This document shows positions 1 through 64,000 of a stretch of 64,000 bases of DNA, piece by piece. The notes beneath the pieces are model-generated. The model saw only the letters and a program-made list of their open reading frames with translations. It was not told where the DNA came from and made no database searches. The translations under genes and the position numbers were made by a program. Numbering within the stretch: position 1 is the first letter of the stretch; each line of letters opens with the position of its first letter. The DNA comes from Chryseobacterium lacus (GTDB lineage Bacteria > Bacteroidota > Bacteroidia > Flavobacteriales > Weeksellaceae): the NCBI RefSeq assembly GCF_003336205.1, contig NZ_QPIE01000004.1, positions 1 through 64,000 on the forward strand. The letters run 5' to 3'.

Positions 1-210
1 TAGTCCTTAACTCCTCCGGAGATTTTTTTTTGTAGCCATTTTATATGTTTTTTAGGGTTTAATAAAAACAAAATTACTAAAACGGTGAATGGGAAAAGCT
101 ACCGGAGGTTTAGTTCAACATTGTATTATTACAAGTCTTTATGCAAAGTCCCATAAACACTACATTTCCTTACCTTATTCATTAATTAGATACAACATAA
201 GTATAACAAA
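1..210. other. Intergenic left edge
   Basis: No gene is supported here. A short palindrome CTCCGGAG followed by a run of T at about 14-30 could be a rightward terminator for a gene lying left of the window. Otherwise the stretch is AT-rich and featureless. Confidence 0.4.
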
Positions 211-768
211 TTAAAAAACTTCGGTAAACAGATAGATTCCCGCCTTATTCTGTTTTGCAAGGAAATTTAACTGCTGATATTCAGGAAGTATAGAACAATA
301 ATATGATTGGCTTGCTTTAGCAAAGCCATTGCTTATTAAGAGCTCATTCAGGCATTCGCCGTTAGGCAGAATGACATACGCCAAATCTCTCAACCAAAAA
401 TCTGTTCTGTTGTCAAGTTCGGTTATGAGTGTGATCCTCGTACCAGGTGGACACACATTCAAAACATAATCCAAACTCATCAGTCCGTATTGAAGCAAAA
501 GCGAAGCAGGAATACGGCTTTTCGCTTCATCCTCGCGCATTTTTCTTGATAAATGAACTTCCGGTGCATCCAAGCCGTAAAGTCGAATTTCGCGCCTTTC
601 CTGTGTGAATTCCTGTTTTACTTTCAGACTGTCTCCGTCCAGGACTTCTTCAACGATCCAAAAAGTTTCCACATGGCTGTTCGGGATTTGGAAATATTTT
701 AGACTTTCATTTCCTGTTGTGCTGCCTTCCATTTCGTTATGGTTTGCACTAATTGCACTGTATTTCAT
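211..768 (-). CDS. Thermonuclease (SNase-like) domain protein
   Basis: A 185-residue protein with a staphylococcal-nuclease-like OB fold. Visible elements are VLDGDSLKV near residue 45, RLYGLDAPEV near residue 65 (the family's R-x-x-GIDAPE segment), and LRDLAYVILPNGECLNELL near residue 130, where the family has YGR-LAYV-dG--lN. The family cleaves DNA or RNA with Ca2+; the substrate here is not known. The first ~40 residues are not part of the domain, and no signal peptide or lipobox is seen, so it is probably cytoplasmic, unlike secreted thermonucleases. A -7 box TAACTTTG lies upstream at 799-806 and fits this start. It is transcribed divergently from the 877 gene. Confidence 0.8.
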   Translation of the reverse strand: MKYSAISANHNEMEGSTTGNESLKYFQIPNSHVETFWIVEEVLDGDSLKVKQEFTQERREIRLYGLDAPEVHLSRKMREDEAKSRIPASLLLQYGLMSLDYVLNVCPPGTRITLITELDNRTDFWLRDLAYVILPNGECLNELLISNGFAKASQSYYCSILPEYQQLNFLAKQNKAGIYLFTEVF

Positions 769-798
769 TGGTTTTCAGTATTTTAACTATTGTTTTTT

Positions 799-806
799 CA
801 AAGTTA
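799..806 (-). promoter_or_regulatory. -7 promoter box for the SNase gene
   Basis: On the minus strand TAACTTTG matches the Bacteroidota sigma-ABfrA -7 consensus TAnnTTTG, 30 nt upstream of the ATG at 768. A clear -33 TTG is not evident. Confidence 0.5.
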
Positions 807-876
807 ATAAATGAAATTTGTATCTGTCTAGACAACAGTGTTTTTCATTCTTTTTCAATTTTAAATATTTATTATC

Positions 877-1680
877 ATGGCAAGACAAAAAGGCCTCATG
901 AAATACGTCGGAACAATCGGCGACGTTAGGCATTTCAAAATCAAAGGACAGGAAGGATTTTTCGCCGGTATGGTTGGCGGTCCAACTGCTGAACAGGTGA
1001 ACAATGCGCCCGAGTTCGAAAGAACAAGGGAAAATATGAACGAATTTGGCGGCTGCGCCAAAGTCGGCAAATCATTAAGAACGGCTCTGTCTGCTCTTAT
1101 GGGAAAATTTACAGATCCTCAGGTTACAGGTCGTTTGACTTCAATTATGAAGAAAATCAACCTGGAGGACGGAACCGAAGCGAGAGGTTACAGAAAGGTG
1201 GAAGTTTCAACACAGAGAAATTATCTGCTTGGATTCGAGTTCAACAAGAATCTTTCTATCTCCGGGATCTTCAATGCTCCGTATGACATTGAGCCGGATG
1301 CAGGAAGAACTTCTTCAGATTTCATCGTGGCGGCGTTTAATCCTGCTGATTTGATTTCTGCTCCTTCAGGATCCACGCACTTCAGACTGATTAACGCTTT
1401 GGCTGTTCTTTCTGATTTTTCTTACAACCCAACTACTGGAAGTTACGAGCCGGACGATATGGTGAACAACGAGTTAACCAACATCGCTTATTCTCCATAC
1501 ATTCCTTTGAATGCGGCTTATGCAGGTTCAACCATTACAGCAACACTTCCGGGAGCTCCTGTGTTGGCTGCAAACGCTTCGGTGGTTCAGTGTATCGGCA
1601 TTGAGTTCTTTCAGGAAGTGAACGGAAACTATTATCCATTTGCCTCCGGAAACTGTCTCAAAATTGAGGAAGTATTTTAG
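877..1680 (+). CDS. 'MARQKG' family protein of unknown function
   Basis: A 267-residue protein. From memory this is a family of conserved hypothetical proteins spread through Flavobacteriia that begin MARQKG; no function is known to me. The first ~95 residues carry the signature: a GTIGDVRHFK segment, a VGG, a RTRENMNEFG segment, then GKSLRTAL and a D-x-x-V-x-x-RL segment. The rest is beta-rich with GSTHFRL near residue 165 and IGIEFFQEVNG near residue 245. No signal peptide or membrane segment is seen. It is followed by a strong terminator, so it forms its own transcription unit ahead of the DUF5675 operon. A distant paralog lies at 17672-18349. A structural (phage-like) role is only a guess from its neighbours. 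Confidence 0.75.
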   Translation: MARQKGLMKYVGTIGDVRHFKIKGQEGFFAGMVGGPTAEQVNNAPEFERTRENMNEFGGCAKVGKSLRTALSALMGKFTDPQVTGRLTSIMKKINLEDGTEARGYRKVEVSTQRNYLLGFEFNKNLSISGIFNAPYDIEPDAGRTSSDFIVAAFNPADLISAPSGSTHFRLINALAVLSDFSYNPTTGSYEPDDMVNNELTNIAYSPYIPLNAAYAGSTITATLPGAPVLAANASVVQCIGIEFFQEVNGNYYPFASGNCLKIEEVF

Positions 1681-1692
1681 GATAAAATCTTC

Positions 1693-1723
1693 AAAGGGCT
1701 TCCCGAACAGGGAAGCCTTTTTT
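1693..1723 (+). terminator. Rho-independent terminator
   Basis: Perfect 8-bp stem GGCTTCCC/GGGAAGCC with a 5-nt loop, then six T. It lies 16 nt after the stop of the 877 gene and separates it from the DUF5675 operon. Confidence 0.9.
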
Positions 1724-1759
1724 GTTTCACTTTACTATTTCACAAATACTTAATCAGTT

Positions 1760-2212
1760 ATGAAAACAAAAATCATCAGAGTTGCAGAAGGCAAAAATTC
1801 TACACTCTCACATTTATACATTGACGGCATTTTTCAGTGTTTTCTCCTGGAAGATAAAATCCGTAAAGTAAAGATTATGAAGAAAACAGCCATTCCGGAA
1901 GGCATCTTTAAACTCCGTTTAAATACCTGGGGAGGAATGAACAAAACGTATTTCCCAAAATATGGACCAATCCACAAAGGAATGATAGAGATTGCCGATC
2001 TTCCGACATTCAGCTCGGTGTACATTCATATCGGAAACACGATTGAACAGACTGCAGGTTGTCCGCTTGTCGGACTTTCCTACATCAAAAAGGACGGCGA
2101 TTTTCAGGTTCTGCAAAGCGTGGACGCTTACAAACAGGTTTACAAAAAACTGTATGAAGCCGCTACCGGAAAAGATAATCAGATTGAAATCAGTAATAAT
2201 TTTCAATTCTAA
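1760..2212 (+). CDS. DUF5675 family protein
   Basis: A 150-residue soluble protein of the DUF5675 family, which is common in Bacteroidota accessory regions and phages and has no proven activity known to me. Its core reads STLSHLYIDG, FLLEDKIR, then IPEGIFKLRL and the most conserved block IHIGNTIEQTAGCPLVG at residues ~92-108. The His-x-Gly-Asn followed by Gly-Cys recalls the His/Cys pair of YkuD-type L,D-transpeptidases, but this is only a motif resemblance. It is the first gene of a tight operon with two small membrane proteins (3-nt gap, then an 11-nt overlap). A cell-wall role would fit those holin-like partners, but is inferred. Confidence 0.8.
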   Translation: MKTKIIRVAEGKNSTLSHLYIDGIFQCFLLEDKIRKVKIMKKTAIPEGIFKLRLNTWGGMNKTYFPKYGPIHKGMIEIADLPTFSSVYIHIGNTIEQTAGCPLVGLSYIKKDGDFQVLQSVDAYKQVYKKLYEAATGKDNQIEISNNFQF

Positions 2213-2215
2213 GAA

Positions 2216-2488
2216 ATGGACATTATGGAAAATGAAATCACAGTGAGCGTGTTCTTTGGTTTTACCAGCAGTGTTCTTTTGGCGGTAGTGGCCTACTTTA
2301 TCCGGCAACTGCACACCGACTTTAAAAGTATGGAAAGGGATATGACAGAGGTCAAGACAATGGCACTGGTCATCAAAACCGAGTTTAAGAACAGTTACGA
2401 TCTTCTCAATCAGAAGGTTGAATATTTGGAACAAAGAATCAATAAAATCGAGTTGAATCAAATTAAAAATCAAGACAATGAAAAATAG
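2216..2488 (+). CDS. Small single-span membrane protein with coiled coil
   Basis: A 90-residue protein. An N-terminal hydrophobic span (SVFFGFTSSVLLAVVAYFI, residues ~11-29) is followed by a charged helical region with heptad-like spacing (residues ~40-85). It could start at the first ATG (2216) or at the ATG at 2225. It begins 3 nt after the DUF5675 stop and overlaps the next gene by 11 nt, so the three are co-translated. The layout resembles small phage holin or spanin partners, but no family is recognised. Confidence 0.7.
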   Translation: MDIMENEITVSVFFGFTSSVLLAVVAYFIRQLHTDFKSMERDMTEVKTMALVIKTEFKNSYDLLNQKVEYLEQRINKIELNQIKNQDNEK

Positions 2489-2774
2489 AAATTTAAACTT
2501 AGTGGATCGCGTATTGGAACCAACACCAAAATGGTTCAGAATTGTGCGTAATCTTGGACTGGCTTTGTCAGCAGTTGGCGGTGTTCTTGTGGCTGCTCCG
2601 GTTGCACTTCCTGCAACTGTTGTTGCGGTCGGTGGCTATTTGCTTTTGGGCGGAACGATCATTGGCGCGGTATCACAAACGGCAGTCAGTGCCGAAGAAT
2701 ACGGCAACAAAAACCGAAAATTCCGGGAAAATTCTACGGAAAATCAACATAGCGAATCAGGAAAACAGCCTTAA
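2478..2774 (+). CDS. Small holin-like membrane protein
   Basis: A 98-residue protein with two adjacent hydrophobic segments (about residues 24-42 and 44-64) rich in Ala, Val and Gly, a basic amphipathic start containing PTPKWFRIVRNLG, and a polar tail. I recall similar short 'APTPKFF..RNIGLGL' proteins in flavobacterial genomes next to phage-like genes, but cannot name a function. It overlaps the preceding gene by 11 nt and ends the operon; a hairpin terminator follows. Size and topology would suit a holin; this is an inference only. Confidence 0.65.
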   Translation: MKNRNLNLVDRVLEPTPKWFRIVRNLGLALSAVGGVLVAAPVALPATVVAVGGYLLLGGTIIGAVSQTAVSAEEYGNKNRKFRENSTENQHSESGKQP

Positions 2775-2806
2775 TCAGGCGCTTATCTTCAACGAAAATT
2801 ATTCAG

Positions 2807-2832
2807 GCCGGTTCATAAGACCGGCTTTATTA
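2807..2832 (+). terminator. Probable terminator of the DUF5675 operon
   Basis: Six-base stem GCCGGT/ACCGGC with a 7-nt loop followed by TTTATTATTT, 33 nt after the last stop codon of the operon. Confidence 0.7.
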
Positions 2833-3003
2833 TTTGCTTTCCTCCGTTTGCACCGTTTCTTATAAAGGGGCGAAATATGTATGCTTTATGTTGCGCTTAT
2901 CGGTTAAATCAGGGTGAATCAAGTCAAAGTCAGGGTGTGGAAAAATTAGTCAGGGCATCCGGCGGCTGGTCGGCGCGTTTTTTTCCGGTCATTCTTTCAT
3001 AAA

Positions 3004-3027
3004 AAAAACTTCCCGAAGGAAGTTTTT
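3004..3027 (-). terminator. Terminator of the DUF6943 gene
   Basis: Ten-base perfect stem AAAAACTTCC/GGAAGTTTTT with loop CGAA. Read leftward it ends in eight T, just past the stop codon of the 3033-3458 gene. It can also stop rightward transcription. Confidence 0.8.
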
Positions 3028-3032
3028 GAAAT

Positions 3033-3458
3033 TTACATTGTTAAATAATACCTGCGGACTAAACTGTTTTGCAGTTCCTGGACTGCTTTGGACTGCTGCG
3101 CTATCTTCTGCTCCAGTTCCCAGGTGGATTTGATTTTGTTTACCATTTCCGGGTTTCTGTTGGCTTTTTCAATGCCGGGTTGAATCCATTGCAAAAGCAG
3201 TTTTTTCAAGTCTGAAAGGCGAAGCATTTCAATGACGGAGCCGCAAAGGTGCGGGTGAAAGAAACCGTTTTTCCAGAAGGCGTAAAAAGTCCAGTAGTAA
3301 GTTTCCAGTTCTTCCGTGTTGCTGACATACAGAATAAAACAGTTCGGGCAGGGTTCAAAAAGTGGTTTTCCGGCATTTCTGCCGCGGTTTAAAATGTAGA
3401 GTGCCTGTTCGGGCGATTCGCGATGCACTGAGTAAGTGCGTACTTTGTTTGTAAGCAT
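3033..3458 (-). CDS. DUF6943 family protein
   Basis: A 141-residue protein that I recognise as DUF6943-like from the run YILNRGRNAGKPLFEPCPNC (residues ~21-40), the aromatic block YYWTFYAFW and FFHPHLCGSVI (residues ~54-80), and a C-terminal helical region. The family is of unknown function and is seen in Bacteroidota integrative conjugative elements, so it marks mobile or formerly mobile DNA. The gene is alone: a terminator lies directly downstream and a hairpin-rich gap upstream. No transfer, relaxase or integrase gene is visible nearby, so any element is incomplete or remnant. Confidence 0.7.
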   Translation of the reverse strand: MLTNKVRTYSVHRESPEQALYILNRGRNAGKPLFEPCPNCFILYVSNTEELETYYWTFYAFWKNGFFHPHLCGSVIEMLRLSDLKKLLLQWIQPGIEKANRNPEMVNKIKSTWELEQKIAQQSKAVQELQNSLVRRYYLTM

Positions 3459-3747
3459 AATTTTGGTTTAAAAAATTTTGCTCCGCTGAAAATTTTTCAA
3501 AAGAAAAAAAAGAAAAAAAGAAAGTGCTCCGACCGTGTGGAAGGAAAATGCGATGCAATATTTTTTTGCAAAAAGTATTGCCGTATTTTATTTCACGGAA
3601 ATAGTTTTTGCAAAAAACCGTTTACGGCTTGATATTGTCAGCACATTTTCCTGATAACAGACCTTTACTTTCTTTTTTATTTTTTTTTCTTGGTGCCTGA
3701 TCTTCGATTGAGGTGTAATCAAGGCTGTGGGAAGAATGGGAAAAAAC

Positions 3748-3790
3748 AGGTGCATAGTGCTGTGAATACTTGGAACAGTGCTATGCTCCT
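3748..3790. repeat. Hairpin H1 (module copy A)
   Basis: Arms AGGtGCATAGTGCTG and CAGTGCTATGCtCCT pair over 14 positions (two G-U pairs on the plus strand, one mismatch) around a 13-nt loop. It is the first hairpin of the first paired-hairpin module. Confidence 0.75.
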
Positions 3791-3805
3791 GTGCGCGGTG
3801 ACGGA

Positions 3806-3869
3806 AGTGTATTGACGGCAGAGAAAAACGGTTCTTCAGAATCCGAAAAGTGAATGCCGGCTATATACT
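3806..3869. repeat. Hairpin H2 (module copy A)
   Basis: Arms AGTGTATtgaCGGCA and TGCCGgctATATACT pair with a small internal loop; inside, CGGTTC/GAAtCCG forms a second stem. It is preceded by GTGCGCGGTGACGGAAG and followed by TGTAGGAACTTGGGAAA, both of which recur around H4. Confidence 0.7.
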
Positions 3870-3992
3870 GTAGGAACTTGGGAAAGCGGTGGCAAACTGG
3901 GGAAACAGACTCGCAGGATAATGGTGCTTTACGAATCAGTCATCTTGCTAAAATATTTCTTATGTGTCGGAATGGAAAAAGCGGCTGGAAAG

Positions 3993-4154
3993 ACAGTGGT
4001 ATGGAATGCTGAAAGAAAATGCTTTGCTTGGGAATTTTCATCACGCGCCACAAACAAACTACAAACCTTTGCCTATGAAACCGAATTGTTTTTGGTGTGT
4101 GGTGAAAATATGGCGGCAGCGAAAGCAATTTTCTTCAGTATGGAATACTACTGT
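3993..4154. repeat. Hairpin H3, long imperfect inverted repeat
   Basis: A 162-nt inverted repeat. The outer arms ACAGTGGTAT/ATACTACTGT (3993-4002 and 4145-4154) pair with one G-U. The middle arms (about 4006-4025 and 4119-4141) pair with a few bulges. The inner arms 4034-4057 and 4086-4109 match at 20 of 24 positions. A 28-nt apical loop remains. Either strand could fold into one long rod. Confidence 0.8.
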
Positions 4155-4167
4155 GTGTGGTGACGAA

Positions 4168-4220
4168 AGCGACTGTATTGCCACTAAACTTTTCCGCTGA
4201 AAAAAAGCAATACAGTGGCT
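4168..4220. repeat. Hairpin H4 (module copy B)
   Basis: Arms AGCgACTGTATTGC and GCAATACAGTgGCT form 13 pairs with one mismatch around a 25-nt loop. It is preceded by GTGTGTGGTGACGAAAG and followed by TGTAGGAACTGGCCAAA, the same linkers that flank H2. Confidence 0.8.
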
Positions 4221-4437
4221 GTAGGAACTGGCCAAATCCCGAAACTCTCTGCACCATTTTTCTGCATCCTTAGCAGGGTTGGTGGGGATTTGTAGGTTTT
4301 CGTTTGGGGAACAGAACTTGTAAATTATAACTGCCCTGGCCGCTGGAAGGCGGTGGCTCCTGAGGGCTTGCCCGAAGGAAAGGAAAGCATTTTACATAAT
4401 TTCAAATTATAGGCACTTGGTGGCTGGTTGTGAGGGA

Positions 4438-4488
4438 ATACAGTTTTGCAGAAACGATGGAAAAATGCGGTTGCCTGCAAAACTGTAT
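4438..4488. repeat. Hairpin H6, perfect 14-bp inverted repeat
   Basis: Arms ATACAGTTTTGCAG and CTGCAAAACTGTAT are exact reverse complements with a 23-nt loop. The sequence GGAGGAACC follows, reminiscent of the GTAGGAACT after H2 and H4. Confidence 0.85.
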
Positions 4489-4596
4489 GGAGGAACCCCC
4501 CGTAGCGTTGGAAAGTGCGTATAATTTTCATTATGTAACTTGCTGTGGCAGAGCGTGGATTTTGGAAAAAAATCTTTTACTTTGAAAGAATAAAAT

Positions 4597-4623
4597 AATA
4601 GCAATCATTTTCTGACTGCTATT
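4597..4623 (-). terminator. Terminator of the metal-resistance operon
   Basis: Stem AATAGCA/TGCTATT, read leftward and followed by ATTTTATT, 8 nt past the stop codon of the P-type ATPase gene. Confidence 0.6.
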
Positions 4624-4631
4624 AATATTTA

Positions 4632-6743
4632 TCAAAATTTCATATTCTGTATTCTAACCGCATTTAGGATTGCAAGAAGTGCTACACCAACATCGGCGAA
4701 AACGGCTTCCCACATTGTGGCTAAACCGCCTGCTCCCAATATTAATACAATTCCTTTTACTACGAATGCAAGAATAATATTCTGCCAAACAATTTTCTTG
4801 GTCTGTTTCCCAATGTTGATTGCCATTGGAATTTTGGAGGGTTTGTCGTCCTGTATTACCACATCTGCGGTTTCTATGGTTGCATCGCTTCCCAAACCGC
4901 CCATTGCAAGCCCAACATCACTCAATGCTACAACAGGAGCATCATTTACACCATCTCCCACAAATGCTACTGTTTCGTTCCTGCTTTTTATTTCTTTTAC
5001 TTTATTTACTTTGTCTTCGGGGAGTAAATCTCCAAAATAATTGGTAATTCCAATTTTTTGGGCTACTTCCTGAACCACAGCCGTTTTGTCACCACTCAAC
5101 ATTGTAGGTTTTACGCCTAATTTTATTAATGCATCAACGGTATTTTTTGCATCTTCTTTTATCTTATCGGAAATGGTAAGATAGCCGGCAAATTTTCCGC
5201 CGTAAGCCACTGCAATAAGGGTATCAGCAACAGATTTGTGGTCTACAGTATAAGGGACAGAAAATTTATCCATCAGTTTGAAGTTTCCTGCAAGGAATTC
5301 TTTGCCGTTCACCGTTCCTTTAAGTCCGTGTCCTGAAATTTCTTCCACATTTTCCATATTTACGGAATGGTCAATTTCACCTACATATTCGTGAACTGCT
5401 GTTGCAATGGGGTGAGTGGATTTACTTTCAATAATATTGAGGTATTTCAGGATTTCTTTTTCATCAAAGCCCTGCTCCATAAAAACCTGCTGCACTTTGA
5501 AAACGCCTTCTGTCATTGTTCCGGTTTTATCCATGACCACATTTTTGATTTCTGCCAAAGCATCTAAAAAATTACTTCCTTTGAACAGAATACCGTTTCT
5601 GCTACCGGCACCAATTCCACCGAAATAACCCAAAGGAATTGAGATTACTAATGCACACGGACAGGAAATTACCAAGAAAACCAACGCTCTGTAAAGCCAA
5701 GTTTTGAAATTGTAATCTGCGACAAAGAAATATGGCAGCAGACAAATTGCCACTGCAAGGAAAACGACAATCGGGGTATAAATTTTTGCAAATTTTCGGA
5801 TAAAGAGTTCTGTTTTTGCCTTTTGTGTTGTAGCATTCTGAACCAATTCCAAAATTTTTGACAATTTGGAGTTGGTATATTCTGTGTTGATTTTTACCTG
5901 CGAAACAGCATTAAGATTTATCATTCCTGCCAAGACTGTATCTCCTTTCTTTTTTGTATCGGGTTTGCTTTCACCTGTTAATGCTGCGGTATTGAAGGAA
6001 GCAGTTTCAGAAATCAGTTCACCATCTAATGCTAATTTTTCACCGGGTTTCAACTGAATAATTTGTCCTATTTGTGCGGTTTCTGCTTTAATGTTTTTTG
6101 GCTGATTGCCGTCCAAAATCGTTACTTCATCCGGTCTTTGGTCTAAAAGTTTGCTGATATTTCCTTTTGCTCTTTGCACTGCAAGAGTTTGGAAAACTTC
6201 GCCCACTGCATAAAAAAGCATTACAGCAACACCTTCAGGATATTCACCGATTGCAAAAGCACCTACTGTAGCAATAGTCATTAAGAAAAACTCTGAAAAA
6301 ATATCTTTTTTCAAGATACTTTCCCACGCTTCTTTGATAACAGGAAATCCTACAGGAATATAAGCAACTATATACCAGACTATCCGCAGCCAATCTTTAA
6401 ACCATTCGGGTTTTACCAAATGGTCTAAAGCAAGCCCCGCAATTAAAATAACGAAAGAAATTACGGATGGTAAAAATAGTTGCAGTGTTGATTTACCCGT
6501 ATTGTCGTGGCTATGATCGTGCTCGTCGGAATGTTCATCGTGCTTTTGTCCATCGTTGTCGGAATGCGTTACGGATGTTTTTGAATTATTTCCTGTACTA
6601 TTATAGGCTTTATCTGTTGTGGAGCAGCATTTATCTTCTAACAATTTTTTAGCACCGGCATCGGTATAGATTTTACCTTCCTGCGGAGTGCAGCACAATT
6701 GATTTCCTTTTTCGTCGTAAATATGTTTGTGTTCTGTTTTCAT
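4632..6743 (-). CDS. Heavy-metal P-type ATPase, Zn/Cd/Pb type
   Basis: A 703-residue P1B-type ATPase that pumps divalent metal out of the cytoplasm at the cost of ATP. The N terminus holds two CC pairs (residues ~17 and 39) and a His/Asp-rich stretch (about 65-80) instead of a canonical GMxCxxC HMA domain. Downstream are the A-domain TGES motif, SCPCALVISIP in the metal-site helix, phosphorylation site DKTGTM, HP in the N domain, and GDGVNDAP. CPC, a Lys in the penultimate helix and DVG in the last helix fit the Zn/Cd/Pb class (CadA/ZntA). It is the last gene of the operon and its start overlaps the end of the ICMT-family gene by 4 nt. Confidence 0.95.
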   Translation of the reverse strand: MKTEHKHIYDEKGNQLCCTPQEGKIYTDAGAKKLLEDKCCSTTDKAYNSTGNNSKTSVTHSDNDGQKHDEHSDEHDHSHDNTGKSTLQLFLPSVISFVILIAGLALDHLVKPEWFKDWLRIVWYIVAYIPVGFPVIKEAWESILKKDIFSEFFLMTIATVGAFAIGEYPEGVAVMLFYAVGEVFQTLAVQRAKGNISKLLDQRPDEVTILDGNQPKNIKAETAQIGQIIQLKPGEKLALDGELISETASFNTAALTGESKPDTKKKGDTVLAGMINLNAVSQVKINTEYTNSKLSKILELVQNATTQKAKTELFIRKFAKIYTPIVVFLAVAICLLPYFFVADYNFKTWLYRALVFLVISCPCALVISIPLGYFGGIGAGSRNGILFKGSNFLDALAEIKNVVMDKTGTMTEGVFKVQQVFMEQGFDEKEILKYLNIIESKSTHPIATAVHEYVGEIDHSVNMENVEEISGHGLKGTVNGKEFLAGNFKLMDKFSVPYTVDHKSVADTLIAVAYGGKFAGYLTISDKIKEDAKNTVDALIKLGVKPTMLSGDKTAVVQEVAQKIGITNYFGDLLPEDKVNKVKEIKSRNETVAFVGDGVNDAPVVALSDVGLAMGGLGSDATIETADVVIQDDKPSKIPMAINIGKQTKKIVWQNIILAFVVKGIVLILGAGGLATMWEAVFADVGVALLAILNAVRIQNMKF

Positions 6744-7339
6744 AAAAGTCTTTTTGTTTTACGTTTGTAATTATTGTAGTTTTCACCATGGCTTTTAAGC
6801 AAGTATTCTTCTTCTAATCTTATTTGGACCTGAATAATGAGGTATACTGTGATGAAAATGCAAAAGGTTATGGCGTTTGGAATTATTAGAAACAAGGAAA
6901 ATACACAAAAAATCATTCCAAGAAAAATTGGATTTCTGCAGATGGAAAATAGTCCTGTAGTAACTAAATCTGTTTTGTTTTTTTCATCAATACCCACTCT
7001 CCAACTATTGCTCATTTGTATTTGTGCGATTATTATCCAAATTAATGAAAGATGCAAAATAATAAGCCCCACTATTCTTATTATTTTGATTTCCAAATAG
7101 TAAATGGGGACTGAATATTGGTATATACTTTCAACACTATACATCATAATTACCGCTAACAAAGTGCCTAAAAGTATTTTCATAATATTTCCCACATAGT
7201 TATGAGCATTGTCTTCTTTGCCGAAAGTAATAGGATTAATGCCGGTTTTTTTATACACTCTGTAAGTAGGAATTACAAATACAAACATCATTACAATTAA
7301 GTAAAAAATTGGCAAATAGTATTTTAATAAATCATTCAT
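6740..7339 (-). CDS. Isoprenylcysteine carboxyl methyltransferase-family membrane protein
   Basis: A 199-residue integral membrane protein with about five hydrophobic spans. The C-terminal ICMT/PEMT signature is clear: TTGLFSICRNPIFLGM near residue 130, then IRLEEEYLLKSHGENYNNY near residue 173. The family binds S-adenosylmethionine at the membrane. Bacterial members often sit in metal-resistance operons, where their substrate is unknown. Its stop codon overlaps the ATPase start by 4 nt, and it lies 12 nt after the membrane-fusion gene, so it is translated within the efflux operon. Confidence 0.88.
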   Translation of the reverse strand: MNDLLKYYLPIFYLIVMMFVFVIPTYRVYKKTGINPITFGKEDNAHNYVGNIMKILLGTLLAVIMMYSVESIYQYSVPIYYLEIKIIRIVGLIILHLSLIWIIIAQIQMSNSWRVGIDEKNKTDLVTTGLFSICRNPIFLGMIFCVFSLFLIIPNAITFCIFITVYLIIQVQIRLEEEYLLKSHGENYNNYKRKTKRLL

Positions 7340-7351
7340 GTAAATTATTTT

Positions 7352-8620
7352 TTAATGTCCGTGTCCTTCTTCGCCGGTGTTATTCATTTTAGCCAAGATA
7401 AAAAAGGCGTTTTTTGTTACCACTTTTATATTGGCGGGAATTGGTTTTAAAGGTGTAATCTGCGTATAACCCAAATCGGTAGTTCCTTTTGCGACAGGAA
7501 TTTTTTCAAAAGTCACTTCGCCTGCTGTTTTCTTATTCTGATTATTTTTTGGTTCTGAATGCGTGTGACCGTGTTCATCTTTTTCGTTTTCGGCAATTGC
7601 CGTATGTTCTTTCTCGGTATGTTCATCCGAAACGATAAAAATAAAATCCTGTCCTTTATCATTTACTATGGATGCTGTAGGTACAGAAGGTGTAGTTTTG
7701 GTATCAAGACTGATTATCGCCGTAACGCTCATTCCATCAATTAATCCGGATTTATCTCCGGTTACATCCGCATGCACGGGAACGGTTTTGCTGTCGCCTT
7801 CAAAAGCGGTTCCAATTGAGGTAATGCGTGCGTCATATTCTTTGGCGGGACTGTTTGTTAATGTAAAATGAATGGTTTGCCCGGGTTGTACTTTAACCAA
7901 ATCTTTTTCATACACATAAATATCCAAATGCAGTGAGGAATTGTTGACAATTTCTGCAATGGGAGAAGCCATATCTACATTACTGCCAATTTGTGCAATG
8001 ACTTTACTCACTGTTCCACTAATAGGAGCACGAACAGACAGTACAGAATTGTAGCCCTGTGAAGCACCAATACTGCCCAACTGTTTCTGCAAACCTGAAC
8101 GCTGACTGCGTAAGGTTGCAAGTTCTGTCTGTGCCTGCTGTAATTTTTTGAGCGGTGCTGCATTTCCTTTGTAAAGTTGCTGTGCCCTTGTTACTTCCAA
8201 TTCTGCCATTTTAATTTGCGCATTCACCTGCTGTAACTGCTGCTGCATCTGAATGAGGTCGGGATTGGAAATGGTTGCGATTACCTTACCTCGGGTAACA
8301 TAACTTCCGGGCTGCACATACAACGAACGCACTACACCACTATAAACAGGGGTTACAAATGCTTTGTTTTGGTTGGGAACTGTAAGCATTCCGCTCACTT
8401 TTACGGAGTTGGTAAGTTCTTTGTTTTCAATACTGCCGTATTCAATCCCGATGGCATTGATCTGTTCGTTGGTGAAGGTTGCAACATTCGGATTTTCGTG
8501 TTCGTCTTTGTGTTGGCTTTCTTCCGTAGTTTCACTATTGTTTTTTTCGATTTGGGTTTCTTTCTTGCAGCCTAAGAGTAAAAGAGAAACTGCAAATAGA
8601 ACTGCTATATATTTTTTCAT
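7352..8620 (-). CDS. czcB: RND efflux membrane-fusion protein (CzcB-like)
   Basis: A 422-residue periplasmic adaptor linking the RND pump to the outer-membrane channel. It has a lipoprotein signal with lipobox LLLLGC (Cys at residue ~18), a first lipoyl half near residue 95 (VRSLYVQPGSYVTRG), a coiled-coil hairpin rich in Gln/Leu (about 122-180), the second lipoyl half (about 195-215), a beta-barrel and a C-terminal domain. Two His-rich stretches (KDEHEN near residue 40 and a longer HTEKEHT...HGHTHS run near residues 333-357) and the final GEEGHGH probably bind metal. It lies between the RND gene (21-nt gap) and the ICMT gene (12-nt gap). It is named czc rather than cus because of the pump next to it. 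Confidence 0.93.
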   Translation of the reverse strand: MKKYIAVLFAVSLLLLGCKKETQIEKNNSETTEESQHKDEHENPNVATFTNEQINAIGIEYGSIENKELTNSVKVSGMLTVPNQNKAFVTPVYSGVVRSLYVQPGSYVTRGKVIATISNPDLIQMQQQLQQVNAQIKMAELEVTRAQQLYKGNAAPLKKLQQAQTELATLRSQRSGLQKQLGSIGASQGYNSVLSVRAPISGTVSKVIAQIGSNVDMASPIAEIVNNSSLHLDIYVYEKDLVKVQPGQTIHFTLTNSPAKEYDARITSIGTAFEGDSKTVPVHADVTGDKSGLIDGMSVTAIISLDTKTTPSVPTASIVNDKGQDFIFIVSDEHTEKEHTAIAENEKDEHGHTHSEPKNNQNKKTAGEVTFEKIPVAKGTTDLGYTQITPLKPIPANIKVVTKNAFFILAKMNNTGEEGHGH

Positions 8621-8641
8621 TTTAAATTCAGTTTTAACCGG

Positions 8642-11600
8642 TTATTTTCCTGTATAATAGTTGTAATTAATGACTGCCTGATTGTAATCATTGAGGGCTT
8701 GCAAATGGTTTTTTCTAATTTCTACTGCCTGTGTAAAGAACTGATACATTTCCGAAAAGCCAATTTCACCGGCACGGTAACTCAACATGGCAGCATCAAA
8801 AATTTGGTCTGCCTGTATGAGACCGGTTCCTTCATAATATTTCAGCAGTTCTTCGGCCTTCATAATTTCGGTGTATGCTGTTTGTTTTTTTGTTGATAGT
8901 TCAGTTTGCTGAAAAATTAACTGCTGCTGTTGCAGTTTCACATCGGCTTCTGCGGCTTCCACTTTGGATTTATAGGCGGATTTACCAAAAATCGGGATTT
9001 CAGCACCCACAGAAAATCCTGTAATTGGGTCTTTAACCCCAAATATGCTTTGAGAAAATATGCGTCCTGAAAAATCAGGTTTGTTCTGCATTTTCTGAAT
9101 TTCAATATTGGCTTTCGAAATCTCAATATTCTGCTGTTGCAATGCGAGTGCAGGGTGAATGCTGTCTGAAATTATTTCTTCCGTCTTTATTTTATTCAGC
9201 GACTGTTTTAAAGGAAGATAATTTTCCGAAGAATTAAGGAAAAGGCTTAACTGTTGTTGCTGCGCTTTAATATCCTGCTGATTTTGTTGCAGGCGTGCCT
9301 GCAATTCCTTCATCCGTGCTTCTGCTGCAATGGCTTCCAAACCGGCTGCTTCACCTGTTTTGAAGCGAAGGTTTGCCGCTTTATACATGGAAGTATAATA
9401 TTCATCCAACTTACTATACAAATTTGCCACCTCCTGCAAATACCACAACTGATAGTAGGAAGCGCTTACTTCTTTGCGAATTACTGCGTCCAAAAGGTTT
9501 TTATTTTTCTTGTGATACTGGGTTTGTTCTTCATAAAATTTTCTTCTTGCCTTGTAAACTCCGGGCCACTGAATGGTTTGTGTTACCGCCAACTGCAATG
9601 CACCTGTCGCCTTACTTGGACGCATCTCCTCATTTTCAAGAAAAATACCTGTTTTGGGAATTTCTCTTTTGGCTTTGGCTTCAATTTCTGCTTTACTGAT
9701 TTGGGCATTATTTACGCTGTATTGCAGATTATTTTGGAAAGCGATATTTACCGCTTCTTCGGGCGAAATTCTTTGTTGGGCAAAGGCACTTCCCCCAACA
9801 AAAATCAGTAAAAATGAAATGATGGTTACAGGTTTGGACTTCAATTTTTTAAGATGTGTTTTCAAGTTATTTTTGGAATTAAAAATAATGTAAAGCAACG
9901 GCAAAACGAAAAGCGTAAGAATGGTTGCCGTAACCAAACCGCCGATAACGACTGTTGCCAACGGACGTTGCACTTCGGCACCACTACCTGTAGAAAGTGC
10001 CATCGGAAAAAATCCGAACGAAGCCACTGCTGCCGTCATCAATACCGGTCTCAAACGGATACTTGTTCCCTGAATTACCCTTCGAAGGATATTATGAACA
10101 CCCGACTGCTGCAAATCTTTGAAAGTGCTTATCAACACAATTCCATTGAGAACTGCTACACCGAAAAGTGCGATAAAACCAACACCTGCCGAAATACTGA
10201 AAGGCATTCCCCGTAACATCAACGCAAAAACACCCCCAATCGCACTCATGGGAATGGCTGTAAAAATGAGAACACTGTCTTTGAGATTTCTGAACGTAAA
10301 AAACAGCAGGACGAAAATAAGTCCTAATGCCACCGGAACTGCAATCTGCAAACGAGAGGAGGCTTCTTTTAGATTTTCGAAAGTTCCGCCATAGGTATAA
10401 TAGTAACCTGCCGGGAGAATTTTTGCATCATTCAGTTTTTTTTGTATTTCGGTTACCACACTTTCCACATCCCTGCCCTTAACATTGAAACCTACCACAA
10501 TACGGCGTTTGCCATCTTCGCGGCTGATTTGTGCGGGTCCTTCTTTAAACTCTACTGTTGCCACCTGCGAAAGCGGTATCTGTACTCCGTTTTCGCCGGG
10601 AATAAAGAGATTACTCACATCATCAATAGATGAACGGTTGATGCTGTCGAGCCGTGCAACCAAATCAAATTTTCTTTCATTTTCAAAAACAACACCTGCA
10701 CTTTCGCCTGCAAAAGCAGTGCTTACTGTATGATTAATATCCTCAATATTCATACCGTAGGAAGCAAGCCTTGCTCTGTCGTAGGTAATGGTTATTTGCG
10801 GTAAACCGTCGGTTTGCTCAATTTGCGGGTCTGTAGCACCTTCCACTGTTTTAACTACATTAGCAACTTTTGGAGCCAATTCTGCAAGTGTATCAATATT
10901 TTCACCAAAAATCTTAATGGCTACGTCCTGACGAACACCTGTCATTAACTCATTGAAACGCATTTGGATCGGTTGTGAAATTTCAAAGAAAACACCGGGT
11001 ATCATTTCTAATTTTTCCATCATTTCGGCACTCAGTTCTTCATAAGATTTTCCGCTGTTTTTCCATTCCTTTTTCGGTTTCAGGGTTACGATAAGGTCGG
11101 ACGCTTCAGGCGGCATCGGGTCTGTAGGGACTTCTGCGCTACCTGTTTTGCCAACCACGGTAATAACTTCCGGAAAAGATTTTAAAATTTTTGAAGCCTG
11201 CATTGAAGTTTCGATACTTTGTGATAATGAAGTTCCCTGTGGCAAAATGCAGTGCACTGCAAAATCACCTTCCTGAAGTTGCGGAATGAATTCGCCGCCC
11301 ATTCGTGAAAAAATTACAAGCGCAACTGTAAGTAAAGCCACTGCTGCTGCAACCACAGCGTATTTCAGTTTGATGGCTTTCTTCAACAAAGGCAGGTAAA
11401 AAGCGTGGAGTTTTTCCATCATACGGTCTGCAAAAGTTTTTTTGTCAGTAATTTTTTTAGACAAAAACAAAGCGGACATCATGGGAATATAGGTTAAAGA
11501 AAGTATGAGTGCACCAAGAATGGCAAAGGAAACGGTTTCTGCCATTGGTCGGAACATTTTGCCTTCTATACCTTGCAGAGAGAGAATTGGCAAATAGACA

Positions 11601-12970
11601 ATGAGGATAATAATCTGCCCGAATGCTGCGGAATTCATCATTTTTTTAGCACTTTTCGCTACGGCGTTGTCCATATTGGCTTGGTTGAGTTTTTTGCCTC
11701 CGTGATGGACTGCGAGAAAATGCAGGGTTGCTTCTACGATAATTACGGCACCATCCACAATCAGTCCAAAATCTATTGCACCCAAACTCATCAGGTTTGC
11801 ACTTACACCGAAAACATTCATCAATCCCAAAGCAAAAAGCATCGAAAGCGGAATAGCAGAAGCCACGATAAGACCTGCCCGTAAATTGCCTAAAAATAGA
11901 ACAAGTACGAGGATTACGATGAGTGCACCTTCCACAAGGTTTTTTTCTACGGTGCTGATTGCACGGTTTACCAAATCGGTTCTGTCCTGAAATGCCTCAA
12001 TAACAACATCCTGCGGAAGGGATTTTTGAATGGTTTCCATTTTTTCTTTTACGCGGCTCACCACTCTTGCAGAGTTTTCGCCTTTCAGCATCATTACGAT
12101 ACCGCCTACAGCTTCTTTGTCGCCATTAAAGGTTAATGCACCGTATCTCACCGCACTTCCCATCTGAACCTGTGCCACATCCTTAATGAGCACCGGAATT
12201 CCGTTTACTTTTTTAATGACAGTATTTGCAATATCATCAAGCCCCGAAATCAAGCCTATACCTCGTATAAAATAGGCATTGGGTTTTTTGTCGATATAGG
12301 CGCCTCCGGTATTCTCATTGTTTTTTTGTAAAGAAGAAAAAATGTCGGCAATGGTTACATTCATCGCTTTTAGGCGAAAGGGATTAATTGCGACTTCATA
12401 CTGTTTCAGTTTGCCACCAAAACTGTTAATTTCTGCCACACCGGGTGTTCCGTAGAGTTGGCGTGCTACAATCCAATCCTGCATCGTTCTGAGGTCTGTA
12501 GGAGAATATTTGTTTTCTGCTCCTTTTTTTGGGTGCAATACATATTGGTATATTTCACCAAGACCTGTAGAAACGGGACCAAGTTCGGGTTTGCCAATCC
12601 CCTGCGGAATTTTTTCTTCGGCTTCCTTCAGTTTTTCGTTTATTAATTGCCTTGCAAAATACACATCCACTTCTTCTTTGAAAACCACGGTAATAACCGA
12701 TAATCCAAATCTGGAAATGGACCTCATTTCTGTAATTCCGGGAATATTGGCAAGGCTTTGTTCTATTGGAAATGTGACCAACTGCTCGGTTTCCTGTGCT
12801 GCAAGTGTAGGTGTGGAAGTAATAATCTGCACCTGATTGTTGGTGATGTCGGGAACTGCATCTATGGGCAATTTTGTAGCACTATAAAGCCCCCAAATAA
12901 TGAGTGCCAAAGTAAAGAGCCCCACAATGAGTTTGTTTTTAATGCTAAACTCTATAATTCTATTAAGCAT
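8642..12970 (-). CDS. czcA: CzcA-type heavy-metal RND pump fused to TolC-like outer-membrane factor
   Basis: A 1442-residue protein. Residues ~1-1040 are a full HME-RND transporter: first TM helix near residue 15, periplasmic porter loops, and in TM4 the motif IDFGLIVDGAVIIVE that marks divalent-cation (Zn/Co/Cd) pumps rather than Cu/Ag pumps. Residues ~1044-1064 form a signal-peptide-like segment (basic KLKSK, hydrophobic core, GGSAFA). Residues 1065-1442 are an outer-membrane efflux protein with two long helical repeats. RND-OEP fusions are known in Bacteroidota. The internal signal suggests the chain is cut after residue 1064 so the channel can reach the outer membrane (inferred). It lies in an operon after DUF6660 and before the adaptor. 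Confidence 0.95.
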   Translation of the reverse strand: MLNRIIEFSIKNKLIVGLFTLALIIWGLYSATKLPIDAVPDITNNQVQIITSTPTLAAQETEQLVTFPIEQSLANIPGITEMRSISRFGLSVITVVFKEEVDVYFARQLINEKLKEAEEKIPQGIGKPELGPVSTGLGEIYQYVLHPKKGAENKYSPTDLRTMQDWIVARQLYGTPGVAEINSFGGKLKQYEVAINPFRLKAMNVTIADIFSSLQKNNENTGGAYIDKKPNAYFIRGIGLISGLDDIANTVIKKVNGIPVLIKDVAQVQMGSAVRYGALTFNGDKEAVGGIVMMLKGENSARVVSRVKEKMETIQKSLPQDVVIEAFQDRTDLVNRAISTVEKNLVEGALIVILVLVLFLGNLRAGLIVASAIPLSMLFALGLMNVFGVSANLMSLGAIDFGLIVDGAVIIVEATLHFLAVHHGGKKLNQANMDNAVAKSAKKMMNSAAFGQIIILIVYLPILSLQGIEGKMFRPMAETVSFAILGALILSLTYIPMMSALFLSKKITDKKTFADRMMEKLHAFYLPLLKKAIKLKYAVVAAAVALLTVALVIFSRMGGEFIPQLQEGDFAVHCILPQGTSLSQSIETSMQASKILKSFPEVITVVGKTGSAEVPTDPMPPEASDLIVTLKPKKEWKNSGKSYEELSAEMMEKLEMIPGVFFEISQPIQMRFNELMTGVRQDVAIKIFGENIDTLAELAPKVANVVKTVEGATDPQIEQTDGLPQITITYDRARLASYGMNIEDINHTVSTAFAGESAGVVFENERKFDLVARLDSINRSSIDDVSNLFIPGENGVQIPLSQVATVEFKEGPAQISREDGKRRIVVGFNVKGRDVESVVTEIQKKLNDAKILPAGYYYTYGGTFENLKEASSRLQIAVPVALGLIFVLLFFTFRNLKDSVLIFTAIPMSAIGGVFALMLRGMPFSISAGVGFIALFGVAVLNGIVLISTFKDLQQSGVHNILRRVIQGTSIRLRPVLMTAAVASFGFFPMALSTGSGAEVQRPLATVVIGGLVTATILTLFVLPLLYIIFNSKNNLKTHLKKLKSKPVTIISFLLIFVGGSAFAQQRISPEEAVNIAFQNNLQYSVNNAQISKAEIEAKAKREIPKTGIFLENEEMRPSKATGALQLAVTQTIQWPGVYKARRKFYEEQTQYHKKNKNLLDAVIRKEVSASYYQLWYLQEVANLYSKLDEYYTSMYKAANLRFKTGEAAGLEAIAAEARMKELQARLQQNQQDIKAQQQQLSLFLNSSENYLPLKQSLNKIKTEEIISDSIHPALALQQQNIEISKANIEIQKMQNKPDFSGRIFSQSIFGVKDPITGFSVGAEIPIFGKSAYKSKVEAAEADVKLQQQQLIFQQTELSTKKQTAYTEIMKAEELLKYYEGTGLIQADQIFDAAMLSYRAGEIGFSEMYQFFTQAVEIRKNHLQALNDYNQAVINYNYYTGK

Positions 12971-13083
12971 CCTTATTTTTTTAGGTTAAAAATGAGAGAA
13001 TAAGCATTACAGATATTATACTGCAATGCGTGGCTATAAACATAGCCGCTCTGTTCCGCAGGCAGAAACCAACGGAAAAATTA

Positions 13084-13401
13084 TTAACCTATTTTGGGTG
13101 GTTGCCAAATGCCGGAAAGTGCACCCGGCAGAAATGAGGAAGTGTAAGAAACTACCTTCTGTGAATATTTGGTAATTCCAATATTAACAGGCAGCTCAGC
13201 AACGGTAGTGGTGCTAAATTGTGCTCCACAACAGGTGCAGGTGCAAAAAGGCGTGCAGTTGTCGGAATGTTTTTGTGTTTCGGTTTTTTTTTGGTTCTGC
13301 TCTACGGTATGATTATCTCCTGGTGCCGCCACTACATCACTACAGGGTGCAGTGAGGAGGAAGGCAAAAAAAAGTGCTAATATGAACGAAAGTGAACGCA
13401 C
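13084..13401 (-). CDS. DUF6660 family small Cys-rich protein
   Basis: A 105-residue protein (a 124-residue form with ATG at 13458 is also possible). It has an N-terminal hydrophobic export signal, a polar middle, the Cys cluster CTPFCTCTCCG near residue 52, and a C-terminal LSGIWQPPK tail. I recognise it as DUF6660, a Bacteroidota family found directly upstream of czcA/cusA-type genes; a periplasmic metal-binding role is likely but unproven. The GTG at 13401 is preferred because the family starts there (RSLSFILALFF). A -7 box 4 nt ahead of it would give a leaderless transcript. It is the first gene of the metal operon, 113 nt before czcA. Confidence 0.75.
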   Translation of the reverse strand: MRSLSFILALFFAFLLTAPCSDVVAAPGDNHTVEQNQKKTETQKHSDNCTPFCTCTCCGAQFSTTTVAELPVNIGITKYSQKVVSYTSSFLPGALSGIWQPPKIG

Positions 13402-13405
13402 GGTG

Positions 13406-13413
13406 CAAAGATA
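13406..13413 (-). promoter_or_regulatory. -7 box TATCTTTG ahead of the metal operon
   Basis: Matches TAnnTTTG exactly and ends 4 nt before the GTG start at 13401. If used, the mRNA would begin at or next to the start codon. Confidence 0.5.
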
Positions 13414-13458
13414 ATAAAATTTCGGAAAAGTGGGGAAATTATTTAGTTTTTTAGACAA

Positions 13459-13678
13459 ATCACAAATAATTATCTCGGTGCCATAAATCTATCTCCATTG
13501 AAGTGAATCATATGGTCTGGAACATCCATTAACCATACTACGCTTTCTCAGGCGATATGTGCTGAATGTTTGCAGTACTTTTAAAGAAGATTTATCATTA
13601 AAAACCTTCAAGAAAAATCATGGTAGTATTAAAGAAATGTATCTAATTTTTCCTTTCTCTTTTCCCAATCCGGCATCA
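13459..13678. other. Intergenic, possible decayed AraC coding sequence
   Basis: No intact gene. Read leftward, it follows a truncated AraC-like N terminus (13679-13900), so it may hold decayed remains of that gene, but no frame shows a recognisable AraC DNA-binding motif. Confidence 0.3.
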
Positions 13679-13900
13679 TTAGAGTTTAAAATTGGCAGAA
13701 AAAGATAAATCTGAAATTGAAAGTCCAGCCAACCAAAAAATAAATTCCCCTTTTTTGCAGTGAAATTTTCGACCATTGAAACTAAATTTTACCGTTTCAC
13801 TTTGGCAATAAATATGGGTATGAAACCTAGTTTGAAAATTATCGGGAAACTGAGCTGTTGATGCGGTTTTGAACAAGATTACTTTTTGATTTTCTGCCAT
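13679..13900 (-). pseudogene. Truncated AraC-type regulator, sensor part only
   Basis: A 73-residue frame. The segment FHTHIYCQSETVKFSFNG (residues ~26-43) and KKGEFIFWLAG (49-59) resemble the cupin-like N-terminal sensor domain of AraC-family regulators, with the usual His and Glu positions. The frame stops right after this, and no helix-turn-helix domain is found in the following 220 bp in any frame. It is divergent from the acetyltransferase operon, which is where a regulator of that operon would normally lie. Either it is a remnant or a small stand-alone cupin-like protein. Confidence 0.45.
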
Positions 13901-13994
13901 ATTTATTCAAATTAAAAAATTGGTTTTAACAAAAATAGGTAATATTTGACATTACTTGCGCTATAAATGTAACAAAACACCTTTAAAATACTTT

Positions 13995-14002
13995 TAACTT
14001 TG
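13995..14002 (+). promoter_or_regulatory. -7 box TAACTTTG of the acetyltransferase operon
   Basis: Exact TAnnTTTG match 18 nt before the ATG at 14021. It rules out the earlier in-frame ATG at 14000. Confidence 0.65.
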
Positions 14003-14020
14003 CCCTATAAATTAAAGGCA

Positions 14021-14590
14021 ATGCAGGCAACAGATATTTTTGAAAGATTACAAAACGGAGAAACCATTTCTTCAAACGATGCTCAAGCGTACAAAATGCG
14101 TGAAGCTTCTTTTGCTACAAAAAAGTTGTTAGTTCAAATGAATAATGCAACGGAACCCGAAGAAATTAGAAGTTTTTTGAGCCAAATTACAGGAACAGAA
14201 ATCGATGAAAGTGTAATGGTTTTTACGCCTTTGCACATCAACTACGGAAAACACACGAAAATTGGTAAAAATGTTTTCATCAATTTCGATTGCGTTTTTC
14301 TGGATTTAGGTGGAATTACCATTGAAAACAATGTACAGATTGCCCCGAAAGTGAGTTTGCTTACCGAAAGTCATCCGCTAAATCCTGCCGAAAGACAATC
14401 ATTAATTCCGAAATCTATTCACATCAAAAAAAATGCGTGGATTGGTGCAAATGCTACCATTTTGCAAGGTGTTACGATTGGAGAAAACGCAGTTGTTGCA
14501 GCAGGTTCGGTGGTTTCAAAAGATGTTCCCGACAATGTAGTGGTGGGTGGAATTCCTGCAAAAATTATTAAAGAAATTAAATCAATATAA
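14021..14590 (+). CDS. Sugar O-acetyltransferase (LacA/NodL/Maa type, hexapeptide repeat)
   Basis: A 189-residue left-handed beta-helix acyltransferase that moves acetyl from acetyl-CoA to a sugar hydroxyl. The N-terminal helical Mac domain (residues ~1-50) is followed by hexapeptide repeats: [26 protein letters not shown] has the layout of the LacA/Maa family, [11 protein letters not shown] carries the catalytic His, and [20 protein letters not shown] gives the last coils; [12 protein letters not shown] closes. The start at 14021 is chosen from the promoter position. It is the first gene of a three-gene unit (1-nt gap to the lipoprotein gene). The substrate is not determined. Confidence 0.9.
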
Positions 14591-14591
14591 A

Positions 14592-15059
14592 ATGAAAATA
14601 GCTATAGCAATTCTAATGTGTTTTGTTTGCATTTCTCTTTTTGCTTGCAGTAAAGATGATGATACAACGCCAATCCAAAATAATGGCACTACAAATAATA
14701 ACCCTTCAACTACTAAAATGAAAATTACAGTTGGCACCACAGTTTTTATCGCAACTTTGTATGATAATCCAAGTGCAAATGCGTTCAAAGCACTGTTTCC
14801 ACTTTCCATCAATATGACGGAATTAAATAACAACGAAAAGTACTTCGATTTGCCCAATCCACTTCCCATAAATGCTTCCGTTGGTGGCGATATTAAAGTA
14901 GGCGATTTAACGCTTTATGGAAGTAATACATTGGTGTTGTTTTACAAAAGTTTCAACACCTCATACAGCTATACAAAGCTTGGCTATGTTGACAACCCAA
15001 CCGGACTTGCAACGGCATTGGGCAATGGAAATGTAGTTGTAAAATTTGAAAATAATTAA
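14592..15059 (+). CDS. Cyclophilin-like fold lipoprotein
   Basis: A 155-residue exported lipoprotein: signal with lipobox SLFAC (Cys at residue ~18), a Thr/Asn-rich linker, then a domain with VFIATLYDNPSANAFKALFP, YFDLPNPLP, VGDLTLYG, LVLFYKSF and a final VVVKFE, the pattern of small bacterial cyclophilin-like proteins. No prolyl-isomerase activity is assured. The ATG at 14592 directly follows the acetyltransferase stop. In other Bacteroidota such genes sit beside acetyltransferases, hydrolases and AraC regulators, as here. Confidence 0.8.
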   Translation: MKIAIAILMCFVCISLFACSKDDDTTPIQNNGTTNNNPSTTKMKITVGTTVFIATLYDNPSANAFKALFPLSINMTELNNNEKYFDLPNPLPINASVGGDIKVGDLTLYGSNTLVLFYKSFNTSYSYTKLGYVDNPTGLATALGNGNVVVKFENN

Positions 15060-15070
15060 ATAAAAATAAG

Positions 15071-16111
15071 ATGAAAAATATAGCAATTATTGCAATCGCA
15101 TTTCTGCTGACCATCGGACAATCATTTGCACAAAATAAAAATTCAAAAGAAATGAATACATCAAAAGAACATTATACTTTTACATTAAGCGATAAAGTTA
15201 CTCGTCAAAAAGTATCTTTCAAAAACCGTTATGGCATCACGCTTTCAGGCGATTTGTATCTTCCAAAAAATGCAGAAAACGAAAAATTATCAGCTTTAGC
15301 AATCAGCGGACCTTTTGGAGCGGTAAAAGAACAATCTTCTGGACTTTACGCCAACGAAATGGCAAGAAGAGGTTTTGCAGTGGTGGCGTTTGACCCATCT
15401 TACACTGGCGAAAGTAGTGGCGAACCGAGAAATTTAGCTTCGCCAGACATTAATACCGAAGATTTCAGTGCAGCAGTTGACTTTTTAGGACTTCAAAAAA
15501 ATGTGGACAGGGAAAAAATCGGCATTATCGGAATTTGTGGTTTCGGAGGATTTGCCTTGAACGCAACCGCTATCGATAAACGTGTGAAAGCAGTTGCTAC
15601 TTCCACAATGTACGATATGACCAGAGTAATGTCGAAAGGTTATAACGATGCAACAACATTAGAACAACGCACAAAAACTTTGGAACAATTAGGCGAACAA
15701 CGCTGGAAAGATGCAGAAGCAGGAACATTTGCTTACGATTCAGAATACAATAAAGCGCCGAAAGATGATGACCCACAATTTATAAAAGAATATTACGATT
15801 ATTATCGCACGCCAAGAGGCTATCACGAACGTTCGGTAAATTCAGGAAATTCTTGGATGGCAACTACACCTTTATCATTTATGAATATGCCTATTTTAAC
15901 GTACATCAAAGAAATTTCGCCACGACCGCTTTTGATTATTGCAGGCGAGAAAGCACATTCAAGATATTTTAGTGAAACCGCATTTGGAAATGCAAACGAA
16001 CCAAAAGAATTAGTCATCGTTCCCAACGCTGTACACATAGATTTTTATGACAAAATTGAGGTTATTCCGTTTGACAAATTGGAGCGTTTCTTTAGAAATA
16101 ATTTGAAATAA
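15071..16111 (+). CDS. Exported alpha/beta hydrolase
   Basis: A 346-residue protein with a cleavable signal peptide (LTIGQSFAQ at residues ~14-22). The alpha/beta-hydrolase core shows ISGPFGAVKEQS (oxyanion region), FDPSYTGESSGEPR, the nucleophile elbow GICGFGG with Cys in place of Ser, RPLLIIAGEKAHS (acid region) and a final PNAVHIDFYD with the catalytic His. Related YcjY-like proteins share the G-x-C-G elbow. Substrate unknown. It follows the lipoprotein gene by 11 nt and ends the operon; the first copy of the 82-bp direct repeat starts 24 nt after its stop. Confidence 0.88.
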   Translation: MKNIAIIAIAFLLTIGQSFAQNKNSKEMNTSKEHYTFTLSDKVTRQKVSFKNRYGITLSGDLYLPKNAENEKLSALAISGPFGAVKEQSSGLYANEMARRGFAVVAFDPSYTGESSGEPRNLASPDINTEDFSAAVDFLGLQKNVDREKIGIIGICGFGGFALNATAIDKRVKAVATSTMYDMTRVMSKGYNDATTLEQRTKTLEQLGEQRWKDAEAGTFAYDSEYNKAPKDDDPQFIKEYYDYYRTPRGYHERSVNSGNSWMATTPLSFMNMPILTYIKEISPRPLLIIAGEKAHSRYFSETAFGNANEPKELVIVPNAVHIDFYDKIEVIPFDKLERFFRNNLK

Positions 16112-16135
16112 AAAATAGCGAAAAGAAGGGCACCC

Positions 16136-16216
16136 GCTAATAACTAAGCTTTCGTTGGGCTTGAAAAACCAACAATGAAAGCCTGTTGAACGGAACCTTC
16201 GGGGGCTTTTTTGGCA
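16136..16216 (+). repeat. ~82-bp direct repeat, copy 1
   Basis: About 91% identical to 17333-17413. It contains a bulged hairpin GCTTTC-GTTGG/CCAAC-aat-GAAAGC and a terminator-like stem AAAGCC/GGCTTTTTT that share the GAAAGCC segment, so only one of the two can form at a time. It starts 24 nt after the hydrolase stop codon. Confidence 0.9.
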
Positions 16217-16252
16217 GTCTATGGAGTTATCGTTTTTAGAATTTAGAGGTAC

Positions 16253-16286
16253 AAAGCAGTTTTTTCAGAAGGACTGCTTTTTTTTG
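16253..16286 (+). terminator. Rho-independent terminator
   Basis: Perfect 8-bp stem AAAGCAGT/ACTGCTTT with a 12-nt loop and a run of nine T. It lies 36 nt after repeat copy 1. Confidence 0.85.
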
Positions 16287-16580
16287 TGGCATTTGGTAGC
16301 CTTTATGAGTGTTTTCTTCGGTTTTTCTTCGCTGCAGCATATAAATTCCCTTACCCGCAAAGGTTATTTTACAGACAGAGGTTGAATAACGAAAAGATAT
16401 TCCGGTGGCGGACCGCGCTGTCCGAAAACGGCAATGGTTATCAGGTTTCCCTCCTTGCAGCACCGGCATTTATTTACGCTGCGCTTTATGTTTGTCTCCA
16501 AACCAAATACCGCGATTGGGTGATGCTTCCTGGGTCAGTATGAAAGAGGATTTACAATGCCGCACGGTTAAGTAATTATG
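16287..16580. other. Intergenic ahead of the HEPN gene
   Basis: Open frames on both strands overlap here (up to 85 codons), but none shows family features, an export signal or a promoter. The base composition is less AT-rich than the HEPN gene that follows. It may be decayed coding DNA. Confidence 0.35.
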
Positions 16581-16588
16581 TATATTTG
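16581..16588 (+). promoter_or_regulatory. -7 box TATATTTG of the HEPN gene
   Basis: Exact TAnnTTTG match 107 nt ahead of the HEPN gene start and directly upstream of two operator-like palindromes. Confidence 0.5.
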
Positions 16589-16599
16589 GTAAAATAAAG

Positions 16600-16664
16600 T
16601 ATGACGTTTGTCATACATATCTCCCGCCCGGTGTTTGTATATTATATGATTTTGTCATACATAT
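16600..16664 (+). promoter_or_regulatory. Two operator-like palindromes upstream of the HEPN gene
   Basis: TATGAC-gttt-GTCATA (16600-16615) is a perfect 6+6 palindrome. A second, near-perfect site TATGATTTTGTCATA lies at about 16646-16660. Both share the 14-mer TTTGTCATACATAT (16607-16620 and 16651-16664), 44 nt apart, about four helical turns. They lie between the -7 box and the ATG at 16696. Confidence 0.6.
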
Positions 16665-16695
16665 ATACAAGTTACGTGCAATATATTACAAGAAT

Positions 16696-17325
16696 ATGTC
16701 TAAAAGAAGCGAGTTCAAGGATGATCTTGAAAAAATTGTTAAGATTTTCTTTCTTTGTAAAGAATCCTATCTAGTGTTAAGAGAATTGTATAAAACTCAA
16801 GATACTTCTTCTTACATACTAGACTTAAAATTTAAGAACTCGTTTTTCATTTTGACCAAAGTGAATTACTGGAGAATTATTGTGCTACAATTGTCCAAAC
16901 TGTACATCGATAATGAACGCTATAACATTCTAAAATTTCTCACAAAATGTAAGAAAGGAAATTATTTCCACTCATTAAAAATTAACGAAGAGTTTATTCT
17001 TACTGAAATAAATAAAATTCAAGGACATAAAGACGTTATTTCACATATAAAATTACAACGTGACAAATTATTTGCTCACGAAGATGCATTTAATTCAACG
17101 ATAGTTAATGATATTACACTTGATGAGACAAAAAATTTAATTGACTTGTGTCAAAATATTATTTTCGAGATCTATGGGGAGTTTTTTGACACTCATTATG
17201 AATTCGAAGTAGCAAATTCAGCGGAATGGAATCTTAAAAATATTTTGAAAAACCTCAACGAGAGAAATATTCAAAGACTTGAAGAACGAAAAGACATTGG
17301 GAAATTATTGAATCGCAAAAAATAA
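16696..17325 (+). CDS. HEPN-domain protein, AbiU2-like
   Basis: A 209-residue, all-helical, AT-rich protein. The central WRIIVLQLSKLYIDNERYNILKFL (residues ~56-79, split here as WRIIVLQLSKLYI and a following DNERYNILKFL) and RDKLFAHED near residue 123 match HEPN proteins of the AbiU2 type. R-x5-H in RDKLFAH is the HEPN ribonuclease signature. Such proteins act as RNA-cutting toxins or abortive-infection factors. No MNT or other antitoxin gene is adjacent. It lies alone between the two 82-bp direct repeats, behind a promoter with two operator-like palindromes. The toxin role is inferred from family and context. Confidence 0.7.
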   Translation: MSKRSEFKDDLEKIVKIFFLCKESYLVLRELYKTQDTSSYILDLKFKNSFFILTKVNYWRIIVLQLSKLYIDNERYNILKFLTKCKKGNYFHSLKINEEFILTEINKIQGHKDVISHIKLQRDKLFAHEDAFNSTIVNDITLDETKNLIDLCQNIIFEIYGEFFDTHYEFEVANSAEWNLKNILKNLNERNIQRLEERKDIGKLLNRKK

Positions 17326-17332
17326 TATCACA

Positions 17333-17413
17333 GCTAATAAATAAAATTTCGTCGGACTTGAAAAGCCAACAATGAAAGCCTGTTGAACGGAACCTTCGGG
17401 AGCTTTTTTGGCA
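17333..17413 (+). repeat. ~82-bp direct repeat, copy 2
   Basis: About seven differences from copy 1 at 16136-16216. Differences cluster in the 5' half, while the stretch from CCAACAATGAAAGCC through the T run is nearly identical. It starts 7 nt after the HEPN stop codon. Confidence 0.9.
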
Positions 17414-17671
17414 TTATGGGTTTATCGAAGAAGGATTTTAAAGATTTACAGGAGACTTTCAGAAAGGTCTCCAGCTGCGCGAAGTGTCCTCACTTCGTGC
17501 CTCCAACGATCACACTGCTACCGAACGATTGTATCGTGGAGTCATAAACTAAAACAAAAGCCAGCTTTTAGCGGTTGGATTTTACCGCGATACCAAATGC
17601 TGAGTAACGAATAATACCTCTACCTAAATCTTCCAAAACATGTGGCTGCCAAACACCAGCACCTCCCAAAA
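17414..17671. other. Intergenic with further hairpins
   Basis: No supported gene. Stem-loops include GGAGAC/GTCTCC at about 17450-17471, the 28-bp palindromic repeat at 17474-17501, and CCAACGAT/ATCGTGG just after it. Confidence 0.5.
17474..17501. repeat. 28-bp palindromic repeat, copy 1
   Basis: Identical to 18836-18863. The core GCGAAGTG-tcct-CACTTCGT is a hairpin. A related palindrome (GAAG..CACTTC) is at 18904-18927. Confidence 0.85.
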
Positions 17672-18349
17672 CTACCCAACTACCACCGCCGTTTTCCCGC
17701 CCAACAGGAAGTCATCTGCGTCATAAAACCGGATCAGCGCAAATTTCAGGTAATGCGCTTGCACAGACTCAAATCCCTCCTCCTCAGAAATAATAAACTC
17801 AGAACAGGGAAGCGAAACCTCAAAAACAGCATCCACAAACTCCAGCGGATCCTGCCCCTCATCAGGATTGATAAACCGCAGCGTTACCACCGCTTTCGTA
17901 CTACGTGCAGGAAGACGGTCAAAAAACAGCGTCCGCTTTTCATAATCATAGCGGCATCTCTTTCCGTCACCGGTGTTCCATACAAAATCGTCAAGGATTT
18001 TCCCGCTCTCACCATGCTGCAGCCCAAGTTGCACCGTCCGCTCCCCCTTGGAAGATACGGGATCCAGCTTCATAATGTCGTGAAGCATCTTCGCCACTCT
18101 CCCGTGAACGATCGGATCACGGAAATCCTTTACAAAAGGCTGGAGAGCCCGCCGCAGTTTTCTGCCAAATTTTGAACAGCGCCCGAATTCAGAGGCGTTT
18201 TTTCTTACATTCACATATTTTTCATCTTTCAGGATCTTTTCGCCGTCAAACCCACCCGGATTCCGCACGATAATTTTGCCGTTCATTTTATAAAACGAAA
18301 GCCCATCCATCTTTCCCTTAAATTTAAGAATACCTATAAGCTCTGCCAT
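17672..18349 (-). CDS. Distant paralog of the 'MARQKG' protein
   Basis: A 225-residue protein of unknown function. Its N-terminal half lines up with the 877-1680 protein: start MAELIGILKFKG, FYKMNGKIIVRNPGG, VRKNASEFGRCSKFGRKLR and FRDPIVHGRVAKML, each with a counterpart in the same order and spacing. The C-terminal half differs and is beta-rich, ending near FLLGGKTAVVVG. No signal peptide or membrane segment. The ATG at 18349 is chosen because the alignment with the paralog starts there; the longer frame would run through four 11-bp tandem repeats. Unlike the other copy, it has no DUF5675 or holin-like neighbours. Confidence 0.7.
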   Translation of the reverse strand: MAELIGILKFKGKMDGLSFYKMNGKIIVRNPGGFDGEKILKDEKYVNVRKNASEFGRCSKFGRKLRRALQPFVKDFRDPIVHGRVAKMLHDIMKLDPVSSKGERTVQLGLQHGESGKILDDFVWNTGDGKRCRYDYEKRTLFFDRLPARSTKAVVTLRFINPDEGQDPLEFVDAVFEVSLPCSEFIISEEEGFESVQAHYLKFALIRFYDADDFLLGGKTAVVVG

Positions 18350-18383
18350 GTTATTGATAATTTTAGTGATTCTCAAAGGTAAT

Positions 18384-18427
18384 AAATAGTATGGATATAG
18401 CATGAATATAGTATGGATATAGTATGC
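18384..18427. repeat. Four 11-bp tandem repeats
   Basis: Units AAATAGTATGG, ATATAGCATGA, ATATAGTATGG and ATATAGTATGC follow without gaps, one helical turn each. They lie 35-78 nt upstream of the paralog gene's ATG, where an operator or iteron-like protein-binding array would be placed. Confidence 0.85.
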
Positions 18428-18660
18428 TTAAAGGCATATCTCCTTAACCTTTCCAAGCGTTTATTTAAGGATAAAGGTAATTGTGTCTGGGAAGTTCAAT
18501 AAAAAGCTTTAGAATGCCATATAGAGCAGGAAAAGATGTTTGCCGGATAAGTTTCTAAGAAAATGGCTTAGCTTCGGTCTATAAAAATTCATGAAGAAAA
18601 GGAACATACCCACCTACGGACTATTGCAGGAAAAGTTTTCCTGAAGAATGAGTTCTATAC

Positions 18661-18682
18661 ACCCGCTAATTATCGCGCGGGT
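18661..18682. repeat. Short hairpin ACCCGC/GCGGGT
   Basis: Six-base stem with a 10-nt loop, followed rightward by ATTTTC; a weak terminator at most. The rest of 18428-18705 holds nothing that I can recognise. Confidence 0.4.
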
Positions 18683-18705
18683 ATTTTCTGTTCAGGGGAC
18701 AAAAA

Positions 18706-18731
18706 AATTCCGCAACGGGTGTTGTGGAATT
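18706..18731 (-). terminator. Terminator of the tRNA gene
   Basis: Eleven-base stem AATTCCGCAAC/GTTGTGGAATT (one G-U or A-C position depending on strand) with a 4-nt loop. Read leftward it is followed by seven T and lies 5 nt past the tRNA 3' end. Confidence 0.75.
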
Positions 18732-18736
18732 TGAAG

Positions 18737-18810
18737 TGGCCCAGCTTGGGCTCGAACCAAGGACTTGCTGATGATGAATCAGCGACTCTAACCAGATGAG
18801 TTACAAGGCC
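18737..18810 (-). tRNA. Divergent tRNA with CAU anticodon (Met-like)
   Basis: 74 nt that fold as a cloverleaf: acceptor GGCCTTG/CTGGGCC (one T-T mismatch, one G-T), D arm ACTC/GAGT with loop ATCTGGTTA, anticodon stem GCTGA/TCAGC with loop TTCATCA (CAT anticodon), 5-nt variable loop, and T arm CTTGG-TTCGAGC-CCAAG. CCA is not encoded, as is usual in this phylum. Position 37, next to the anticodon, is C where a purine is nearly universal. It may be a specialised or decaying tRNA-Met/Ile2. A terminator follows directly. Confidence 0.75.
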
Positions 18811-18835
18811 AGAAAACAAAAGCATATAAACCCCC

Positions 18836-18863
18836 GCTGCGCGAAGTGTCCTCACTTCGTGCC
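18836..18863. repeat. 28-bp palindromic repeat, copy 2
   Basis: Exact match of 17474-17501 in the same orientation. The two copies bracket the paralog gene and the tRNA. Confidence 0.85.
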
Positions 18864-18903
18864 GGAGAACAGCAAATAACCGCTCCGCCATTCCAGAGCG
18901 CTG

Positions 18904-18927
18904 CTGTGAAGTTCCGTCACTTCGACA
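18904..18927. repeat. Related palindromic repeat
   Basis: TGTGAAG-ttccgt-CACTTCGACA forms a hairpin with the same GAAG/CACTTC core as the 28-bp repeats; probably the same REP-like family. Confidence 0.55.
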
Positions 18928-19128
18928 CGGCTGCGAATAAGATCCTTACTTTAAATCCTTATTGAAGCATTCATTCTATTCCGCGGAATTACTGTTGTTG
19001 CGAGATATATCGGTATAATAAAAAAATGGGAAAGCATAAGTGCCAATCCTCTTTACAGTAACGGAACATTAAAGCCTGCAATTCCAAAAAAAAAGCTATC
19101 TTTAAAATTCACTTTAAAATCATCACGA

Positions 19129-19449
19129 ATGGGCGAAATCATCAAAGCAACTTGCGGCTGTGGTTATCAGTCAAAGGAACTTAAATTCGGCGCAGGCATG
19201 GCAGATTTTGAACATTCACGAACGGTACCGGCAATCAGTATGACGACGGCGGAAATCGTAGAGCTGGATATTTTGGCCAAATCCCCCAATTCCCAATGGG
19301 TACCCTATACCGATCCCCGCTTACATGACCAGAACTGTACCTGCACTCCCTTGCAGGCATTTGACACATTTCTGCCCACTGCAGGCAACTACTGTCCGGG
19401 ATGTCATCAGTTCAGGCTGAGGTTTGAATCTCTGGGACTTTATGACTAA
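19129..19449 (+). CDS. Cys-rich orphan protein, possible zinc-binding
   Basis: A 106-residue protein that I do not recognise. Cysteines come in pairs: TCGCG near residue 9, NCTCTP near residue 70 and YCPGCHQFRL near residue 88, together enough for one or two zinc knuckles. There is no signal peptide or membrane segment. The middle (about 25-60) is polar with TTAEIVELDILAKSP. It stands alone, with 319 nt of tRNA/repeat region upstream and ~295 nt of empty DNA downstream. Codon use and the orderly Cys spacing suggest a true gene. Confidence 0.6.
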   Translation: MGEIIKATCGCGYQSKELKFGAGMADFEHSRTVPAISMTTAEIVELDILAKSPNSQWVPYTDPRLHDQNCTCTPLQAFDTFLPTAGNYCPGCHQFRLRFESLGLYD

Positions 19450-19715
19450 TATTAAGAGCGGCTCTCCTGAAATCCGGTTCCGGCGGCCGCAGTACCCACT
19501 ACCTATTGAATTTGCAGGACTAAATTCCCCACTTTGCCACAACAAATAACATACGGGCAATGATAGTCCGTTTGTCAGCGCAAACCTTTGTGTTTTTCTT
19601 CGTAGTTACCGATCAATACAATAGTTCTGCAGTAAAGCAGCATGCCTTATTATCAATTTTTAAAACATTCTCTAAAAACAGTAAAAAAAATGTATTGATT
19701 AATTGTTTTATTTAT
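19450..19715. other. Intergenic, nothing recognised
   Basis: No gene, strong repeat or terminator is visible between the Cys-rich orphan and the promoter of the type IX-secreted protein gene. Confidence 0.4.
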
Positions 19716-19723
19716 TAACTTTG
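19716..19723 (+). promoter_or_regulatory. -7 box TAACTTTG
   Basis: Exact TAnnTTTG match, with a TTG 18 bp upstream (19695-19697) as the -33 element. It lies 21 nt ahead of the ATG at 19745 and fixes that start. Confidence 0.7.
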
Positions 19724-19744
19724 GTTGAAATTAAAATATTAGTT

Positions 19745-20761
19745 ATGAAAACAAAATTACTTTCTATTTTGGTAATTGTGCCTTTTATTGCTTTCGGGCA
19801 ATACAGTAACGGCGGGCTTAGCACCGGCACGGTAACAGGTAGCGGAGTCAATGCTCCAGCCGGGTATACATGGTCTGAAGCGCAGGCTAACACGGGAAAT
19901 ACAACAGAATCCAATACCAGTGGCGGCAGTACGAGTACGCACAATTCTGCAACTGCAAGCTACTTTCTGGCCGATGATTTTGTCATTCCTGCCGGTCAGT
20001 CCTGGCAAATATCTTCCATAGAGGTATTCGCTTATCAAAGCGGGTTTGTGGGATCTACATCCCCTTTCAATACGCTGCGGTTGCAAATATTCAGTTCCGA
20101 TCCCTCTGTGGCGGGAGCGGTATCCGTTTTTGGTGATGCTACCACCAACAGGTTTACCACAAGCACGGATGCGATGATGTACAGAATATTTAATTCTACC
20201 ACGCCGCCTCCGGGTTCTGCAGTAGGAACGACCAGAAAAATCTGGAAGACCACCGGAACTGCAAATACGACACTGGCCAGTGGAACGTACTGGTTGAAAT
20301 TTCAGCTTCAGAATGTTGTGATGGGGAGTGGTGGTTTTACCCCTTCGGTTACGATCCCGGGAACACGGGGCCTTCCGGAATTTAACGGACTCCAGCTGAA
20401 TGCGATCACGAATGTCTGGACTCCTTTGATAGATACAGGAAATCCTGCTACTGCACCGGATTATCCACAGGATGTTCCGTTCATTATTAATTATGCAGTG
20501 CTGGGAACCAATGAAGTGCTGCAGTATGACAACAGGGTAGTGGTGTATCCCAATCCTGTTGCCAGTGAGTTTAAAATCAACCTGCCTAAAGAAAGTCAGC
20601 GGGCTGCCACCACGATTGAAGTCTATGACATGACAGGGAAACTGATGAAAACCTTGCGCTATGCCGAATATTACAATGTGGAAGATCTTACCACAGGAGC
20701 GTATCTGCTGAAAATTAACGATGGCAGTGTCGTGAAAACGGCTAAACTGGTTAAAAAATAA
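19745..20761 (+). CDS. Secreted protein with type IX sorting domain
   Basis: A 338-residue protein with a signal peptide ending near PFIAFGQ (residue ~19), a beta-rich body of unknown function (residues ~20-260, rich in Ser, Thr and Gly), and a C-terminal type A sorting domain: VVVYPNPVASEFKI near residue 267, IEVYDMTGKLMKTL near 292, and GAYLLKINDG with a final basic AKLVKK. The sorting domain directs it through PorSS (type IX secretion) to the cell surface. The start at 19745 is supported by promoter position. It stands alone and has its own terminator. Confidence 0.88.
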   Translation: MKTKLLSILVIVPFIAFGQYSNGGLSTGTVTGSGVNAPAGYTWSEAQANTGNTTESNTSGGSTSTHNSATASYFLADDFVIPAGQSWQISSIEVFAYQSGFVGSTSPFNTLRLQIFSSDPSVAGAVSVFGDATTNRFTTSTDAMMYRIFNSTTPPPGSAVGTTRKIWKTTGTANTTLASGTYWLKFQLQNVVMGSGGFTPSVTIPGTRGLPEFNGLQLNAITNVWTPLIDTGNPATAPDYPQDVPFIINYAVLGTNEVLQYDNRVVVYPNPVASEFKINLPKESQRAATTIEVYDMTGKLMKTLRYAEYYNVEDLTTGAYLLKINDGSVVKTAKLVKK

Positions 20762-20787
20762 ATACTCAGGCTTCTTGTTTTAAAAGA

Positions 20788-20818
20788 AATCAGATGAATA
20801 TTCGTCTGATTTTTTTTG
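20788..20818 (+). terminator. Rho-independent terminator
   Basis: Stem AATCAGA/TCTGATT with a 10-nt loop, then eight T; it lies 26 nt past the stop of the secreted protein gene. Confidence 0.85.
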
Positions 20819-20938
20819 TGAATTAGATCCTAAAAGAAAGAAGAAGGAATAAATTCGTTAATTTTTCAGCGGTTAGCTGTTTATTTAGTAGAGAATTTGT
20901 TTATCTATGGATTTACTTTTAGCGACAAAATTTGACCC

Positions 20939-20971
20939 AACTTTGCCAAAGTTCCAAACTTTGGCAAAGTT
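20939..20971. repeat. 33-bp near-perfect palindrome
   Basis: Arms AACTTTGCCAAAGT and ACTTTGGCAAAGTT are exact reverse complements with a 5-nt centre. Each arm also holds an inner palindrome (CTTTGCCAAAG/CTTTGGCAAAG). No T run follows, so it is a dispersed palindromic element or binding site rather than a terminator. Confidence 0.85.
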
Positions 20972-21063
20972 ACCGAAGTAATAAATAAATTCTTTTTAGC
21001 CTGAGTTTTGTTTACAGCATACAATGGATTTGCTTCACTTTGTTCTGTCTGCCATCAAGCGAA

Positions 21064-23319
21064 TTACGTTTTGTTTTCCTTATATTCTCTGATTTTCTTC
21101 GCATTCCCCACCAGCCAAAGGATGTCATCCCCTTGAATGATTTCCGAAGAATCAGGATTTAGAATGCGGCTGTCGTTCCTTTCTACACCGACTACCTGTG
21201 ATACCAGATCTTCGCGAATGTGAGACTGCCGGATCGAATGGCCTACATATTTGCTGTCGGGATCGATCAGTACCTTCATCAGTGAAATTTCGCCCACTTC
21301 CATTTCATTCAGTTTCTCTTCCCGCTCGTCAAAAACAGTCTTGAAATTCTGAAATTGCTCATCGGTTCCCAGGATGCCAACCCTGTCATACGGCAACAGG
21401 CGATTGTCGCGGCCAGGCAGGCTGATGAGGTTTTCACCTCTTTTAATGTACACGACATTAATGCCGTAATTCTCTTTCCAGCGAAGTTCTTCCAGGCGGA
21501 CTCCGATGAACTTGGCGTGCGGATCCACTTCCATCACCGAAATGTGGGCATCCCAGGTTTTCAGTTTTTCCCGAAATTCCAGATTGCGCTGTTTGAGATC
21601 GTGTACGGTTTTATTTTTCAGATAATCCTGAGTTTCTCTCTCATTAAAATTGCTGATGAACTGATTTTCAATCCGCTGATACACATCCTGAATTTTGGTT
21701 GAAAAGAACCACAGCAGGAAGATCACCACCGGCAGTGCGAAAATAATTGCATATTTGGTGGAAGTCAATTGATCGATAAAAAGCCCGATAAGGAAGGTTC
21801 CCAGAAGAATCCGGATGATGTTAAGGGCCAGAGTCACTGTGTCATTCAGTGCGTCTTTTTCCGCTATTTTTGGTGCTTTGGTAAGAATAGCCCATAAAAA
21901 AGGAGACGAAACCACGGTTCCCAGAATAATAACAATAATGTTCTGATAGAGCGGAACTTCAATATTCCGGTTGATAAAAGGAATAATGAAGAATCTGAAA
22001 GTCAGGATGATCCCAATCAGAATAATGGTGTTCAGAATAATAATCCGCAGGTATTCCTTGGTAATGTTCTTCCACTTCGGATTGGCATTCATCTTCTCGG
22101 TTTCCAGTGAATAATTTTCGATGCGGGTTACCCATCTCGACGGCAGTTTAGTCATAAGCCAGTCATAGAAAGGATCCGCCATTTTCATCATATAAGGCGT
22201 CGTAAACGTGGTGATCGCAGAAACTCCGACCGCTATCGGAAAGAGGAAATCTGAAATCACACCCAACGATAATCCTAATGTGGCGACAATGAAAGCAAAT
22301 TCGCCTATCTGTGCCATGCTCATCCCGATCTGCATGGATTGTTTGAGCGGAAGCCCGGAAATCAATGCACCCAGTCCGCTGAAGAAAAATTTTCCGAATA
22401 ATGTAAGCGCGGTGATCACCAGAATCGGCCATGCATAGGTCACCATCGCATTCGGATCAATCATCATCCCCACCGAAACAAAAAATATCGTTCCGAATAA
22501 CTGTTTAATGGGCATCGTGATGTGTTCCACTCTTTCAGCCATGACGGTTTCCGCAATAATCGAACCCATAACGAACGCGCCTAATTCAGCAGAAAATCCT
22601 ACCTGCGTGGCCAGAACCACCATCCCGAAACACAAACCGATGGCAAAAATAAGCGTGGTTTCTCCGTCCATAAATTTTCTTGCCTTTTTAAGAAAACTTG
22701 GGAGTAAATAAATCCCGACAAGGAACCACAGAAGCAGAAAGAATATCAGTTTCAAAATAGTAAATATGATCTCCGAACCTTCAAACTGCTGGGTAACAGC
22801 TACCGTAGAAAGCAATACCATGAGAAGGATCACAATAATATCTTCCACAATTAAAACTCCGAAAACCACCTGTGCAAACTGCCTGGTTTTCAATCCTAAT
22901 TCATCGAAAGCTTTGAGAATAATGGTGGTAGAAGAACTGGCCAGCATCCCTCCCAAAAAGAGACTGTCTATGGGTTTCCAGCCCAGAAGGTATCCTGTGA
23001 GATAACCGCCAAGCCCAATGAAAAGAATCTCCACCACAGCGGTAATAGAGGCGGAACCTCCCACACTCATCAGCTTTTTAAAACTGAATTCCAGCCCCAG
23101 ACTGAAAAGAAGCATGATGACTCCGATTTCGGCAAAAGTCTCAATATTCTCATTATCCACAACGGTGGGAATTAATGTAAAATGAGGGCCTACTAAAAAT
23201 CCGGCGATGATATAGCCTAATACCAGAGGCTGCTTTATCCTTTTAAACAGAATAGTGATAAAGGCTCCCACAAGGAGAATGAGGGCCAGATCAACAATAA
23301 GTTCCGGAAGGTGTGCCAT
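21064..23319 (-). CDS. CPA2-family monovalent cation:proton antiporter with RCK domains
   Basis: A 751-residue protein. Residues ~1-385 form a 12-13-helix Kef/CPA2 antiporter domain (GYIIAGFLVGPHF near 35; SSSTTIILKAFDELG near 130; GFSAELGAFVMGSIIAET near 240). Four more membrane segments follow (about 425-560). The cytoplasmic tail has two TrkA-C (RCK_C) modules (about 590-665 and 675-748), which bind ligands that gate transport. The family exchanges K+ or Na+ for H+ at the inner membrane. It is a single gene with ~120 nt to its upstream neighbour; its 3' side is the palindrome region. Confidence 0.9.
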   Translation of the reverse strand: MAHLPELIVDLALILLVGAFITILFKRIKQPLVLGYIIAGFLVGPHFTLIPTVVDNENIETFAEIGVIMLLFSLGLEFSFKKLMSVGGSASITAVVEILFIGLGGYLTGYLLGWKPIDSLFLGGMLASSSTTIILKAFDELGLKTRQFAQVVFGVLIVEDIIVILLMVLLSTVAVTQQFEGSEIIFTILKLIFFLLLWFLVGIYLLPSFLKKARKFMDGETTLIFAIGLCFGMVVLATQVGFSAELGAFVMGSIIAETVMAERVEHITMPIKQLFGTIFFVSVGMMIDPNAMVTYAWPILVITALTLFGKFFFSGLGALISGLPLKQSMQIGMSMAQIGEFAFIVATLGLSLGVISDFLFPIAVGVSAITTFTTPYMMKMADPFYDWLMTKLPSRWVTRIENYSLETEKMNANPKWKNITKEYLRIIILNTIILIGIILTFRFFIIPFINRNIEVPLYQNIIVIILGTVVSSPFLWAILTKAPKIAEKDALNDTVTLALNIIRILLGTFLIGLFIDQLTSTKYAIIFALPVVIFLLWFFSTKIQDVYQRIENQFISNFNERETQDYLKNKTVHDLKQRNLEFREKLKTWDAHISVMEVDPHAKFIGVRLEELRWKENYGINVVYIKRGENLISLPGRDNRLLPYDRVGILGTDEQFQNFKTVFDEREEKLNEMEVGEISLMKVLIDPDSKYVGHSIRQSHIREDLVSQVVGVERNDSRILNPDSSEIIQGDDILWLVGNAKKIREYKENKT

Positions 23320-23439
23320 ATATTGAGCGGATATTGGTGAATAGGCATCCGGGAAGATCTAAAGACATTCCTCTAAGTAGATGCTTTTCACAAATTTAAT
23401 CGTTTTTTTTGGCTTTTTCAGATAAAAAGTAAATGAATG

Positions 23440-23727
23440 TTACCTGAAGAGCACATCCTGCAGTTCTGCATTTCTTTCGAAAGTTATTTTTGCATACGGA
23501 CATACAGGAACTACTTTCTTATTGTTGGCCCGTGCATATTCTGCACCAGCAACAACCAGCGCTTTGGCCAGTCCTTTTCCTCCGAATGCAGGATCTACTT
23601 CGGTGTGATCAATAATAAACTTGTCGTCTCCTGCCCAGGTATAGGTCATTTCGCCGGCTTTTTTGCCTTCAGAATAGATTTCGAAAACGCCTTTTTTCTC
23701 GTTGTTGGTGTGTTTTATTTCTGACAT
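23440..23727 (-). CDS. Small GNAT-like N-acetyltransferase (Acetyltransf_CG type)
   Basis: A 95-residue protein covering the short GNAT fold: VFEIYSEGKKAGEMTYTW, IIDHTEVDPAFGGKGLAKALV (the acetyl-CoA-binding loop G-x-G-L-A is visible near residue 55), and a C-terminal VPVCPYAKITFER, typical of the YjdJ-like family. The acceptor is unknown. It is 14 nt downstream of the pirin gene on the same strand, so probably co-transcribed. Confidence 0.88.
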   Translation of the reverse strand: MSEIKHTNNEKKGVFEIYSEGKKAGEMTYTWAGDDKFIIDHTEVDPAFGGKGLAKALVVAGAEYARANNKKVVPVCPYAKITFERNAELQDVLFR

Positions 23728-23741
23728 AGTGATGGGTTTAT

Positions 23742-24641
23742 TTATCGGTGTTTTAAGATTGCTTTGGGCAGCGCTACATATTCATCTTCATCGCCAGCTA
23801 CTTTCGGGAACGCACTCAGGTTCTGATCATGCCAGTCGAGTTTTGCCTGCTCAATAACATCTCTGTCCGAGTTGACAAAATTCCAGAAAATATACCGTTC
23901 CTCAGGAAAAGGTTCGCCGCCGAAAAGATATACCGTCGCGTTTTCATTCATTTCAAATTCGCAAAGGGTGGCATTTTTAGCCACGAGAAGCTGCTTCGAA
24001 CCGAATTCATTTCCTTCAAGATTTACCGTGCCTTCCAGAACATACATGGCAACCTCGCCGAAAAGATGCTCCCCGATGTTGATCTTGGTTTTCTCTTTAT
24101 TTTTAATTTCGATGAAAAACAATTTGCTGTACACTGGAACCGGTGATTTTTTTCCGAATGCTTCGCCGGCAATCAGTTTATACTGAACGTTATTTTCTTC
24201 CCAAGCCGGAATTGCAGAAGCCTCCGTATGATGGAATTCGGGTTCCATTTGCTCTAGTTCCTTTGGTAATCCGACCCAAATCTGAAAACCATGCAGCGAC
24301 GTATCGGAGGTTCGCAGATATTCCGGTGTTCTTTCGGAATGCACGACTCCTTTGCCGGCCGTCATCCAGTTGACCGCACCGGGCTGTATTTCCATTGCGG
24401 AACCCAGACTGTCGCGATGAAAAATAGATCCTTCGAAAAGATAGGTCAATGTGGAAAGTCCGATGTGTGGATGCGGCGGAACATCCAGATTCTGATGTTC
24501 AGCCAGTTTTGCCGGACCCATGTGATCGATAAACACGAACGGGCCCACCGCTCTTTTTCCCCGGAAAGGAAGCAGCCTTCCGACCAGGAAATTCCCGATA
24601 TCAGCGGCTTTTTCTTCAATGATTAATTCGATGTTTGACAT
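23742..24641 (-). CDS. Pirin family protein
   Basis: A 299-residue bicupin. The N-terminal cupin carries the metal-binding set: PPHPHIGLSTLTYLFEG (two His near residues 57 and 59), FHRDSLGS near 75 and a later VVHSERTPE (His/Glu near 100). PFVFIDHMGPA near residue 35 is a pirin hallmark. The C-terminal cupin lacks these ligands, as usual. Some bacterial pirins have quercetinase activity; the function here is unknown. It lies in a leftward group with the GNAT gene and after the LLM oxidoreductase gene. Confidence 0.93.
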   Translation of the reverse strand: MSNIELIIEEKAADIGNFLVGRLLPFRGKRAVGPFVFIDHMGPAKLAEHQNLDVPPHPHIGLSTLTYLFEGSIFHRDSLGSAMEIQPGAVNWMTAGKGVVHSERTPEYLRTSDTSLHGFQIWVGLPKELEQMEPEFHHTEASAIPAWEENNVQYKLIAGEAFGKKSPVPVYSKLFFIEIKNKEKTKINIGEHLFGEVAMYVLEGTVNLEGNEFGSKQLLVAKNATLCEFEMNENATVYLFGGEPFPEERYIFWNFVNSDRDVIEQAKLDWHDQNLSAFPKVAGDEDEYVALPKAILKHR

Positions 24642-24712
24642 AATTATTTAGAATTATAGTGAAACGTACTGAAAATAATTCTACAATGTAGGGAAAATCA
24701 GGTACATCAATG

Positions 24713-25759
24713 TTATAGAAAATTCAATCTTCTTTTCACTTCAGGAATGCCTTCCTTACCGTACAATTCCAGCGATTTCATCGTCAGTTCATGCGGGGTG
24801 GTTCCGAGGCTGCCGTGTGCCATAAATCTTGTAAATCCGAACATCTGATGTTCCGCCACGATTTTATTCACTACTTTTTCTACGCTGCCTACCATCAGGG
24901 AGCCGCGTTCACTTCTCATAAATTCATATTGCTGTCGCGTCATCGGCTGCCAACCCCGGCTTTTTCCAACCCTGTCCATCATGGCAGCATAATGGGGGAA
25001 GAAGTCGTCGGCAACTTTCTCATCATTTTCGCCAATAAGAATGTGGTTGTTGATGCCTACCTGTAAGTCATTCTCAGAAACTCCACTTTCCAAAGCCGTC
25101 TTTTTATACAGCTTAATAAACGGAATAAAATTTTCCGGCATTCCGCCAATAATGGCAAGCATTAACGGCAGTTTCAGTTTGGCAGCACGCACGGCGGAAG
25201 AAGGTGTTCCTCCTGCAGCCAGCCAGACGGGAATTTCTCCTTCCACTGCTCGGGGATAAACGCCAAGATCATGAATCGGAGCACGGAGCTTTCCGCTCCA
25301 GGTGACTTTTTCAGACCGGTTGATAGACAGGAGAAGTTCCAGTTTTTCTTCAAAAAGTTCATTATAATCGTTCAGGTCATATCCAAAAAGAGGAAAACTC
25401 TCAATAAAGGAACCCCGTCCGGCCATGATTTCGGCTCTTCCGCCGGAGATGAGATCTATGGTTGCAAACTGTTGATAGACCCGAACGGGCTCTTCGGAAC
25501 TTAGCACTGTGACTGCGCTGGTCAGTTTTATATTTTTTGTAATCGCTGCTGCAGCCGCCAGAATGGTGGATGGAGAAGAAACCGAATAATCTTCGCGGTG
25601 ATGTTCTCCGATACCGAAAACATCAATACCGAGTTCATCTGCAAGTTTCACTTCTTCCAGAAGATCCTGTATTCTTTGGCGGGCATTGGTGCCTTTTCCG
25701 GGTGAAGTTTCCGGTGCCATATCGGCGAAGGTCATATACCCAAATTCTATATTTTTCAT
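24713..25759 (-). CDS. LLM-class flavin-dependent oxidoreductase
   Basis: A 348-residue luciferase-like monooxygenase with a TIM-barrel fold that uses reduced FMN or F420. Visible are the N-terminal FGYMTFADM, VFGIGEHHREDYSVSSP near residue 50 (family GxxEHH), the TSAVTVLSSEEPVRVYQQFATIDLISGGRAEIMAGRGS core (here quoted only in part: SSEEPVRVYQQ and GGRAEIMAGRGS, about 85-117), and VWLAAGGTPSSAVRAA near 180. The substrate is unknown. It lies 71 nt upstream of the pirin gene on the same strand. Confidence 0.92.
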   Translation of the reverse strand: MKNIEFGYMTFADMAPETSPGKGTNARQRIQDLLEEVKLADELGIDVFGIGEHHREDYSVSSPSTILAAAAAITKNIKLTSAVTVLSSEEPVRVYQQFATIDLISGGRAEIMAGRGSFIESFPLFGYDLNDYNELFEEKLELLLSINRSEKVTWSGKLRAPIHDLGVYPRAVEGEIPVWLAAGGTPSSAVRAAKLKLPLMLAIIGGMPENFIPFIKLYKKTALESGVSENDLQVGINNHILIGENDEKVADDFFPHYAAMMDRVGKSRGWQPMTRQQYEFMRSERGSLMVGSVEKVVNKIVAEHQMFGFTRFMAHGSLGTTPHELTMKSLELYGKEGIPEVKRRLNFL

Positions 25760-25875
25760 ATTTTCTTTTTTGTAAGCAAACGCCGGAAAGCCATGCTTCC
25801 CATTGTTAGCGTAGTTTTATATTAGCAGATTTGGTGATTCTGCCGAAATATTTTGTTTTGATTTTCCGGAATATT

Positions 25876-26538
25876 CTAATACGCCGCCGTAAACTGTTTT
25901 CTGATGAACTGTTTATTTTCAATTTCATCGGCAATGGCTACGGCCAGATCTTCTACCGAATGTCGGGAACGCCCTTCTTCGTCCAGCACCGGCGTGTCGG
26001 TACTATAGCGGTATTTTCCGGTTCTTCCGCGGTCTTTGTCCTCACTGAACATATTCATTTCTATTGCAGGGGAGAAAAATTGCCAGTCCAGTGTTTCATT
26101 TTTGCTGAGGTTTTCTACAAAGTATTTTTTCACAGCACTCGCTCCGGGATAGATTTCTTTAGGGAAATCCGGGCCATCCACGATGAATTTTCCATCTGCT
26201 TTCAGAGTTCCGGCGCCGCCAATGACGATCAGCCGTTTGCTGTCTGACTTTTCAACCGCTTTCTGAATGCTTTCGGCACCTTTGAGATACTCTTCATGGA
26301 GATTTGGATTCGTCCATCCAGGATTATAAGCACTGATGACCACGTCGTGCCCGCTGATGACCTCGGTGAGCCCTTCCGTATTGAAGATGTTCAGATCTCG
26401 CCGGGTGAGATGATCGCTGCTGATGTCGATTTTGGCACTGTTTCTCGCGATGGCCGTTACGTCATATTGACGGTGGAGAAGTTCTTTAAGGATGGCATTT
26501 CCCACATATCCTGTTGCTCCGATTAATGCTACTTTCAT
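25876..26538 (-). CDS. NAD(P)-binding oxidoreductase (NmrA/YwnB-like)
   Basis: A 220-residue Rossmann-fold protein. MKVALIGATGYVGNAIL has the dinucleotide-binding GxxGxxG at residues 7-13; later come HDVVISAYNPG near 63, LIVIGGAGTL near 95 and WQFFSPAIEM near 145. It lacks the Tyr-x3-Lys of classical SDRs, as in atypical NmrA/YwnB-type proteins. The ATG at 26538 is preferred over 26574 because the -7 box TACTTTTG lies between them at 26562-26569. Likely role: reductase or redox sensor, not proven. Confidence 0.9.
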   Translation of the reverse strand: MKVALIGATGYVGNAILKELLHRQYDVTAIARNSAKIDISSDHLTRRDLNIFNTEGLTEVISGHDVVISAYNPGWTNPNLHEEYLKGAESIQKAVEKSDSKRLIVIGGAGTLKADGKFIVDGPDFPKEIYPGASAVKKYFVENLSKNETLDWQFFSPAIEMNMFSEDKDRGRTGKYRYSTDTPVLDEEGRSRHSVEDLAVAIADEIENKQFIRKQFTAAY

Positions 26539-26561
26539 ATTGTAATCACTTTTATTAAAGA

Positions 26562-26569
26562 CAAAAGTA
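26562..26569 (-). promoter_or_regulatory. -7 box TACTTTTG
   Basis: TAnnTTTG match on the minus strand, 23 nt ahead of the ATG at 26538. Confidence 0.6.
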
Positions 26570-26635
26570 TTCATTTTTAGGCCGCAAAATGTTGATGTAA
26601 GATAAGAATTTGTTAAATCACAATGTGCATTTACT

Positions 26636-26664
26636 AAAAAAACCTCTCGTTTCCGAAAGGTTTT
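26636..26664 (-). terminator. Terminator of the DUF5606 gene
   Basis: Stem AAACCT/AGGTTT with an inner CG/CG pair, read leftward and followed by a run of seven T, 20 nt past the stop codon at 26685. Confidence 0.7.
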
Positions 26665-26684
26665 GTTATTGAAAGGGAAGAAGC

Positions 26685-27242
26685 CTACCCTTGCTTTCTG
26701 TGCGTACTTTTGGGAGCTGATTTTGCTGCGTGTGTAGATTCTTTTACTTTAGGAGCAGCAGGTTTGGCCGGTTTTTGATCCGTTTTTTTAGTAGCTGTTT
26801 TCTTTTCTGCCGGTTCTGCCGGAGTTTCTGTTTCTTCCGCTTCAGGTTTTATGAAACTTTCCGGAGTGATGTATCGGGCTGCCTGAAGGATATTGTACCA
26901 CTGTGCAAGTTTTTTGATGTCGGAAAGATACACGCGGTCTCTGTCGTAATCAGGAAGTGCAGTTTCCATAAATTCCCGAAGTTCAGTCTCTGATGATTTA
27001 TGGGAAATGGTTTCTTTATAATCGTTTGTTTTGGCAATGTTTTCGAACACCTCGAACAACGGAACTTCTTTATCAAAAGTAAACATGGCGATATTGTCCA
27101 ATAAACTCACCTGGCTGGAATTGCCGATGCTTACTTTCTTTTTGGTGGTAACATCTTCGATGATAAATCCGTTTTTCAGCTGGGAAACCAGTTTAAAAAG
27201 TCCGGGCTTTCCCGAAATTGATATAATTTTTTCTAACTCCAT
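26685..27242 (-). CDS. DUF5606 domain protein
   Basis: A 185-residue protein. Residues ~1-130 match DUF5606, a conserved Bacteroidota family: EKIISISGKPGLFKLVSQ, GFIIEDVTTKKKVSIG, LLDNIAMFTFDKEVPL and VYLSDIKKLAQWYNIL. The C-terminal ~55 residues are a Lys/Ala/Pro-rich low-complexity tail that ends in HRKQG, perhaps for nucleic-acid or ribosome contact. Function unknown. It lies just downstream of the peptide deformylase gene, a conserved order in this phylum. Confidence 0.9.
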   Translation of the reverse strand: MELEKIISISGKPGLFKLVSQLKNGFIIEDVTTKKKVSIGNSSQVSLLDNIAMFTFDKEVPLFEVFENIAKTNDYKETISHKSSETELREFMETALPDYDRDRVYLSDIKKLAQWYNILQAARYITPESFIKPEAEETETPAEPAEKKTATKKTDQKPAKPAAPKVKESTHAAKSAPKSTHRKQG

Positions 27243-27294
27243 ACTCTTTTATTTTTATTATTAACGTTTCTTACGCATTTCTGTGCGTGAAAAA

Positions 27295-27867
27295 TTATTT
27301 TGGAAATCTCATTTTATAATTCACATTCACATCGCCGTGCATGATTTTGGAAAGTTTTCCTTTCACCAGTTTTTTCTTCAGCGAGGAAAGGTGATCTGTA
27401 AACAGGATGCCTTCGATATGATCGTATTCATGCTGAATAACACGGGCACGAATATCGGAAAAAGTTTCTGTATGTTTCACAAAATTTTCATCAAAATATT
27501 CGATAACGATGGTTTCTTTACGTTTGATATCCTCGCGAATGTCAGGAATGGATAGGCAGCCTTCGTTGAATTTCCATTCGGAGCCACTTTCCTCCAGCAT
27601 TTTAGCATTGATAAACACTTTTTTGAAACCTTTCAGTTCTTCGGCGATATCCGCATAATCTTCATCGTCAGCCAATGGAGACACATCAATGCAGAACAGC
27701 CGGATATCCAACCCTACTTGTGGCGCAGCCAGTCCGATACCGTTGGCATCTTCCATCGTTTCATACATGTTTTGGATCAGTGTGTTCAGCTCCGGATAAT
27801 CCTGATCTATATTACGGGCTACTTTCCTGAGGACGGGATCTCCGAAAGCCCGGATTGGTAGTATCAT
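27295..27867 (-). CDS. def: Peptide deformylase
   Basis: A 190-residue metalloenzyme that removes the formyl group from the N-terminal Met of new proteins. All three family motifs are present: GIGLAAPQVG (motif 1, residues ~43-52), EGCLSIP (motif 2 with the metal-binding Cys, ~100) and QHEYDHIEG (motif 3, HExxH, ~142). Its start overlaps the ruvX stop by 4 nt, so the two are translationally coupled; the DUF5606 gene follows after 52 nt. Confidence 0.97.
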   Translation of the reverse strand: MILPIRAFGDPVLRKVARNIDQDYPELNTLIQNMYETMEDANGIGLAAPQVGLDIRLFCIDVSPLADDEDYADIAEELKGFKKVFINAKMLEESGSEWKFNEGCLSIPDIREDIKRKETIVIEYFDENFVKHTETFSDIRARVIQHEYDHIEGILFTDHLSSLKKKLVKGKLSKIMHGDVNVNYKMRFPK

Positions 27868-28280
27868 CTTTGTTTATTTTCTAAAAAATTCTGTAAAATA
27901 AGGGTAGCGCTCACTTTGTCTATCAGGCTTTTGTCCTCCCTTCTTTTTTTGCTCTTGCCACTTTGGCTGATAAAAAACGATGCCATTTTTGAGGTGAATC
28001 TTTCATCCAAACGATGAACGGTGATCCCCGGGAACTGGGTTTCAAATTCACCAATAAATTTTCTGATGTCGGTTTCTATTTCAGAAAGATTTCCCTTGAG
28101 ATCGATGGGAAGTCCGATAACGACCTCTTTCACCTGGTTTTCGGAGAAATACTGCTGAAGAAAGTTCATCAGCGTTGCGGTTTCCACGGTATCCAGCCCG
28201 CTGGCTATTATTTGTAAATCATCAGTAACAGCAATACCCGTACGTTTTTTGCCGAAGTCGATTGCCATAATTTTTCCCAT
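27864..28280 (-). CDS. ruvX: Holliday-junction resolvase-like RuvX (YqgF)
   Basis: A 138-residue RNase H-fold nuclease of the RuvX/YqgF family, linked in bacteria to pre-16S rRNA 5' processing. MAIDFGKKRTGIAVTD holds the first catalytic Asp; VIGLPIDLKGN near residue 75 and RLDERFTSKMA near 108 carry the others. The ATG at 28280 fits the family start (MGKIMAIDFG) and lies 5 nt after a -7 box, which excludes the ATG at 28298. It is coupled to def by a 4-nt overlap and divergent from the DUF421 gene. Confidence 0.94.
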   Translation of the reverse strand: MGKIMAIDFGKKRTGIAVTDDLQIIASGLDTVETATLMNFLQQYFSENQVKEVVIGLPIDLKGNLSEIETDIRKFIGEFETQFPGITVHRLDERFTSKMASFFISQSGKSKKRREDKSLIDKVSATLILQNFLENKQR

Positions 28281-28285
28281 AGCTG

Positions 28286-28293
28286 CAAATTTA
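28286..28293 (-). promoter_or_regulatory. -7 box TAAATTTG of ruvX-def
   Basis: Exact TAnnTTTG match on the minus strand, 5 nt from the ATG at 28280; predicts a leaderless or nearly leaderless mRNA. Confidence 0.55.
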
Positions 28294-28319
28294 AACAAAT
28301 TTTATATTTTTAGTCCTTA

Positions 28320-28327
28320 TAAATTTG
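28320..28327 (+). promoter_or_regulatory. -7 box TAAATTTG of the DUF421 gene
   Basis: Exact TAnnTTTG match 4 nt from the ATG at 28332, divergent from the ruvX promoter. Confidence 0.5.
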
Positions 28328-28331
28328 ATAT

Positions 28332-29012
28332 ATGAAAGCAGAAGAGCTCTTTTTCGGGACTGAAAATGTTCAGTTTTTACTGGAAGTTGTACTCAGAACT
28401 ACGATGATGTTTTTATTCCTGATTCTGGTGATGAAATTTACCGGGAAACGGAGCGTAAAGCAGCTTTCGATTTTTGAAATGGTGATGATTATTGCGCTGG
28501 GAAGTGCTGCCGGAGATCCGATGTTTTATAAAGAAGTGGGCATTGCAGTGGCAGCCACGGTACTGGTGGTAACAATTCTGATTTACAGAATCATCATTTA
28601 TCTGGTGACGCACTCAGAAAAAATAGAATTGTATTTTGAAGGAAAACCGGAATATCTCATCAGAAACGGTCAGTTTACCAAGGAGTTTCTGCATGAGAAA
28701 AAACTGGGTGTAGATGAGTTTTTTTCAGAATTGAGAATGCAGAATATTGAACATATCGGTCAGGTGAAAGATGTTCTTCTGGAAACCAACGGAACGCTGA
28801 GCATTATCTTCCGCGAACGGGAACTAACCGAGCACGGGCTTCCGATATGGCCGGAAAAATATCTGGATACTGTAAAGGATATACTGCCGGATCAGTATTA
28901 TTCCTGTACAAACTGTGGAAAAACAGTTTTGGGGATCGGAATTGCCAACAGTGTCTGTTCCTGCAAAGAGAAAAAGTTTGTCCGTGCTATCGCTACAAAA
29001 CGGATCAGCTGA
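28332..29012 (+). CDS. DUF421 (YetF/YcaP-like) membrane protein with Cys-rich tail
   Basis: A 226-residue protein. Three N-terminal membrane helices (about 15-90) contain MKFTGKRSVKQLSIFEMVMI and IALGSAAGDPMF, hallmarks of DUF421. The cytoplasmic domain has ELRMQNIEHIGQVKDVLLETNG and ends the usual family region near residue 190. The last ~35 residues add SCTNCGKTV and CSCKEK, five cysteines that look like a zinc-ribbon tail and are not part of the standard domain. Function unknown (YetF is spore-related in Bacillus). Monocistronic. Confidence 0.88.
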   Translation: MKAEELFFGTENVQFLLEVVLRTTMMFLFLILVMKFTGKRSVKQLSIFEMVMIIALGSAAGDPMFYKEVGIAVAATVLVVTILIYRIIIYLVTHSEKIELYFEGKPEYLIRNGQFTKEFLHEKKLGVDEFFSELRMQNIEHIGQVKDVLLETNGTLSIIFRERELTEHGLPIWPEKYLDTVKDILPDQYYSCTNCGKTVLGIGIANSVCSCKEKKFVRAIATKRIS

Positions 29013-29072
29013 AAATAAAGTTTTGTAGTTCCTGTGAAATAGTTTAATTTTATTTTCCCAAATTCAAAAATT

Positions 29073-29549
29073 ATGAAAAAACTGATTCTGGTACGCCATG
29101 CAAAAAGCGACTGGCCTGCAGACACAGAGGATTTCGATAGGCCGCTTGCCGACGGAGGGCATGAAGACGCTGTGAAAATGGCAAAATTCCTGAAAGGAAA
29201 TCAAGTTGATATTCAGTATTTTATTTCAAGTCCTGCGGTAAGGGCATTGGGAACCTGTGAAATATTCAATCAGGATTATCAGGTATCGCTTCATACAGAT
29301 CAGAAACTGTATAGCCCTTCAGAAGATGGAATCCGTTCTGTAATTTACGGGCTGGAAGATCAGGTGGATTCAGTAGCGATGTTTTCGCACAACAACGGAA
29401 TATCCAATTTTGCCAATTCTATTTCAGAAGATATTTTCCATTTTCCAACCTGCGGCGTTGCGGGATTTCAGATTGAGTGTTCTTCGTGGTCGGATTTTGA
29501 CCTTGCAGCTAAAAAGCTTCTTTTCTTTTACGAACCCAAAAGCATTTAG
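29073..29549 (+). CDS. SixA-like histidine phosphatase
   Basis: A 158-residue phosphatase of the histidine-phosphatase superfamily. LVRHAKSDW at residues ~5-13 is the RHG-type motif with the catalytic His; SSPAVRALGT near residue 50 supplies the second Arg; FSHNNGIS near 108 has the second His. SixA dephosphorylates phosphohistidine proteins in E. coli; the target here is unknown. The 3' end overlaps the convergent rsmD stop by 4 nt. Confidence 0.92.
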   Translation: MKKLILVRHAKSDWPADTEDFDRPLADGGHEDAVKMAKFLKGNQVDIQYFISSPAVRALGTCEIFNQDYQVSLHTDQKLYSPSEDGIRSVIYGLEDQVDSVAMFSHNNGISNFANSISEDIFHFPTCGVAGFQIECSSWSDFDLAAKKLLFFYEPKSI

Positions 29550-30133
29550 ACAGTTTCTTCATTTTCTTCCTTTTCTTCCTTTTCGTTGGCTTTAATCAGT
29601 GAAAAACTGACGTTTCCGTATTTCCGCGTAGCCGTCACATTGGGGTGTTGAGGGATGTTTTTCGTCTGATGTTCGAGAATCAGGATTCCGTTTTCTTTCA
29701 GATAATTATTGTTTAAAATCAGGGAAATCAATTCGCCGTATTTCTTTTCATCCATTTCAAAAGGCGGATCTGCAAAGATGATATCGTATTGTTTTTTGGT
29801 CCGATTTTTCTTCAGCCAGTCAAAGACATCTGCACGCTGAACACTGATCTGTAAAGCCATATCCAGTTCCGCCGCGGTGGATGAAATAAAAGTACAGTGT
29901 TTAGGATTCATTTCCACGCTGGTAATATCCTGGCAGTCTCTGGAAGCGAACTCCAGCGTGATGGAACCGATGCCCGCAAAAAGATCCAGAACGGAAGCAA
30001 ATTCCAGTTCATATCGGTTTTCGATAATGCTGAAAAGCGCTTCTTTCGCAAAATCAGTGGTGGGCCGCACATCGAAATGTTTCGGCGCAGCAATTTTTTT
30101 GGCTTTCCATTTTCCTGATATAATGCGATACAT
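29546..30133 (-). CDS. rsmD: 16S rRNA (guanine966-N2)-methyltransferase RsmD
   Basis: A 195-residue class I methyltransferase. MYRIISGKWKAKKI and VRPTTDFAKEALFSII are the family's N-terminal signature; VLDLFAGIGSITLEFASR holds the SAM-binding loop (residues ~48-65) and FADPPFEM the catalytic DPPF (about 122). It modifies G966 of 16S rRNA on the 30S subunit. The C-terminal tail is a Glu/Lys run (residues ~182-195). It is 5 nt after the DUF3822 gene, a typical pair in this phylum. Confidence 0.94.
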   Translation of the reverse strand: MYRIISGKWKAKKIAAPKHFDVRPTTDFAKEALFSIIENRYELEFASVLDLFAGIGSITLEFASRDCQDITSVEMNPKHCTFISSTAAELDMALQISVQRADVFDWLKKNRTKKQYDIIFADPPFEMDEKKYGELISLILNNNYLKENGILILEHQTKNIPQHPNVTATRKYGNVSFSLIKANEKEEKEENEETV

Positions 30134-30138
30134 AAGCG

Positions 30139-30852
30139 TTACTTTAGAATGAAATTTTTCTTTGGCTGATTATCATGAATCATTTTCAGATGGCGGACAA
30201 ACTTCCGGAGTTCTGAAATAAAAGTCTCGTTTTCTGAAGTTTCTCCGTACACGAAAAAGCGGGTTTCCTTGATACCAAAACCAATTTTGCTGATGCTGAA
30301 CATGATGAAATAAAGAAAATCTACCTCAGAATTGATATCAAGATTGTTGTACAGGATCACTTTTTTATTTTCCAGCGCAATAAACTCACACTGCTGGTGA
30401 TACAGATTGATGTGGATTTCTTTTCCACCTTTTGCGCTGATGGAATTGAGAAATTTTTCGCCTGAGAAATTAAATTTTACAGGAAGTTCCCGGGATTTCA
30501 ACATCTCGTACCACTTTTTCGGGAAAGTATAATAAAACTGCACTCCATATTTTTTATTGACAGAGAGCATCAGTTCTTCTTCGTTTTTATTGACCGGCGA
30601 ATTGAATGCGATCAGGTCATAGCCCAATTCGTGTTCGCTGAAACCTTCGGGCATCAGTGTAAAACGGTTCAGTGCGGACACTACAGAGATTTCGCTGTGT
30701 TTTTTGTCCAGCGCCATTTCCAGTTTTCGGGAAATGAAATCTGCCGGAGATTCTTCCTTCACGAAGTAAGATTGTTCGTCCTGAACGCTTTTGCCACGCA
30801 CCATCTGGTATTGTAAACCGTCCTGGATAAAAAGTAAATTGAGTTTTTCCAT
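30139..30852 (-). CDS. DUF3822 family protein
   Basis: A 237-residue protein recognised as DUF3822 by its place directly before rsmD and by segments such as SVVSALNRFTLMPEGF near residue 58, YHQQCEFIALENKKVILYNN near 150 and FLYFIMFSISKIGFG near 180. The family resembles actin-like ATPase folds distantly; its function is unknown. A -7 box TAAATTTG sits 11 nt ahead of the ATG. Confidence 0.85.
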   Translation of the reverse strand: MEKLNLLFIQDGLQYQMVRGKSVQDEQSYFVKEESPADFISRKLEMALDKKHSEISVVSALNRFTLMPEGFSEHELGYDLIAFNSPVNKNEEELMLSVNKKYGVQFYYTFPKKWYEMLKSRELPVKFNFSGEKFLNSISAKGGKEIHINLYHQQCEFIALENKKVILYNNLDINSEVDFLYFIMFSISKIGFGIKETRFFVYGETSENETFISELRKFVRHLKMIHDNQPKKNFILK

Positions 30853-30863
30853 CTTGAAGTGAG

Positions 30864-30871
30864 CAAATTTA
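30864..30871 (-). promoter_or_regulatory. -7 box TAAATTTG of DUF3822-rsmD
   Basis: Exact TAnnTTTG match on the minus strand, 11 nt ahead of the ATG at 30852. Confidence 0.6.
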
Positions 30872-30930
30872 TTAAAATTATTTGGGTTGTAAAATTCGGG
30901 AATACAATATGAGTTTTATCAATGTTATCT

Positions 30931-30938
30931 TATATTTG
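30931..30938 (+). promoter_or_regulatory. -7 box TATATTTG of the DUF6370 gene
   Basis: Exact TAnnTTTG match, 37 nt ahead of the ATG at 30976; the earlier in-frame ATG at 30922 would be upstream of it and is rejected. Confidence 0.65.
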
Positions 30939-30975
30939 TCTTAATTTCTTACCTTTAACCTTAAATAATTTGAAT

Positions 30976-31296
30976 ATGAAAAAAATGTTTTTACTGATGA
31001 TGCTGGTGCTTTCAGTATCTGTTTTTGCTCAGAAAAAAGTGACCAATCAATACGTGGAAGCTTCCTGCGGAATGTGCAATTTTGATCAGAAAAATGACAG
31101 AGGTTGCGCTCTGGCCGTCAGAATGGACAACAAAGTGTATTATGTGGAAGGCACTACCATTAAGGATCACGGAAATCCTCACGCAGACGATGGTTTCTGC
31201 AACGTGGTGAAAAAAGCAAAAGTTTCCGGAGAGATTAAAGACGGGAAATTTTATGCTTCCAGTTTTGCAGTGGTTCCCGAAAAAAAATCTAAATAA
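30976..31296 (+). CDS. DUF6370 family exported protein
   Basis: A 106-residue protein with a signal peptide ending at VSVFAQ (residue ~18). The mature part has EASCGMCNFDQ (residues ~28-38) and GCALAVRMDNKVYYVEG, DHGNPHADDGFCNVV, the Cys pattern of DUF6370, which may bind metal or form disulfides in the periplasm. Function unknown. Its 3' end overlaps the convergent Smr gene by 8 nt. Confidence 0.85.
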   Translation: MKKMFLLMMLVLSVSVFAQKKVTNQYVEASCGMCNFDQKNDRGCALAVRMDNKVYYVEGTTIKDHGNPHADDGFCNVVKKAKVSGEIKDGKFYASSFAVVPEKKSK

Positions 31297-31783
31297 ATTC
31301 TACCATCACCGATCCGGACTGATGATGTAGAATCGCTGTATTCCGAAAATCCAGTCCGGTTTGGCTGATGAGCACTTCCTGCACCATCTGTTGCAACGTG
31401 CCGTCGCCGATTCCATGGATGATTTCAAGCTTTTTGAGATTGTTTTTTCTACAATAAGCGATGGTTTCCAATAATTTTTCTTTCTGGATGAAAAGTCTTT
31501 CGAAGCTTTCATAACGTTCAGGATGGGTCACCATTTTCCCGAAATGAAGATCCAGAACGAAATGTTTTTTATGATGTTTTTTTGACTTTGTTTTTACAGG
31601 CTCCGGTTTTTTCTGAAGTTGCAGATTTTCGTATAAAGAATGTTCGCGCAATACCAGCTGATCCTTGCGGAAAGAATGGGTAAATCCGTGATCATCTATA
31701 AAAATAACCCGGTTTCCGTTAACTGAAGTCACCGTTCCGCTAAGATTTTCGTCTATCACCGATACCTGATCTTTTATTTTCAC
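31289..31783 (-). CDS. Smr-domain protein
   Basis: A 164-residue protein. The N-terminal part (about 1-55) has a small beta-barrel look (VSVIDENLSGTVTSVNG, VIFIDDHGFTHSF), the middle is Lys/His-rich, and residues ~80-164 are an Smr domain: LDLHFGKMV, LKKLEIIHGIGDGTLQQMV and a final VMVEFI. Smr domains nick or bind nucleic acids. The GTG at 31783 is preferred: it follows the phosphodiesterase stop by 4 nt, whereas the ATG at 31834 would overlap that gene by 46 nt. Same operon as the phosphodiesterase. Confidence 0.85.
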   Translation of the reverse strand: MKIKDQVSVIDENLSGTVTSVNGNRVIFIDDHGFTHSFRKDQLVLREHSLYENLQLQKKPEPVKTKSKKHHKKHFVLDLHFGKMVTHPERYESFERLFIQKEKLLETIAYCRKNNLKKLEIIHGIGDGTLQQMVQEVLISQTGLDFRNTAILHHQSGSVMVEFI

Positions 31784-31787
31784 ACCT

Positions 31788-32282
31788 TTATTTTTTTCCC
31801 AGTTCAACAATCTGTAGATTTTGGATCGCCTCATGATCTATTTCAAACTGCATCATGGTTCTCATCTGATGCCAGCCCTGTTTTCCGCACGCTCCGGGAT
31901 TCAGGTGGAGAAGCGTATTTTTATCGTCATACATTGCTTTCAGAATGTGCGAATGCCCGGAAATAAACAATTTCGGTTTTTTCTCAGCAATCTCTTTTCG
32001 CGCTAAAGGCGTGTATCTTCCCGGATAACCGCCGATGTGAATCATCAGAACTTCCACATTTTCACACTGAAAATGATTGACTTCTGGAAGACAGCGGCGA
32101 ATTTTATCGCCATCAATATTTCCGAAAACTCCTTTCAATGGTTTTATCTTTTCCAGTTCTTCCAAAACTTCCATGCTCCCGAAATCTCCGCAATGCCATA
32201 TTTCATCTGCTTTGCCGGCATATTCAAGAATTCTGTCATCGATATAGGAATGGCTGTCCGAAAGCAATAGAATCTTTGTCAT
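31788..32282 (-). CDS. YfcE/MJ0936-type metallophosphoesterase
   Basis: A 164-residue calcineurin-like phosphoesterase. The metal-binding set is complete: LLLSDSHSYID (D-x-H), IWHCGDFGS (GD), GNIDGD (GNxD), MIHIGG and ISGHSHIL (GHSH). Family members hydrolyse phosphodiesters with Mn2+. The ATG at 32282 is chosen because the -7 box TACCTTTG lies at 32319-32326, inside the longer frame that starts at 32321. It is co-transcribed with the Smr gene downstream. Confidence 0.93.
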   Translation of the reverse strand: MTKILLLSDSHSYIDDRILEYAGKADEIWHCGDFGSMEVLEELEKIKPLKGVFGNIDGDKIRRCLPEVNHFQCENVEVLMIHIGGYPGRYTPLARKEIAEKKPKLFISGHSHILKAMYDDKNTLLHLNPGACGKQGWHQMRTMMQFEIDHEAIQNLQIVELGKK

Positions 32283-32318
32283 TGAGTAATGTTGTCGAAA
32301 TTGAAATCTCCCTTTCTG

Positions 32319-32326
32319 CAAAGGTA
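32319..32326 (-). promoter_or_regulatory. -7 box TACCTTTG
   Basis: Exact TAnnTTTG match on the minus strand; promoter of the phosphoesterase-Smr operon. Confidence 0.6.
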
Positions 32327-32420
32327 AATGTAATTTTTAATAAAAAAAGCGAAGATGCTGATAGGGAAAAAGACACACAAAATGGGTGCTGGAAAAGACA
32401 CTTCTTCGACCGAAAATTTG

Positions 32421-32428
32421 TATTTTTG
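32421..32428 (+). promoter_or_regulatory. -7 box TATTTTTG
   Basis: Exact TAnnTTTG match 17 nt ahead of the aminotransferase ATG at 32446. Confidence 0.65.
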
Positions 32429-32445
32429 TGAAAATAAAAAAAGCA

Positions 32446-33651
32446 ATGCCACAAATATCAAAAAGGGCTGAAAATATGCCTGCTTCCCCAGTTAGAAAAC
32501 TGGTTCCGTTCGCCACTCAGGCCAAGCAACGGGGAATGAAAGTGTATCACCTGAACATCGGCCAGCCCGACATCAAAACTCCTGAAACGGCGATGGAAGC
32601 CATCAGGAATATTGACCTGACTGTTTTGGAATATGCCCTTTCTGAAGGAAATATAGAATACAGAAATGCATTGGTAACGTACTATCATTCTTTGGGTTTT
32701 ACCGACCTTACTCCGAATAATTTCATCGTGACGAACGGAGGTTCCGAAGCTTTGAATTTTGCCATCTCCACCCTTTGTGATGATGGGGATGAGGTGATTA
32801 TTCCGGAACCTTATTATGCCAATTATAATGGTTTTGCCAACACCTTCCGTGTGAATGTAGTTGCGGTGCCGTCTACTATTGATACCGGTTTTGCCCTTCC
32901 TTCTATTGAAGAATTTGAGAAAAAAATAACGCCGAGAACAAAGGCTATTATCATCTGTAATCCCGGAAATCCCACAGGATATCTGTATTCGTTGGAGGAA
33001 CTTAAGAAGTTGGCAGAAATCGCACTGAAGCATGACATCGTCATTATTTCAGACGAAGTGTACCGGGAATACGTGTATGACGGACATCAGCAGATTTCGA
33101 TGCTGGAGTTTACAGAACTGAAAGACCATTGCATTATTATTGATTCCGAATCGAAAAGATATTCGATGTGCGGAGCGCGGATTGGCTGCATGATTACCCG
33201 GTCTCAAAAAATTCATGATGCTGCGATGCTTTTCGCACAGGCTAGGCTCAGTCCGGTGCTTTTAGGCCAGATTGCCGCCACTGCAGCGCATGAAAATGAC
33301 CAGGAATATATTCGGAATGTGCGGGAAGAATACACCCACCGCAGAAATGTTCTTGTTGATTTACTAAACGGAATTCCCGGTGTGATCTGTCCGAAACCAA
33401 AAGGAGCTTTCTACTGTGTGGCGGAACTTCCTGTGGATGATACCGAAAAATTTGCCCAATGGTTGCTGGAAGTGTATTCCAACAATAATGAAACGATCAT
33501 GGTGGCACCGGCAGGCGGTTTTTACAGTGATCCTGAACTGGGAAAAAAACAGGTTCGCATCGCTTACGTTCTGAAAGAAGAAGATTTGAGAAGAAGCGTA
33601 GAACTGCTGAAAGATGCTTTGGAAAAATACAGAATTTCTTTTAATCTTTAA
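32446..33651 (+). CDS. Class I/II PLP-dependent aminotransferase
   Basis: A 401-residue aminotransferase of the aspartate-aminotransferase fold. Visible are VYHLNIGQPDIKTPE near residue 34, IICNPGNPTGYLYS (Asn that holds PLP), VIISDEVYREYVYDG (Asp and Tyr), SESKRYSMCGARIGC with the Schiff-base Lys, and PKGAFYCVAELP near the C terminus. The exact substrate cannot be told. The ATG at 32446 is fixed by the promoter; the 20 residues before it in frame are not part of the protein. Divergent from the phosphoesterase gene. Confidence 0.93.
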   Translation: MPQISKRAENMPASPVRKLVPFATQAKQRGMKVYHLNIGQPDIKTPETAMEAIRNIDLTVLEYALSEGNIEYRNALVTYYHSLGFTDLTPNNFIVTNGGSEALNFAISTLCDDGDEVIIPEPYYANYNGFANTFRVNVVAVPSTIDTGFALPSIEEFEKKITPRTKAIIICNPGNPTGYLYSLEELKKLAEIALKHDIVIISDEVYREYVYDGHQQISMLEFTELKDHCIIIDSESKRYSMCGARIGCMITRSQKIHDAAMLFAQARLSPVLLGQIAATAAHENDQEYIRNVREEYTHRRNVLVDLLNGIPGVICPKPKGAFYCVAELPVDDTEKFAQWLLEVYSNNNETIMVAPAGGFYSDPELGKKQVRIAYVLKEEDLRRSVELLKDALEKYRISFNL

Positions 33652-33671
33652 TGAAATATCATAAGAATTAC

Positions 33672-33708
33672 AGCCGCGGATTTTCGGATTCGTGGCTTTT
33701 ATTTTTTA
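33672..33708 (+). terminator. Terminator of the aminotransferase gene
   Basis: Stem AGCCGCG/CGTGGCT (one G-U) with a 12-nt loop, followed by TTTATTTTTT, 20 nt past the stop codon. Confidence 0.75.
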
Positions 33709-33727
33709 ATTTTACCGCTTTATTTTT

Positions 33728-33924
33728 TCAGAGCCTGTTTAAATTTTACAATTTTCAATTTTATAGCTATTTTTGGATGGATTTTGCTCTTTTAGGTTGA
33801 AATTTTAGCGGGCTAAACTAAAAAATAAAAGGGTGAAATACGCCGAAAGAGCATAAAAGTGTCATTGAGAATGATTAAAATACCTATACTAAAAATATTT
33901 CGTTAAAATTTAAACAGGCTCTGA
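33728..33924. mobile_element. 197-bp MITE-like element with 21-bp terminal inverted repeats
   Basis: The first 21 bases, TCAGAGCCTGTTTAAATTTTA, are given here in two pieces: TCAGAGCCTG and TTTAAATTTTA; they are matched exactly in reverse complement at 33904-33924. The interior is AT-rich, has no open frame and contains an inner inverted repeat GCTCTTT/AAAGAGC. No transposase is present, as expected of a non-autonomous element derived from an IS. A target duplication is not obvious. The right end is 2 bp before the murB ATG, so the element now forms the murB leader. Confidence 0.8.
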
Positions 33925-33926
33925 GA

Positions 33927-34961
33927 ATGGATTGGCTTCAAAATGTATCTTTAAAATTGCATAATACCTTCGGTGTAGAAGTTTCTGCCCGTTATTTTGC
34001 TGAAGTTCATTCAGAAGAAGAATTAATTTCTGTTTTGAGAAATTATCGCAGGTTGCAGAAAAACAATCCTCCAATTCCGTTGCTGTTTCTCGGTGGCGGA
34101 AGTAATGTTCTTTTCCTGCATGATTTTACCGGCCTTGTTATTAAATTAAATATCAAAGGCATAAAAGAAGAAATTATTGACGATAATCATGTATTGATCT
34201 CTTCCGGTGCGGGTGAAAACTGGCATGACTTCGTGATGTATTGTTTGGAAAAGAATTATGGAGGCCTGGAAAATCTTTCCTTAATTCCCGGAAATGTGGG
34301 AACCTCACCAATGCAGAATATCGGCGCTTACGGTACGGAAATTAAAGATCATTTTGTAGAATGCAAAGTGCTGAATCTGGAAACTCTGGAAATCGAATAT
34401 TTCAATAAAGAAGAGTGCAGATTTGGCTATCGGGAATCTGTTTTCAAAAGAGAAGGGAAAGGGAAATATGTGATTCTGGAAGTCAGTTTTTCTCTCACAA
34501 CACATCAGCATTTGGTAAAAACTGGTTATGGCGCTATTCAGCAAGAACTGGAGACAATGAATGTTGAGAATCCTACGATTCAAGATGTTTCTGCAGCCGT
34601 TATTTCTATCAGAAAAAGCAAACTTCCGGATCCGTCAATCACCGGAAATGCGGGCAGTTTTTTTAAAAATCCCACCATTCCGTTAACCCAGTTTGAAAAC
34701 CTGCAAAAAGAAAATCCAGATATGCCGTCGTATCCCGCAGGCCATTTGGTGAAGATTCCTGCCGGCTGGCTTATCGAACAGTGTGGCTGGAAAGGCCGCC
34801 AATCCGGAAATGTGGGTTGCCATGAACTTCAGGCTTTGGTGATTGTGAATGCCACAGGTAACGCTTCCGGACAGGAAATTTATGATTTCTCAGAACAGAT
34901 CATCCATTCGGTACAGGAGAAATTCGGCATTGTGCTGGAAAGAGAAGTGAATATTATATAA
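33927..34961 (+). CDS. murB: UDP-N-acetylenolpyruvoylglucosamine reductase
   Basis: A 344-residue FAD enzyme that makes UDP-N-acetylmuramate for peptidoglycan in the cytoplasm. It starts MDWLQNVSLKLHNTFGV, then PLLFLGGGSNVLF (FAD binding), ENLSLIPGNVGTSPMQNIGAYG (about 112-133), FGYRESVFK (type I Tyr loop), NAGSFFKNP near 248 with the catalytic Ser, and a closing HELQALVIVNATGNASGQEI. The start is directly at the right end of a MITE-like element, so its promoter and ribosome site come from or through that element. Confidence 0.96.
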   Translation: MDWLQNVSLKLHNTFGVEVSARYFAEVHSEEELISVLRNYRRLQKNNPPIPLLFLGGGSNVLFLHDFTGLVIKLNIKGIKEEIIDDNHVLISSGAGENWHDFVMYCLEKNYGGLENLSLIPGNVGTSPMQNIGAYGTEIKDHFVECKVLNLETLEIEYFNKEECRFGYRESVFKREGKGKYVILEVSFSLTTHQHLVKTGYGAIQQELETMNVENPTIQDVSAAVISIRKSKLPDPSITGNAGSFFKNPTIPLTQFENLQKENPDMPSYPAGHLVKIPAGWLIEQCGWKGRQSGNVGCHELQALVIVNATGNASGQEIYDFSEQIIHSVQEKFGIVLEREVNII

Positions 34962-34975
34962 AGATCTGCTGACCT

Positions 34976-37507
34976 TTATTCCGATATTTTTTTAATGGCT
35001 TTCAGCATGTCAATTCCTTTTCCTATCACTGGTTTGAAGAGATCACCTTTTTTATCGAGCCGATCTTTGGCATTTTCAATATTCCAGTCGGTAGGTTTTA
35101 AGCCGGGTTTTACTTCCTTCCATTCTAAAGGCATCGAAACCGGAGCACCGTTTTTCGGGCGAATGCTGTAGACGCTTGCCAAGGTTTGTCCGCGCCGGTT
35201 TTGCAAATAGTCCAGATAAATCTTGCTTTTGTCACGTTTCTGAAGACTGCGTTCCAGCGTGGTGAGGTCCGGAAGTTCCTTCTGTACCATCTGCATCAGA
35301 ATATGTGCGAAATCTTTCACCTGATCGAAGGAATATTTCGCACCCATGGGAATATAAATGTGAATTCCCGAACTTCCTGAAGTTTTTGGATACCCTTCAA
35401 TATCAGCAATATCCAGTATTTTTTTTACTGAAAGCGCAGTTTCAATAACATCGTCAAAAGTGTTTTTTTCTGAAGGATCGAGGTCCAGAACCAGATAATC
35501 CGGGTTTTCGAGATTTTGTATTCTGCTGGTCCACACATTCAGATCGATACAGCCGAGATTATTAAGGTATGCCATGGTTGCCGCATCGTTACAGAGAATA
35601 TAACTGATGTTTTTCTCGTTGCTTTCGGAGAAAATTTCTTGGGTTTCTACCCAATCCGGCGTTTCGTCCGCTGCATCTTTCTGATAAAAACTCATGCCGT
35701 CGATTCCGTTGGGAAATCGGTTCATCGATTGGGGCCTGTCTTTCAGATGGGGCAGAATATAGGAAGCAACACTTTGGTAATACGCCACCACATCGCCTTT
35801 CGTTAGCTCATCTTTTGGAAAATAGATTTTATTTTGATTGGTTAGTTTCACTTCCTGCTTTCCGATTTTTTTCTGAATATCTTTCTTCTCTTTCACGATT
35901 TTTGGTTTTAAGGTAGGTTGAGGATCCATTTTTTCTGACACGACTGGTTTCAGGTCTTCAGCGGATTTATCTTCCCGAAGATGAAGGAATACCGGATGAC
36001 GGAAAATTCCGTCTTTTGTCTGCTCAGTATATTTAATTTCAGCAACCAACTTCGGGGAAATCCAGGTTGCCACCGCATTGGTTTTGGGTATCTTTTCAAA
36101 AGGTGATGTTTTTCTAATCAAAGGGGTCATCAATTCGTGGAGCTCTTTAAGGCTCCGGTCTGTAAATCCCGTTCCTGCATGTCCCGAGAAAGTGAGCTTT
36201 CCATCGATAAAAGTTCCTAAAATTAATGATCCGAAAAATTTTCTGGAACCCTGAGGTTCGGTAAAACCGCAAATCAAAACTTCCTCTGTTTGCAAGGTTT
36301 TTATTTTCAACCATTCTGAAGTCCGAACGCCTCTGCTGTAAGTACTTTCAATATTTTTTGCGATAATGCCTTCCAGTCCTGTTTGCTCAGCAAGTTTGAA
36401 AAATTCTTTTCCGTTTTCCAGAACATAGTCGTGGTATCGGATATAATCACTTTCCTTCAGGGCGTCTTTTAATAATTCTTTTCGCTGAAGATAGGAGAGT
36501 TGTTCGGTGGAATATCCGTTCAGCCAGATGATGTCGAATACCTGATACACCACATTCAGGTTAGGATGATCACCCATTTGCTGAAGCAACTGGAAATTAG
36601 GTTTTCCGGTGTGGTCATAAGCAACCAGTTCACCATCCACAACCATTTCATGATTCTGGAGTTTCAGGTGATTGTAGATTTTTTTAAATTTTTTGGAAAA
36701 ATCAATTCCGTTTCTGGAGTACAGTTGAGGTTCTTCCCGAAGGTCTGCAACAGCGCGATAGCCATCCCATTTTATTTCAAAAGCCCAGTTTTTGTCGTCG
36801 AAAGGTTCTTTGGCGTTTTTAGCGAGCATCGGAACGATATAATCGCTCACTTTTCCTGCACGGGCTAAGGAAAGTGCGTAATTTTTATAGGATTTTACGG
36901 TATTGGTTTGGCGGTTATCTTTTTTTTGATTTTTTTTTTCAAGGTAGGCCGTTACTTTGGAATCTTCGTCGGTAAATTCTTCCGCATCATACGGTTCGGA
37001 AGTGGCGAATTCATCTTTATGTTTGATCAGCAGCCATGCGTTTTCCTGCTTTGAATTTTTAATTTTAACCAATGCAAATCCGCCTTTCAGTTTTTCACCG
37101 TTGAGTTTAAATTTAAGGCTTTCCTTGTGAAGAGCTGTACGCATGACCAGATCGTCGGATTTCCCCTTGATTTTTTCCTCAGGCTCATACGTTCCGGAAT
37201 CCCAGATTTCCATTTCTCCCGCTCCGTAATTTCCTGCAGGAATACTGCCTTCAAAATCCTTGTATTCGTAAGGATGGTCTTCTGTCATCATCGCAAGCCT
37301 TTTATCTTCAGGATTCATGGACGGCCCTTTGGGAACCGCCCAGCTTTTCAGAACGCCTTCCATTTCAAGCCTCAAATCATAATGAAGGTGTGAAGCGGCA
37401 TGTCTTTGAACCACGAACTTCAAATCAGTTTTGCTTTCGCGGGACTTGCCTTTCGGTTCCGGGCTGTCGTCGAAATTTCTTTTTTTGTTGTATTCCTGAA
37501 GAGGCAT
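34976..37507 (-). CDS. ligD: Multifunctional DNA ligase D (NHEJ)
   Basis: An 843-residue protein that joins double-strand breaks with Ku. Domain order is phosphoesterase (residues ~1-165: FVVQRHAASHLHYDLRLE, PAGNYGAGEMEIWDSG), ATP-dependent ligase (~220-530: EIKWDGYRAV with catalytic Lys 246, VVDGELVAYD, EGIIAKNIES), then polymerase/primase (~550-843: MSFYQKDA, DYLVLDLDPSEK with the metal-binding Asp pair, SGSSGIHIYIP). All three catalytic sites appear intact. It is 21 nt downstream of ku on the same strand and convergent with murB. Confidence 0.97.
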   Translation of the reverse strand: MPLQEYNKKRNFDDSPEPKGKSRESKTDLKFVVQRHAASHLHYDLRLEMEGVLKSWAVPKGPSMNPEDKRLAMMTEDHPYEYKDFEGSIPAGNYGAGEMEIWDSGTYEPEEKIKGKSDDLVMRTALHKESLKFKLNGEKLKGGFALVKIKNSKQENAWLLIKHKDEFATSEPYDAEEFTDEDSKVTAYLEKKNQKKDNRQTNTVKSYKNYALSLARAGKVSDYIVPMLAKNAKEPFDDKNWAFEIKWDGYRAVADLREEPQLYSRNGIDFSKKFKKIYNHLKLQNHEMVVDGELVAYDHTGKPNFQLLQQMGDHPNLNVVYQVFDIIWLNGYSTEQLSYLQRKELLKDALKESDYIRYHDYVLENGKEFFKLAEQTGLEGIIAKNIESTYSRGVRTSEWLKIKTLQTEEVLICGFTEPQGSRKFFGSLILGTFIDGKLTFSGHAGTGFTDRSLKELHELMTPLIRKTSPFEKIPKTNAVATWISPKLVAEIKYTEQTKDGIFRHPVFLHLREDKSAEDLKPVVSEKMDPQPTLKPKIVKEKKDIQKKIGKQEVKLTNQNKIYFPKDELTKGDVVAYYQSVASYILPHLKDRPQSMNRFPNGIDGMSFYQKDAADETPDWVETQEIFSESNEKNISYILCNDAATMAYLNNLGCIDLNVWTSRIQNLENPDYLVLDLDPSEKNTFDDVIETALSVKKILDIADIEGYPKTSGSSGIHIYIPMGAKYSFDQVKDFAHILMQMVQKELPDLTTLERSLQKRDKSKIYLDYLQNRRGQTLASVYSIRPKNGAPVSMPLEWKEVKPGLKPTDWNIENAKDRLDKKGDLFKPVIGKGIDMLKAIKKISE

Positions 37508-37528
37508 AGATGATGTTTAAAAATGAAA

Positions 37529-38308
37529 TTAACCGGCTTTTTTCTTGCCAGATTCAAGGCTCGCTTTCAGTTGCGCCATCAAGTCGGAAGGAGCACTTTC
37601 GGGTTGTTCTTCCTCTATCGCTTTGGTTTTCTTTCCTTTCGCTTTCTGTTCGATGATTTTCATCAGATCATCGTGGTACGTATCTTTAAATTTTTCAGGA
37701 GTAAATTCTGTTGCCAACTGTTTGATCAGCGACTCTGCCATGTCCAGTTCTTCCGTTTTAGAAGCTTTTGCGGAAGGCATTTTCAGATCTTCATAACTTC
37801 TTATTTCATGTGGAAAACGCATGCGGTTCACCATCAGTATTTTATTTTCGAAAGGTCGGACCAATCCCAGGATTTCTTTTTCTCGCAGAATAAAAGTTCC
37901 GATTCCGGCCATTTTTGTTTTGATCAGCGCTTTCAGTAAGAGTTTATACGCCTCTTCACCATTTTTCTGAGGCTCCAGAAAATATGGCGTTTCAAAATAC
38001 GCCGGATCTATTTCTTCTTCTTTTACAAATTGTTTTACGGAAAGTATTTTGGATTTTTCGGGGCTAACGGCGGCAAAATCTTCAGGATCCAGAACGATAT
38101 AGCGGTCTTCCATTTTATATCCTTTTACGATATTTTCCCAAGCCACTTCTTTCCCCGTTTTTTCATTCACTCTTTTAAACCGGATATTGCTGAAATCTTT
38201 TTTATCCAACATATCCAGATCTAAGGCACTTGTTTCTGTTGCCGAATACAACTTTACAGGAATATTCACTAAGCCGAACCCGATGGCACCGTTCCAAATC
38301 GCTCTCAT
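37529..38308 (-). CDS. ku: Ku protein (NHEJ)
   Basis: A 259-residue bacterial Ku that forms a ring on DNA ends and recruits LigD. It begins MRAIWNGAIGFGLVNIPVKL, followed by RYIVLDPEDFAAV near residue 68, AGIGTFILREKE near 130 and a C-terminal Lys-rich tail (KAKGKKTK, about 227-234). The gene leads a ku-ligD operon and is divergent from exonuclease III across an 84-bp gap. Confidence 0.96.
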   Translation of the reverse strand: MRAIWNGAIGFGLVNIPVKLYSATETSALDLDMLDKKDFSNIRFKRVNEKTGKEVAWENIVKGYKMEDRYIVLDPEDFAAVSPEKSKILSVKQFVKEEEIDPAYFETPYFLEPQKNGEEAYKLLLKALIKTKMAGIGTFILREKEILGLVRPFENKILMVNRMRFPHEIRSYEDLKMPSAKASKTEELDMAESLIKQLATEFTPEKFKDTYHDDLMKIIEQKAKGKKTKAIEEEQPESAPSDLMAQLKASLESGKKKAG

Positions 38309-38392
38309 ATTTTGTTAATTGGTTCAATAATGGCTGCAAAAACAATGTCAAATACTATCAATCCGCAAATTGTGTTAAAATTATAAATCAAA

Positions 38393-39166
38393 ATGAAAAT
38401 TGCAACGTATAATGTAAACGGCGTTAATGGCAGATTGCCCGTTTTATTGCGCTGGTTGGAAGAAGCTCAGCCGGATGTAGTGTGTCTTCAGGAATTGAAG
38501 GCACCCCAGGAAAAATTCCCGTTGGAAGCGATACAAAACGCAGGATATCACGCTTTGTGGCACGGACAAAAATCGTGGAACGGTGTCGCTATTCTTTCCA
38601 AAGAAGCGCCAAAAGAAAGACGGAGAGGTTTGGAAGGCGAAGAGGAAGATCTTCAAAGCCGTTATTTGGAAGCAAAAATAGGAGAGCTTATTATTGGTTG
38701 TCTTTATTTGCCAAACGGAAATCCGTATCCGGGCCCCAAATTCGATTACAAACTTCGCTGGATGGAAAGGCTGAAAGCTCATGCTGAATTGCTCATTACT
38801 TCCGGGAAACCCGTTATTCTCGCTGGCGATTTTAACGTGATTCCTGAAGAAAAAGATGTGTATAAACCTGAAAGATGGGTGAATGATGCGCTTTTCAGGA
38901 CGGAAGTAAGGGAATCGTTTCAGGAACTTCAGGGTCAGGGCTGGACAGATGCGTTGCGGGAACGCTATCCAGATGAAATTATCTACACTTTTTGGGATTA
39001 TTTCCGAAATGCTTATCAGCGAAATGCGGGATTGCGTATTGATCATTTTCTGCTTTCTCCCGCAATGAAAGATCGATTAAAAAAAGTAGTAGTGGACAGT
39101 CATGTACGGGGATGGGAAAAAACCAGTGATCATGCTCCGGTGTGGATTCAAATTGCTGACTCATAA
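38393..39166 (+). CDS. xth: Exodeoxyribonuclease III
   Basis: A 257-residue AP endonuclease/3' exonuclease. Motifs are KIATYNVNGVNGRL at the N terminus, VVCLQELKAPQEKFP with the metal-binding Glu (~34), VILAGDFNVIPEEKDVY (about 141-157), RIDHFLLSP and TSDHAPVWIQI with the catalytic His near the end. It acts in base-excision repair, and its position next to ku-ligD groups the break-repair genes. The start ATG follows AAATCAAA. Confidence 0.95.
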   Translation: MKIATYNVNGVNGRLPVLLRWLEEAQPDVVCLQELKAPQEKFPLEAIQNAGYHALWHGQKSWNGVAILSKEAPKERRRGLEGEEEDLQSRYLEAKIGELIIGCLYLPNGNPYPGPKFDYKLRWMERLKAHAELLITSGKPVILAGDFNVIPEEKDVYKPERWVNDALFRTEVRESFQELQGQGWTDALRERYPDEIIYTFWDYFRNAYQRNAGLRIDHFLLSPAMKDRLKKVVVDSHVRGWEKTSDHAPVWIQIADS

Positions 39167-39230
39167 AATATTGATATAAATTGGGATGAGTAAGTCATTA
39201 AAATTATTGTTCTCATTTCTAGTAGTGTAA

Positions 39231-41216
<1,986 letters not shown>

Positions 41217-41248
41217 TTGACGGCTAAAATCGATTAAAAATAATTATT

Positions 41249-41285
41249 AAATCGCTGTAAACGTAATGTTTGCGGCGATTTTTTT
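41249..41285 (+). terminator. Terminator of dnaK
   Basis: Fourteen continuous pairs AAATCGCTGTAAAC/GTTTGCGGCGATTT (two G-U) with loop GTAAT, then five T (counting the stem end, seven). Confidence 0.9.
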
Positions 41286-41851
41286 CTTTCATTTACGTTC
41301 TTGTGTTTTTGGTTATTCCGATAATCGTCCGTCTTGTTCAAAACAAAATACTCAGATTTCATACAACGCATGAGCCCATACTGAAAATGAAGACTCGGTG
41401 TTGAAAAATATCCGCTCAGATTTTTCCTGTTATTGTAAGGTGAAGATTTTTCGGTAATATTGTATTGAAGATCCTACTAAAAAACTAAATGATGGCCCAT
41501 CTCGAATACCAAATGTTTCCGTCTCAGTTTAAACATTGCATGCTGGTGGAGTTAAACCTGTTAATCGAAAAATTACTCCTCATTTTACGGTTAATGGATT
41601 CCTAAGACTTATAATCATTAAAGCTTTCTTCTAACGAATTTTCTGAAATGGATCTTATGGGTTACGGTTATCTCGGTAGTTTTATTTATTGACACCATGA
41701 TTTGGGGTTTTTTAGTAGAATCTTTTCCCGATTTTGCCACAGTTATTATCCTTATTGCCACTTTTTCTATGGTTATTTTTTAAACCTGATGACAACGATG
41801 CGTTTTAAGAGTAATACTCAAATGAACTTGGAACTTATTATATTATGCAAC
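41286..41851. other. Intergenic between dnaK and the OmpA gene
   Basis: About 570 bp with no intact gene. The only notable part is a stop-to-stop frame with two hydrophobic segments at 41622-41783, listed separately. Confidence 0.45.
41622..41783 (+). pseudogene. Possible remnant of a two-span membrane peptide
   Basis: Fifty-three sense codons between in-frame stops. The translation has LWVTVISVVLFIDTMIWG and FATVIILIATFSMVIF, two clean membrane spans with a short VESFPD turn. No ATG, GTG or TTG is in place before the first span; the only ATG (41697) lies inside it. Either the N terminus was lost or a rare start (CTG at 41643) is used. Confidence 0.3.
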
Positions 41852-41882
41852 AAAAAAAGCTGCTTCTCCCGAAACAGCTTTG
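41852..41882 (-). terminator. Terminator of the OmpA-family gene
   Basis: Stem AAAGCTG/CAGCTTT extended by TTC/GAA, read leftward and ending in seven T, directly after the stop codon at 41887. Confidence 0.85.
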
Positions 41883-41886
41883 CTTT

Positions 41887-43149
41887 TTATTTTGTAAATC
41901 GCACTGACATTCTGCGGTCGACGGCCCGAGCTTCATCGGAGGCATCGGCGGGAATGGTGGCGTGTTGACTGCCGTATCCTTCGGCACCGGTCACTTGAGA
42001 ACCTACGCCCAGTTTTTCCAATTCAGATTTAATGAAATTGGCTCTCTGCTGTGATAAGTTTACATTAGCCGCTTCATCGCCCACTTTATCTGTATATCCG
42101 CCCACTTTTATTTTAACTTCCGGATATGCTTTTAATATTTTCGCCAAATTTTCAAGCTGTCCTTCTGATCCGGGTTCAAGTTTATTATAGGAACCCATTT
42201 GAAATTGAACATTGTCGAAATCATACCAAGTTTCCTTCAAGGCGTCGTCATTTGCTGCATTCTGATAATTTCCTGATTTCAAAAAGTCGATCATTTGCTG
42301 CTCCATTCCGTTGGCATATCCTTTCAAAGGAGTGCCATTCAGGTCAATATCTGTTATGGTGGCGGAAGGAGTATTTCCCTGATATGCTACGGTATCTTCC
42401 TGTATTATGGTGGAATCGGAAGGTAAATCTTCTGTAGATGTAGTTTCCCGGTTGTCGCATTGTTTCCAAAGAAACCATGCAGCAAGTGTGAGTAAAACCA
42501 GAGGAATAAGCCATTTCAAAACAGAACCGCTTTCTTTGTCATCCGGATTCGGCGGCAAATGGGTATGCCCGGCTCTGGTAATCCGCGCTGTAGATTCAGC
42601 ATCGGATGTAGTGGCTTGAGATGGCGCAGGTTGTTCGAATTTATTTTCCAGGCCTAATGCTGATGCCGATAAACCGATGGGAAGCATTGACGCTACTGCT
42701 GATTTTTGATTGTCTAATAGCGTAGAAATTTCAGATCTTTCCATGTTCTGATCCGCTGCGTACTTCCCTATGGAACCTATAATTGCGCCCGCAACGATAT
42801 TTAATAAACTTCCTGACGAAGCATTACTGATGCCGGAAAATTCACTTATCTTATCCAATATTCCGTTGGTTTTCTCTCCCAGAATCGCGGAAACGACCGC
42901 CGTAATCGTAGGGCTGGCTGCTGTAGATTCCTGAAGATTTCCTAAAAGTGCGCTGTGATGATCTCCTGTAACGGCATCTAAAATGGCGGGGTGCGTGGAA
43001 TTATTGGCGATTCCTCCAAAAACCACTGGCAATAATCCGCTGATGGCTTTGGAGATTCCCGATTCACTTTCCTGAAGTTGCGCTGCCAGTCGAGTGATCA
43101 ATGCAGAACCCAATTGTCCTTGTATAAGATCAATAATGTTTACAGACAT
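41887..43149 (-). CDS. DUF937-OmpA fusion envelope protein
   Basis: A 420-residue protein. Residues ~1-165 resemble DUF937/YidB: SVNIIDLIQGQLG, ESGISKAISGLLPVVFGG and NIVAGAIIGSIGKYAADQN. A single membrane helix (SVLKWLIPLVLLTLAAWFLW, residues ~209-228) is followed by a linker and a C-terminal OmpA-like peptidoglycan-binding domain (about 300-420: VKIKVGGYTDKVGDEAANVNLSQ quoted in part as VGGYTDKVGDEAANV, QQRANFIKSEL, DRRMSVRF). It probably spans the inner membrane and holds the wall. Monocistronic. Confidence 0.9.
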   Translation of the reverse strand: MSVNIIDLIQGQLGSALITRLAAQLQESESGISKAISGLLPVVFGGIANNSTHPAILDAVTGDHHSALLGNLQESTAASPTITAVVSAILGEKTNGILDKISEFSGISNASSGSLLNIVAGAIIGSIGKYAADQNMERSEISTLLDNQKSAVASMLPIGLSASALGLENKFEQPAPSQATTSDAESTARITRAGHTHLPPNPDDKESGSVLKWLIPLVLLTLAAWFLWKQCDNRETTSTEDLPSDSTIIQEDTVAYQGNTPSATITDIDLNGTPLKGYANGMEQQMIDFLKSGNYQNAANDDALKETWYDFDNVQFQMGSYNKLEPGSEGQLENLAKILKAYPEVKIKVGGYTDKVGDEAANVNLSQQRANFIKSELEKLGVGSQVTGAEGYGSQHATIPADASDEARAVDRRMSVRFTK

Positions 43150-43187
43150 AATAGTTTATTTAATATTACATTCTGCGATACAAAAAC

Positions 43188-43216
43188 TAATCCAAACCTG
43201 CTTTAGGTTTGGATTA
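43188..43216 (-). terminator. Terminator of proS
   Basis: Twelve-base perfect stem TAATCCAAACCT/AGGTTTGGATTA with a 5-nt loop; read leftward it is followed by GTTTTTG. It lies 72 nt past the proS stop. Confidence 0.75.
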
Positions 43217-43288
43217 ATACAAAATTTTTTAAACAAATGTTTAGAACTTACTGAAAGATAAATTCTTCCGGCAAAAAATTTAACAAGT

Positions 43289-44764
43289 TTAATACGATTT
43301 TGCGAAAATAACCCGCTTTGAAGAGGGCTTTCCTGAGATCAGAGATACGCCGTTCTCTGTTTCAGCGTCCAGCGGAATGCAGCGAATGGTGGCTTTCGTT
43401 TCTTCTTTTATCTGTTCTTCTTCTTCCTCGGTTCCGTCCCAATGTGCGGAAATAAATCCTCCTTTTTCTTCCAGTACTTTTTTAAATTCATCGTAAGAAT
43501 CCACTTTGGTTATATTACTGTCGCGGAAGTTTAGGGCCTTCAAATAAATTTCCTGCTGTATTTTTTGGAGCAATTCTTCGATGTAATTTTCAATTCCTTC
43601 CAGAGGTTGTACTTCTTTGGTGAGGGTATCTCGTCGGGCTACTTCTACTGTTTTATTTTCTAAATCGCGGGCACCCAAAGCGATTCTCACCGGCACACCT
43701 TTTAGTTCATATTCAGCAAATTTCCATCCGGGCTTGTTCTGGTTGTCATTATCGTATTTTACAGAAATTCCTTTCGCTTTAAGCTTATTTTGAATTTCAA
43801 AAGCCACTTCATCCACCTGACGAAGTTGATCTTCTCCTTTAAAAATAGGCACAATCACTACCTGAAAAGGAGCGAGAGTAGGAGGGAGTACCAATCCGTG
43901 ATCATCGGAATGCGCCATGATTAACGCTCCCATCAGTCGGGTAGAAACTCCCCAGGATGTCGCCCAGGCGTATTCCATTTCACCTTCCTTATTGGTGAAT
44001 TTTACATCGAAAGCTTCAGCGAAATTCTGTCCTAGAAAATGTGAGGTTCCGGCTTGTAATGCTTTTCCGTCCTGCATCATCGCTTCGATACAATACGTTT
44101 CTACAGCACCGGCAAACCGTTCTGATGGCGATTTAATTCCTTTAATTACCGGCATCGCCATGAAGTTTTCAGCAAATTCTGCATACACTTCCAGCATTTT
44201 TTCGGTCTCTTCTATCGCTTCTTCCTTGGTGCTATGCGCAGTATGTCCTTCCTGCCACAAAAATTCTGTTGTTCTCAGAAAAAGGCGTGTTCTCATTTCC
44301 CAGCGTACTACATTGGCCCATTGGTTAATGAGAATCGGAAGATCGCGGTAGGACTGAATCCAGTTTTTATACGTACTCCAAATAATGGCTTCAGAAGTAG
44401 GGCGTACGATGAGTTCTTCTTCAAGTTTGGCATCAGGGTCTACAATCAGTTTCTGTGGATTATTTGGATCCGTTTTCAGCCTGTAATGTGTGACAACTGC
44501 ACATTCTTTGGCAAATCCTTCTGCATTTTTTTCCTCGGCCTCAAAAAGACTTTTCGGTACGAAGAGCGGAAAATAGGCATTCTGGTGTCCGGTCTCCTTG
44601 AATTTTCTATCCAATTCATCTTTCATCTTTTCCCAAATTGCAAATCCGTACGGTTTTATTACCATGCATCCCCGAACCCGTGAGTTTTCTGCTAAATCAG
44701 CCTTTACCACAAGTTCATTGTACCATTTGCTGTAATCTTCTTTTCTTGAAGTTAATTTTGCCAT
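43289..44764 (-). CDS. proS: Prolyl-tRNA synthetase, archaeal/eukaryotic type
   Basis: A 491-residue class II synthetase that charges tRNA-Pro. It is the short type 3 enzyme without the INS editing domain. It starts [21 protein letters not shown] (quoted from residue ~6), motif 1 near [16 protein letters not shown], motif 2 [23 protein letters not shown] (only partly: [17 protein letters not shown], ~155), motif 3 [19 protein letters not shown] near 275, an anticodon domain ([12 protein letters not shown] onward) and a C-terminal zinc-like domain closing with RVIFAKSY. This type is normal in Bacteroidota. Confidence 0.96.
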
Positions 44765-44921
44765 TCCTTTTATTTCAATTTTTTGTATTTATTTTTAACT
44801 TTTAGTTAAGCCAGACATCTAAAATAAAAATGTATATTTACGTGAAATTTTCCCATAAATAATGGTATCATTTCTGTTTAAACCTGTACAAAGATATTTA
44901 AAATTAAATTTTCAGATTATT

Positions 44922-45890
44922 ATGAAAAAGAATATATTAAAAAAATTATCTGAAGGGCTGAAATCCAGTATGATTCTCGCTGTTTCAGGCAGTTTGATCC
45001 TCATTTCCTGCGGTGTTCAGGTTGGCGGTTATACTGAAACCGATGGTGTGTATTACGACCCGGAGAAGGATACGCTTCCTGAAGGTGTTATTACCAACAA
45101 TACCGGAAATACTGTAGGTGATTATTACGATTACGATAATACTGCTTACATTGAAAATGTACGATCCAGAGACTGGATTGATAACAGCAAATATTGGGAT
45201 GAAGGCAGCAGCACCGATTGGGGCTCTTACGCTGGATCGGAAACTAATTATTACAGCGATTCATGGAACTACGGCTGGTCTCCTTGGGGATATTACAGTC
45301 CTTGGGGATACAATCCTTATTGGGGCAGCGGATGGCATTTTGGTTTTTCGTGGGGTTGGGGATCTTCTTGGTATAATCCCTATTGGGGATATCCGTACTA
45401 TGGATTTGGATATTCTCCTTATTATTGGGGCGGTTTTAACCCGTACTGGGGCTGGAATTCCCCGTATTATTACGGGTACGGACCATCTTATCCTTACATG
45501 AGAAGTGGTGCCAATGGAAGACTATACAACTCTTATCAGCATCCGCAAGGCAATTCACTAAGGACAAACAGTTACAACGGATTCCGGAACGACCGCATCA
45601 GATCAATGCAGAATCAAAGTATTAGAAATACCAATACACGTCAACCTTCTGCGACCGGAATTCGTAATCCAAATATAAGAACCCAGCCGAACAGCAGCGT
45701 TACCCCTCGCCAGCAAACGACGCCAAGGTACAATACGCCGACTTCACCAAGACAACCTACTTATCAGCAACCACAGCGGTCGCAGCCTAATATCCGATCC
45801 AATGACAGCGGAGGTTTCCGTTCCGGGAGTTCTTCGGGCGGAGTCCGTTCCAGCGGTTCAAGTACACGTTCAGGAGGGTTCAGAAGATAA
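44922..45890 (+). CDS. Tyr/Trp/Gly-rich lipoprotein of unknown function
   Basis: A 322-residue lipoprotein: a signal with lipobox LILISC (Cys at residue ~30), an acidic stretch ending in GDYYDYDN, a striking aromatic block (about 100-190) built of repeated WGY, YSPWGY and NPYWG units, then an Arg/Asn/Gln/Pro-rich low-complexity tail ending in Ser/Gly/Arg repeats. It has no enzyme motif. The composition suggests a surface or periplasmic structural protein. The start at 44922 is the first ATG ahead of the signal. It lies 19 nt upstream of the FadL-type porin, so the two are probably co-expressed. Confidence 0.75.
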   Translation: MKKNILKKLSEGLKSSMILAVSGSLILISCGVQVGGYTETDGVYYDPEKDTLPEGVITNNTGNTVGDYYDYDNTAYIENVRSRDWIDNSKYWDEGSSTDWGSYAGSETNYYSDSWNYGWSPWGYYSPWGYNPYWGSGWHFGFSWGWGSSWYNPYWGYPYYGFGYSPYYWGGFNPYWGWNSPYYYGYGPSYPYMRSGANGRLYNSYQHPQGNSLRTNSYNGFRNDRIRSMQNQSIRNTNTRQPSATGIRNPNIRTQPNSSVTPRQQTTPRYNTPTSPRQPTYQQPQRSQPNIRSNDSGGFRSGSSSGGVRSSGSSTRSGGFRR

Positions 45891-45909
45891 AAATGTAAAT
45901 ATTTAGAAT

Positions 45910-47316
45910 ATGATTAAAAAATCTTTAGCTGTATTAAGCATTTCCGCAGCATTCTATATTCAGGCTCAGGATGTGTCAAATGTTAGAAATACACTCGGAG
46001 TATATTCAGGAAGCACAAATGAAGGCACTGCAAAATTCAATGCGATGGCAGGAGCTACAGGGGCTTTGGGGGGCGATGCCACTTCTTTGTTCAATAACCC
46101 CGCTGGATTAGGCGTTGCGATTAGCAGCGAAATCACCGGTACACTTTTGCTCAGCAATTATACCAACAAAAGCTCCTTATATGGAAACAGCGCAAGCTAT
46201 TCCAATTCCAATTTTAATATAGGAAATGTAGGGGGTGTCGCCACTTTTCAGTTGCTGACAGAAACGCCGTGGAAATTTGTAAATCTTGGATTCAACTATT
46301 CGGGAGAATCTTTAGATGACTATATTGAAACACCTGGGTTGAATACCATTCAGTTTGGAAACGCTATTAATAATTTGGAACTCAACCGACATGCTTACGA
46401 CAGGCGAGGACTGAAATCCAAAATGAACATTGGTGTAGGTGCCAATTACGATAATAATATTTATTTTGGTGCAGGACTTAATTTTCATACCGTTGAGTTG
46501 GATCAGTTTGACACAGCAGAATTTAAAGTTAGTGATATCGCAACCAATAAAGTATTCTTTGAACAGTTTGCCAAACAATACACTCCTTTTTCAGAAAAAG
46601 CTTCAGGATTTTCAATGTCTTTAGGTGCATTGGGTAAACTTCCGGGAGGTTTCCGATGGGGAGCTGCTTTGGAAACGCCCACTTGGTGGCATATAGAAAG
46701 GGTATTCAATTATTATGAAATCAATGGAAGCGATGGGGTGGCAGCAGAAAACCGTAATCTTCGGACACCTTTGAAAGCTACTTTGAGCGCTGGGTATGTG
46801 GCCAGTAAGAATTTCTCAATGAATATTGATTATACCATTGGAATCACCAAACCGCATTATAAAGTTCGCGGAGCAGCAGAAACAGAAATGAACGATTTTT
46901 TCTCGGATCACGCCAATAATGTTTCCGAAATAAAAGCAGGGGCGGAGTACAGGATTAAGGATTTTAGGATACGTGGCGGTTATGCTTTCGCTTCCAATCC
47001 TGTTTCACCGGTTTCTATGAATACTTATCGCCAGGATGGCAGCGATGCTTTGGCGACATACAACAATCTATTTGCATCCAGCAGAAATACCGTAGGTTTG
47101 GGTATTGGTTATAATTTCAAGTCTTTCTATGTGGATGCCGCTTATCAGCACAGTAACACGAAGTACAACAGTCCGTTTCTTTTCGGATATAATGATGGAA
47201 ATATCAATTCATCCTATTATTCAGCCAATTCTTTTGTAGACAGTGAATCTTCAGCTGTAGCCGATGTTCAGAACAAAAGGAATAACTTCTCAGTTACTTT
47301 TGGATGGAAATTTTAA
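45910..47316 (+). CDS. FadL/OmpP1/TodX-type outer-membrane protein
   Basis: A 468-residue outer-membrane beta-barrel with a signal peptide ending near AFYIQAQD (residue ~20). The N-terminal hatch shows RNTLGVYSGSTNEGTAKFNAMAGA (quoted in part: GTAKFNAMAGATGALGGD and SLFNNPAGLG, residues ~38-68), the family's hallmark. Alternating hydrophobic strands follow, ending in VTFGWKF with terminal Phe. FadL-like proteins take up hydrophobic compounds. It probably forms one unit with the aromatic-rich lipoprotein upstream. Confidence 0.9.
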   Translation: MIKKSLAVLSISAAFYIQAQDVSNVRNTLGVYSGSTNEGTAKFNAMAGATGALGGDATSLFNNPAGLGVAISSEITGTLLLSNYTNKSSLYGNSASYSNSNFNIGNVGGVATFQLLTETPWKFVNLGFNYSGESLDDYIETPGLNTIQFGNAINNLELNRHAYDRRGLKSKMNIGVGANYDNNIYFGAGLNFHTVELDQFDTAEFKVSDIATNKVFFEQFAKQYTPFSEKASGFSMSLGALGKLPGGFRWGAALETPTWWHIERVFNYYEINGSDGVAAENRNLRTPLKATLSAGYVASKNFSMNIDYTIGITKPHYKVRGAAETEMNDFFSDHANNVSEIKAGAEYRIKDFRIRGGYAFASNPVSPVSMNTYRQDGSDALATYNNLFASSRNTVGLGIGYNFKSFYVDAAYQHSNTKYNSPFLFGYNDGNINSSYYSANSFVDSESSAVADVQNKRNNFSVTFGWKF

Positions 47317-47346
47317 TGTAGAATAATTAATTTTATAAAATTCAAG

Positions 47347-47370
47347 CTCCGGTTCTTCCGGAGTTTTTTT
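47347..47370. terminator. Terminator between the convergent porin and ZIP genes
   Basis: Perfect stem CTCCGG/CCGGAG with a 5-nt loop and seven T rightward; it lies 30 nt after the porin stop. Confidence 0.85.
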
Positions 47371-48058
47371 AATGCTGGTGAAAAAGATGGGCTACCATAG
47401 CCGCCGCAATTCCCAAAATCACTAAGCCGATTTTACCCCAATCGATATTATGGTTTTTGTTGCTTTCAAAAATAATGACGGAAGAAATATGAAGGAAAAT
47501 TCCGCCTACCAAAGCCAGAGCATACGGCTGATAAGAAAGATCCATATAATTTCCTGCCAACATTCCGAAAGGCGAAGCCAGTGCAAATAGAATGATAATC
47601 AGCCATGAAGAAGCAGAAAATTTCTTGTTGCGAAACAGAAAAGCACCCAGGATAAAAGATATAGGAAGATTGTGCACCAGAATTCCCTGAAGGTAAGAGG
47701 AGAATACTTCAGTTTCATCTGCCAACGGAATTCCCTCGATAAAAGCATGAATAAACATTCCGATAATAAGCGCCAAGGGCAAAATATCCTTTTCCGAATG
47801 GTGATGAAAATGGCCATGTTCAAACCCTTTGGTCATATTTTCCAAAAGCATCTGAAGCAATACACCTCCGATGACCCACATTCCGATATGGCTGTCACCC
47901 GAATGATAAATCATCGGAAAAATTTCGTTTAAACAAACGGTAATCAAAAAACCAGCACTCAGGATTAAAAGATTCTTCGCGAATTTCTGTCTGTTGCCAA
48001 AGAATTTCCCGAACATGACTCCGATGAGTACGCTTAAAATCAGTAGAATGGCAATCAT
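47369..48058 (-). CDS. ZIP family metal transporter
   Basis: A 229-residue, eight-helix membrane protein. Characteristic are the His-rich cytoplasmic loop FEHGHFHHHSEKD near residue 85, GMFIHAFIEGIPLA in helix 4 with the metal-binding His and Glu (~101-114), HNLPISFILGAF in helix 5 and GGIFLHISSVIIFE near 190. The family imports Zn or similar divalent metals. The ATG at 48058 shares its first A with the last base of the upstream methyltransferase stop (TGATG), so the pair is translationally coupled. Confidence 0.92.
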   Translation of the reverse strand: MIAILLILSVLIGVMFGKFFGNRQKFAKNLLILSAGFLITVCLNEIFPMIYHSGDSHIGMWVIGGVLLQMLLENMTKGFEHGHFHHHSEKDILPLALIIGMFIHAFIEGIPLADETEVFSSYLQGILVHNLPISFILGAFLFRNKKFSASSWLIIILFALASPFGMLAGNYMDLSYQPYALALVGGIFLHISSVIIFESNKNHNIDWGKIGLVILGIAAAMVAHLFHQH

Positions 48059-48795
48059 CAGCTTTGCTTTTTGAAAACATTGATACATCTGGGCGAACTT
48101 TCCTGTTCAAATGCTGCCAGATGATAATCTCCATAAATTTTTACATGTTCAAAACCGCATTGTTCTGCCAGTTCCTTTATTTCGGCCGCAGTGTGCAGCT
48201 TCACTTTTTCGAAAAAATGAAAGTCTTCTCCCTTATCAGTAAACCGAATATCTTTGATCACATGTTGGTTCTCAATCCGCTTGCTGATATGGAATTCAAT
48301 ATTTTCTTTCACGGTAATGCTCTCTGGAAACAAGGTGTTTTTCACAAATTTTTCATTCAGAAAATCCAGAACAAAAATTCCTTTCTCTTTCAGAATATCG
48401 GATACTGATTCAAAAACTTTTCTGTCATCGTTAGGGTCATCAAAATAACCAAAACTTGTGAATAGATTGAAAACCGCATCTACAGGTGCTCCTTGTATAG
48501 GATTTCTCATATCATGAACACCAAATTTCAGCGAAGGCCTTTCTGATTTTTCAAATGCTTTATTATGTAAAATACTTTCTTCAGACAAATCCAATCCCAA
48601 AACGCTGTAGCCTAGGGAATTAAGAAATAAAGAATGACGGCCTTTTCCGCAAGCCAAATCAATAATATGAGCGTTTTTTTTCAAAGCAAGATCTTTCACC
48701 AAAAGTGAAATGAAATGCTCAGCTTCCGCAAAATCCCTGTCCTTGTAGAGAATATGATAATAAGAGGTATTGAACCACGTTTCGAACCATGCCAT
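48058..48795 (-). CDS. Class I SAM-dependent methyltransferase
   Basis: A 245-residue methyltransferase. HIIDLACGKGRHSLFLNSLG near residue 39 holds the SAM-binding loop, followed by VLGLDLSEESI and AVFNLFTSFGYFDDPND near 107. The C-terminal region (about 140-245) resembles Methyltransf_25-type small-molecule enzymes. The substrate is unknown. A -7 box lies 4 nt before the ATG, and the ZIP gene is coupled at the stop (TGATG). Confidence 0.88.
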   Translation of the reverse strand: MAWFETWFNTSYYHILYKDRDFAEAEHFISLLVKDLALKKNAHIIDLACGKGRHSLFLNSLGYSVLGLDLSEESILHNKAFEKSERPSLKFGVHDMRNPIQGAPVDAVFNLFTSFGYFDDPNDDRKVFESVSDILKEKGIFVLDFLNEKFVKNTLFPESITVKENIEFHISKRIENQHVIKDIRFTDKGEDFHFFEKVKLHTAAEIKELAEQCGFEHVKIYGDYHLAAFEQESSPRCINVFKKQS

Positions 48796-48799
48796 TGTG

Positions 48800-48807
48800 C
48801 AAAATTA
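48800..48807 (-). promoter_or_regulatory. -7 box TAATTTTG of the methyltransferase-ZIP pair
   Basis: Exact TAnnTTTG match on the minus strand, 4 nt from the ATG at 48795. Confidence 0.55.
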
Positions 48808-48809
48808 AT

Positions 48810-48817
48810 TAAATTTG
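48810..48817 (+). promoter_or_regulatory. -7 box TAAATTTG of the THUMP methyltransferase
   Basis: Exact TAnnTTTG match 4 nt from the ATG at 48822, back-to-back with the promoter of the divergent gene in a 26-bp gap. Confidence 0.55.
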
Positions 48818-48821
48818 CGGG

Positions 48822-49979
48822 ATGAACACCGATAATCTCAATATACAGATAAAAACTTTCTTCGGCTTGGAACCTGTTTTGGCAGAAGAAATCCAAAAGC
48901 TTGGAGGCAAAAACGTGGAAATAAAAACCCGCGCTGTCAATTGCGAAGGGGATTTGGGGTTTCTGTACAAGATCAATTATTCCGCAAGAACTGCCGTGAA
49001 GATTCTGGTGCCCGTTTATGAATTTACAGCATTTAACGAGCAGAAATTTTATGACCGGTTGTTGAGATTCGGTTGGGATCAATACATAAATGTTAATCAG
49101 TCTTTCGCGATAGATGCCACGGTACACTCAGAGCGGTTTACCCATTCTCAGTTTATGACGCTGAAAATGAAAGATGCTATTGCTGATTTTTTCCGGGATA
49201 AATACGGAAAACGCCCTAACGTGGATCCAAAGAACCCTGATATTAAATTCAATCTTCATATCGACCGCAATTTTGTTACTATTTCTTTAGATTCATCGGG
49301 AGATCCTTTGTTCAAGCGCGGTTATAGGAAAGAGCAGGGCGAAGCACCGATTAATGAAGTGCTGGCTGCTGGAATGCTTCATCTTGCAGGCTGGGACGGA
49401 AAAGGAAATTTTCTGGACCCGATGTGTGGCAGCGGAACAATTCTTATAGAAGCAGCAATGATAGCAATGGAACTTCCGGCGCAGATTTTCAGGAAAAAAT
49501 TTGCCTTTCAGAACTGGAGCAATTACGACGAAGATCTGTTTCAGAAAATAAAAGAATTCCGTATCAACCGAGTGAAGGAATTTACCGGAAAAATTGTAGG
49601 TTATGATATCGATGCAAGAATGTTGAATGCTGCCCGAATCAACATCGAAGCCGCGGAGATGGAAGAAGTGATAGAAGTAAAAAAACAGAATTTCTTTGAA
49701 AGTAAAAAAGAACATTTCCCGTTGCTCATCGTTTTTAATCCGCCTTATGATGAGAGAATTAGCATTGATGATGATGATTTCTACAAGAAAATCGGCGATA
49801 CTTTCAAGACGCATTATCCCAATACTTTAGCTTGGCTCATTTCCTCAGATTTGGAAGCGGTGAAGAAAATCGGTTTGAGGCCTTCCAGAAAAATAAAACT
49901 CTACAACGGAAAACTGGAAACGAGATTTCTGCAATATGAGATGTATGAGGGAAGCAAGAAAAGTAAATTTGAAAAGTAA
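48822..49979 (+). CDS. THUMP-domain RNA methyltransferase (RlmL-like)
   Basis: A 385-residue enzyme of the family that methylates 23S rRNA (m2G2445 in E. coli RlmL). The N-terminal ferredoxin-like and THUMP region (residues ~5-160) starts KTFFGLEPVLAEEIQKLGG. The methyltransferase part has FLDPMCGSGTILIEAAMIAM near 200 (SAM-binding) and VFNPPYDERI near 303 (catalytic NPPY). It is a single-domain version without the RlmK half. Located next to a glycosyltransferase gene on the same strand (31-nt gap). Confidence 0.92.
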   Translation: MNTDNLNIQIKTFFGLEPVLAEEIQKLGGKNVEIKTRAVNCEGDLGFLYKINYSARTAVKILVPVYEFTAFNEQKFYDRLLRFGWDQYINVNQSFAIDATVHSERFTHSQFMTLKMKDAIADFFRDKYGKRPNVDPKNPDIKFNLHIDRNFVTISLDSSGDPLFKRGYRKEQGEAPINEVLAAGMLHLAGWDGKGNFLDPMCGSGTILIEAAMIAMELPAQIFRKKFAFQNWSNYDEDLFQKIKEFRINRVKEFTGKIVGYDIDARMLNAARINIEAAEMEEVIEVKKQNFFESKKEHFPLLIVFNPPYDERISIDDDDFYKKIGDTFKTHYPNTLAWLISSDLEAVKKIGLRPSRKIKLYNGKLETRFLQYEMYEGSKKSKFEK

Positions 49980-50010
49980 TCGCTAATTGTTACATTTTTA
50001 ATTAGTTATA

Positions 50011-51012
50011 TTGAATACCATTTCCATCATTATCGCTATTTATAACCGGAAAGATGAACTTTTCGAACTGTTGAACTCCCTTACCCGGCAAACTGACAAA
50101 GCGTTTGAAATTATTGTTGTGGATGATGGTTCCAGGATAAATCTGCGACCTACTGTTGAGCTTTTCAACGAAAGTTTAAACATCCAGTTCTTCAGGAAAG
50201 AAAATTCCGGGCCCGGATTATCCAGAAATTATGGTGCGAGAAGGGCAAAAAATGACTGGCTAGTTTTCGTGGATTCGGATGTGATTGTGGAAACGGATTA
50301 CATCGCCAATATCAAAAAAAATATTTCCGAAATTCCTTGTGATGCCTTTGGAGGCGCAGATAAAGCACACCGTGGATTCAATCTGATGCAAAAAGCAATT
50401 TCGTACGCCATGACTTCGGTATTTACCACCGGCGGAGTTCGGGGGAGTAAAAAATCGGTGACGAAATTTCAGCCGAGAAGTTTCAATATGGGTGTCAGGA
50501 AATCTGCTTTCGAAACCGTAGGTGGTTTTTCGGAGATGAGAATAGGAGAGGATCCTGATCTTTCCATGACGCTTTGGGAAAAGGGGTTCCGCACCGCTTT
50601 TTTTGATGACATCGGCGTGTATCACAAACGAAGAACAGACTTTGGAAAATTCTCCAGGCAGGTGTATCAGTTTGGTTGTGCAAGGCCTATACTCAATCAG
50701 CGGCATCCGAAATATGTGAAACTTTCTTTCATGTTTCCTTCCCTTTTTCTCATCGGTTTTGTTCTGGGATTTATAGAATATTTATTGCTGCAAAAAGGTT
50801 TGGTTCTGATGCTGTACGGAATCTACACCTGGGTGGTTCTATTTCATGCATTATGGAAAACGCGCAACATCAGTATCGCCGGAATGTCGGTAATAGCGGC
50901 CTATATTCAGTTATTTTCCTACGGATATGGTTTTCTGAAATCCTGGTTTCTGTTGAATATTCTCAAAATGAAACCCGAAGAGGCGTTTCCACACCATTTT
51001 CACCGTTCGTAA
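50011..51012 (+). CDS. Family 2 glycosyltransferase
   Basis: A 333-residue GT-A glycosyltransferase. ISIIIAIYNRKDELFELLNS at the N terminus binds the sugar nucleotide; LVFVDSDVIVE near residue 88 holds the DxD; EDPDLSMTLWEKG near 180 carries the acidic catalytic region. Two or three C-terminal membrane helices (about 245-315) anchor it. It starts with TTG at 50011; no ATG or GTG lies before the catalytic fold. Acceptor unknown; envelope polysaccharide is likely. Confidence 0.9.
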   Translation: MNTISIIIAIYNRKDELFELLNSLTRQTDKAFEIIVVDDGSRINLRPTVELFNESLNIQFFRKENSGPGLSRNYGARRAKNDWLVFVDSDVIVETDYIANIKKNISEIPCDAFGGADKAHRGFNLMQKAISYAMTSVFTTGGVRGSKKSVTKFQPRSFNMGVRKSAFETVGGFSEMRIGEDPDLSMTLWEKGFRTAFFDDIGVYHKRRTDFGKFSRQVYQFGCARPILNQRHPKYVKLSFMFPSLFLIGFVLGFIEYLLLQKGLVLMLYGIYTWVVLFHALWKTRNISIAGMSVIAAYIQLFSYGYGFLKSWFLLNILKMKPEEAFPHHFHRS

Positions 51013-51022
51013 CTATTTGAAA

Positions 51023-52012
51023 TTACAAATTCATAAACAGTTTCGGATTCACTGGAACATTATTTCTGTGAACTTCATAATGTAAATGAGGACCCGTAGA
51101 ACGACCGCTGTTTCCTGATTTTCCAATCACCTGATGGGGAGTGACCATTTGGTTGGTTTTCACTTTTATATCCGAAAGATGCGCATATAAAGTAGCGAGC
51201 CCGTTTTCGTGGGAGACGATGACACAGTTTCCATAACCACCTTTTTGTCCGGCAAAAATGACTTTTCCCGCAGCCGTGCAAATGACGTCCGTTCCCGTAG
51301 GCACAGCGAAATCCATTCCTTTGTGAAACTGAATCTGGTCTGCTTCAACATGTTGATGAGCAGGTTTTACAGCACTGCTTTTATTTGAAACCATTACCGC
51401 AGTTTCAGGTTTAGGATCTGCCGGAGCATAAACGGGAACAATCTTTTTCACCATTTTCCCCACGCTGTCCTTTTCGTAAATTACTTTGAGTTCTTTTATT
51501 TTAAGTGGATTAGCGGATGGTTTGGCGGGAGCCGGTGTTGTTTTCGGTGAAGAAACTGAAGCCATAACCGTTCTGTAAGGAATCGGATTTTTGCGCTTTC
51601 CGAAATTAGACGAAATAGCACCCGTTGTTGGCAGTCCTAAAGGAACCTGCATGAGTTTTTGTTGGAGATCCACCAATTGCTGGCTATATCTATTGGCTTG
51701 TTTTGCGAGATAAACAGCGCTGGAAAGACTGTCTTTCTTTAGTATTTCTATTCTGTTGTGGGAGATTTTTTTTGCTTTCAGAAATGCGTTCAGATCATGA
51801 ACGGTATGATCCATTAGCAGAAGATCGTTTCTCATTTTGGCATAATCCACACTGTCTTTCTGTGTATTGATCTTCACCAAATTTATTTCATAAGTTTTAT
51901 CATCTTTTCCGAACCAGAGTTTTGTGATGAGCAAAGTTTGGGCAAATATCAGCATAACCAGACTGCTCAGAAGAAGGACTACGGCCTTCCTGTTACTTAA
52001 CAATTTTTTCAT
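51023..52012 (-). CDS. M23 family metallopeptidase (LytM domain)
   Basis: A 329-residue envelope protein: one N-terminal membrane helix (VVLLLSSLVMLIFAQTLLI), a helical periplasmic region with likely coiled coil (about 45-140), a Pro/Lys-rich linker and a C-terminal LytM domain with HKGMDFAVPTGTDV (H-x3-D zinc ligands, ~229-242), YAHLSDI and GPHLHYEVH (HxH). It is expected to cleave peptidoglycan crosslinks, with all zinc ligands present. Convergent with the glycosyltransferase gene. Confidence 0.93.
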   Translation of the reverse strand: MKKLLSNRKAVVLLLSSLVMLIFAQTLLITKLWFGKDDKTYEINLVKINTQKDSVDYAKMRNDLLLMDHTVHDLNAFLKAKKISHNRIEILKKDSLSSAVYLAKQANRYSQQLVDLQQKLMQVPLGLPTTGAISSNFGKRKNPIPYRTVMASVSSPKTTPAPAKPSANPLKIKELKVIYEKDSVGKMVKKIVPVYAPADPKPETAVMVSNKSSAVKPAHQHVEADQIQFHKGMDFAVPTGTDVICTAAGKVIFAGQKGGYGNCVIVSHENGLATLYAHLSDIKVKTNQMVTPHQVIGKSGNSGRSTGPHLHYEVHRNNVPVNPKLFMNL

Positions 52013-52183
52013 TATTCGTGCTTCTCTTCAATTTTTTCAGGACGGTAAAAATAAATAAAAAATATTTCCGCCCTTTCATTTTTTTACTTTTTAGCTCATT
52101 TAAAACGGAAAGCATTTAAAATAATTGTGTAAAAGATCTCTTTTATCATATAAGAGCTGTTAAAGAAGCGTTTAAAATTTGCC

Positions 52184-52191
52184 TATCTTTG
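52184..52191 (+). promoter_or_regulatory. -7 box TATCTTTG of the gpsA operon
   Basis: Exact TAnnTTTG match 19 nt ahead of the ATG at 52211. Confidence 0.7.
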
Positions 52192-52210
52192 CAGCATTTA
52201 CTTGATCATT

Positions 52211-53257
52211 ATGGCTGAAATAAAGGGGAAATCCGGAAGGCACAACGAAACCGGCAGAAAAAAAAAATCTGAAGTCGCGGTCGGTGTTTTGGGGAGTGGA
52301 AGTTTTGCTACAGCAATTGTTAAAATGTTGGTGGAAAACTGCAAAATGGTTCACTGGTGTGTGCGAAACGAATTTGTGAAAGGAGCCATAGAACTGCGCG
52401 GGCACAATCCTACTTATTTAACCTCTGTCAGCTTCAACCTGAAAAATCTCAAAATTACTGCAGATATTAATGAACTCGTTTCCAACTGTGATATCATCGT
52501 TCTGGCAACGCCTTCTATTTATTTGTCTGATGCAATGGACAAGCTTTCGGTGGACTATTCGGGAAAAATTTTTGTTTCTGCCATCAAAGGAATCATTCCG
52601 AAAGTGAATGATGTGGTGGCCCATTATCTGCGCGAAGAATTTGAAATTGGATTTCGAAATCAGGCGGTGATCGCAGGTCCGTGTCATGCCGAGGAAGTTG
52701 GAATGGAAAGGCTTTCCTATGTTACCATTGCCACAGTGGAGGATGAGGTTGCCAAAACGCTTCACGAGATTTTCAGTTCCTCTTTTATAAAAGTAAATTC
52801 CAGCAAAGATATTCTGGGAAACGAATATAGTGCGATTCTCAAAAATATTTATGCCATAGGAGCGGGAATTGCCAACGGATTGGGTTATGGAGACAATTTC
52901 ACCGCCGTTTTCGTTTCTAATGCAATTCGCGAAATGGAGACTTTTCTGGAAGCGATTTACGAAGCACCGCGCGATGTGAATGAAAGTGCGTATCTGGGCG
53001 ATCTTCTGGTAACTGCGTATTCTCTTTTCTCCAGAAACAGGAATCTTGGAAATCTTATCGGAAAAGGCTATACCGTGAAATCCGCCATTCAGTCCATGAA
53101 TATGGTGGCAGAAGGATACTATGCTGCCGACTCGATTTATGCTACAGCGAAAGAAAAAAATATTCGGACTCCGATTATCGATACCATTTATTCCATTTTG
53201 TATGAGGAGCAGAATGCCGAAAGCCAATACGCTAAACTAACCACTATTCTGAATTGA
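52211..53257 (+). CDS. gpsA: NAD(P)H-dependent glycerol-3-phosphate dehydrogenase
   Basis: A 348-residue cytoplasmic enzyme that makes sn-glycerol 3-phosphate for phospholipids. VGVLGSGSFATAIVKML near residue 25 is the dinucleotide fold; IKGIIPKVND, VIAGPCHAEEV (~148) and LKNIYAIGAGIANGLGYGDN with the catalytic Lys (~207) are family signatures. The first ~20 residues are a polar, Lys-rich extension. The ATG at 52211 is chosen over an upstream TTG. It heads a four-gene operon. Confidence 0.95.
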   Translation: MAEIKGKSGRHNETGRKKKSEVAVGVLGSGSFATAIVKMLVENCKMVHWCVRNEFVKGAIELRGHNPTYLTSVSFNLKNLKITADINELVSNCDIIVLATPSIYLSDAMDKLSVDYSGKIFVSAIKGIIPKVNDVVAHYLREEFEIGFRNQAVIAGPCHAEEVGMERLSYVTIATVEDEVAKTLHEIFSSSFIKVNSSKDILGNEYSAILKNIYAIGAGIANGLGYGDNFTAVFVSNAIREMETFLEAIYEAPRDVNESAYLGDLLVTAYSLFSRNRNLGNLIGKGYTVKSAIQSMNMVAEGYYAADSIYATAKEKNIRTPIIDTIYSILYEEQNAESQYAKLTTILN

Positions 53258-53280
53258 TTTTCAGAATTTGTCTTAATTTC

Positions 53281-53676
53281 ATGACTATGAGCACCATTAA
53301 AAAGCCCATTATTGCGAAAGAAATTAAAGAAGAACTGCAGGCTAAAACGCAGGAAGAAAAGCAGGTAATTGTCCATGTTTGTTATCCCGCGAACCCTTTT
53401 CCGGGAAATCTGATTCGGATTTGGCCGACTACTTTTTTGATTGATGAAGTTTCCGGACATCACAGTAAGCTGATTCATGCTGAAAATATTTCCGTTTTTC
53501 CGTACTGGACAGAAGTTCAACCCATGAAAGATTTCTGGTTTACCCTCGTGTTTTCAGGACTTCCTGCTGACTGTAAGCAATTTAGTTTGGATGAACAAAT
53601 ACCGGAATCCGGTGGATTTTATATTCCGAAAATCGAAAGAAACCGGACCGATGTGTACCGGATTAAAATTTCCTAA
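53281..53676 (+). CDS. Conserved hypothetical protein
   Basis: A 131-residue protein that I cannot place. A charged helical start (KEIKEELQAKTQEEKQ) is followed by VIVHVCYPANPFPGNLIRIWP, WPTTFLID, HHSKLIHAENISVFPYW and WFTLVFSGLP, mostly beta-like. There is no signal peptide or membrane segment. The ATG may be 53281 or 53287. It lies between gpsA (23-nt gap) and the DUF1684 gene (3-nt gap), clearly within an operon. Confidence 0.7.
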   Translation: MTMSTIKKPIIAKEIKEELQAKTQEEKQVIVHVCYPANPFPGNLIRIWPTTFLIDEVSGHHSKLIHAENISVFPYWTEVQPMKDFWFTLVFSGLPADCKQFSLDEQIPESGGFYIPKIERNRTDVYRIKIS

Positions 53677-53679
53677 GGC

Positions 53680-54297
53680 ATGAAAAATTTCCTTTTTTTT
53701 CTAATCATTTTTTCTCTCACTTCTTGTGCAATAAGAGAAAACAATTCGTTGACCTCCATTCGTGAGTTTCAGAAAAACCTGAATGAATCTTACCGAAATC
53801 CAAAGGAAAGTCCTTTGCGTGGCGAACATCTGAAGAATTTCCGCCAGCATCCTTTCTTTCCAATAGATTTGAAATACTGTATTAACGCAAAGTTTGTCCG
53901 AACTTCGGATGCAAAACCAATGCTTATTCCCACTTCCTCGGGGAAAAACAAACAATTTATTGAATACGGAAAAGCTTATTTTACACTTGATGGAAAAGAG
54001 GTGGTACTTTCCGTATATCAAATCGTTGATTTATTGGAAGATGAGCAATTTAAAAATTATCTGTTTTTACCATTTCGGGATCAAACCAACGGCGCTGAGA
54101 CTTACGGTGGCGGGAAATATCTGGATTTAACTCTTCCTGAAAAAGAGAACGAAATTCTTTTGGATTTTAATAAATCCTATCATCCGTATTGCGCTTATAA
54201 TGCGTATGATTACAATTGCCCTATCGTACCCGAAGAAAATACGCTTCCGCTGCCTGTTCGGGCCGGCGTCATGTATGAGGATATTTATTTTCATTAA
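53680..54297 (+). CDS. DUF1684 domain lipoprotein
   Basis: A 205-residue lipoprotein with lipobox LTSC (Cys at residue ~16). The mature part matches DUF1684: FYPIDLKYCINAKF-type strand near 65, YGKAYFTLDGKEVVLSVYQ near 100, TYGGGKYLDLTLP near 140 and the closing YCAYNAYDYNCPIVPEEN/LPLPVRAGV. The function of the family is unknown. Third gene of the gpsA operon; the glycosyltransferase follows after 8 nt. Confidence 0.88.
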   Translation: MKNFLFFLIIFSLTSCAIRENNSLTSIREFQKNLNESYRNPKESPLRGEHLKNFRQHPFFPIDLKYCINAKFVRTSDAKPMLIPTSSGKNKQFIEYGKAYFTLDGKEVVLSVYQIVDLLEDEQFKNYLFLPFRDQTNGAETYGGGKYLDLTLPEKENEILLDFNKSYHPYCAYNAYDYNCPIVPEENTLPLPVRAGVMYEDIYFH

Positions 54298-54305
54298 ATT
54301 GACAC

Positions 54306-55577
54306 ATGAAACTTCCTGAACTTTCTCCTGACAAACTTCTGAATTTACGAACATTTATGATGTTCAATCTGGTTGTTTTTCTGGCTAAAGTAGCGTACAG
54401 TTTTGCTCTTGATTTTCCCGGAGGGTATTTTGAAGACTGGCACATTGCTAAAAATCTGGTGGAGCATGGTATTTATTCAGAATTTATAAATGTAGGGCCT
54501 ACAGCTTATAAACTTCCGGTATACCCGTTATTTATCAGCCTGTTTATGTTAGCTTTTCCAGCATTTCCTTTCGAAGCGCTTGTCACTGTCCAGCATATTA
54601 TTTATTTTTTTATACCATTTCTTCTCATCAGGATTTCAGGGATTTTCAGGAAAGAAAAGGCGGGTGTATTGACGGCTTATTTTTTCATTTTTTCACCGGT
54701 TTATTTTTATTATTCTAATGTTGCAGAGGTTACCAATATTTTTGTTCCCATTTTTTTAATCTGGTTGTATCAGTATTTTAAGATTTATATAGGGCATAAA
54801 TTTTACCGTCCGGATTTTATTTTGCTGGGATTCATCAGCGCAGCACTTTTTCTGACGCAAGTGGTCGCTGTTCCGATGGTCATTTTTTTGCTTTTATATC
54901 TTTATTTGAGGAATAAAATCCGGTTTTCAGCATTGGCTTTTATTCTATTCACCATTTCAGTATTTTATTCTCCGTGGATTATCCGAAATCATATTGTTTT
55001 CGATAAAATAATTCTTACCAAAACCCCTTTCTGGCATAATGTATATTTTGGCTTTGTTCCACAGGTGAATATTATAAAGGAAGTACAGCTTATTTCGGAA
55101 GAGCACGAAAGATACACCTCAGGTTTGAGAAAATCAGTAGACGAATTTGAGATGGAAAAGATATTCAAAAAGGAAACATTAAGGGTGCTGAACGGAAAGG
55201 AAACCGTTTTTTTTAAAAAGGCAATTCAGAATGCATTTCTGCTTTGGTATGTTCCCGCTCGTTATTATGATGAGGGATTCACTGCTCTTTTCGGCCGGAA
55301 ATTTATGGTACTAGGGATGAATATTGTGACAGTTTTTGCATTGTTCTATTTTTTTCGGTTTCATCGCCGTTTTTTTTATTTTTCAATACTTGTTTTTTTC
55401 AATTTCACTGTTCCTTACATGATTGGCCATGCTGCCAATACTCGTTTCAAACTTGATTTTGAATGGTTTCAATATGCAGTTATTTCGCTTTTTATTTATG
55501 AAAAATGGTTTCGCATTAATGAAGAAAAGGCAATCAAAAAAGTTGCTGTACAACTTCCAGAGAACCGGGAATCCTGA
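54306..55577 (+). CDS. Polytopic membrane protein, GT39-like glycosyltransferase
   Basis: A 423-residue membrane protein with about ten helices. FPGGYFEDWHIAKNLVEHG near residue 37 (a Asp/Trp/His loop after the first helix) and VYPLFISLFMLAFP near 80 resemble GT-C enzymes (ArnT/PMT/GT39 type), which use polyprenyl-phosphate sugars. A periplasmic loop with several acidic residues lies at about 260-300. No firm substrate. The 3' end overlaps the convergent recO gene by 44 nt. Last gene of the gpsA operon. Confidence 0.75.
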   Translation: MKLPELSPDKLLNLRTFMMFNLVVFLAKVAYSFALDFPGGYFEDWHIAKNLVEHGIYSEFINVGPTAYKLPVYPLFISLFMLAFPAFPFEALVTVQHIIYFFIPFLLIRISGIFRKEKAGVLTAYFFIFSPVYFYYSNVAEVTNIFVPIFLIWLYQYFKIYIGHKFYRPDFILLGFISAALFLTQVVAVPMVIFLLLYLYLRNKIRFSALAFILFTISVFYSPWIIRNHIVFDKIILTKTPFWHNVYFGFVPQVNIIKEVQLISEEHERYTSGLRKSVDEFEMEKIFKKETLRVLNGKETVFFKKAIQNAFLLWYVPARYYDEGFTALFGRKFMVLGMNIVTVFALFYFFRFHRRFFYFSILVFFNFTVPYMIGHAANTRFKLDFEWFQYAVISLFIYEKWFRINEEKAIKKVAVQLPENRES

Positions 55578-56217
55578 AGTCTGACAAGTGTAACTGATAA
55601 TAAAGGAACACACTATCAAGAAATTCTTTCCGTAGTTCTGAAGGAACAGTTATTTCGTAAGGATGGACATCGCTGATGATTTGTTTCCAAAGTTCTGAAA
55701 TTTCTTCATCCAAAAGCTGATGCGTCTGTGAAGCACTGAAAGTTCCGGTTTCCGGATCCAGATACCGGCCATTACCTGATAAAGGAAGAATTCCGGATAT
55801 CTTCAGAAATCGGGTAAGAAGAATATAATGGACATTCATATTTCCTTTTTCAAGATGTTTGAGAAAGGTTGAAATTTCGTGATAAATTTCCTCATTTTGT
55901 TGCTCATTTCTGAGAACCTGATACAGAAAATCTGCAGTAAAAAACAAGACGGCTCCGGCTTTGTACTGCTGTTGAAGCTCAGGATGCTTCAGTAATTCCA
56001 TTTTTGAAACTTCCTTCAGCGAATCCGTTCCGGATTTTATTTGAATATGCAGGCTGATTTCGTTCAGCGGAGCCAAAAAGGCTCTTTGTTTGCTTTTTTT
56101 TGAGAAAATATTTCTGATAAAAAAACTTTGAAAACCATCGTCAGTAAAACAGTTGACAACAGCATGAGCATCTCCGTATTTTACATACGAAAGCAGAAAT
56201 CCGCGGTATGTTTTCAT
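55534..56217 (-). CDS. recO: DNA repair protein RecO
   Basis: A 227-residue protein of the RecFOR pathway that loads RecA on gapped DNA. It starts RGFLLSYVKYGDAHAVVNCFT (OB fold), then QRAFLAPLNEISLHIQ, and a helical part with FFTADFLYQVLRNE and FLKISGILPLSG. The zinc-binding Cys seen in some RecO proteins are absent, as usual in Bacteroidota. Its ATG is 1 nt from the porZ stop (shared base), and the 3' end overlaps a convergent gene by 44 nt. Confidence 0.9.
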   Translation of the reverse strand: MKTYRGFLLSYVKYGDAHAVVNCFTDDGFQSFFIRNIFSKKSKQRAFLAPLNEISLHIQIKSGTDSLKEVSKMELLKHPELQQQYKAGAVLFFTADFLYQVLRNEQQNEEIYHEISTFLKHLEKGNMNVHYILLTRFLKISGILPLSGNGRYLDPETGTFSASQTHQLLDEEISELWKQIISDVHPYEITVPSELRKEFLDSVFLYYQLHLSDFRIPGSLEVVQQLF

Positions 56218-58487
56218 CAGTTTACTACAGCAATTTTAGCAGTAGCTTTGTCGGTACCATCTTCATTGGTCATCAAAACAAAATAAACTCCGGATGCTAC
56301 TCTGTTTCCCCGCTGGTTATTCAGGTTCCATTCATGAAATCCACCTCTCGCCACAGCCTGGTGCACCAGATTCCCGGCAGTATCTACAATTCGGATATTG
56401 GTTTTCTCAGCCAGTCCGCGGATGGTCACGTGTCCTTTGAAATGAGAATAAACCACCGGATTCGGATACACCAACACATTTCCAAAATTGGAACTTACAT
56501 CCACAACATCACTTTGGTACATGACAATACCTTCAAAAGTCACAAAATATACTTTTCCAGTTTTGTGATCAACTTTTATGTCGGTAACACTGTTGGTGGG
56601 AAGTGGCGAATTTTCTTTTGTGAAATGTTTGATAATCCGTTCTCCGTTCGGGCTCAGATAATAAACTCCGCCTCGGTCTACAGAAACCCATTTATGATTC
56701 CCGGTATCTACTTCAATCTGATGGATGAGATTATCTCTGAAGAGTTCTTCAGGAATTCCATTTTGTTCAATAATGATGGATTCCAGTTTTGGGTCGCTTA
56801 AATACGCCGATGAAGCATCACTCATAATCCGAAGTCCTGCATCGGTTCCGATCCAGGCATCATCATTCTTATCAAATGCGACAGAAATTGTGCCCTGAGC
56901 ACTTGAAGGCAATCCGTTCTGATCCATGATCGGATATTGGGTGTCATCGGAAAAATTGAGCGGTGTGTTTTTATAATCGCGAATCATTAAAGCATTCGTG
57001 CGTGGCAAAGGAACCCAAATTTTTCCCTCATGAATTACCGGTTTTTGTACCGTATTGTGCAACATAAGCCCGGAAGTTTTAAATTCATCTGCAGCCTTGT
57101 CATACACCATTAAACCAGAAGTGAAACTTCCGTTGGGTAATTGCAGAGCTGTAAGCGTTCCGAAAAGTGCGTTATTTTGGTCAAAAGCCAATCCTGTAGG
57201 CCGGTTGAAGGAATGGTTTACGGAAGTGGGATAAAATTTAGTTAAAGAAAAATCTTTACCAGTATCTTCATATTTCATTTTGTAAACACCCTGTCCCGGC
57301 TTCTCTGTGTAATTCACAAAAAAAACTTCGTTAAAATCTGCGGGATTGGGAACGACATCCAAAACGTTATAAACAGTTGTGGTATTGTCCAGAAAATGAG
57401 AGGAATACACCCATTGCATTCCATTGAAATAATAAAATCCTAAATTCAGCGGATCTGGTGCTGAGGCATTATACCGATCTGCTCGGGCACCAGTAGCGAC
57501 CCATAATTTTTCGCCATTCACATACAGCCTGTAAGCCCGGTTGTTAAAAGGGCCGTCTGGTTTTATCTTTCTTTTGGAAGTGTCAACCAATCCTGAAAGT
57601 TTTGTGCCCGCATAAATTTGTCCTCCGATGTAGTTTGCCGTATTACAGGTTTCACCAACGCCCAAGTTGTTTTGAGCCATACCGCCCGTTGTATATACAT
57701 AAATTCTTTCCTGATCCGTAACAATAATATGTTGCTCTGTTACTACGATATCGCTGATGTCAGCAAACGTCTGAGGGATTTGATTAAAAGCAGTTCCGGA
57801 GCCATAGTACACTGTATTTGCTGTTGAGAATGCAATAATTCCTTCTACATCCGTGTGTTTGAAACTGCCAGCAGTTAAGGTCTGCCAGTTGCTGTATACG
57901 GGGAAAGTGACATTGATTTCGTGTGTTTTTAATCCGGTAGCGGTAGCAGCGTACACAACGTTATCGTGCATCACCGCTTCCAGAGCAGGTTCAAAAGTGG
58001 ATCCTGTGACAAAGAATGCGGATTGTGAAAATTCTTTCTTTTTTAAATCGAAAATAGAAACGCCATAATTGGCAGAAACAACGGCTTTGTCACCGGTGAT
58101 GGCAATATGATTTATTCTTTTATCACCATTAAATCCGGTAGCAATGGGAATATCCACAATATAGGTAATTCCGCTTGGAGTAATGACATCCATGGAGCCG
58201 TTCCTGTATCCAATAAGTCCGGTTTTGGTAGCGGGATTATAATCGAAAGCTGTGATTTTCACTTCATGAAGTCCGTTGGCTTTAGACAATTTGGTGATTT
58301 CCCCCGAAGTAAGATGGTAATAAAAAATTCCGTTTTCTGTAGCGGCTATTATTTCTCCCTGAGTTTGTTTTATCGCCAAAACATTATTATAGGAAAATAA
58401 ATCGTTCCATTTTTTTGATGAAATGGACTGTCCGTGGAAGATTCCTAATGCCAGTACGAAGGTGGAAAACAAAATTATTTTTTTCAT
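56217..58487 (-). CDS. porZ: PorZ-like type IX secretion protein
   Basis: A 756-residue protein with a signal peptide (IFHGQS near residue 20), two beta-propeller-like repeats (about 30-330 and 340-650; e.g. LWVATGARADRYN-like WVATGARADRY near 335, KNDDAWIGTDAGLRIM near 560, HKWVSVDRGGVYYL near 610) and a C-terminal type A sorting domain (VLVYPNPVVYSHFKGHVTI, GVYFVLMTNEDG). This layout and the recO neighbour match PorZ, which helps link A-LPS to type IX cargo at the cell surface. Downstream recO overlaps by one base. Confidence 0.82.
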   Translation of the reverse strand: MKKIILFSTFVLALGIFHGQSISSKKWNDLFSYNNVLAIKQTQGEIIAATENGIFYYHLTSGEITKLSKANGLHEVKITAFDYNPATKTGLIGYRNGSMDVITPSGITYIVDIPIATGFNGDKRINHIAITGDKAVVSANYGVSIFDLKKKEFSQSAFFVTGSTFEPALEAVMHDNVVYAATATGLKTHEINVTFPVYSNWQTLTAGSFKHTDVEGIIAFSTANTVYYGSGTAFNQIPQTFADISDIVVTEQHIIVTDQERIYVYTTGGMAQNNLGVGETCNTANYIGGQIYAGTKLSGLVDTSKRKIKPDGPFNNRAYRLYVNGEKLWVATGARADRYNASAPDPLNLGFYYFNGMQWVYSSHFLDNTTTVYNVLDVVPNPADFNEVFFVNYTEKPGQGVYKMKYEDTGKDFSLTKFYPTSVNHSFNRPTGLAFDQNNALFGTLTALQLPNGSFTSGLMVYDKAADEFKTSGLMLHNTVQKPVIHEGKIWVPLPRTNALMIRDYKNTPLNFSDDTQYPIMDQNGLPSSAQGTISVAFDKNDDAWIGTDAGLRIMSDASSAYLSDPKLESIIIEQNGIPEELFRDNLIHQIEVDTGNHKWVSVDRGGVYYLSPNGERIIKHFTKENSPLPTNSVTDIKVDHKTGKVYFVTFEGIVMYQSDVVDVSSNFGNVLVYPNPVVYSHFKGHVTIRGLAEKTNIRIVDTAGNLVHQAVARGGFHEWNLNNQRGNRVASGVYFVLMTNEDGTDKATAKIAVVN

Positions 58488-58497
58488 AAATCTTTGT

Positions 58498-59445
58498 TTA
58501 AGCTGTAATTTGATGATCTATCACCTGATTTCTCCAGGAAATATTCTGTATTTTTTTGTTATGATCGAAGAAAAAATCAAGGCGGCCAAGAAGAAGTCCT
58601 GCCCATCCTACCTGATTGATGATCACGGTTCTGCCTGAAGAATTCTGAACCGATTGAGGTTCCTTCAGGAAAGTATGCGTATGTCCGCCGAGAATCAGAT
58701 CCAGATGTTCAGTTTTGGAAGCTAAGATGCGGTCTGATATTTTCTCAGGTTGGTTGGGATACTCATATCCCAAATGAGATAAGCAAATTACCAAGTCACA
58801 TCTTTTATCTTCTTTCAGAAAACGGGTATAATGTTGGGCAATTTCTACGGGATCCAAATATATTGTTTCTCCGTATTGCTTTTTTCCAACCAGCCCTTGC
58901 AGTTCGATTCCTAGGCCGAAAATTCCGATTCTGATTCCGTTTTTATTGAATATTTTGTAAGGTTTTGTAAGGCCGTCGAGAAGGGTATTTTTAAAATCAT
59001 AATTGGAACACAGAAATGGGAATTTTGCCTGAGGAAGTGCTTTTTTAAATCCTTCCAGGCCATTGTCGAACTCGTGGTTTCCCATGGTGGAAGCATCATA
59101 TCCCATCATCGACATGAGTTTAAATTCAAGTTCGCCGCCAAAAAAATTAAAGTAAGGAGTTCCCTGAAACACATCTCCCGAATCCAGAAGCAGAATATTT
59201 TTTTCTTCCTGTCTTATCTGCTGAATCAGTGCTGCTCTTCTCGCAAATCCACCTTGATTGGGATTTCGCGTATACGTTTCATCAAACGGTTCAATACGGC
59301 TGTGCTGGTCATTGGTATGAAGAATGGTGAGCTTATAATCCGTAGCGGAAGTAAGGATGGAATTTTCTGCCCATAAAAACTGTGGTGCAAAAGACAATGC
59401 CAAACCTCCGGTTCCTGCCGTTTTCAAAAATTTCTTCCTATTCAT
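58498..59445 (-). CDS. Metallophosphatase half of a 5'-nucleotidase
   Basis: A 315-residue calcineurin-like phosphatase matching the N-terminal domain of UshA/5'-nucleotidase: LTILHTNDQHSRIEPF (D-x-H), ILLLDSGDVFQGTP, TMGNHEFDNG, and GGHTHTFL near the end. The export signal is RKKFLKTAGTGGLALSFAP, with RK where Tat signals have RR. The C-terminal nucleotide-binding domain is not present here; the upstream gene (59438-60205) supplies it. The start overlaps that gene's stop by 8 nt. PorZ follows 10 nt downstream. Confidence 0.9.
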   Translation of the reverse strand: MNRKKFLKTAGTGGLALSFAPQFLWAENSILTSATDYKLTILHTNDQHSRIEPFDETYTRNPNQGGFARRAALIQQIRQEEKNILLLDSGDVFQGTPYFNFFGGELEFKLMSMMGYDASTMGNHEFDNGLEGFKKALPQAKFPFLCSNYDFKNTLLDGLTKPYKIFNKNGIRIGIFGLGIELQGLVGKKQYGETIYLDPVEIAQHYTRFLKEDKRCDLVICLSHLGYEYPNQPEKISDRILASKTEHLDLILGGHTHTFLKEPQSVQNSSGRTVIINQVGWAGLLLGRLDFFFDHNKKIQNISWRNQVIDHQITA

Positions 59446-60205
59446 TGCTTTTGTTCGGTTTATTTTTAAAAATCAAACGAATGTCGGTCGGTGCATGAAT
59501 TTGCGGTACATCTGCGAATTTTTCTAGAAATAAATCACGCATTTTTATTCCGGTAGAGATGATTTCCCCAGATTTAAAAAAATCCATTTGATCGCCTCCG
59601 GTCGAAAGATAATCGGAAGTGGCAATATAATATATTTGGTTGAGAACCACAGGTTTTCCTCCAATTTGAAATTTCACGGGTTTTCCCGCATCGGTTTCTA
59701 TACGCAATCCAGCAACAGGATTATTCTTTTGGGTAGCAGTATAATAATCGTAAAGTCCTTGCAACTGTTTCCCACTCATTTTTACGATGACAATTTCGTT
59801 TTCGAACGGCATTACTTCATAAATATGTCTCGTTAGAATATCGCCTTTGCCAATCATAGACCGAATGCCGCCTACATTGATGACAGCTGCGTCAACGCTG
59901 TATTTTCCATTTTTCTTCGCCCATTCTTCAGCACCTTGCAAGGTAAAATCGGCCAGTAAATTTCCCAAATTGCTGTTGTCGCCTTGCTTCGTAAGATCCA
60001 CAGAAGTGTAGGAAATCTTTGTATTCATCTTGCTTTCCAGCTCTTTTTTGTAGGGAGCAATCACCTTTACAAATTCCGGATCTTCGGAAAGATTAGCATT
60101 AATAGAAATGTTTTCCTGAATATGAACAGCGGTCATAGGCCGAACTGTCCGGCATCCGGAAATAACCAGCAAGGCCAATACTGCGAGCGAAAACTTTAAT
60201 TTCAT
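59438..60205 (-). CDS. 5'-nucleotidase C-terminal domain lipoprotein
   Basis: A 255-residue lipoprotein with lipobox VISGC (Cys at residue ~17). It is the C-terminal substrate-binding domain of UshA-type nucleotidases as a separate protein: SNLGNLLADFTLQGA near residue 72, VDAAVINVGGIRSMIGKG near 97, VMPFENEIVIVKMSGKQL near 130 and YYIATSDYLSTGGDQMDFF near 195. It probably pairs with the metallophosphatase product of the next gene (8-nt overlap). A start at 60220 is possible, but 60205 lies better relative to the -7 box at 60229-60236. Confidence 0.9.
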   Translation of the reverse strand: MKLKFSLAVLALLVISGCRTVRPMTAVHIQENISINANLSEDPEFVKVIAPYKKELESKMNTKISYTSVDLTKQGDNSNLGNLLADFTLQGAEEWAKKNGKYSVDAAVINVGGIRSMIGKGDILTRHIYEVMPFENEIVIVKMSGKQLQGLYDYYTATQKNNPVAGLRIETDAGKPVKFQIGGKPVVLNQIYYIATSDYLSTGGDQMDFFKSGEIISTGIKMRDLFLEKFADVPQIHAPTDIRLIFKNKPNKSNE

Positions 60206-60228
60206 GACTGATGTTCCCATATTCCGTA

Positions 60229-60236
60229 CAAATATA
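60229..60236 (-). promoter_or_regulatory. -7 box TATATTTG of the nucleotidase-porZ-recO operon
   Basis: Exact TAnnTTTG match on the minus strand, 23 nt ahead of the ATG at 60205. Confidence 0.6.
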
Positions 60237-60293
60237 ACATTTGATGCCCACTTTTCTTTTTATTTTCATAAAAATTGTTGTCAGAAAAAATAG

Positions 60294-60301
60294 TATTTTT
60301 G
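60294..60301 (+). promoter_or_regulatory. -7 box TATTTTTG of dapA
   Basis: Exact TAnnTTTG match 17 nt ahead of the dapA ATG at 60319. Confidence 0.65.
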
Positions 60302-60318
60302 AAGAATAAATTTTTAAA

Positions 60319-61191
60319 ATGAATATACTAAAAGGAGTAGGGGTCGCATTGGTAACACCTTTTAATGAAGATCTTTCTGTGGATTTTGAATCTTTAACCA
60401 AACTTATTGAGTTTAATATAGATAACGGAACCAATTTTCTGGTGGTTTTGGGAACTACCGCAGAAGCTGCCACGCTTTCCCCAGAGGAAAAAAAGCAGGT
60501 TATTCAGCATGTGATTAAAATCAATAACCAACGTCTTCCGTTGGTGCTGGGAATTGGTGGCAACAATACGTACGAAGTAAAAAGAGAAATAGAATCGGCA
60601 GATCTTTCAGATTTTGAGGCCATACTTTCTGTGTCACCATATTATAATAAGCCCAATCAGGAAGGTTTATACAGACATTATCAGGTTTTAGCAGAAACCG
60701 GAAAGAAAATTATTATTTACAACGTGCCTTCACGCACCGGACAAAATATTGAAGCCGTTACAACGCTGCGACTTGCCAACGAATTCCCGAATTTATTTAT
60801 GATCAAGGAAGCAGCTCCTAATATTTTGCAATATTTTGATATTCTCCGGAAAAAACCTGCTCATTTTTCATTAGTTTCGGGTGATGATGAATTTACACTT
60901 CCTGTTACCTTAGCTGGTGGAGATGGTGTAATTTCCGTTATTGGGCAGGCGTATCCGAAAGAATTTTCAGAGATGGTACAGCTGGCTTTTCAGGGAAAAG
61001 TGAATGAAGCGTATCAGATTCATAACCGTTTGGTAGAAATCACCCGCCTTATTTTTGCCGAAGGAAATCCTTGCGGAATAAAAGCGGTTCTGGCAGAAAA
61101 AGGAATTGTTAAAAATCACCTTCGTTTGCCTTTGATTCCTGCTTCGGAAGAACTGCACGAGCGAATAAAAGAGGAAATGAAATCTATATAA
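60319..61191 (+). CDS. dapA: 4-hydroxy-tetrahydrodipicolinate synthase
   Basis: A 290-residue TIM-barrel aldolase that condenses pyruvate with aspartate semialdehyde for lysine and diaminopimelate. Visible are GVGVALVTPFNEDLSVDF at the N terminus, VLGTTAEAATLSPEE near 43, ILSVSPYYNKPNQEGLYRHY with the catalytic Tyr (~113-132), YNVPSRTGQNIE near 141, MIKEAAPNI with the Schiff-base Lys (~163) and SGDDEFTLPVTLAGGDGVISV near 190 (quoted only to SGDDEFTLPV). Monocistronic. Confidence 0.97.
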   Translation: MNILKGVGVALVTPFNEDLSVDFESLTKLIEFNIDNGTNFLVVLGTTAEAATLSPEEKKQVIQHVIKINNQRLPLVLGIGGNNTYEVKREIESADLSDFEAILSVSPYYNKPNQEGLYRHYQVLAETGKKIIIYNVPSRTGQNIEAVTTLRLANEFPNLFMIKEAAPNILQYFDILRKKPAHFSLVSGDDEFTLPVTLAGGDGVISVIGQAYPKEFSEMVQLAFQGKVNEAYQIHNRLVEITRLIFAEGNPCGIKAVLAEKGIVKNHLRLPLIPASEELHERIKEEMKSI

Positions 61192-61200
61192 AATGATAAA

Positions 61201-61226
61201 GTAAGGCATGAAACCTTGCTTTTTTT
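61201..61226 (+). terminator. Terminator of dapA
   Basis: Stem GTAAGG/CCTTGC (one T-G) with a 7-nt loop followed by seven T. It covers the ATG at 61208, which argues for the later GNAT start at 61232. Confidence 0.65.
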
Positions 61227-61231
61227 GTGAA

Positions 61232-61726
61232 ATGACAATAATAAAAGCGACAGAACAGGACATTCCGGACATCAGGAAAATTGCCGAGAAATCATGGAAT
61301 GCACATTATCCCGGGATTATTTCCGAAGAGCAGATTGCTTACATGCTGAATAAAATGTATTCCGAAGAAGAACTGAAGAGGCATTTCAATATGGAAAATT
61401 TTCAGTATTATTTTATTGGAAATCACGAAGGAAATAGAGTGGGAATCATGGGATTTGAACTGCATTATGAACCTTTGACTACAAAACTTCACCGCATTTA
61501 TTTGCTGAAAGAAAGTACAGGAAATGGATATGGAAAAGGAGCTCTCGATTTTTTGAAACAGTTTGCCTCTCAATCTGATGACAGAAGAATTATTCTGACG
61601 GTGAACAAACGCAATCCGGCAAAATTCTTCTATGACACTCAAGGATTTAAGGTGTATGATGAGGCGGTTTTCGATATTGGAAACCATTATGTGATGGATG
61701 ATTTTCTGATGGAATTTTTGCTTTAA
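61232..61726 (+). CDS. GNAT family N-acetyltransferase
   Basis: A 164-residue acetyltransferase. TIIKATEQDIPDIRKIAEKSW at the N terminus, LHRIYLLKESTGNGYGKGALDFL with the acetyl-CoA loop (GNGYGKG near residue 107) and VNKRNPAKFFYDTQGFKVYDE near 132 are standard GNAT parts (each quoted as short pieces). The acceptor is unknown. The start at 61232 is preferred to 61208, which lies in the dapA terminator. Confidence 0.9.
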   Translation: MTIIKATEQDIPDIRKIAEKSWNAHYPGIISEEQIAYMLNKMYSEEELKRHFNMENFQYYFIGNHEGNRVGIMGFELHYEPLTTKLHRIYLLKESTGNGYGKGALDFLKQFASQSDDRRIILTVNKRNPAKFFYDTQGFKVYDEAVFDIGNHYVMDDFLMEFLL

Positions 61727-61846
61727 AAAGTTGCGGTGATAATTGTATAATAACAAAAAATAATTTTATAAAGAAGTTTCACTTTTTTAGTCGCAGATTT
61801 GTTTCGTCATCAAAAACGAATAAAACATCAAATAAAATTTAGATTA

Positions 61847-62107
61847 ATGGATACCGTAACTATTTTTGAAGATTATTTTATAAAACTCAACAAAAAGTTT
61901 GGAATTACAAAACTGAATTATAGCGAAGATTCATTGGATCTGGATGAAAAGTATATCCGAAATATGGTGTTCGCTTCAGATGATTTTAATGCAGAATATG
62001 AAGGTCTTAAGAATAAATGCAGAAAAATATACAAAACCCTAAAACGAGGATTTCTGCTGAAAATAAGGAAAGACATGAGCAATAATTATTTCATTACCAT
62101 TATTTAA
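61847..62107 (+). CDS. Small hypothetical protein
   Basis: An 86-residue protein that I do not recognise. It is charged and mostly helical (FEDYFIKLNKKFGITKLNYSEDSLDLDEKY in short: FEDYFIKLNKKF, DSLDLDEKYI; then KNKCRKIYKTLKRGFLLKIRK), with no signal or membrane span, and ends NNYFITII. The ATG at 61847 follows GATTA; the longer frame from 61799 adds a basic stretch unlikely to be coding. It stands alone with ~120-145 nt of empty DNA on both sides. Confidence 0.5.
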   Translation: MDTVTIFEDYFIKLNKKFGITKLNYSEDSLDLDEKYIRNMVFASDDFNAEYEGLKNKCRKIYKTLKRGFLLKIRKDMSNNYFITII

Positions 62108-62252
62108 AAACAATTTTTTCATCATTATATTTTTTATCATTTGTGTGGTTTCCCGTGAGAGTTCTTACGGGAAATTGCTGTGAGCAGGAATTGTCATAGC
62201 ACTTTATTAAAAAAATATATTTATCTTTACAATACAAAATAGCATATAATCG

Positions 62253-62810
62253 ATGAAAATTTACCTAAAATTTGACTTCAATACCATCTGCCGAAAAGTG
62301 TTGGAAGATCGCCTGAATGATAAAAATATAAAATACAGAATCCTGAGTTTTGGCGAAGTGGAATTTCTGGATCAGATCTCAAAAGAAGAACAGAAAGCCT
62401 TATTCGGTGAATTGAATGAGTACGGAATTGAGATCATTGAAAATCAAAAATCTGCGCTCGTTCAGAAGATAAAAGATACCATCGTGGATATGGTTTTCTC
62501 GGAAAGAGATGTCAATGTGAAAGCTTCCGTTTATCTGGCCGAAAAACTGAATCACAGTTATGGATACCTTTCCAACCTTTTCTCGGAAGTAACCTATACT
62601 TCTATCGAAAATTTTATTATCCTCCAGAAAATAGAACACTCCAAGCAACTTATTGTAAATGATAAACTTACTCTGACGGAAATCGCGTATAGGCTCAACT
62701 ATTCCAGCGTTGCGCATCTGAGTACTCAGTTTAAAAATACAACAGGAATCACACCTTCACAATTCCAGAAAATTATTTCCAAAAGGAGAGAAATAGCAAA
62801 TAAAAAATAA
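62253..62810 (+). CDS. Short AraC-family transcriptional regulator
   Basis: A 185-residue regulator. The N-terminal ~80 residues (FDFNTICRKVLEDRLND, FGEVEFLDQIS) form a small alpha/beta domain found in short flavobacterial AraC proteins. Residues ~90-180 hold the two helix-turn-helix motifs: ASVYLAEKLNHSYGYLSNLFSE and LTEIAYRLNYSSVAHLSTQFKN (quoted in part), then GITPSQFQKI. It precedes a receiver protein and a sensor gene (9- and 2-nt gaps), so the three likely act together. Confidence 0.88.
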   Translation: MKIYLKFDFNTICRKVLEDRLNDKNIKYRILSFGEVEFLDQISKEEQKALFGELNEYGIEIIENQKSALVQKIKDTIVDMVFSERDVNVKASVYLAEKLNHSYGYLSNLFSEVTYTSIENFIILQKIEHSKQLIVNDKLTLTEIAYRLNYSSVAHLSTQFKNTTGITPSQFQKIISKRREIANKK

Positions 62811-62819
62811 TAATGTATA

Positions 62820-63266
62820 ATGAATAAAGAATATATGCATATCATCCTGGCTGATGATGACGAGGACGACAGGCTTTTCTTCACCGATGCTTTTGAGGAA
62901 CTGAAAATCAACACCAAAGTGAAGACCTACAACGACGGCGCTGAACTAATGGACTATCTGAATAGCGAGGATTCCATACTTCCCGAAATCCTTTTTCTGG
63001 ACCTGAATATGCCGAAGAAAAACGGAATAGAATGCCTGCATGAAATCAAATCCAATCCCAGATTCGGAAATATCGCCATCGCTATATATTCTACTTCTTC
63101 TTCCGAAGAACATATTGAAGAAACTTTCGTGAACGGTGCTAATATTTATATTAAAAAACCAAACGATTTTAATACATTAAAAAAAGTCCTGTCTGATGTG
63201 GTAACCATCAATTGGCAATATCAGACTTCCGGGCTGAATAAGGACAACTTCCTGCTCCGAATGTAA
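62820..63266 (+). CDS. CheY-like response regulator receiver protein
   Basis: A 148-residue single-domain receiver. IILADDDEDDRLFF near residue 8 gives the acidic pocket, FLDLNMPKKNG the phosphorylated Asp (~60), YSTSSSEEH the conserved Thr/Ser (~90) and IYIKKPNDF the Lys (~113). The extra loop after helix 4 and the DEDD start fit the Rcp1-like group. It lacks an output domain; the preceding AraC protein or another target would carry the output. Two nt before the sensor gene. Confidence 0.93.
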   Translation: MNKEYMHIILADDDEDDRLFFTDAFEELKINTKVKTYNDGAELMDYLNSEDSILPEILFLDLNMPKKNGIECLHEIKSNPRFGNIAIAIYSTSSSEEHIEETFVNGANIYIKKPNDFNTLKKVLSDVVTINWQYQTSGLNKDNFLLRM

Positions 63267-63268
63267 GG

Positions 63269-64000
63269 ATGAAAAAAATCCTTTTCGACAAATCATCTTT
63301 TTTACTCGCCGCTATTTTCGTCGTGGCGGCTGCACTTCTGTTCTTCCTCATGGTATTGGCTTACAAGCATTTGGAGAAGCAAACAGAATCCGTGGAGTGG
63401 ATGCAGCAATCCTATGAGATTTCAGCTAAATTGCAACATATTTTTTCGGATCTTAAAGATATTGAAACCGAAAGGAGAAACGTAATCCTGAGAGCAAATC
63501 ACGAAGAAGCCCGAAAAATCATTAACGAAAAAATGATCGAAATTACTGCTCTGGAAAACTCGCTGAAGCAGAATTTTATAAATTATCCGGTGCAGCAGGA
63601 AAATCTGCAAACACTGGATATGATGATCCGCTACAAGTACAATATTGTCAATAAAACACTTTCTTCATTATCCCGGGAGGAAGATATGGAAACCATGAAG
63701 GAATCGCTTTTGGCAGGGAAAAATGTGATGGCAAGCATTCAGGATAAAATAGGGGAGATGCTGGAAGAGGAAGAAATTCTTCTGAATCAAAGAAAAGATA
63801 CCCTGATCGATATTCAAAAATCCACACCATTCTATCTTTTTATTATTTCTCTTTTTTCTCTGGGAATGCTGGTTTTCGCTTTTTATAAAATGAATAAAGA
63901 TGTGAAAACCCAAAAAAGGAATAACGATGAACTTAAACTTGCCTTAGACACTTCCCAACTGGCAGAAAAAGTAGGGGGTTACGGCATCTGGATTTACGAT
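63269..64000 (+). CDS. Membrane sensor histidine kinase, 5' part (runs off the window)
   Basis: The first 244 codons are present; the 3' end lies past the window. An N-terminal membrane helix (LLAAIFVVAAALLFFLMVLA, residues ~12-31) is followed by a helical periplasmic region of ~155 residues like CHASE3 (DLKDIETERRNVILR near 61), a second helix (FYLFIISLFSLGMLVFAFY, ~190-208) and then the start of a PAS-like segment (LALDTSQLAEKVGGYGIW). Expected to continue with PAS and kinase domains. It follows the receiver gene by 2 nt. Confidence 0.8.
   Translation, partial: MKKILFDKSSFLLAAIFVVAAALLFFLMVLAYKHLEKQTESVEWMQQSYEISAKLQHIFSDLKDIETERRNVILRANHEEARKIINEKMIEITALENSLKQNFINYPVQQENLQTLDMMIRYKYNIVNKTLSSLSREEDMETMKESLLAGKNVMASIQDKIGEMLEEEEILLNQRKDTLIDIQKSTPFYLFIISLFSLGMLVFAFYKMNKDVKTQKRNNDELKLALDTSQLAEKVGGYGIWIYD

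Follow-up and report, generated by a model that had tools for sequence, protein, structure and literature searches.

Positions of about 3480-4560 in the window (the whole stretch of DNA that was analysed, 64,000 bases) probably encode a large non-coding RNA, structured and of the + strand, whose gene would make up the right-hand portion of a small mobile element; the probability of this reading is put at roughly two in three. The region carries a conserved and covarying single-strand fold that is real and unusually large. Its layout is modular: one to three two-hairpin modules are set in a common frame made up of a left A/T hairpin, a long-range helix and a terminal helix. An earlier note on this DNA had drawn attention to an array of modules at 3748-4231. 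The array is indeed present, but the structured region is larger and measures about 0.8-1.1 kb. Judged by its sequence it is most likely an RNA, and most likely represents an undescribed large RNA family carried on an element that has no match in the literature searched.

The two-hairpin modules

The two module copies that the earlier note placed at 3748-3880 and 3993-4231 are both found by an independent covariance model. This model, R1, was built from alignment A4, which holds 11 modules of other genomes and excludes the window. When run on the 64,000-base window, it matches 3740-3884 with 131 bits (E 1.2e-36; module A) and 3987-4235 with 73.2 bits (E 8.5e-20; module B), and nothing beyond these two in the whole window at E <= 10. 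The features of the structured region are as follows.

3501-3691, + strand: long A-rich/T-rich hairpin, left of the structured region (A3 consensus fold; present in distant copies too)
3740-3884, + strand: module A, two hairpins with linker and tail (R1 match, motif search)
3746-3763 / 3775-3792, + strand: module A, stem 1
3790-3807, + strand: module A, linker TGTGCGCGGTGACGGAAG, whose first three bases close stem 1
3806-3820 / 3855-3869, + strand: module A, stem 2
3869-3881, + strand: module A, tail TGTAGGAACTTGG
3914-3927, + strand: 5' arm of the long-range helix, which encloses module B (A3 consensus fold)
3987-4235, + strand: module B, two hairpins with linker and tail (R1 match, motif search, A3 consensus fold)
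3993-4020 / 4128-4154, + strand: module B, stem 1
4152-4169, + strand: module B, linker TGTGTGTGGTGACGAAAG
4168-4181 / 4207-4220, + strand: module B, stem 2
4220-4231, + strand: module B, tail TGTAGGAACTGG
4251-4264, + strand: 3' arm of the long-range helix (A3 consensus fold)
4386-4544, + strand: terminal domain, a helix (4386-4416 / 4515-4544) over a hairpin (4438-4451/4475-4488) (A3 consensus fold)
4545-4558, + strand: right-hand end shared by structured region and element, with GGCAGAGCGTGG at 4547-4558; elements at different sites cease to be homologous about here

The first hairpin of module B has a long paired inner part. Some details of the earlier description do not hold. The conserved linker had been called 22 nt long, while the linker given has 17 letters, and the TGTATTG shared by the second hairpins is a coincidence of register, as it runs from base 2 of stem 2 in copy A and from base 6 in copy B. 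The hairpin counted as a sixth one (4438-4451/4475-4488) is real and has 14 bp, but the terminal helix encloses it, and it is no further module, R1 recognising two copies only.

Modules in other genomes were collected using loose start, linker and tail motifs. This gave 26 rows and superseded an earlier strict pairing search that had returned 16 mixed rows. One of the 26 (L087 at 8455) was discarded due to a misplaced start motif, and the remaining 25 contain 22 distinct arm sets. All full-length modules have a single orientation relative to the element; matches on the opposite strand are partial and fall on the same hairpins. An insertion sequence, IS3-like by eye, is found within the array of G027 (L031 7450-8857).

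Covariation of the stems

It had been claimed that the hairpin arms vary while their pairing is kept, and the comparison with other genomes bears this out. In A4, i.e. without the window, 11 of the 26 pairs have changed on both sides compared to 4.8 in shuffles, none of 500 shuffles being as high. The 11 rows, aligned with MAFFT, have 94.1% of their cells paired (86.9% in shuffles), and the covariation score is 0.262 against 0.130 for shuffled rows and at most 0.115 when the structure is slid. When it comes to further pair types there is no excess in A4 (17 vs. 15.6 shuffled, 139 of 500 as high). For the 22 distinct arm sets, 83.6% of stem 1 is paired (shuffles 78.4%) and 82.2% of stem 2 (shuffles 65.7%); the observed percentage paired and the number of cells changed on both sides were in either stem reached by none of 2000 shuffles.

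The covariance-model search that the note had suggested was run, and homologous modules with covarying stems do exist in other genomes. The 63 model-aligned matches (alignment A5) have a score of 0.486, compared to 0.145 for shuffles and at most 0.123 for a slid structure; A5 leans towards the structure because it was fitted to it. Removing four partial antisense matches on the hairpins of already counted modules leaves 59 rows and changes little. Over these 59 modules all 26 model pairs display both-side changes, the number of such cells being 327 (shuffle mean 88.4, maximum 114), and 91.6% of the cells are paired versus 69.5% in shuffles. Since the rows are related, none of these shuffle counts should be read as probabilities.

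Selection on structure rather than on protein, as originally proposed, is thus well supported, both by the covarying arms and by the fact that the reading frame of the array is broken in relatives. The longest such frame (3921-4163, 80 aa) contains stop codons in five of six close relatives, and a protein-coding explanation of the array was rejected on these grounds.

The frame of the fold

The window sequence 3700-4560 folds with -295.7 kcal/mol, compared to -247.2 +/- 7.8 kcal/mol for 20 dinucleotide shuffles (z -6.2). The A3 consensus of seven close copies, corresponding to 3470-4562 in the window, has 277 pairs, 40 of them with compensatory change, and an energy of -251.9 kcal/mol that includes a covariation term of -3.2. 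A distant class of 10 copies with a mean mutual identity of 0.82 has 251 pairs on the + strand, 26 of them compensatory, and 209 on the - strand, 24 of them compensatory. The covariation terms are unfavourable on both strands (+5.0 and +3.5, respectively), so covariation adds little in this class, and the evidence there consists of the kept layout and the energy.

The long-range helix stays paired despite changed letters, as in GCAGAAAAATGGTGC/GCACCATTTTTCTGC, GCAGCAATAGGGTGTG/TGCACCCTATTGCTGC and GCAGGGATAAAAAGGC/GCCTTTTTATTCCTGC. This comparison comprises 16 distinct arm pairs, some of which are out of register but were counted. The terminal helix covaries between genera, and both fully paired variants (for instance TATAGTGCAT/ATGCACTATA and TATAGGGCAT/ATGCCCTATA) and variants with a single mismatch (for instance TATAGGCAC/GTGCGTATA) are found. 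Relatives of P877, the core protein of the element described below, occur in 290 stretches of the genome collection, and the comparisons of P877 loci are based on the best 80 of these. Of the 81 sources (the window and these 80 loci), 37 have the pattern of the terminal helix downstream of P877, all of them among the 67 with at least 3.5 kb of downstream sequence. The 44 sources without a match to the pattern include 14 with less than 3.5 kb downstream and 30 with enough. Among the carriers are records of Chryseobacterium, Kaistella, Epilithonimonas, Soonwooa, Paenimyroides, Parapedobacter and Flavobacterium.

Solo right ends adjoining other genes were observed at L044, L045, L049 and L035 (9587-9637). 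In the first three the right end is followed by a further repeat like ATTAGAAATCC..GCCATCGGG.

The element and its borders

The array forms the right part of an element of about 4.4 kb, of which the remaining features are listed here.

114-207, + strand: left end of the element, with the border motif TTCAACATTGTATTATTACAAG (114-135) and the direct repeat TACAACATAAGTATAAC (191-207); elements at different sites stop being homologous near this point
211-768, - strand: SNase-like nuclease gene, optional (PF00565, E 2e-7; no match in some copies)
877-1680, + strand: P877, 267 aa, core gene (no family or confident fold match; present in 32/41 sources)
1760-2212, + strand: DUF5675 protein (PF18925, E 9.6e-31)
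2216-2488, + strand: p90, 90 aa, by eye a hydrophobic start followed by a coiled-coil-like part (conserved in the element; no Pfam family)
2478-2774, + strand: p98, 98 aa, by eye with hydrophobic stretches (conserved in the element; no Pfam family)
3033-3458, - strand: DUF6943 (PF22105, E 5.2e-45; model pLDDT 87.4)

The usual order in relatives is the same: SNase (-), P877 (+), DUF5675 (+), p90 (+), p98 (+), DUF6943 (-), array, end. Pairwise comparison of loci places the left border about 650-760 bases before P877, or about 325-360 bases in copies that do not have the SNase gene, and the right border directly after the terminal helix. Fourteen locus pairs were compared; four of them (L124/L125, L146/L135, L158/L151 and L175/L178) are near relatives that share flanks far past the element, and these are thus uninformative for at least one border. 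At the left borders the end of a gene is followed by, for instance, CAGCTAACAAGGTATTA or TGCCTATAACAGCGG. The neighbours of the element are unrelated between genomes, and sometimes are metal-efflux or CBASS genes. In a set of 41 sources (40 loci and the window), clusters other than the element genes and the array frames reach at most 8 of 41. The borders adjoin different genes in different genomes, from which it is inferred that the array is part of a mobile element.

With one mismatch allowed, 14 of 99 genomes contain the left-end repeat TACAACATAAGTACAAC, which has 26 places in all; the reversed control gave three. These places are at the elements described here, beside tRNA genes and beside phage-integrase genes. 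Eight loci were checked for tRNA genes, which are present in four (L187, L196, L202, L210), and the frames neighbouring the repeat at L192, L200 and L201 are phage integrases in all three cases tested. At least once (L186) the repeat is inside a gene. G004 displays six apparent solo left ends (L193, L203, L207, L208, L209, L211).

The repeat beside tRNA genes (four loci) and integrase genes (three loci) may be a trait in common with the tyrosine-integrase islands of Bacteroidota, which differ in that the element has no integrase inside it. None of the six genes of the window's element matches a recombinase/integrase or relaxase family in Pfam; it is this copy that was annotated gene by gene, while the others were compared by clustering. 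The element therefore looks non-autonomous, being presumably integrated by an enzyme from elsewhere. Because its left end has the repeat of integrase islands and it has no recombinase gene, a putative tyrosine recombinase supplied in trans would carry out the integration.

The predicted structure of P877 has a pLDDT of 90.6. Foldseek found no match for it in PDB or BFVD at E <= 0.001, no solved relative was found by sequence, and the best VIA-align Z is 4.9, over a beta-sandwich part. For the DUF6943 model, restriction/methylation specificity proteins come first in Foldseek with E not below 0.017 (1ydx: probability 1.00, E 0.017, TM 0.39 over the query). These type I restriction specificity hits, whose E-values are weak, suggest an orphan DNA-recognition domain with a fold that might be like a portion of such a specificity subunit. 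No paper on DUF6943 was found in the open-access literature, where DUF5675 appears in papers on Vibrio phages. Its motif makes DUF5675 a candidate YkuD-like enzyme. As regards packaging or capsid-interfering genes of the kind seen in phage satellites, SNase and DUF5675 match PHROG phage families of endonuclease and of unknown function; PHROG has none for P877, p90, p98 or DUF6943.

A rival reading is cis regulation of the neighbouring genes, in which a long structured leader or trailer would serve as an attenuator or as a double terminator between DUF6943 and the gene that comes next, and no free RNA would be made. The A/T-rich hairpin has the look of a terminator working in both directions, and in the window and several copies the gene beyond the right border is oriented towards the fold. 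However, this right-hand gene differs between genomes, and there is thus no fixed target in cis; also, regulation in cis seldom calls for a structure of 1 kb whose modules are exchangeable. Such a role is considered quite improbable.

Distribution and linkage

The element recurs in Weeksellaceae, in Flavobacterium and in other Bacteroidota. Using strict filters, R1 modules are found in 43 of 320 genomes of the family and in 8 of 296 genomes drawn from the order, two of these being outside the family. P877-like proteins are present in 209 of the 320 family genomes, many of them distant matches (E about 1e-20 to 1e-35) that cover the first half only. DUF6943 is found in 45 of the 320, 40 of them above the cut-off, with up to four places per genome. 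Modules and DUF6943 occur together in 30 genomes compared to six expected by chance, one of the 30 (G343) having a DUF6943 below the cut-off, and 36 of the 43 module genomes have a P877 match with E <= 1e-80; these counts refer to presence in one genome and not to adjacency. Among the 41 sources mentioned above, which were chosen by an array or DUF6943 match, 32 have P877 and 29 have DUF6943. The array is linked to P877 and DUF5675, and often to DUF6943. Neither P877 nor DUF6943 seems to be strictly needed, since 7 of the 43 module genomes have no strong P877 and 13 have no DUF6943. The seven genomes without a strong P877 (G040, G131, G187, G267, G298, G332, G335) may harbour the RNA alone, remnants, or gaps in the assembly.

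These seven genomes would also fit a selfish repeat array, where modules multiply within the element in the manner of REP/BIME or MITE sequences and are paired merely as hairpins, the whole having no function. The number of modules varies from one to three per copy, and the array at L031 has been entered by an insertion sequence. Against this stand the common orientation of the full-length modules, the covariation found also in the long-range and terminal helices that are present in single copy, and the occurrence of the structured region only once in its own genome. A functionless array is thus very improbable.

An origin from phages or plasmids was also rejected, the DNA of the region and P877 being practically absent from such records. 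The DNA has no match in 72,556 plasmid records or 50,697 phage records. P877 was not found in the phage records, has one distant match among the plasmid records (31% identity), and was found at one locus in the viral_contigs scan.

Strand and nature of the folded molecule

In both classes of copies the + strand gives the stronger consensus fold (-251.9 vs. -196.1 kcal/mol for the - strand in the seven close copies, and -222.7 vs. -185.6 kcal/mol in the 10 distant ones). Mismatches in the module stems are more often G-T than A-C, with 25 against 5 in the 22 arm sets (89 other mismatches). In the model-aligned set, 54 of the 63 rows have at least 22 of the 26 pairs filled and give 49 distinct arm sets, in which the numbers are 39 and 18 (shuffled means 111 and 94). 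The excess is moderate, and the sequences compared are related. In the long-range helix, where some rows are out of register, the two types are equally frequent (11 vs. 11). The + strand of the structured region also has more G than C, with a GC skew of up to 0.27. Taken together, the stronger fold and the preponderance of G-T over A-C in the module stems favour a + strand RNA over single-stranded DNA.

A DNA structure would have the + strand fold during transfer or excision, its hairpins being read by a recombinase or relaxase as is the case for integron attC. The structure does lie at one end of a putative mobile element, and the terminal helix is nearly palindromic. The left flank of the element often is like TGCCTATAACA or CAGCTAACA, which by eye may resemble attC half sites. 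Integron attC sites and gene cassettes are also similar to the array in that a folded single strand sits where a mobile unit meets the 3' ends of genes. However, the array is much longer than these and branched, and a fold of about 1 kb far exceeds the known recombination sites that are folded. Pfam finds neither recombinase nor relaxase, nor an integrase as in integrons, among the genes of the element. The G-T excess and the stronger + strand fold fit an RNA, but would partly be shared by a folded + strand DNA. On balance the DNA structure is unlikely, and a + strand RNA is favoured.

Relation to known RNAs and elements

A known RNA family was rejected, as no Rfam 15 model matched the window region or the loci of relatives that were tested. 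At the gathering threshold, Rfam finds only a tRNA in the window and nothing in the loci of 10 relatives. At E <= 1, all matches stay below threshold, being to miRNA and sRNA models for the window region 3400-4640 and to small-RNA models for L146, while L121 has none. In the open-access literature, searched for such elements and for large or structured RNAs of Bacteroidetes and Flavobacteria, nothing could be recognised as this one. PMC9723704 treats the small RNAs of F. psychrophilum in passages that make no mention of the array.

The best reading is that the array resembles GOLLD, ROOL and OLE in kind and is not a member of these families. As described in PMC12286853, these RNAs have elaborate covarying structure, ROOL env-120 being 659 nt and many GOLLD RNAs over 800 nt; their functions are poorly understood there, and GOLLD and ROOL are carried in phages and prophages (PMC12286853). 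The array, which by its sequence is a folded + strand, is like them in size class and in its elaborate covarying structure, and like GOLLD and ROOL in its location on putatively mobile DNA. It differs from all three by matching no Rfam model, by its variable number of two-hairpin modules and by the usual company of P877, DUF5675 and DUF6943. Assembly into homo-oligomers is a further trait of these families. Unlike GOLLD and ROOL, which are encoded in phages or prophages and often near tRNA islands, it is practically absent from phage records and has tRNA genes near only 4 of 40 loci; the latter count also led to rejection of a tRNA-linked RNA. Phage ICP1 and its satellite PLE have large non-coding transcripts that were found by RNA-seq (PMC7567579). 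The trait in common is a long non-coding transcript, here a predicted one, from a mobile element or from the phage that helps it; the hosts are different, and the array was found by covariation.

Possible function and meaning

A single transcript of about 0.8-1.1 kb would cover the structured region, with the A/T-rich hairpin separating it from DUF6943. With less certainty, this RNA may act as a scaffold, alone or together with proteins of the element, P877 in the first place, in keeping or moving the element, and the exchangeable modules may vary its surface or its partners. A tentative and rather doubtful extension is a kit-like RNA of a kilobase, with a conserved frame and one to three exchangeable modules, that on an element lacking a recombinase could form an RNA-protein particle with P877, or an RNA-only particle, for spread or upkeep, exchange of modules shifting its specificity.

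The known bacterial RNAs of such size and complexity are few in number. A further family of large RNAs with strong covariation, culturable hosts among the Bacteroidota, recurrent protein neighbours and natural variation in module number could become a tractable system for studies of function. The analysis also points to a widespread putative mobile element, with P877 relatives in 290 stretches, that sometimes is found beside genes for metal efflux or anti-phage defence.

Genes beside the element

Metal-efflux genes make up the clusters found in five to eight of the 41 sources, along with a 626-aa protein for which PADLOC gives PrimPol/VirE-like hits. To the right of the border the window encodes a P-type ATPase of the Cd/Zn type, an RND adaptor, and an AcrB-type pump that shares a single frame of 1442 aa with an outer-membrane efflux domain; these genes span 4632-12970. 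An ATPase at least 69% identical to that of the window is found in 5 of the 80 named loci. A related ATPase is also the neighbour of copies in Flavobacterium (L135, L146). In G032, two places (L033, L034) share 10,065 identical bases, a stretch that holds the element together with a CBASS set (cyclase, E1-E2, 2TM effector, JAB). The solo left end at L208 adjoins a patatin-like CBASS effector, and the IetA/IetS defence genes are found in the same locus as the element at L097 (11165-14885).

What the first reader, a model, noticed from the sequence alone, without database searches (positions are those of the whole stretch)
16136..17413. Solitary HEPN gene bracketed by ~82-bp direct repeats
Copies at 16136-16216 and 17333-17413 are ~91% identical, and each follows the stop codon of a gene (24 and 7 nt). 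The enclosed AT-rich HEPN/AbiU2-like gene looks like a transferable defence cassette. The repeats could be ends of a cassette, recombination sites, or repeated terminators.
Basis: partly seen in the sequence, partly recalled or inferred. Interest (0 to 1): 0.65.

Follow-up and report, generated by a model that had tools for sequence, protein, structure and literature searches.

The report
Element ends flanking an integron HEPN cassette
The two repeats are worn ends of a mobile element (IS91-type transposase plus an integron-like recombinase) that inserts at one exact base step inside the recombination sites of gene cassettes, and the HEPN gene between them is a cassette sitting at an orphan integron insertion site.

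Summary
The repeats are real (81 nt, 91% identical; 12 copies in the genome), but they are not the two ends of one cassette and do not score as terminators. Each is the 3' end of a ~2.3-2.7 kb element encoding a tyrosine recombinase and an IS91-family transposase; both window copies are truncated remnants of different element variants. Across Bacteroidota the ends are base-exact, and the element splits integron attC sites at the R'' box (AA^C), always in one orientation. Evidence: 55 of 102 distinct ends abut a cassette whose start and end match over 9 nt (permuted mean 2.4); 99 of 100 opposite flanks begin with the expected C; and two predicted uninterrupted attC sites exist in other replicons (aadS 99.5-100%, catB 90-92% identity). 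The HEPN_AbiU2 gene lies 24 nt after an attI-like site found elsewhere beside integrase genes, so it reads as the first cassette of an integron remnant that has lost its integrase. Neighbouring cassettes include Thoeris and AbiJ; on plasmids, tet(X2), aadS, catB. That the element's recombinase performs the insertion is inferred. The IS91-XerD pairing with tet(X)/catB was already published; I found no report of attC targeting in the open-access library searched.

The parts
1..118 (-). 5' (left) end of another, assembly-broken copy of the element, ending GGTTTAGTTCAA|C; attC-like sequence follows from 119
   Evidence: Exact match to the left-end consensus GTTGAACTAAACCTCCGGTAGC; the contig starts inside this copy
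16131..16140 (+). R''-like box CACCCGCTAA behind the alpha/beta-hydrolase gene, abutting element remnant 1
   Evidence: Same position as R'' in other junctions; no matching cassette start found upstream, so the hydrolase is not shown to be a cassette
16141..16547 (-). Element remnant 1: 3' end (hairpin, GTTGAAC box) plus a decayed piece of the IS91 transposase 3' region
   Evidence: blastn 77-83% to elements L132/L087/L091 up to 16474, tblastx to about 16547; RE motif exact on the minus strand
16581..16671 (+). attI-like site: TATATTTGG (Bacteroidota -7 promoter-like box), GTATGAC/GTCATAC repeats, ending ATATACAAG^TT
   Evidence: Aligned with 9 loci; in L236, L237 and L240 it lies just behind the 3' end of a tyrosine integrase gene, and cassettes start exactly at ^TT
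16672..17337 (+). HEPN gene cassette, 666 nt, from the attI crossover to the end of R''
   Evidence: Starts at G^TT of the attI-like site and ends at an R'' abutting an element end; the start/end match is imperfect
16696..17325 (+). HEPN_AbiU2 family gene, 209 aa, with RDKLFAH (RX5H-type) motif
   Evidence: Pfam E 2.9e-13; no PADLOC model matched
17328..17337 (+). R'' box of the HEPN cassette (TCACAGCTAA), split at AA^
   Evidence: Position equals that of 55 verified cassette ends elsewhere
17338..17471 (-). Element remnant 2: 3' end only, of a different element variant, degenerate at its tip
   Evidence: 92% to L120 element positions 31-136

Best explanation
The repeats are 3' ends of a mobile element that carries a tyrosine recombinase ('rec') and an IS91-family HUH transposase, both antisense to the cassette genes. 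Shown by sequence: the element has base-exact ends (G|TTGAACTAAACC... and ...CTTAGTTA|TTRNNNG), interrupts integron attC sites at the R'' box (AA^C) in one orientation without a duplicated target, and when its two ends are joined they form an attC-like palindrome (R'' GTTCAAC, imperfect hairpin, R' TTGAAC). The window holds an integron remnant: element remnant 1, an orphan attI-like site, the HEPN_AbiU2 gene as first cassette, element remnant 2. Inferred: the element excises as a circle, rec recombines its attC-like junction with the G^TT step of attC R'' boxes, and the HUH transposase supplies single-stranded DNA or acts in a replicative step. The HEPN gene is most likely an abortive-infection-type RNase that entered as an integron cassette and could be transcribed from a promoter inside the attI-like site (inferred from a TATATTTG box).
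For: Own-genome copies sit beside rec and IS91 tnp genes or fragments (IS91 profile 420.7 bits on the plasmid homologue). 58 rec loci inspected: the left-end motif was found in 57, with the base before it G wherever flank existed; 99 of 100 distinct left flanks begin with C in array orientation, and 52 of 100 carry a strict attC L'' motif against 6 of 2000 random positions; stem pairing of left flanks exceeds random positions (Mann-Whitney P 1e-18). 55 of 102 distinct right ends have the exact 9-nt inverse at the far side of the adjacent gene, permuted mean 2.4, maximum 7 in 200; cassette ORFs lie in array orientation in 50 of 53, stop codons mostly 10-17 nt before the junction. Empty sites: joined flanks at aadS match R. 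anatipestifer, E. stercoris and two Bacteroides plasmids without interruption at 99.5-100%; at catB, 90-92% over the whole 263 nt in Empedobacter and Riemerella plasmids. Joined ends fold into attC-like hairpins. Internally deleted copies of about 220-960 bp keep both ends. attI-like site.
Against: No excision or integration was observed. The rec clade lacks the IntI-specific insertion, so it is not a canonical integron integrase, and nothing separates rec from Tnp as the enzyme that inserts. 47 of 102 right ends lack the exact 9-nt partner within 3.5 kb. In the window itself the HEPN start (TTACGTGCAA) and end (rc TTAGCTGTGA) agree poorly, and no integrase lies near its attI-like site. Most solo attI-like sites examined also lack an integrase nearby.
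Confidence: 0.8

Rival explanations
1. The IS91-type HUH transposase alone does the insertion: attC hairpins, exposed as single strands, are its preferred target, and rec is a resolvase or passenger.
For: IS91 transposases act on single strands and duplicate no target (review PMC9330008); the element's 3' end is a hairpin as expected for an IS91 origin end; internal-deletion copies keep both ends.
Against: The boundary falls exactly on the G^TT step used by integron recombinases; the joined ends form an attC-like palindrome; classical IS91 targets are tetranucleotides (GTTC/CTTG, own knowledge), and the flanks here show R'' (YYTAA) and an attC body instead.
Confidence: 0.25
2. The repeats are two ends of a single transferable HEPN defence cassette or recombination sites framing it.
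For: Two direct copies frame one gene; cassettes bearing this end are common in the genome.
Against: The two copies belong to different element variants; the first lies before an IS remnant and an attI-like site, not at the HEPN cassette boundary; intact elements elsewhere carry one such end behind the transposase.
Confidence: 0.05
3. Repeated transcription terminators that spread with 3' ends of genes.
For: Each copy follows a stop codon closely and ends in GGGGGCTTTTTT.
Against: The terminator scan finds none in either repeat; the repeat is the end of an intact mobile element in many genomes; the proximity to stop codons is that of attC sites in cassettes.
Confidence: 0.04

Closest known systems
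IS91 family insertion sequences (including members with an added tyrosine recombinase gene; ISCR elements)
   Same: Y2/HUH transposase profile met, no target duplication, hairpin at the 3' end; a tandem annotated ISWz1/ISMno24 of the IS91 family is reported in Elizabethkingia ICEs (PMC10973501)
   Different: Target is the R'' box of integron attC sites at a fixed base step; the joined ends form an attC-like site
tetX-catB11-IS91-XerD resistance cluster of Chryseobacterium (PMC11194056)
   Same: Same gene pairing beside tet(X) and catB
   Different: That paper reports co-location in the passages read; attC sites, element ends and target were not mentioned there
IS1111-attC insertion sequences (IS110/IS1111 type) and group IIC-attC introns
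   Same: Mobile elements that specialise in integron attC sites
   Different: Other enzymes (DEDD transposase; reverse transcriptase/ribozyme); here IS91 Tnp plus tyrosine recombinase, in Bacteroidota
Integron gene cassettes and sedentary chromosomal integrons
   Same: R''/R' matched cassette ends, attC bodies, attI-like site, cassettes in one orientation, defence genes among the cargo
   Different: Integrases found here lack the IntI-specific insertion; one type has attI behind its 3' end, as in 'reverse integrons' of Treponema (papers found); in the window the integrase is missing
HEPN_AbiU2 (abortive infection AbiU2) proteins
   Same: Pfam match above cut-off and RX4-6H motif
   Different: Solitary, no AbiU1-like partner seen in the flanking ORFs; activity untested

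Membership tests
IS91 family element | Y2/HUH (IS91-type) transposase | tested here: met
   PF04986 5.2e-59 in own genome; NF033538 420.7 bits against cut-off 125; the window copies keep only a decayed 3' fragment
IS91 family element | No target site duplication | tested here: met
   Joined flanks equal uninterrupted sites
IS91 family element | Insertion next to GTTC/CTTG-type tetranucleotides | tested here: not met
   Flanks are R'' (YYTAA) and attC body; the definition is from own knowledge
IS91 family element | Rolling-circle transposition | not testable with these tools
   No experiment
Integron integrase (IntI) | Tyrosine recombinase catalytic residues | tested here: met
   R, K, HxxR, H and Y conserved in the rec alignments
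Integron integrase (IntI) | IntI-specific additional insertion | tested here: not met
   Gap against IntI1, class 3 integrase and IntI4; TIGR02249 174 bits, below the cut-off of 265
Integron gene cassette (HEPN) | Begins at a G^TT crossover, single ORF in array orientation, R'' shortly after the stop codon | tested here: met
   attI-like ACAAG^TT at 16671/16672; R'' at 17328-17337, 12 nt after the stop codon
Integron gene cassette (HEPN) | Start complementary to R'' at the end | tested here: inconclusive
   Met in 55 of 102 element-adjacent cassettes, but only TTA plus partial similarity for HEPN
Functional integron | Integrase gene adjacent to attI | tested here: not met
   None near 16581-16671; present for the same site type in L236, L237 and L240
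IS1111-attC group | IS110/IS1111 DEDD transposase | tested here: not met
   The element encodes IS91 Tnp and a tyrosine recombinase
HEPN_AbiU2 | Profile match and RX4-6H motif | tested here: met
   50.1 bits against cut-off 26.8; RDKLFAH in the translation
HEPN_AbiU2 | Anti-phage activity | not testable with these tools
   Needs a plaque assay

The most novel reading that the evidence does not exclude
The element is a self-encoding gene cassette: its recombinase, a separate clade from IntI, uses the element's own attC-like junction and the R'' box of resident attC sites, i.e. it reads attC from the side that integron integrases do not normally cut, and so builds, reshuffles and spreads arrays of defence and resistance cassettes across Bacteroidota, with the IS91 nuclease supplying the single strand that must fold.
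Probability: 0.45. Interest if true: 0.75.

Novelty: new variant of a known kind. Interest (0 to 1): 0.6.

Why it matters
It turns a loosely described 'IS91-XerD' pair, known beside tet(X) and catB in clinical Bacteroidota, into a defined element with exact ends and an exact target, which can be tested. It shows that tet(X2), aadS, catB, OXA and MYO-1 genes, and defence systems such as Thoeris, AbiJ and perhaps this HEPN gene, lie in integron cassette arrays in these bacteria, and it names candidate recombinases for the unexplained homology-free uptake of attC-ended resistance genes in Riemerella (PMC13148043).

Tried and rejected
Rfam: only a tRNA near the locus. Terminator scan: no hit in either repeat. 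HEPN protein in plasmids: none; its best family relative (63%, with an in-frame stop) has no repeats around it. Strain-level presence/absence of the 1.2-kb segment: only one congener, a fragmented draft whose contig ends at the neighbouring gene. Hydrolase gene 15071-16111 as a cassette: no matching start upstream even with two mismatches over 12 nt. A first attC scan with strict pairing missed most sites because R' belongs to the next cassette; replaced by start/end matching and left-flank statistics. Empty-site search in E. coli genomes: no match. The tree's deep branches are long and warned about, so only the separateness of the rec and integrase clades is used.

Full report
Observation. 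The 81-nt direct repeats are present as described and recur 12 times in the 2.38-Mb draft genome, several near contig ends or in clusters. Alignment of the copies shows a variable stretch followed by a conserved one: TAACTAAGCTTTCGT..., a hairpin, GAAAGCC, GTTGAACGGAACCTTCGG, then two variants of downstream sequence. Each copy lies just behind a gene.

What the repeat belongs to. Nearby lie fragments or whole copies of a tyrosine recombinase gene (rec) and an IS91-family transposase gene, always antisense to the cassette genes. In complete copies (plasmid p63039 of Myroides; 77 loci from a scan of named genomes) the repeat is the 3' end of a 2.3-2.7 kb element: rec, tnp, end. The other end is GGTTTAGTTCAA| in array orientation, base-exact in 57 of the 58 loci inspected. 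Internally deleted copies of about 220-960 bp keep both ends. One case (L108) shows one element joined to the next end to end at exactly the predicted bases.

Where it inserts. In p63039 the resistance genes are separated either by attC-like sites or by this element. The element splits the attC at the R'' box...YYTAA|element|CAnnGTATTGGC...G|TT next gene. Tests: (a) in integron cassettes the first bases are the inverse of the R'' at the end; 55 of 102 distinct element ends have the exact 9-nt inverse at the far side of the adjacent gene, against a mean of 2.4 and maximum of 7 when targets are permuted. (b) 53 such cassettes are 318-2847 nt long; the longest ORF is in array orientation in 50, with stop codons mostly 10-17 nt from the junction. 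(c) 99 of 100 distinct left flanks begin with C; 52 carry a strict L'' motif against 6 of 2000 random positions; stem pairing is above random with P 1e-18. (d) Empty sites: joining the flanks of the element in the aadS attC gives 211 nt that occur uninterrupted at 99.5-100% in plasmids of Riemerella, Empedobacter and two Bacteroides; the catB site likewise occurs at 90-92% over all 263 nt in Empedobacter and Riemerella plasmids. No duplication is involved.

The enzyme. Rec has the catalytic residues, matches the integron-integrase profile in two stretches below its cut-off, resembles XerA-like recombinases and IntI4, lacks the IntI-specific insertion and forms its own clade apart from the host-type integrases. 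When the element's ends are joined they make an attC-like palindrome with an imperfect hairpin. The boundary lies on the G^TT step. I infer that rec performs the insertion, using the element's own site and the R'' box; the HUH transposase could supply single-stranded DNA. Nothing here separates rec from Tnp experimentally.

The window. Remnant 1 (16141 to about 16547) is a 3' end plus decayed transposase sequence; remnant 2 (17338-17471) is the 3' end of another variant. Between them, 16581-16671 matches a conserved site found at the 3' side of integrase genes in L236, L237 and L240, from which cassettes start exactly at ACAAG^TT; in several loci the cassette start and end match. It carries TATATTTG, which fits the Bacteroidota -7 promoter box (own knowledge). 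The HEPN gene starts 24 nt behind it and ends 12 nt before the junction with remnant 2, so it reads as the first cassette. Its start/end match is poor and no integrase is near, so this integron is a relic. Another copy's left end lies at window 1-118, where the contig is broken.

Cargo. In the same genome a Thoeris operon (ThsA with two ThsB) forms a 2.6-kb cassette and AbiJ an 855-nt cassette, both with exact end matches. Of 49 proteins scanned (48 cassette proteins and the HEPN protein) several match PADLOC models (ThsA, type II and type IV restriction enzymes, AbiJ, NsnA, PD-T4-2 and candidate PDC families), alongside ordinary functions. The HEPN protein matches Pfam HEPN_AbiU2 but no PADLOC model.

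Known versus new. The gene pairing IS91-XerD beside tetX and catB11 has been described as a resistance cluster (PMC11194056), and a tandem of IS91-family ISWz1/ISMno24 in Elizabethkingia ICEs (PMC10973501). In the searches made of the open-access library I found no statement that it targets attC sites. Other attC specialists are known (IS1111-attC, group IIC-attC introns). The Riemerella study (PMC13148043) reports homology-free integration of a gene with a 140-bp attC-like 3' region by an unknown mechanism; the recombinases described here are candidates, untested. I therefore file it as a new variant of a known kind.

Limits. Draft genomes, sequence comparison only; subscription literature was not searchable; the attI label rests on position and cassette starts, not on experiment.

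Noticed in passing
L009 about 11525-14137 (own genome C27): A complete Thoeris system (ThsA and two ThsB) as a single 2.6-kb integron-type cassette with exact 9-nt start/end match.
   Followed up: partly
L075 10877-16004 (own genome C26:342.9-348 kb): A chromosomal integron: 356-aa tyrosine integrase without the IntI-specific insertion, an lnu-like nucleotidyltransferase, tet(X) and catB genes, a canonical attC, then the IS91/rec element. In relatives of this integrase attC-like sites lie on the divergent side (16 against 2).
   Followed up: partly
L236, L237, L240: A second integrase type in the family with its attI-like site behind the 3' end of the gene ('reverse' arrangement); most sites of this type that were examined have no integrase nearby.
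   Followed up: partly
L071 2612-16309 (Myroides plasmid p63039): GNAT, blaOXA, MYO-1, aadS, catB and tet(X2) lie in one array separated by attC-like sites or by the IS91/rec element; tet(X2) is itself flanked by matched cassette ends.
   Followed up: partly
L198 3001-5050 (Rhizobium plasmid): A tyrosine recombinase directly before an IS91 transposase also occurs in Rhizobium; its ends and target were not examined.
   Followed up: no
window 17471-17501 and 18833-18863: A second short repeat (CTGCGCGAAGTGTCCTCACTTCGTGCC, hairpin-forming), 97% identical, one copy beside a tRNA; not explained.
   Followed up: no
window 877-1680, 17672-18403; L010 10273-11028: Paralogues of a roughly 250-aa protein (17672-18403 has no Pfam match) recur next to these element copies.
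   Followed up: no
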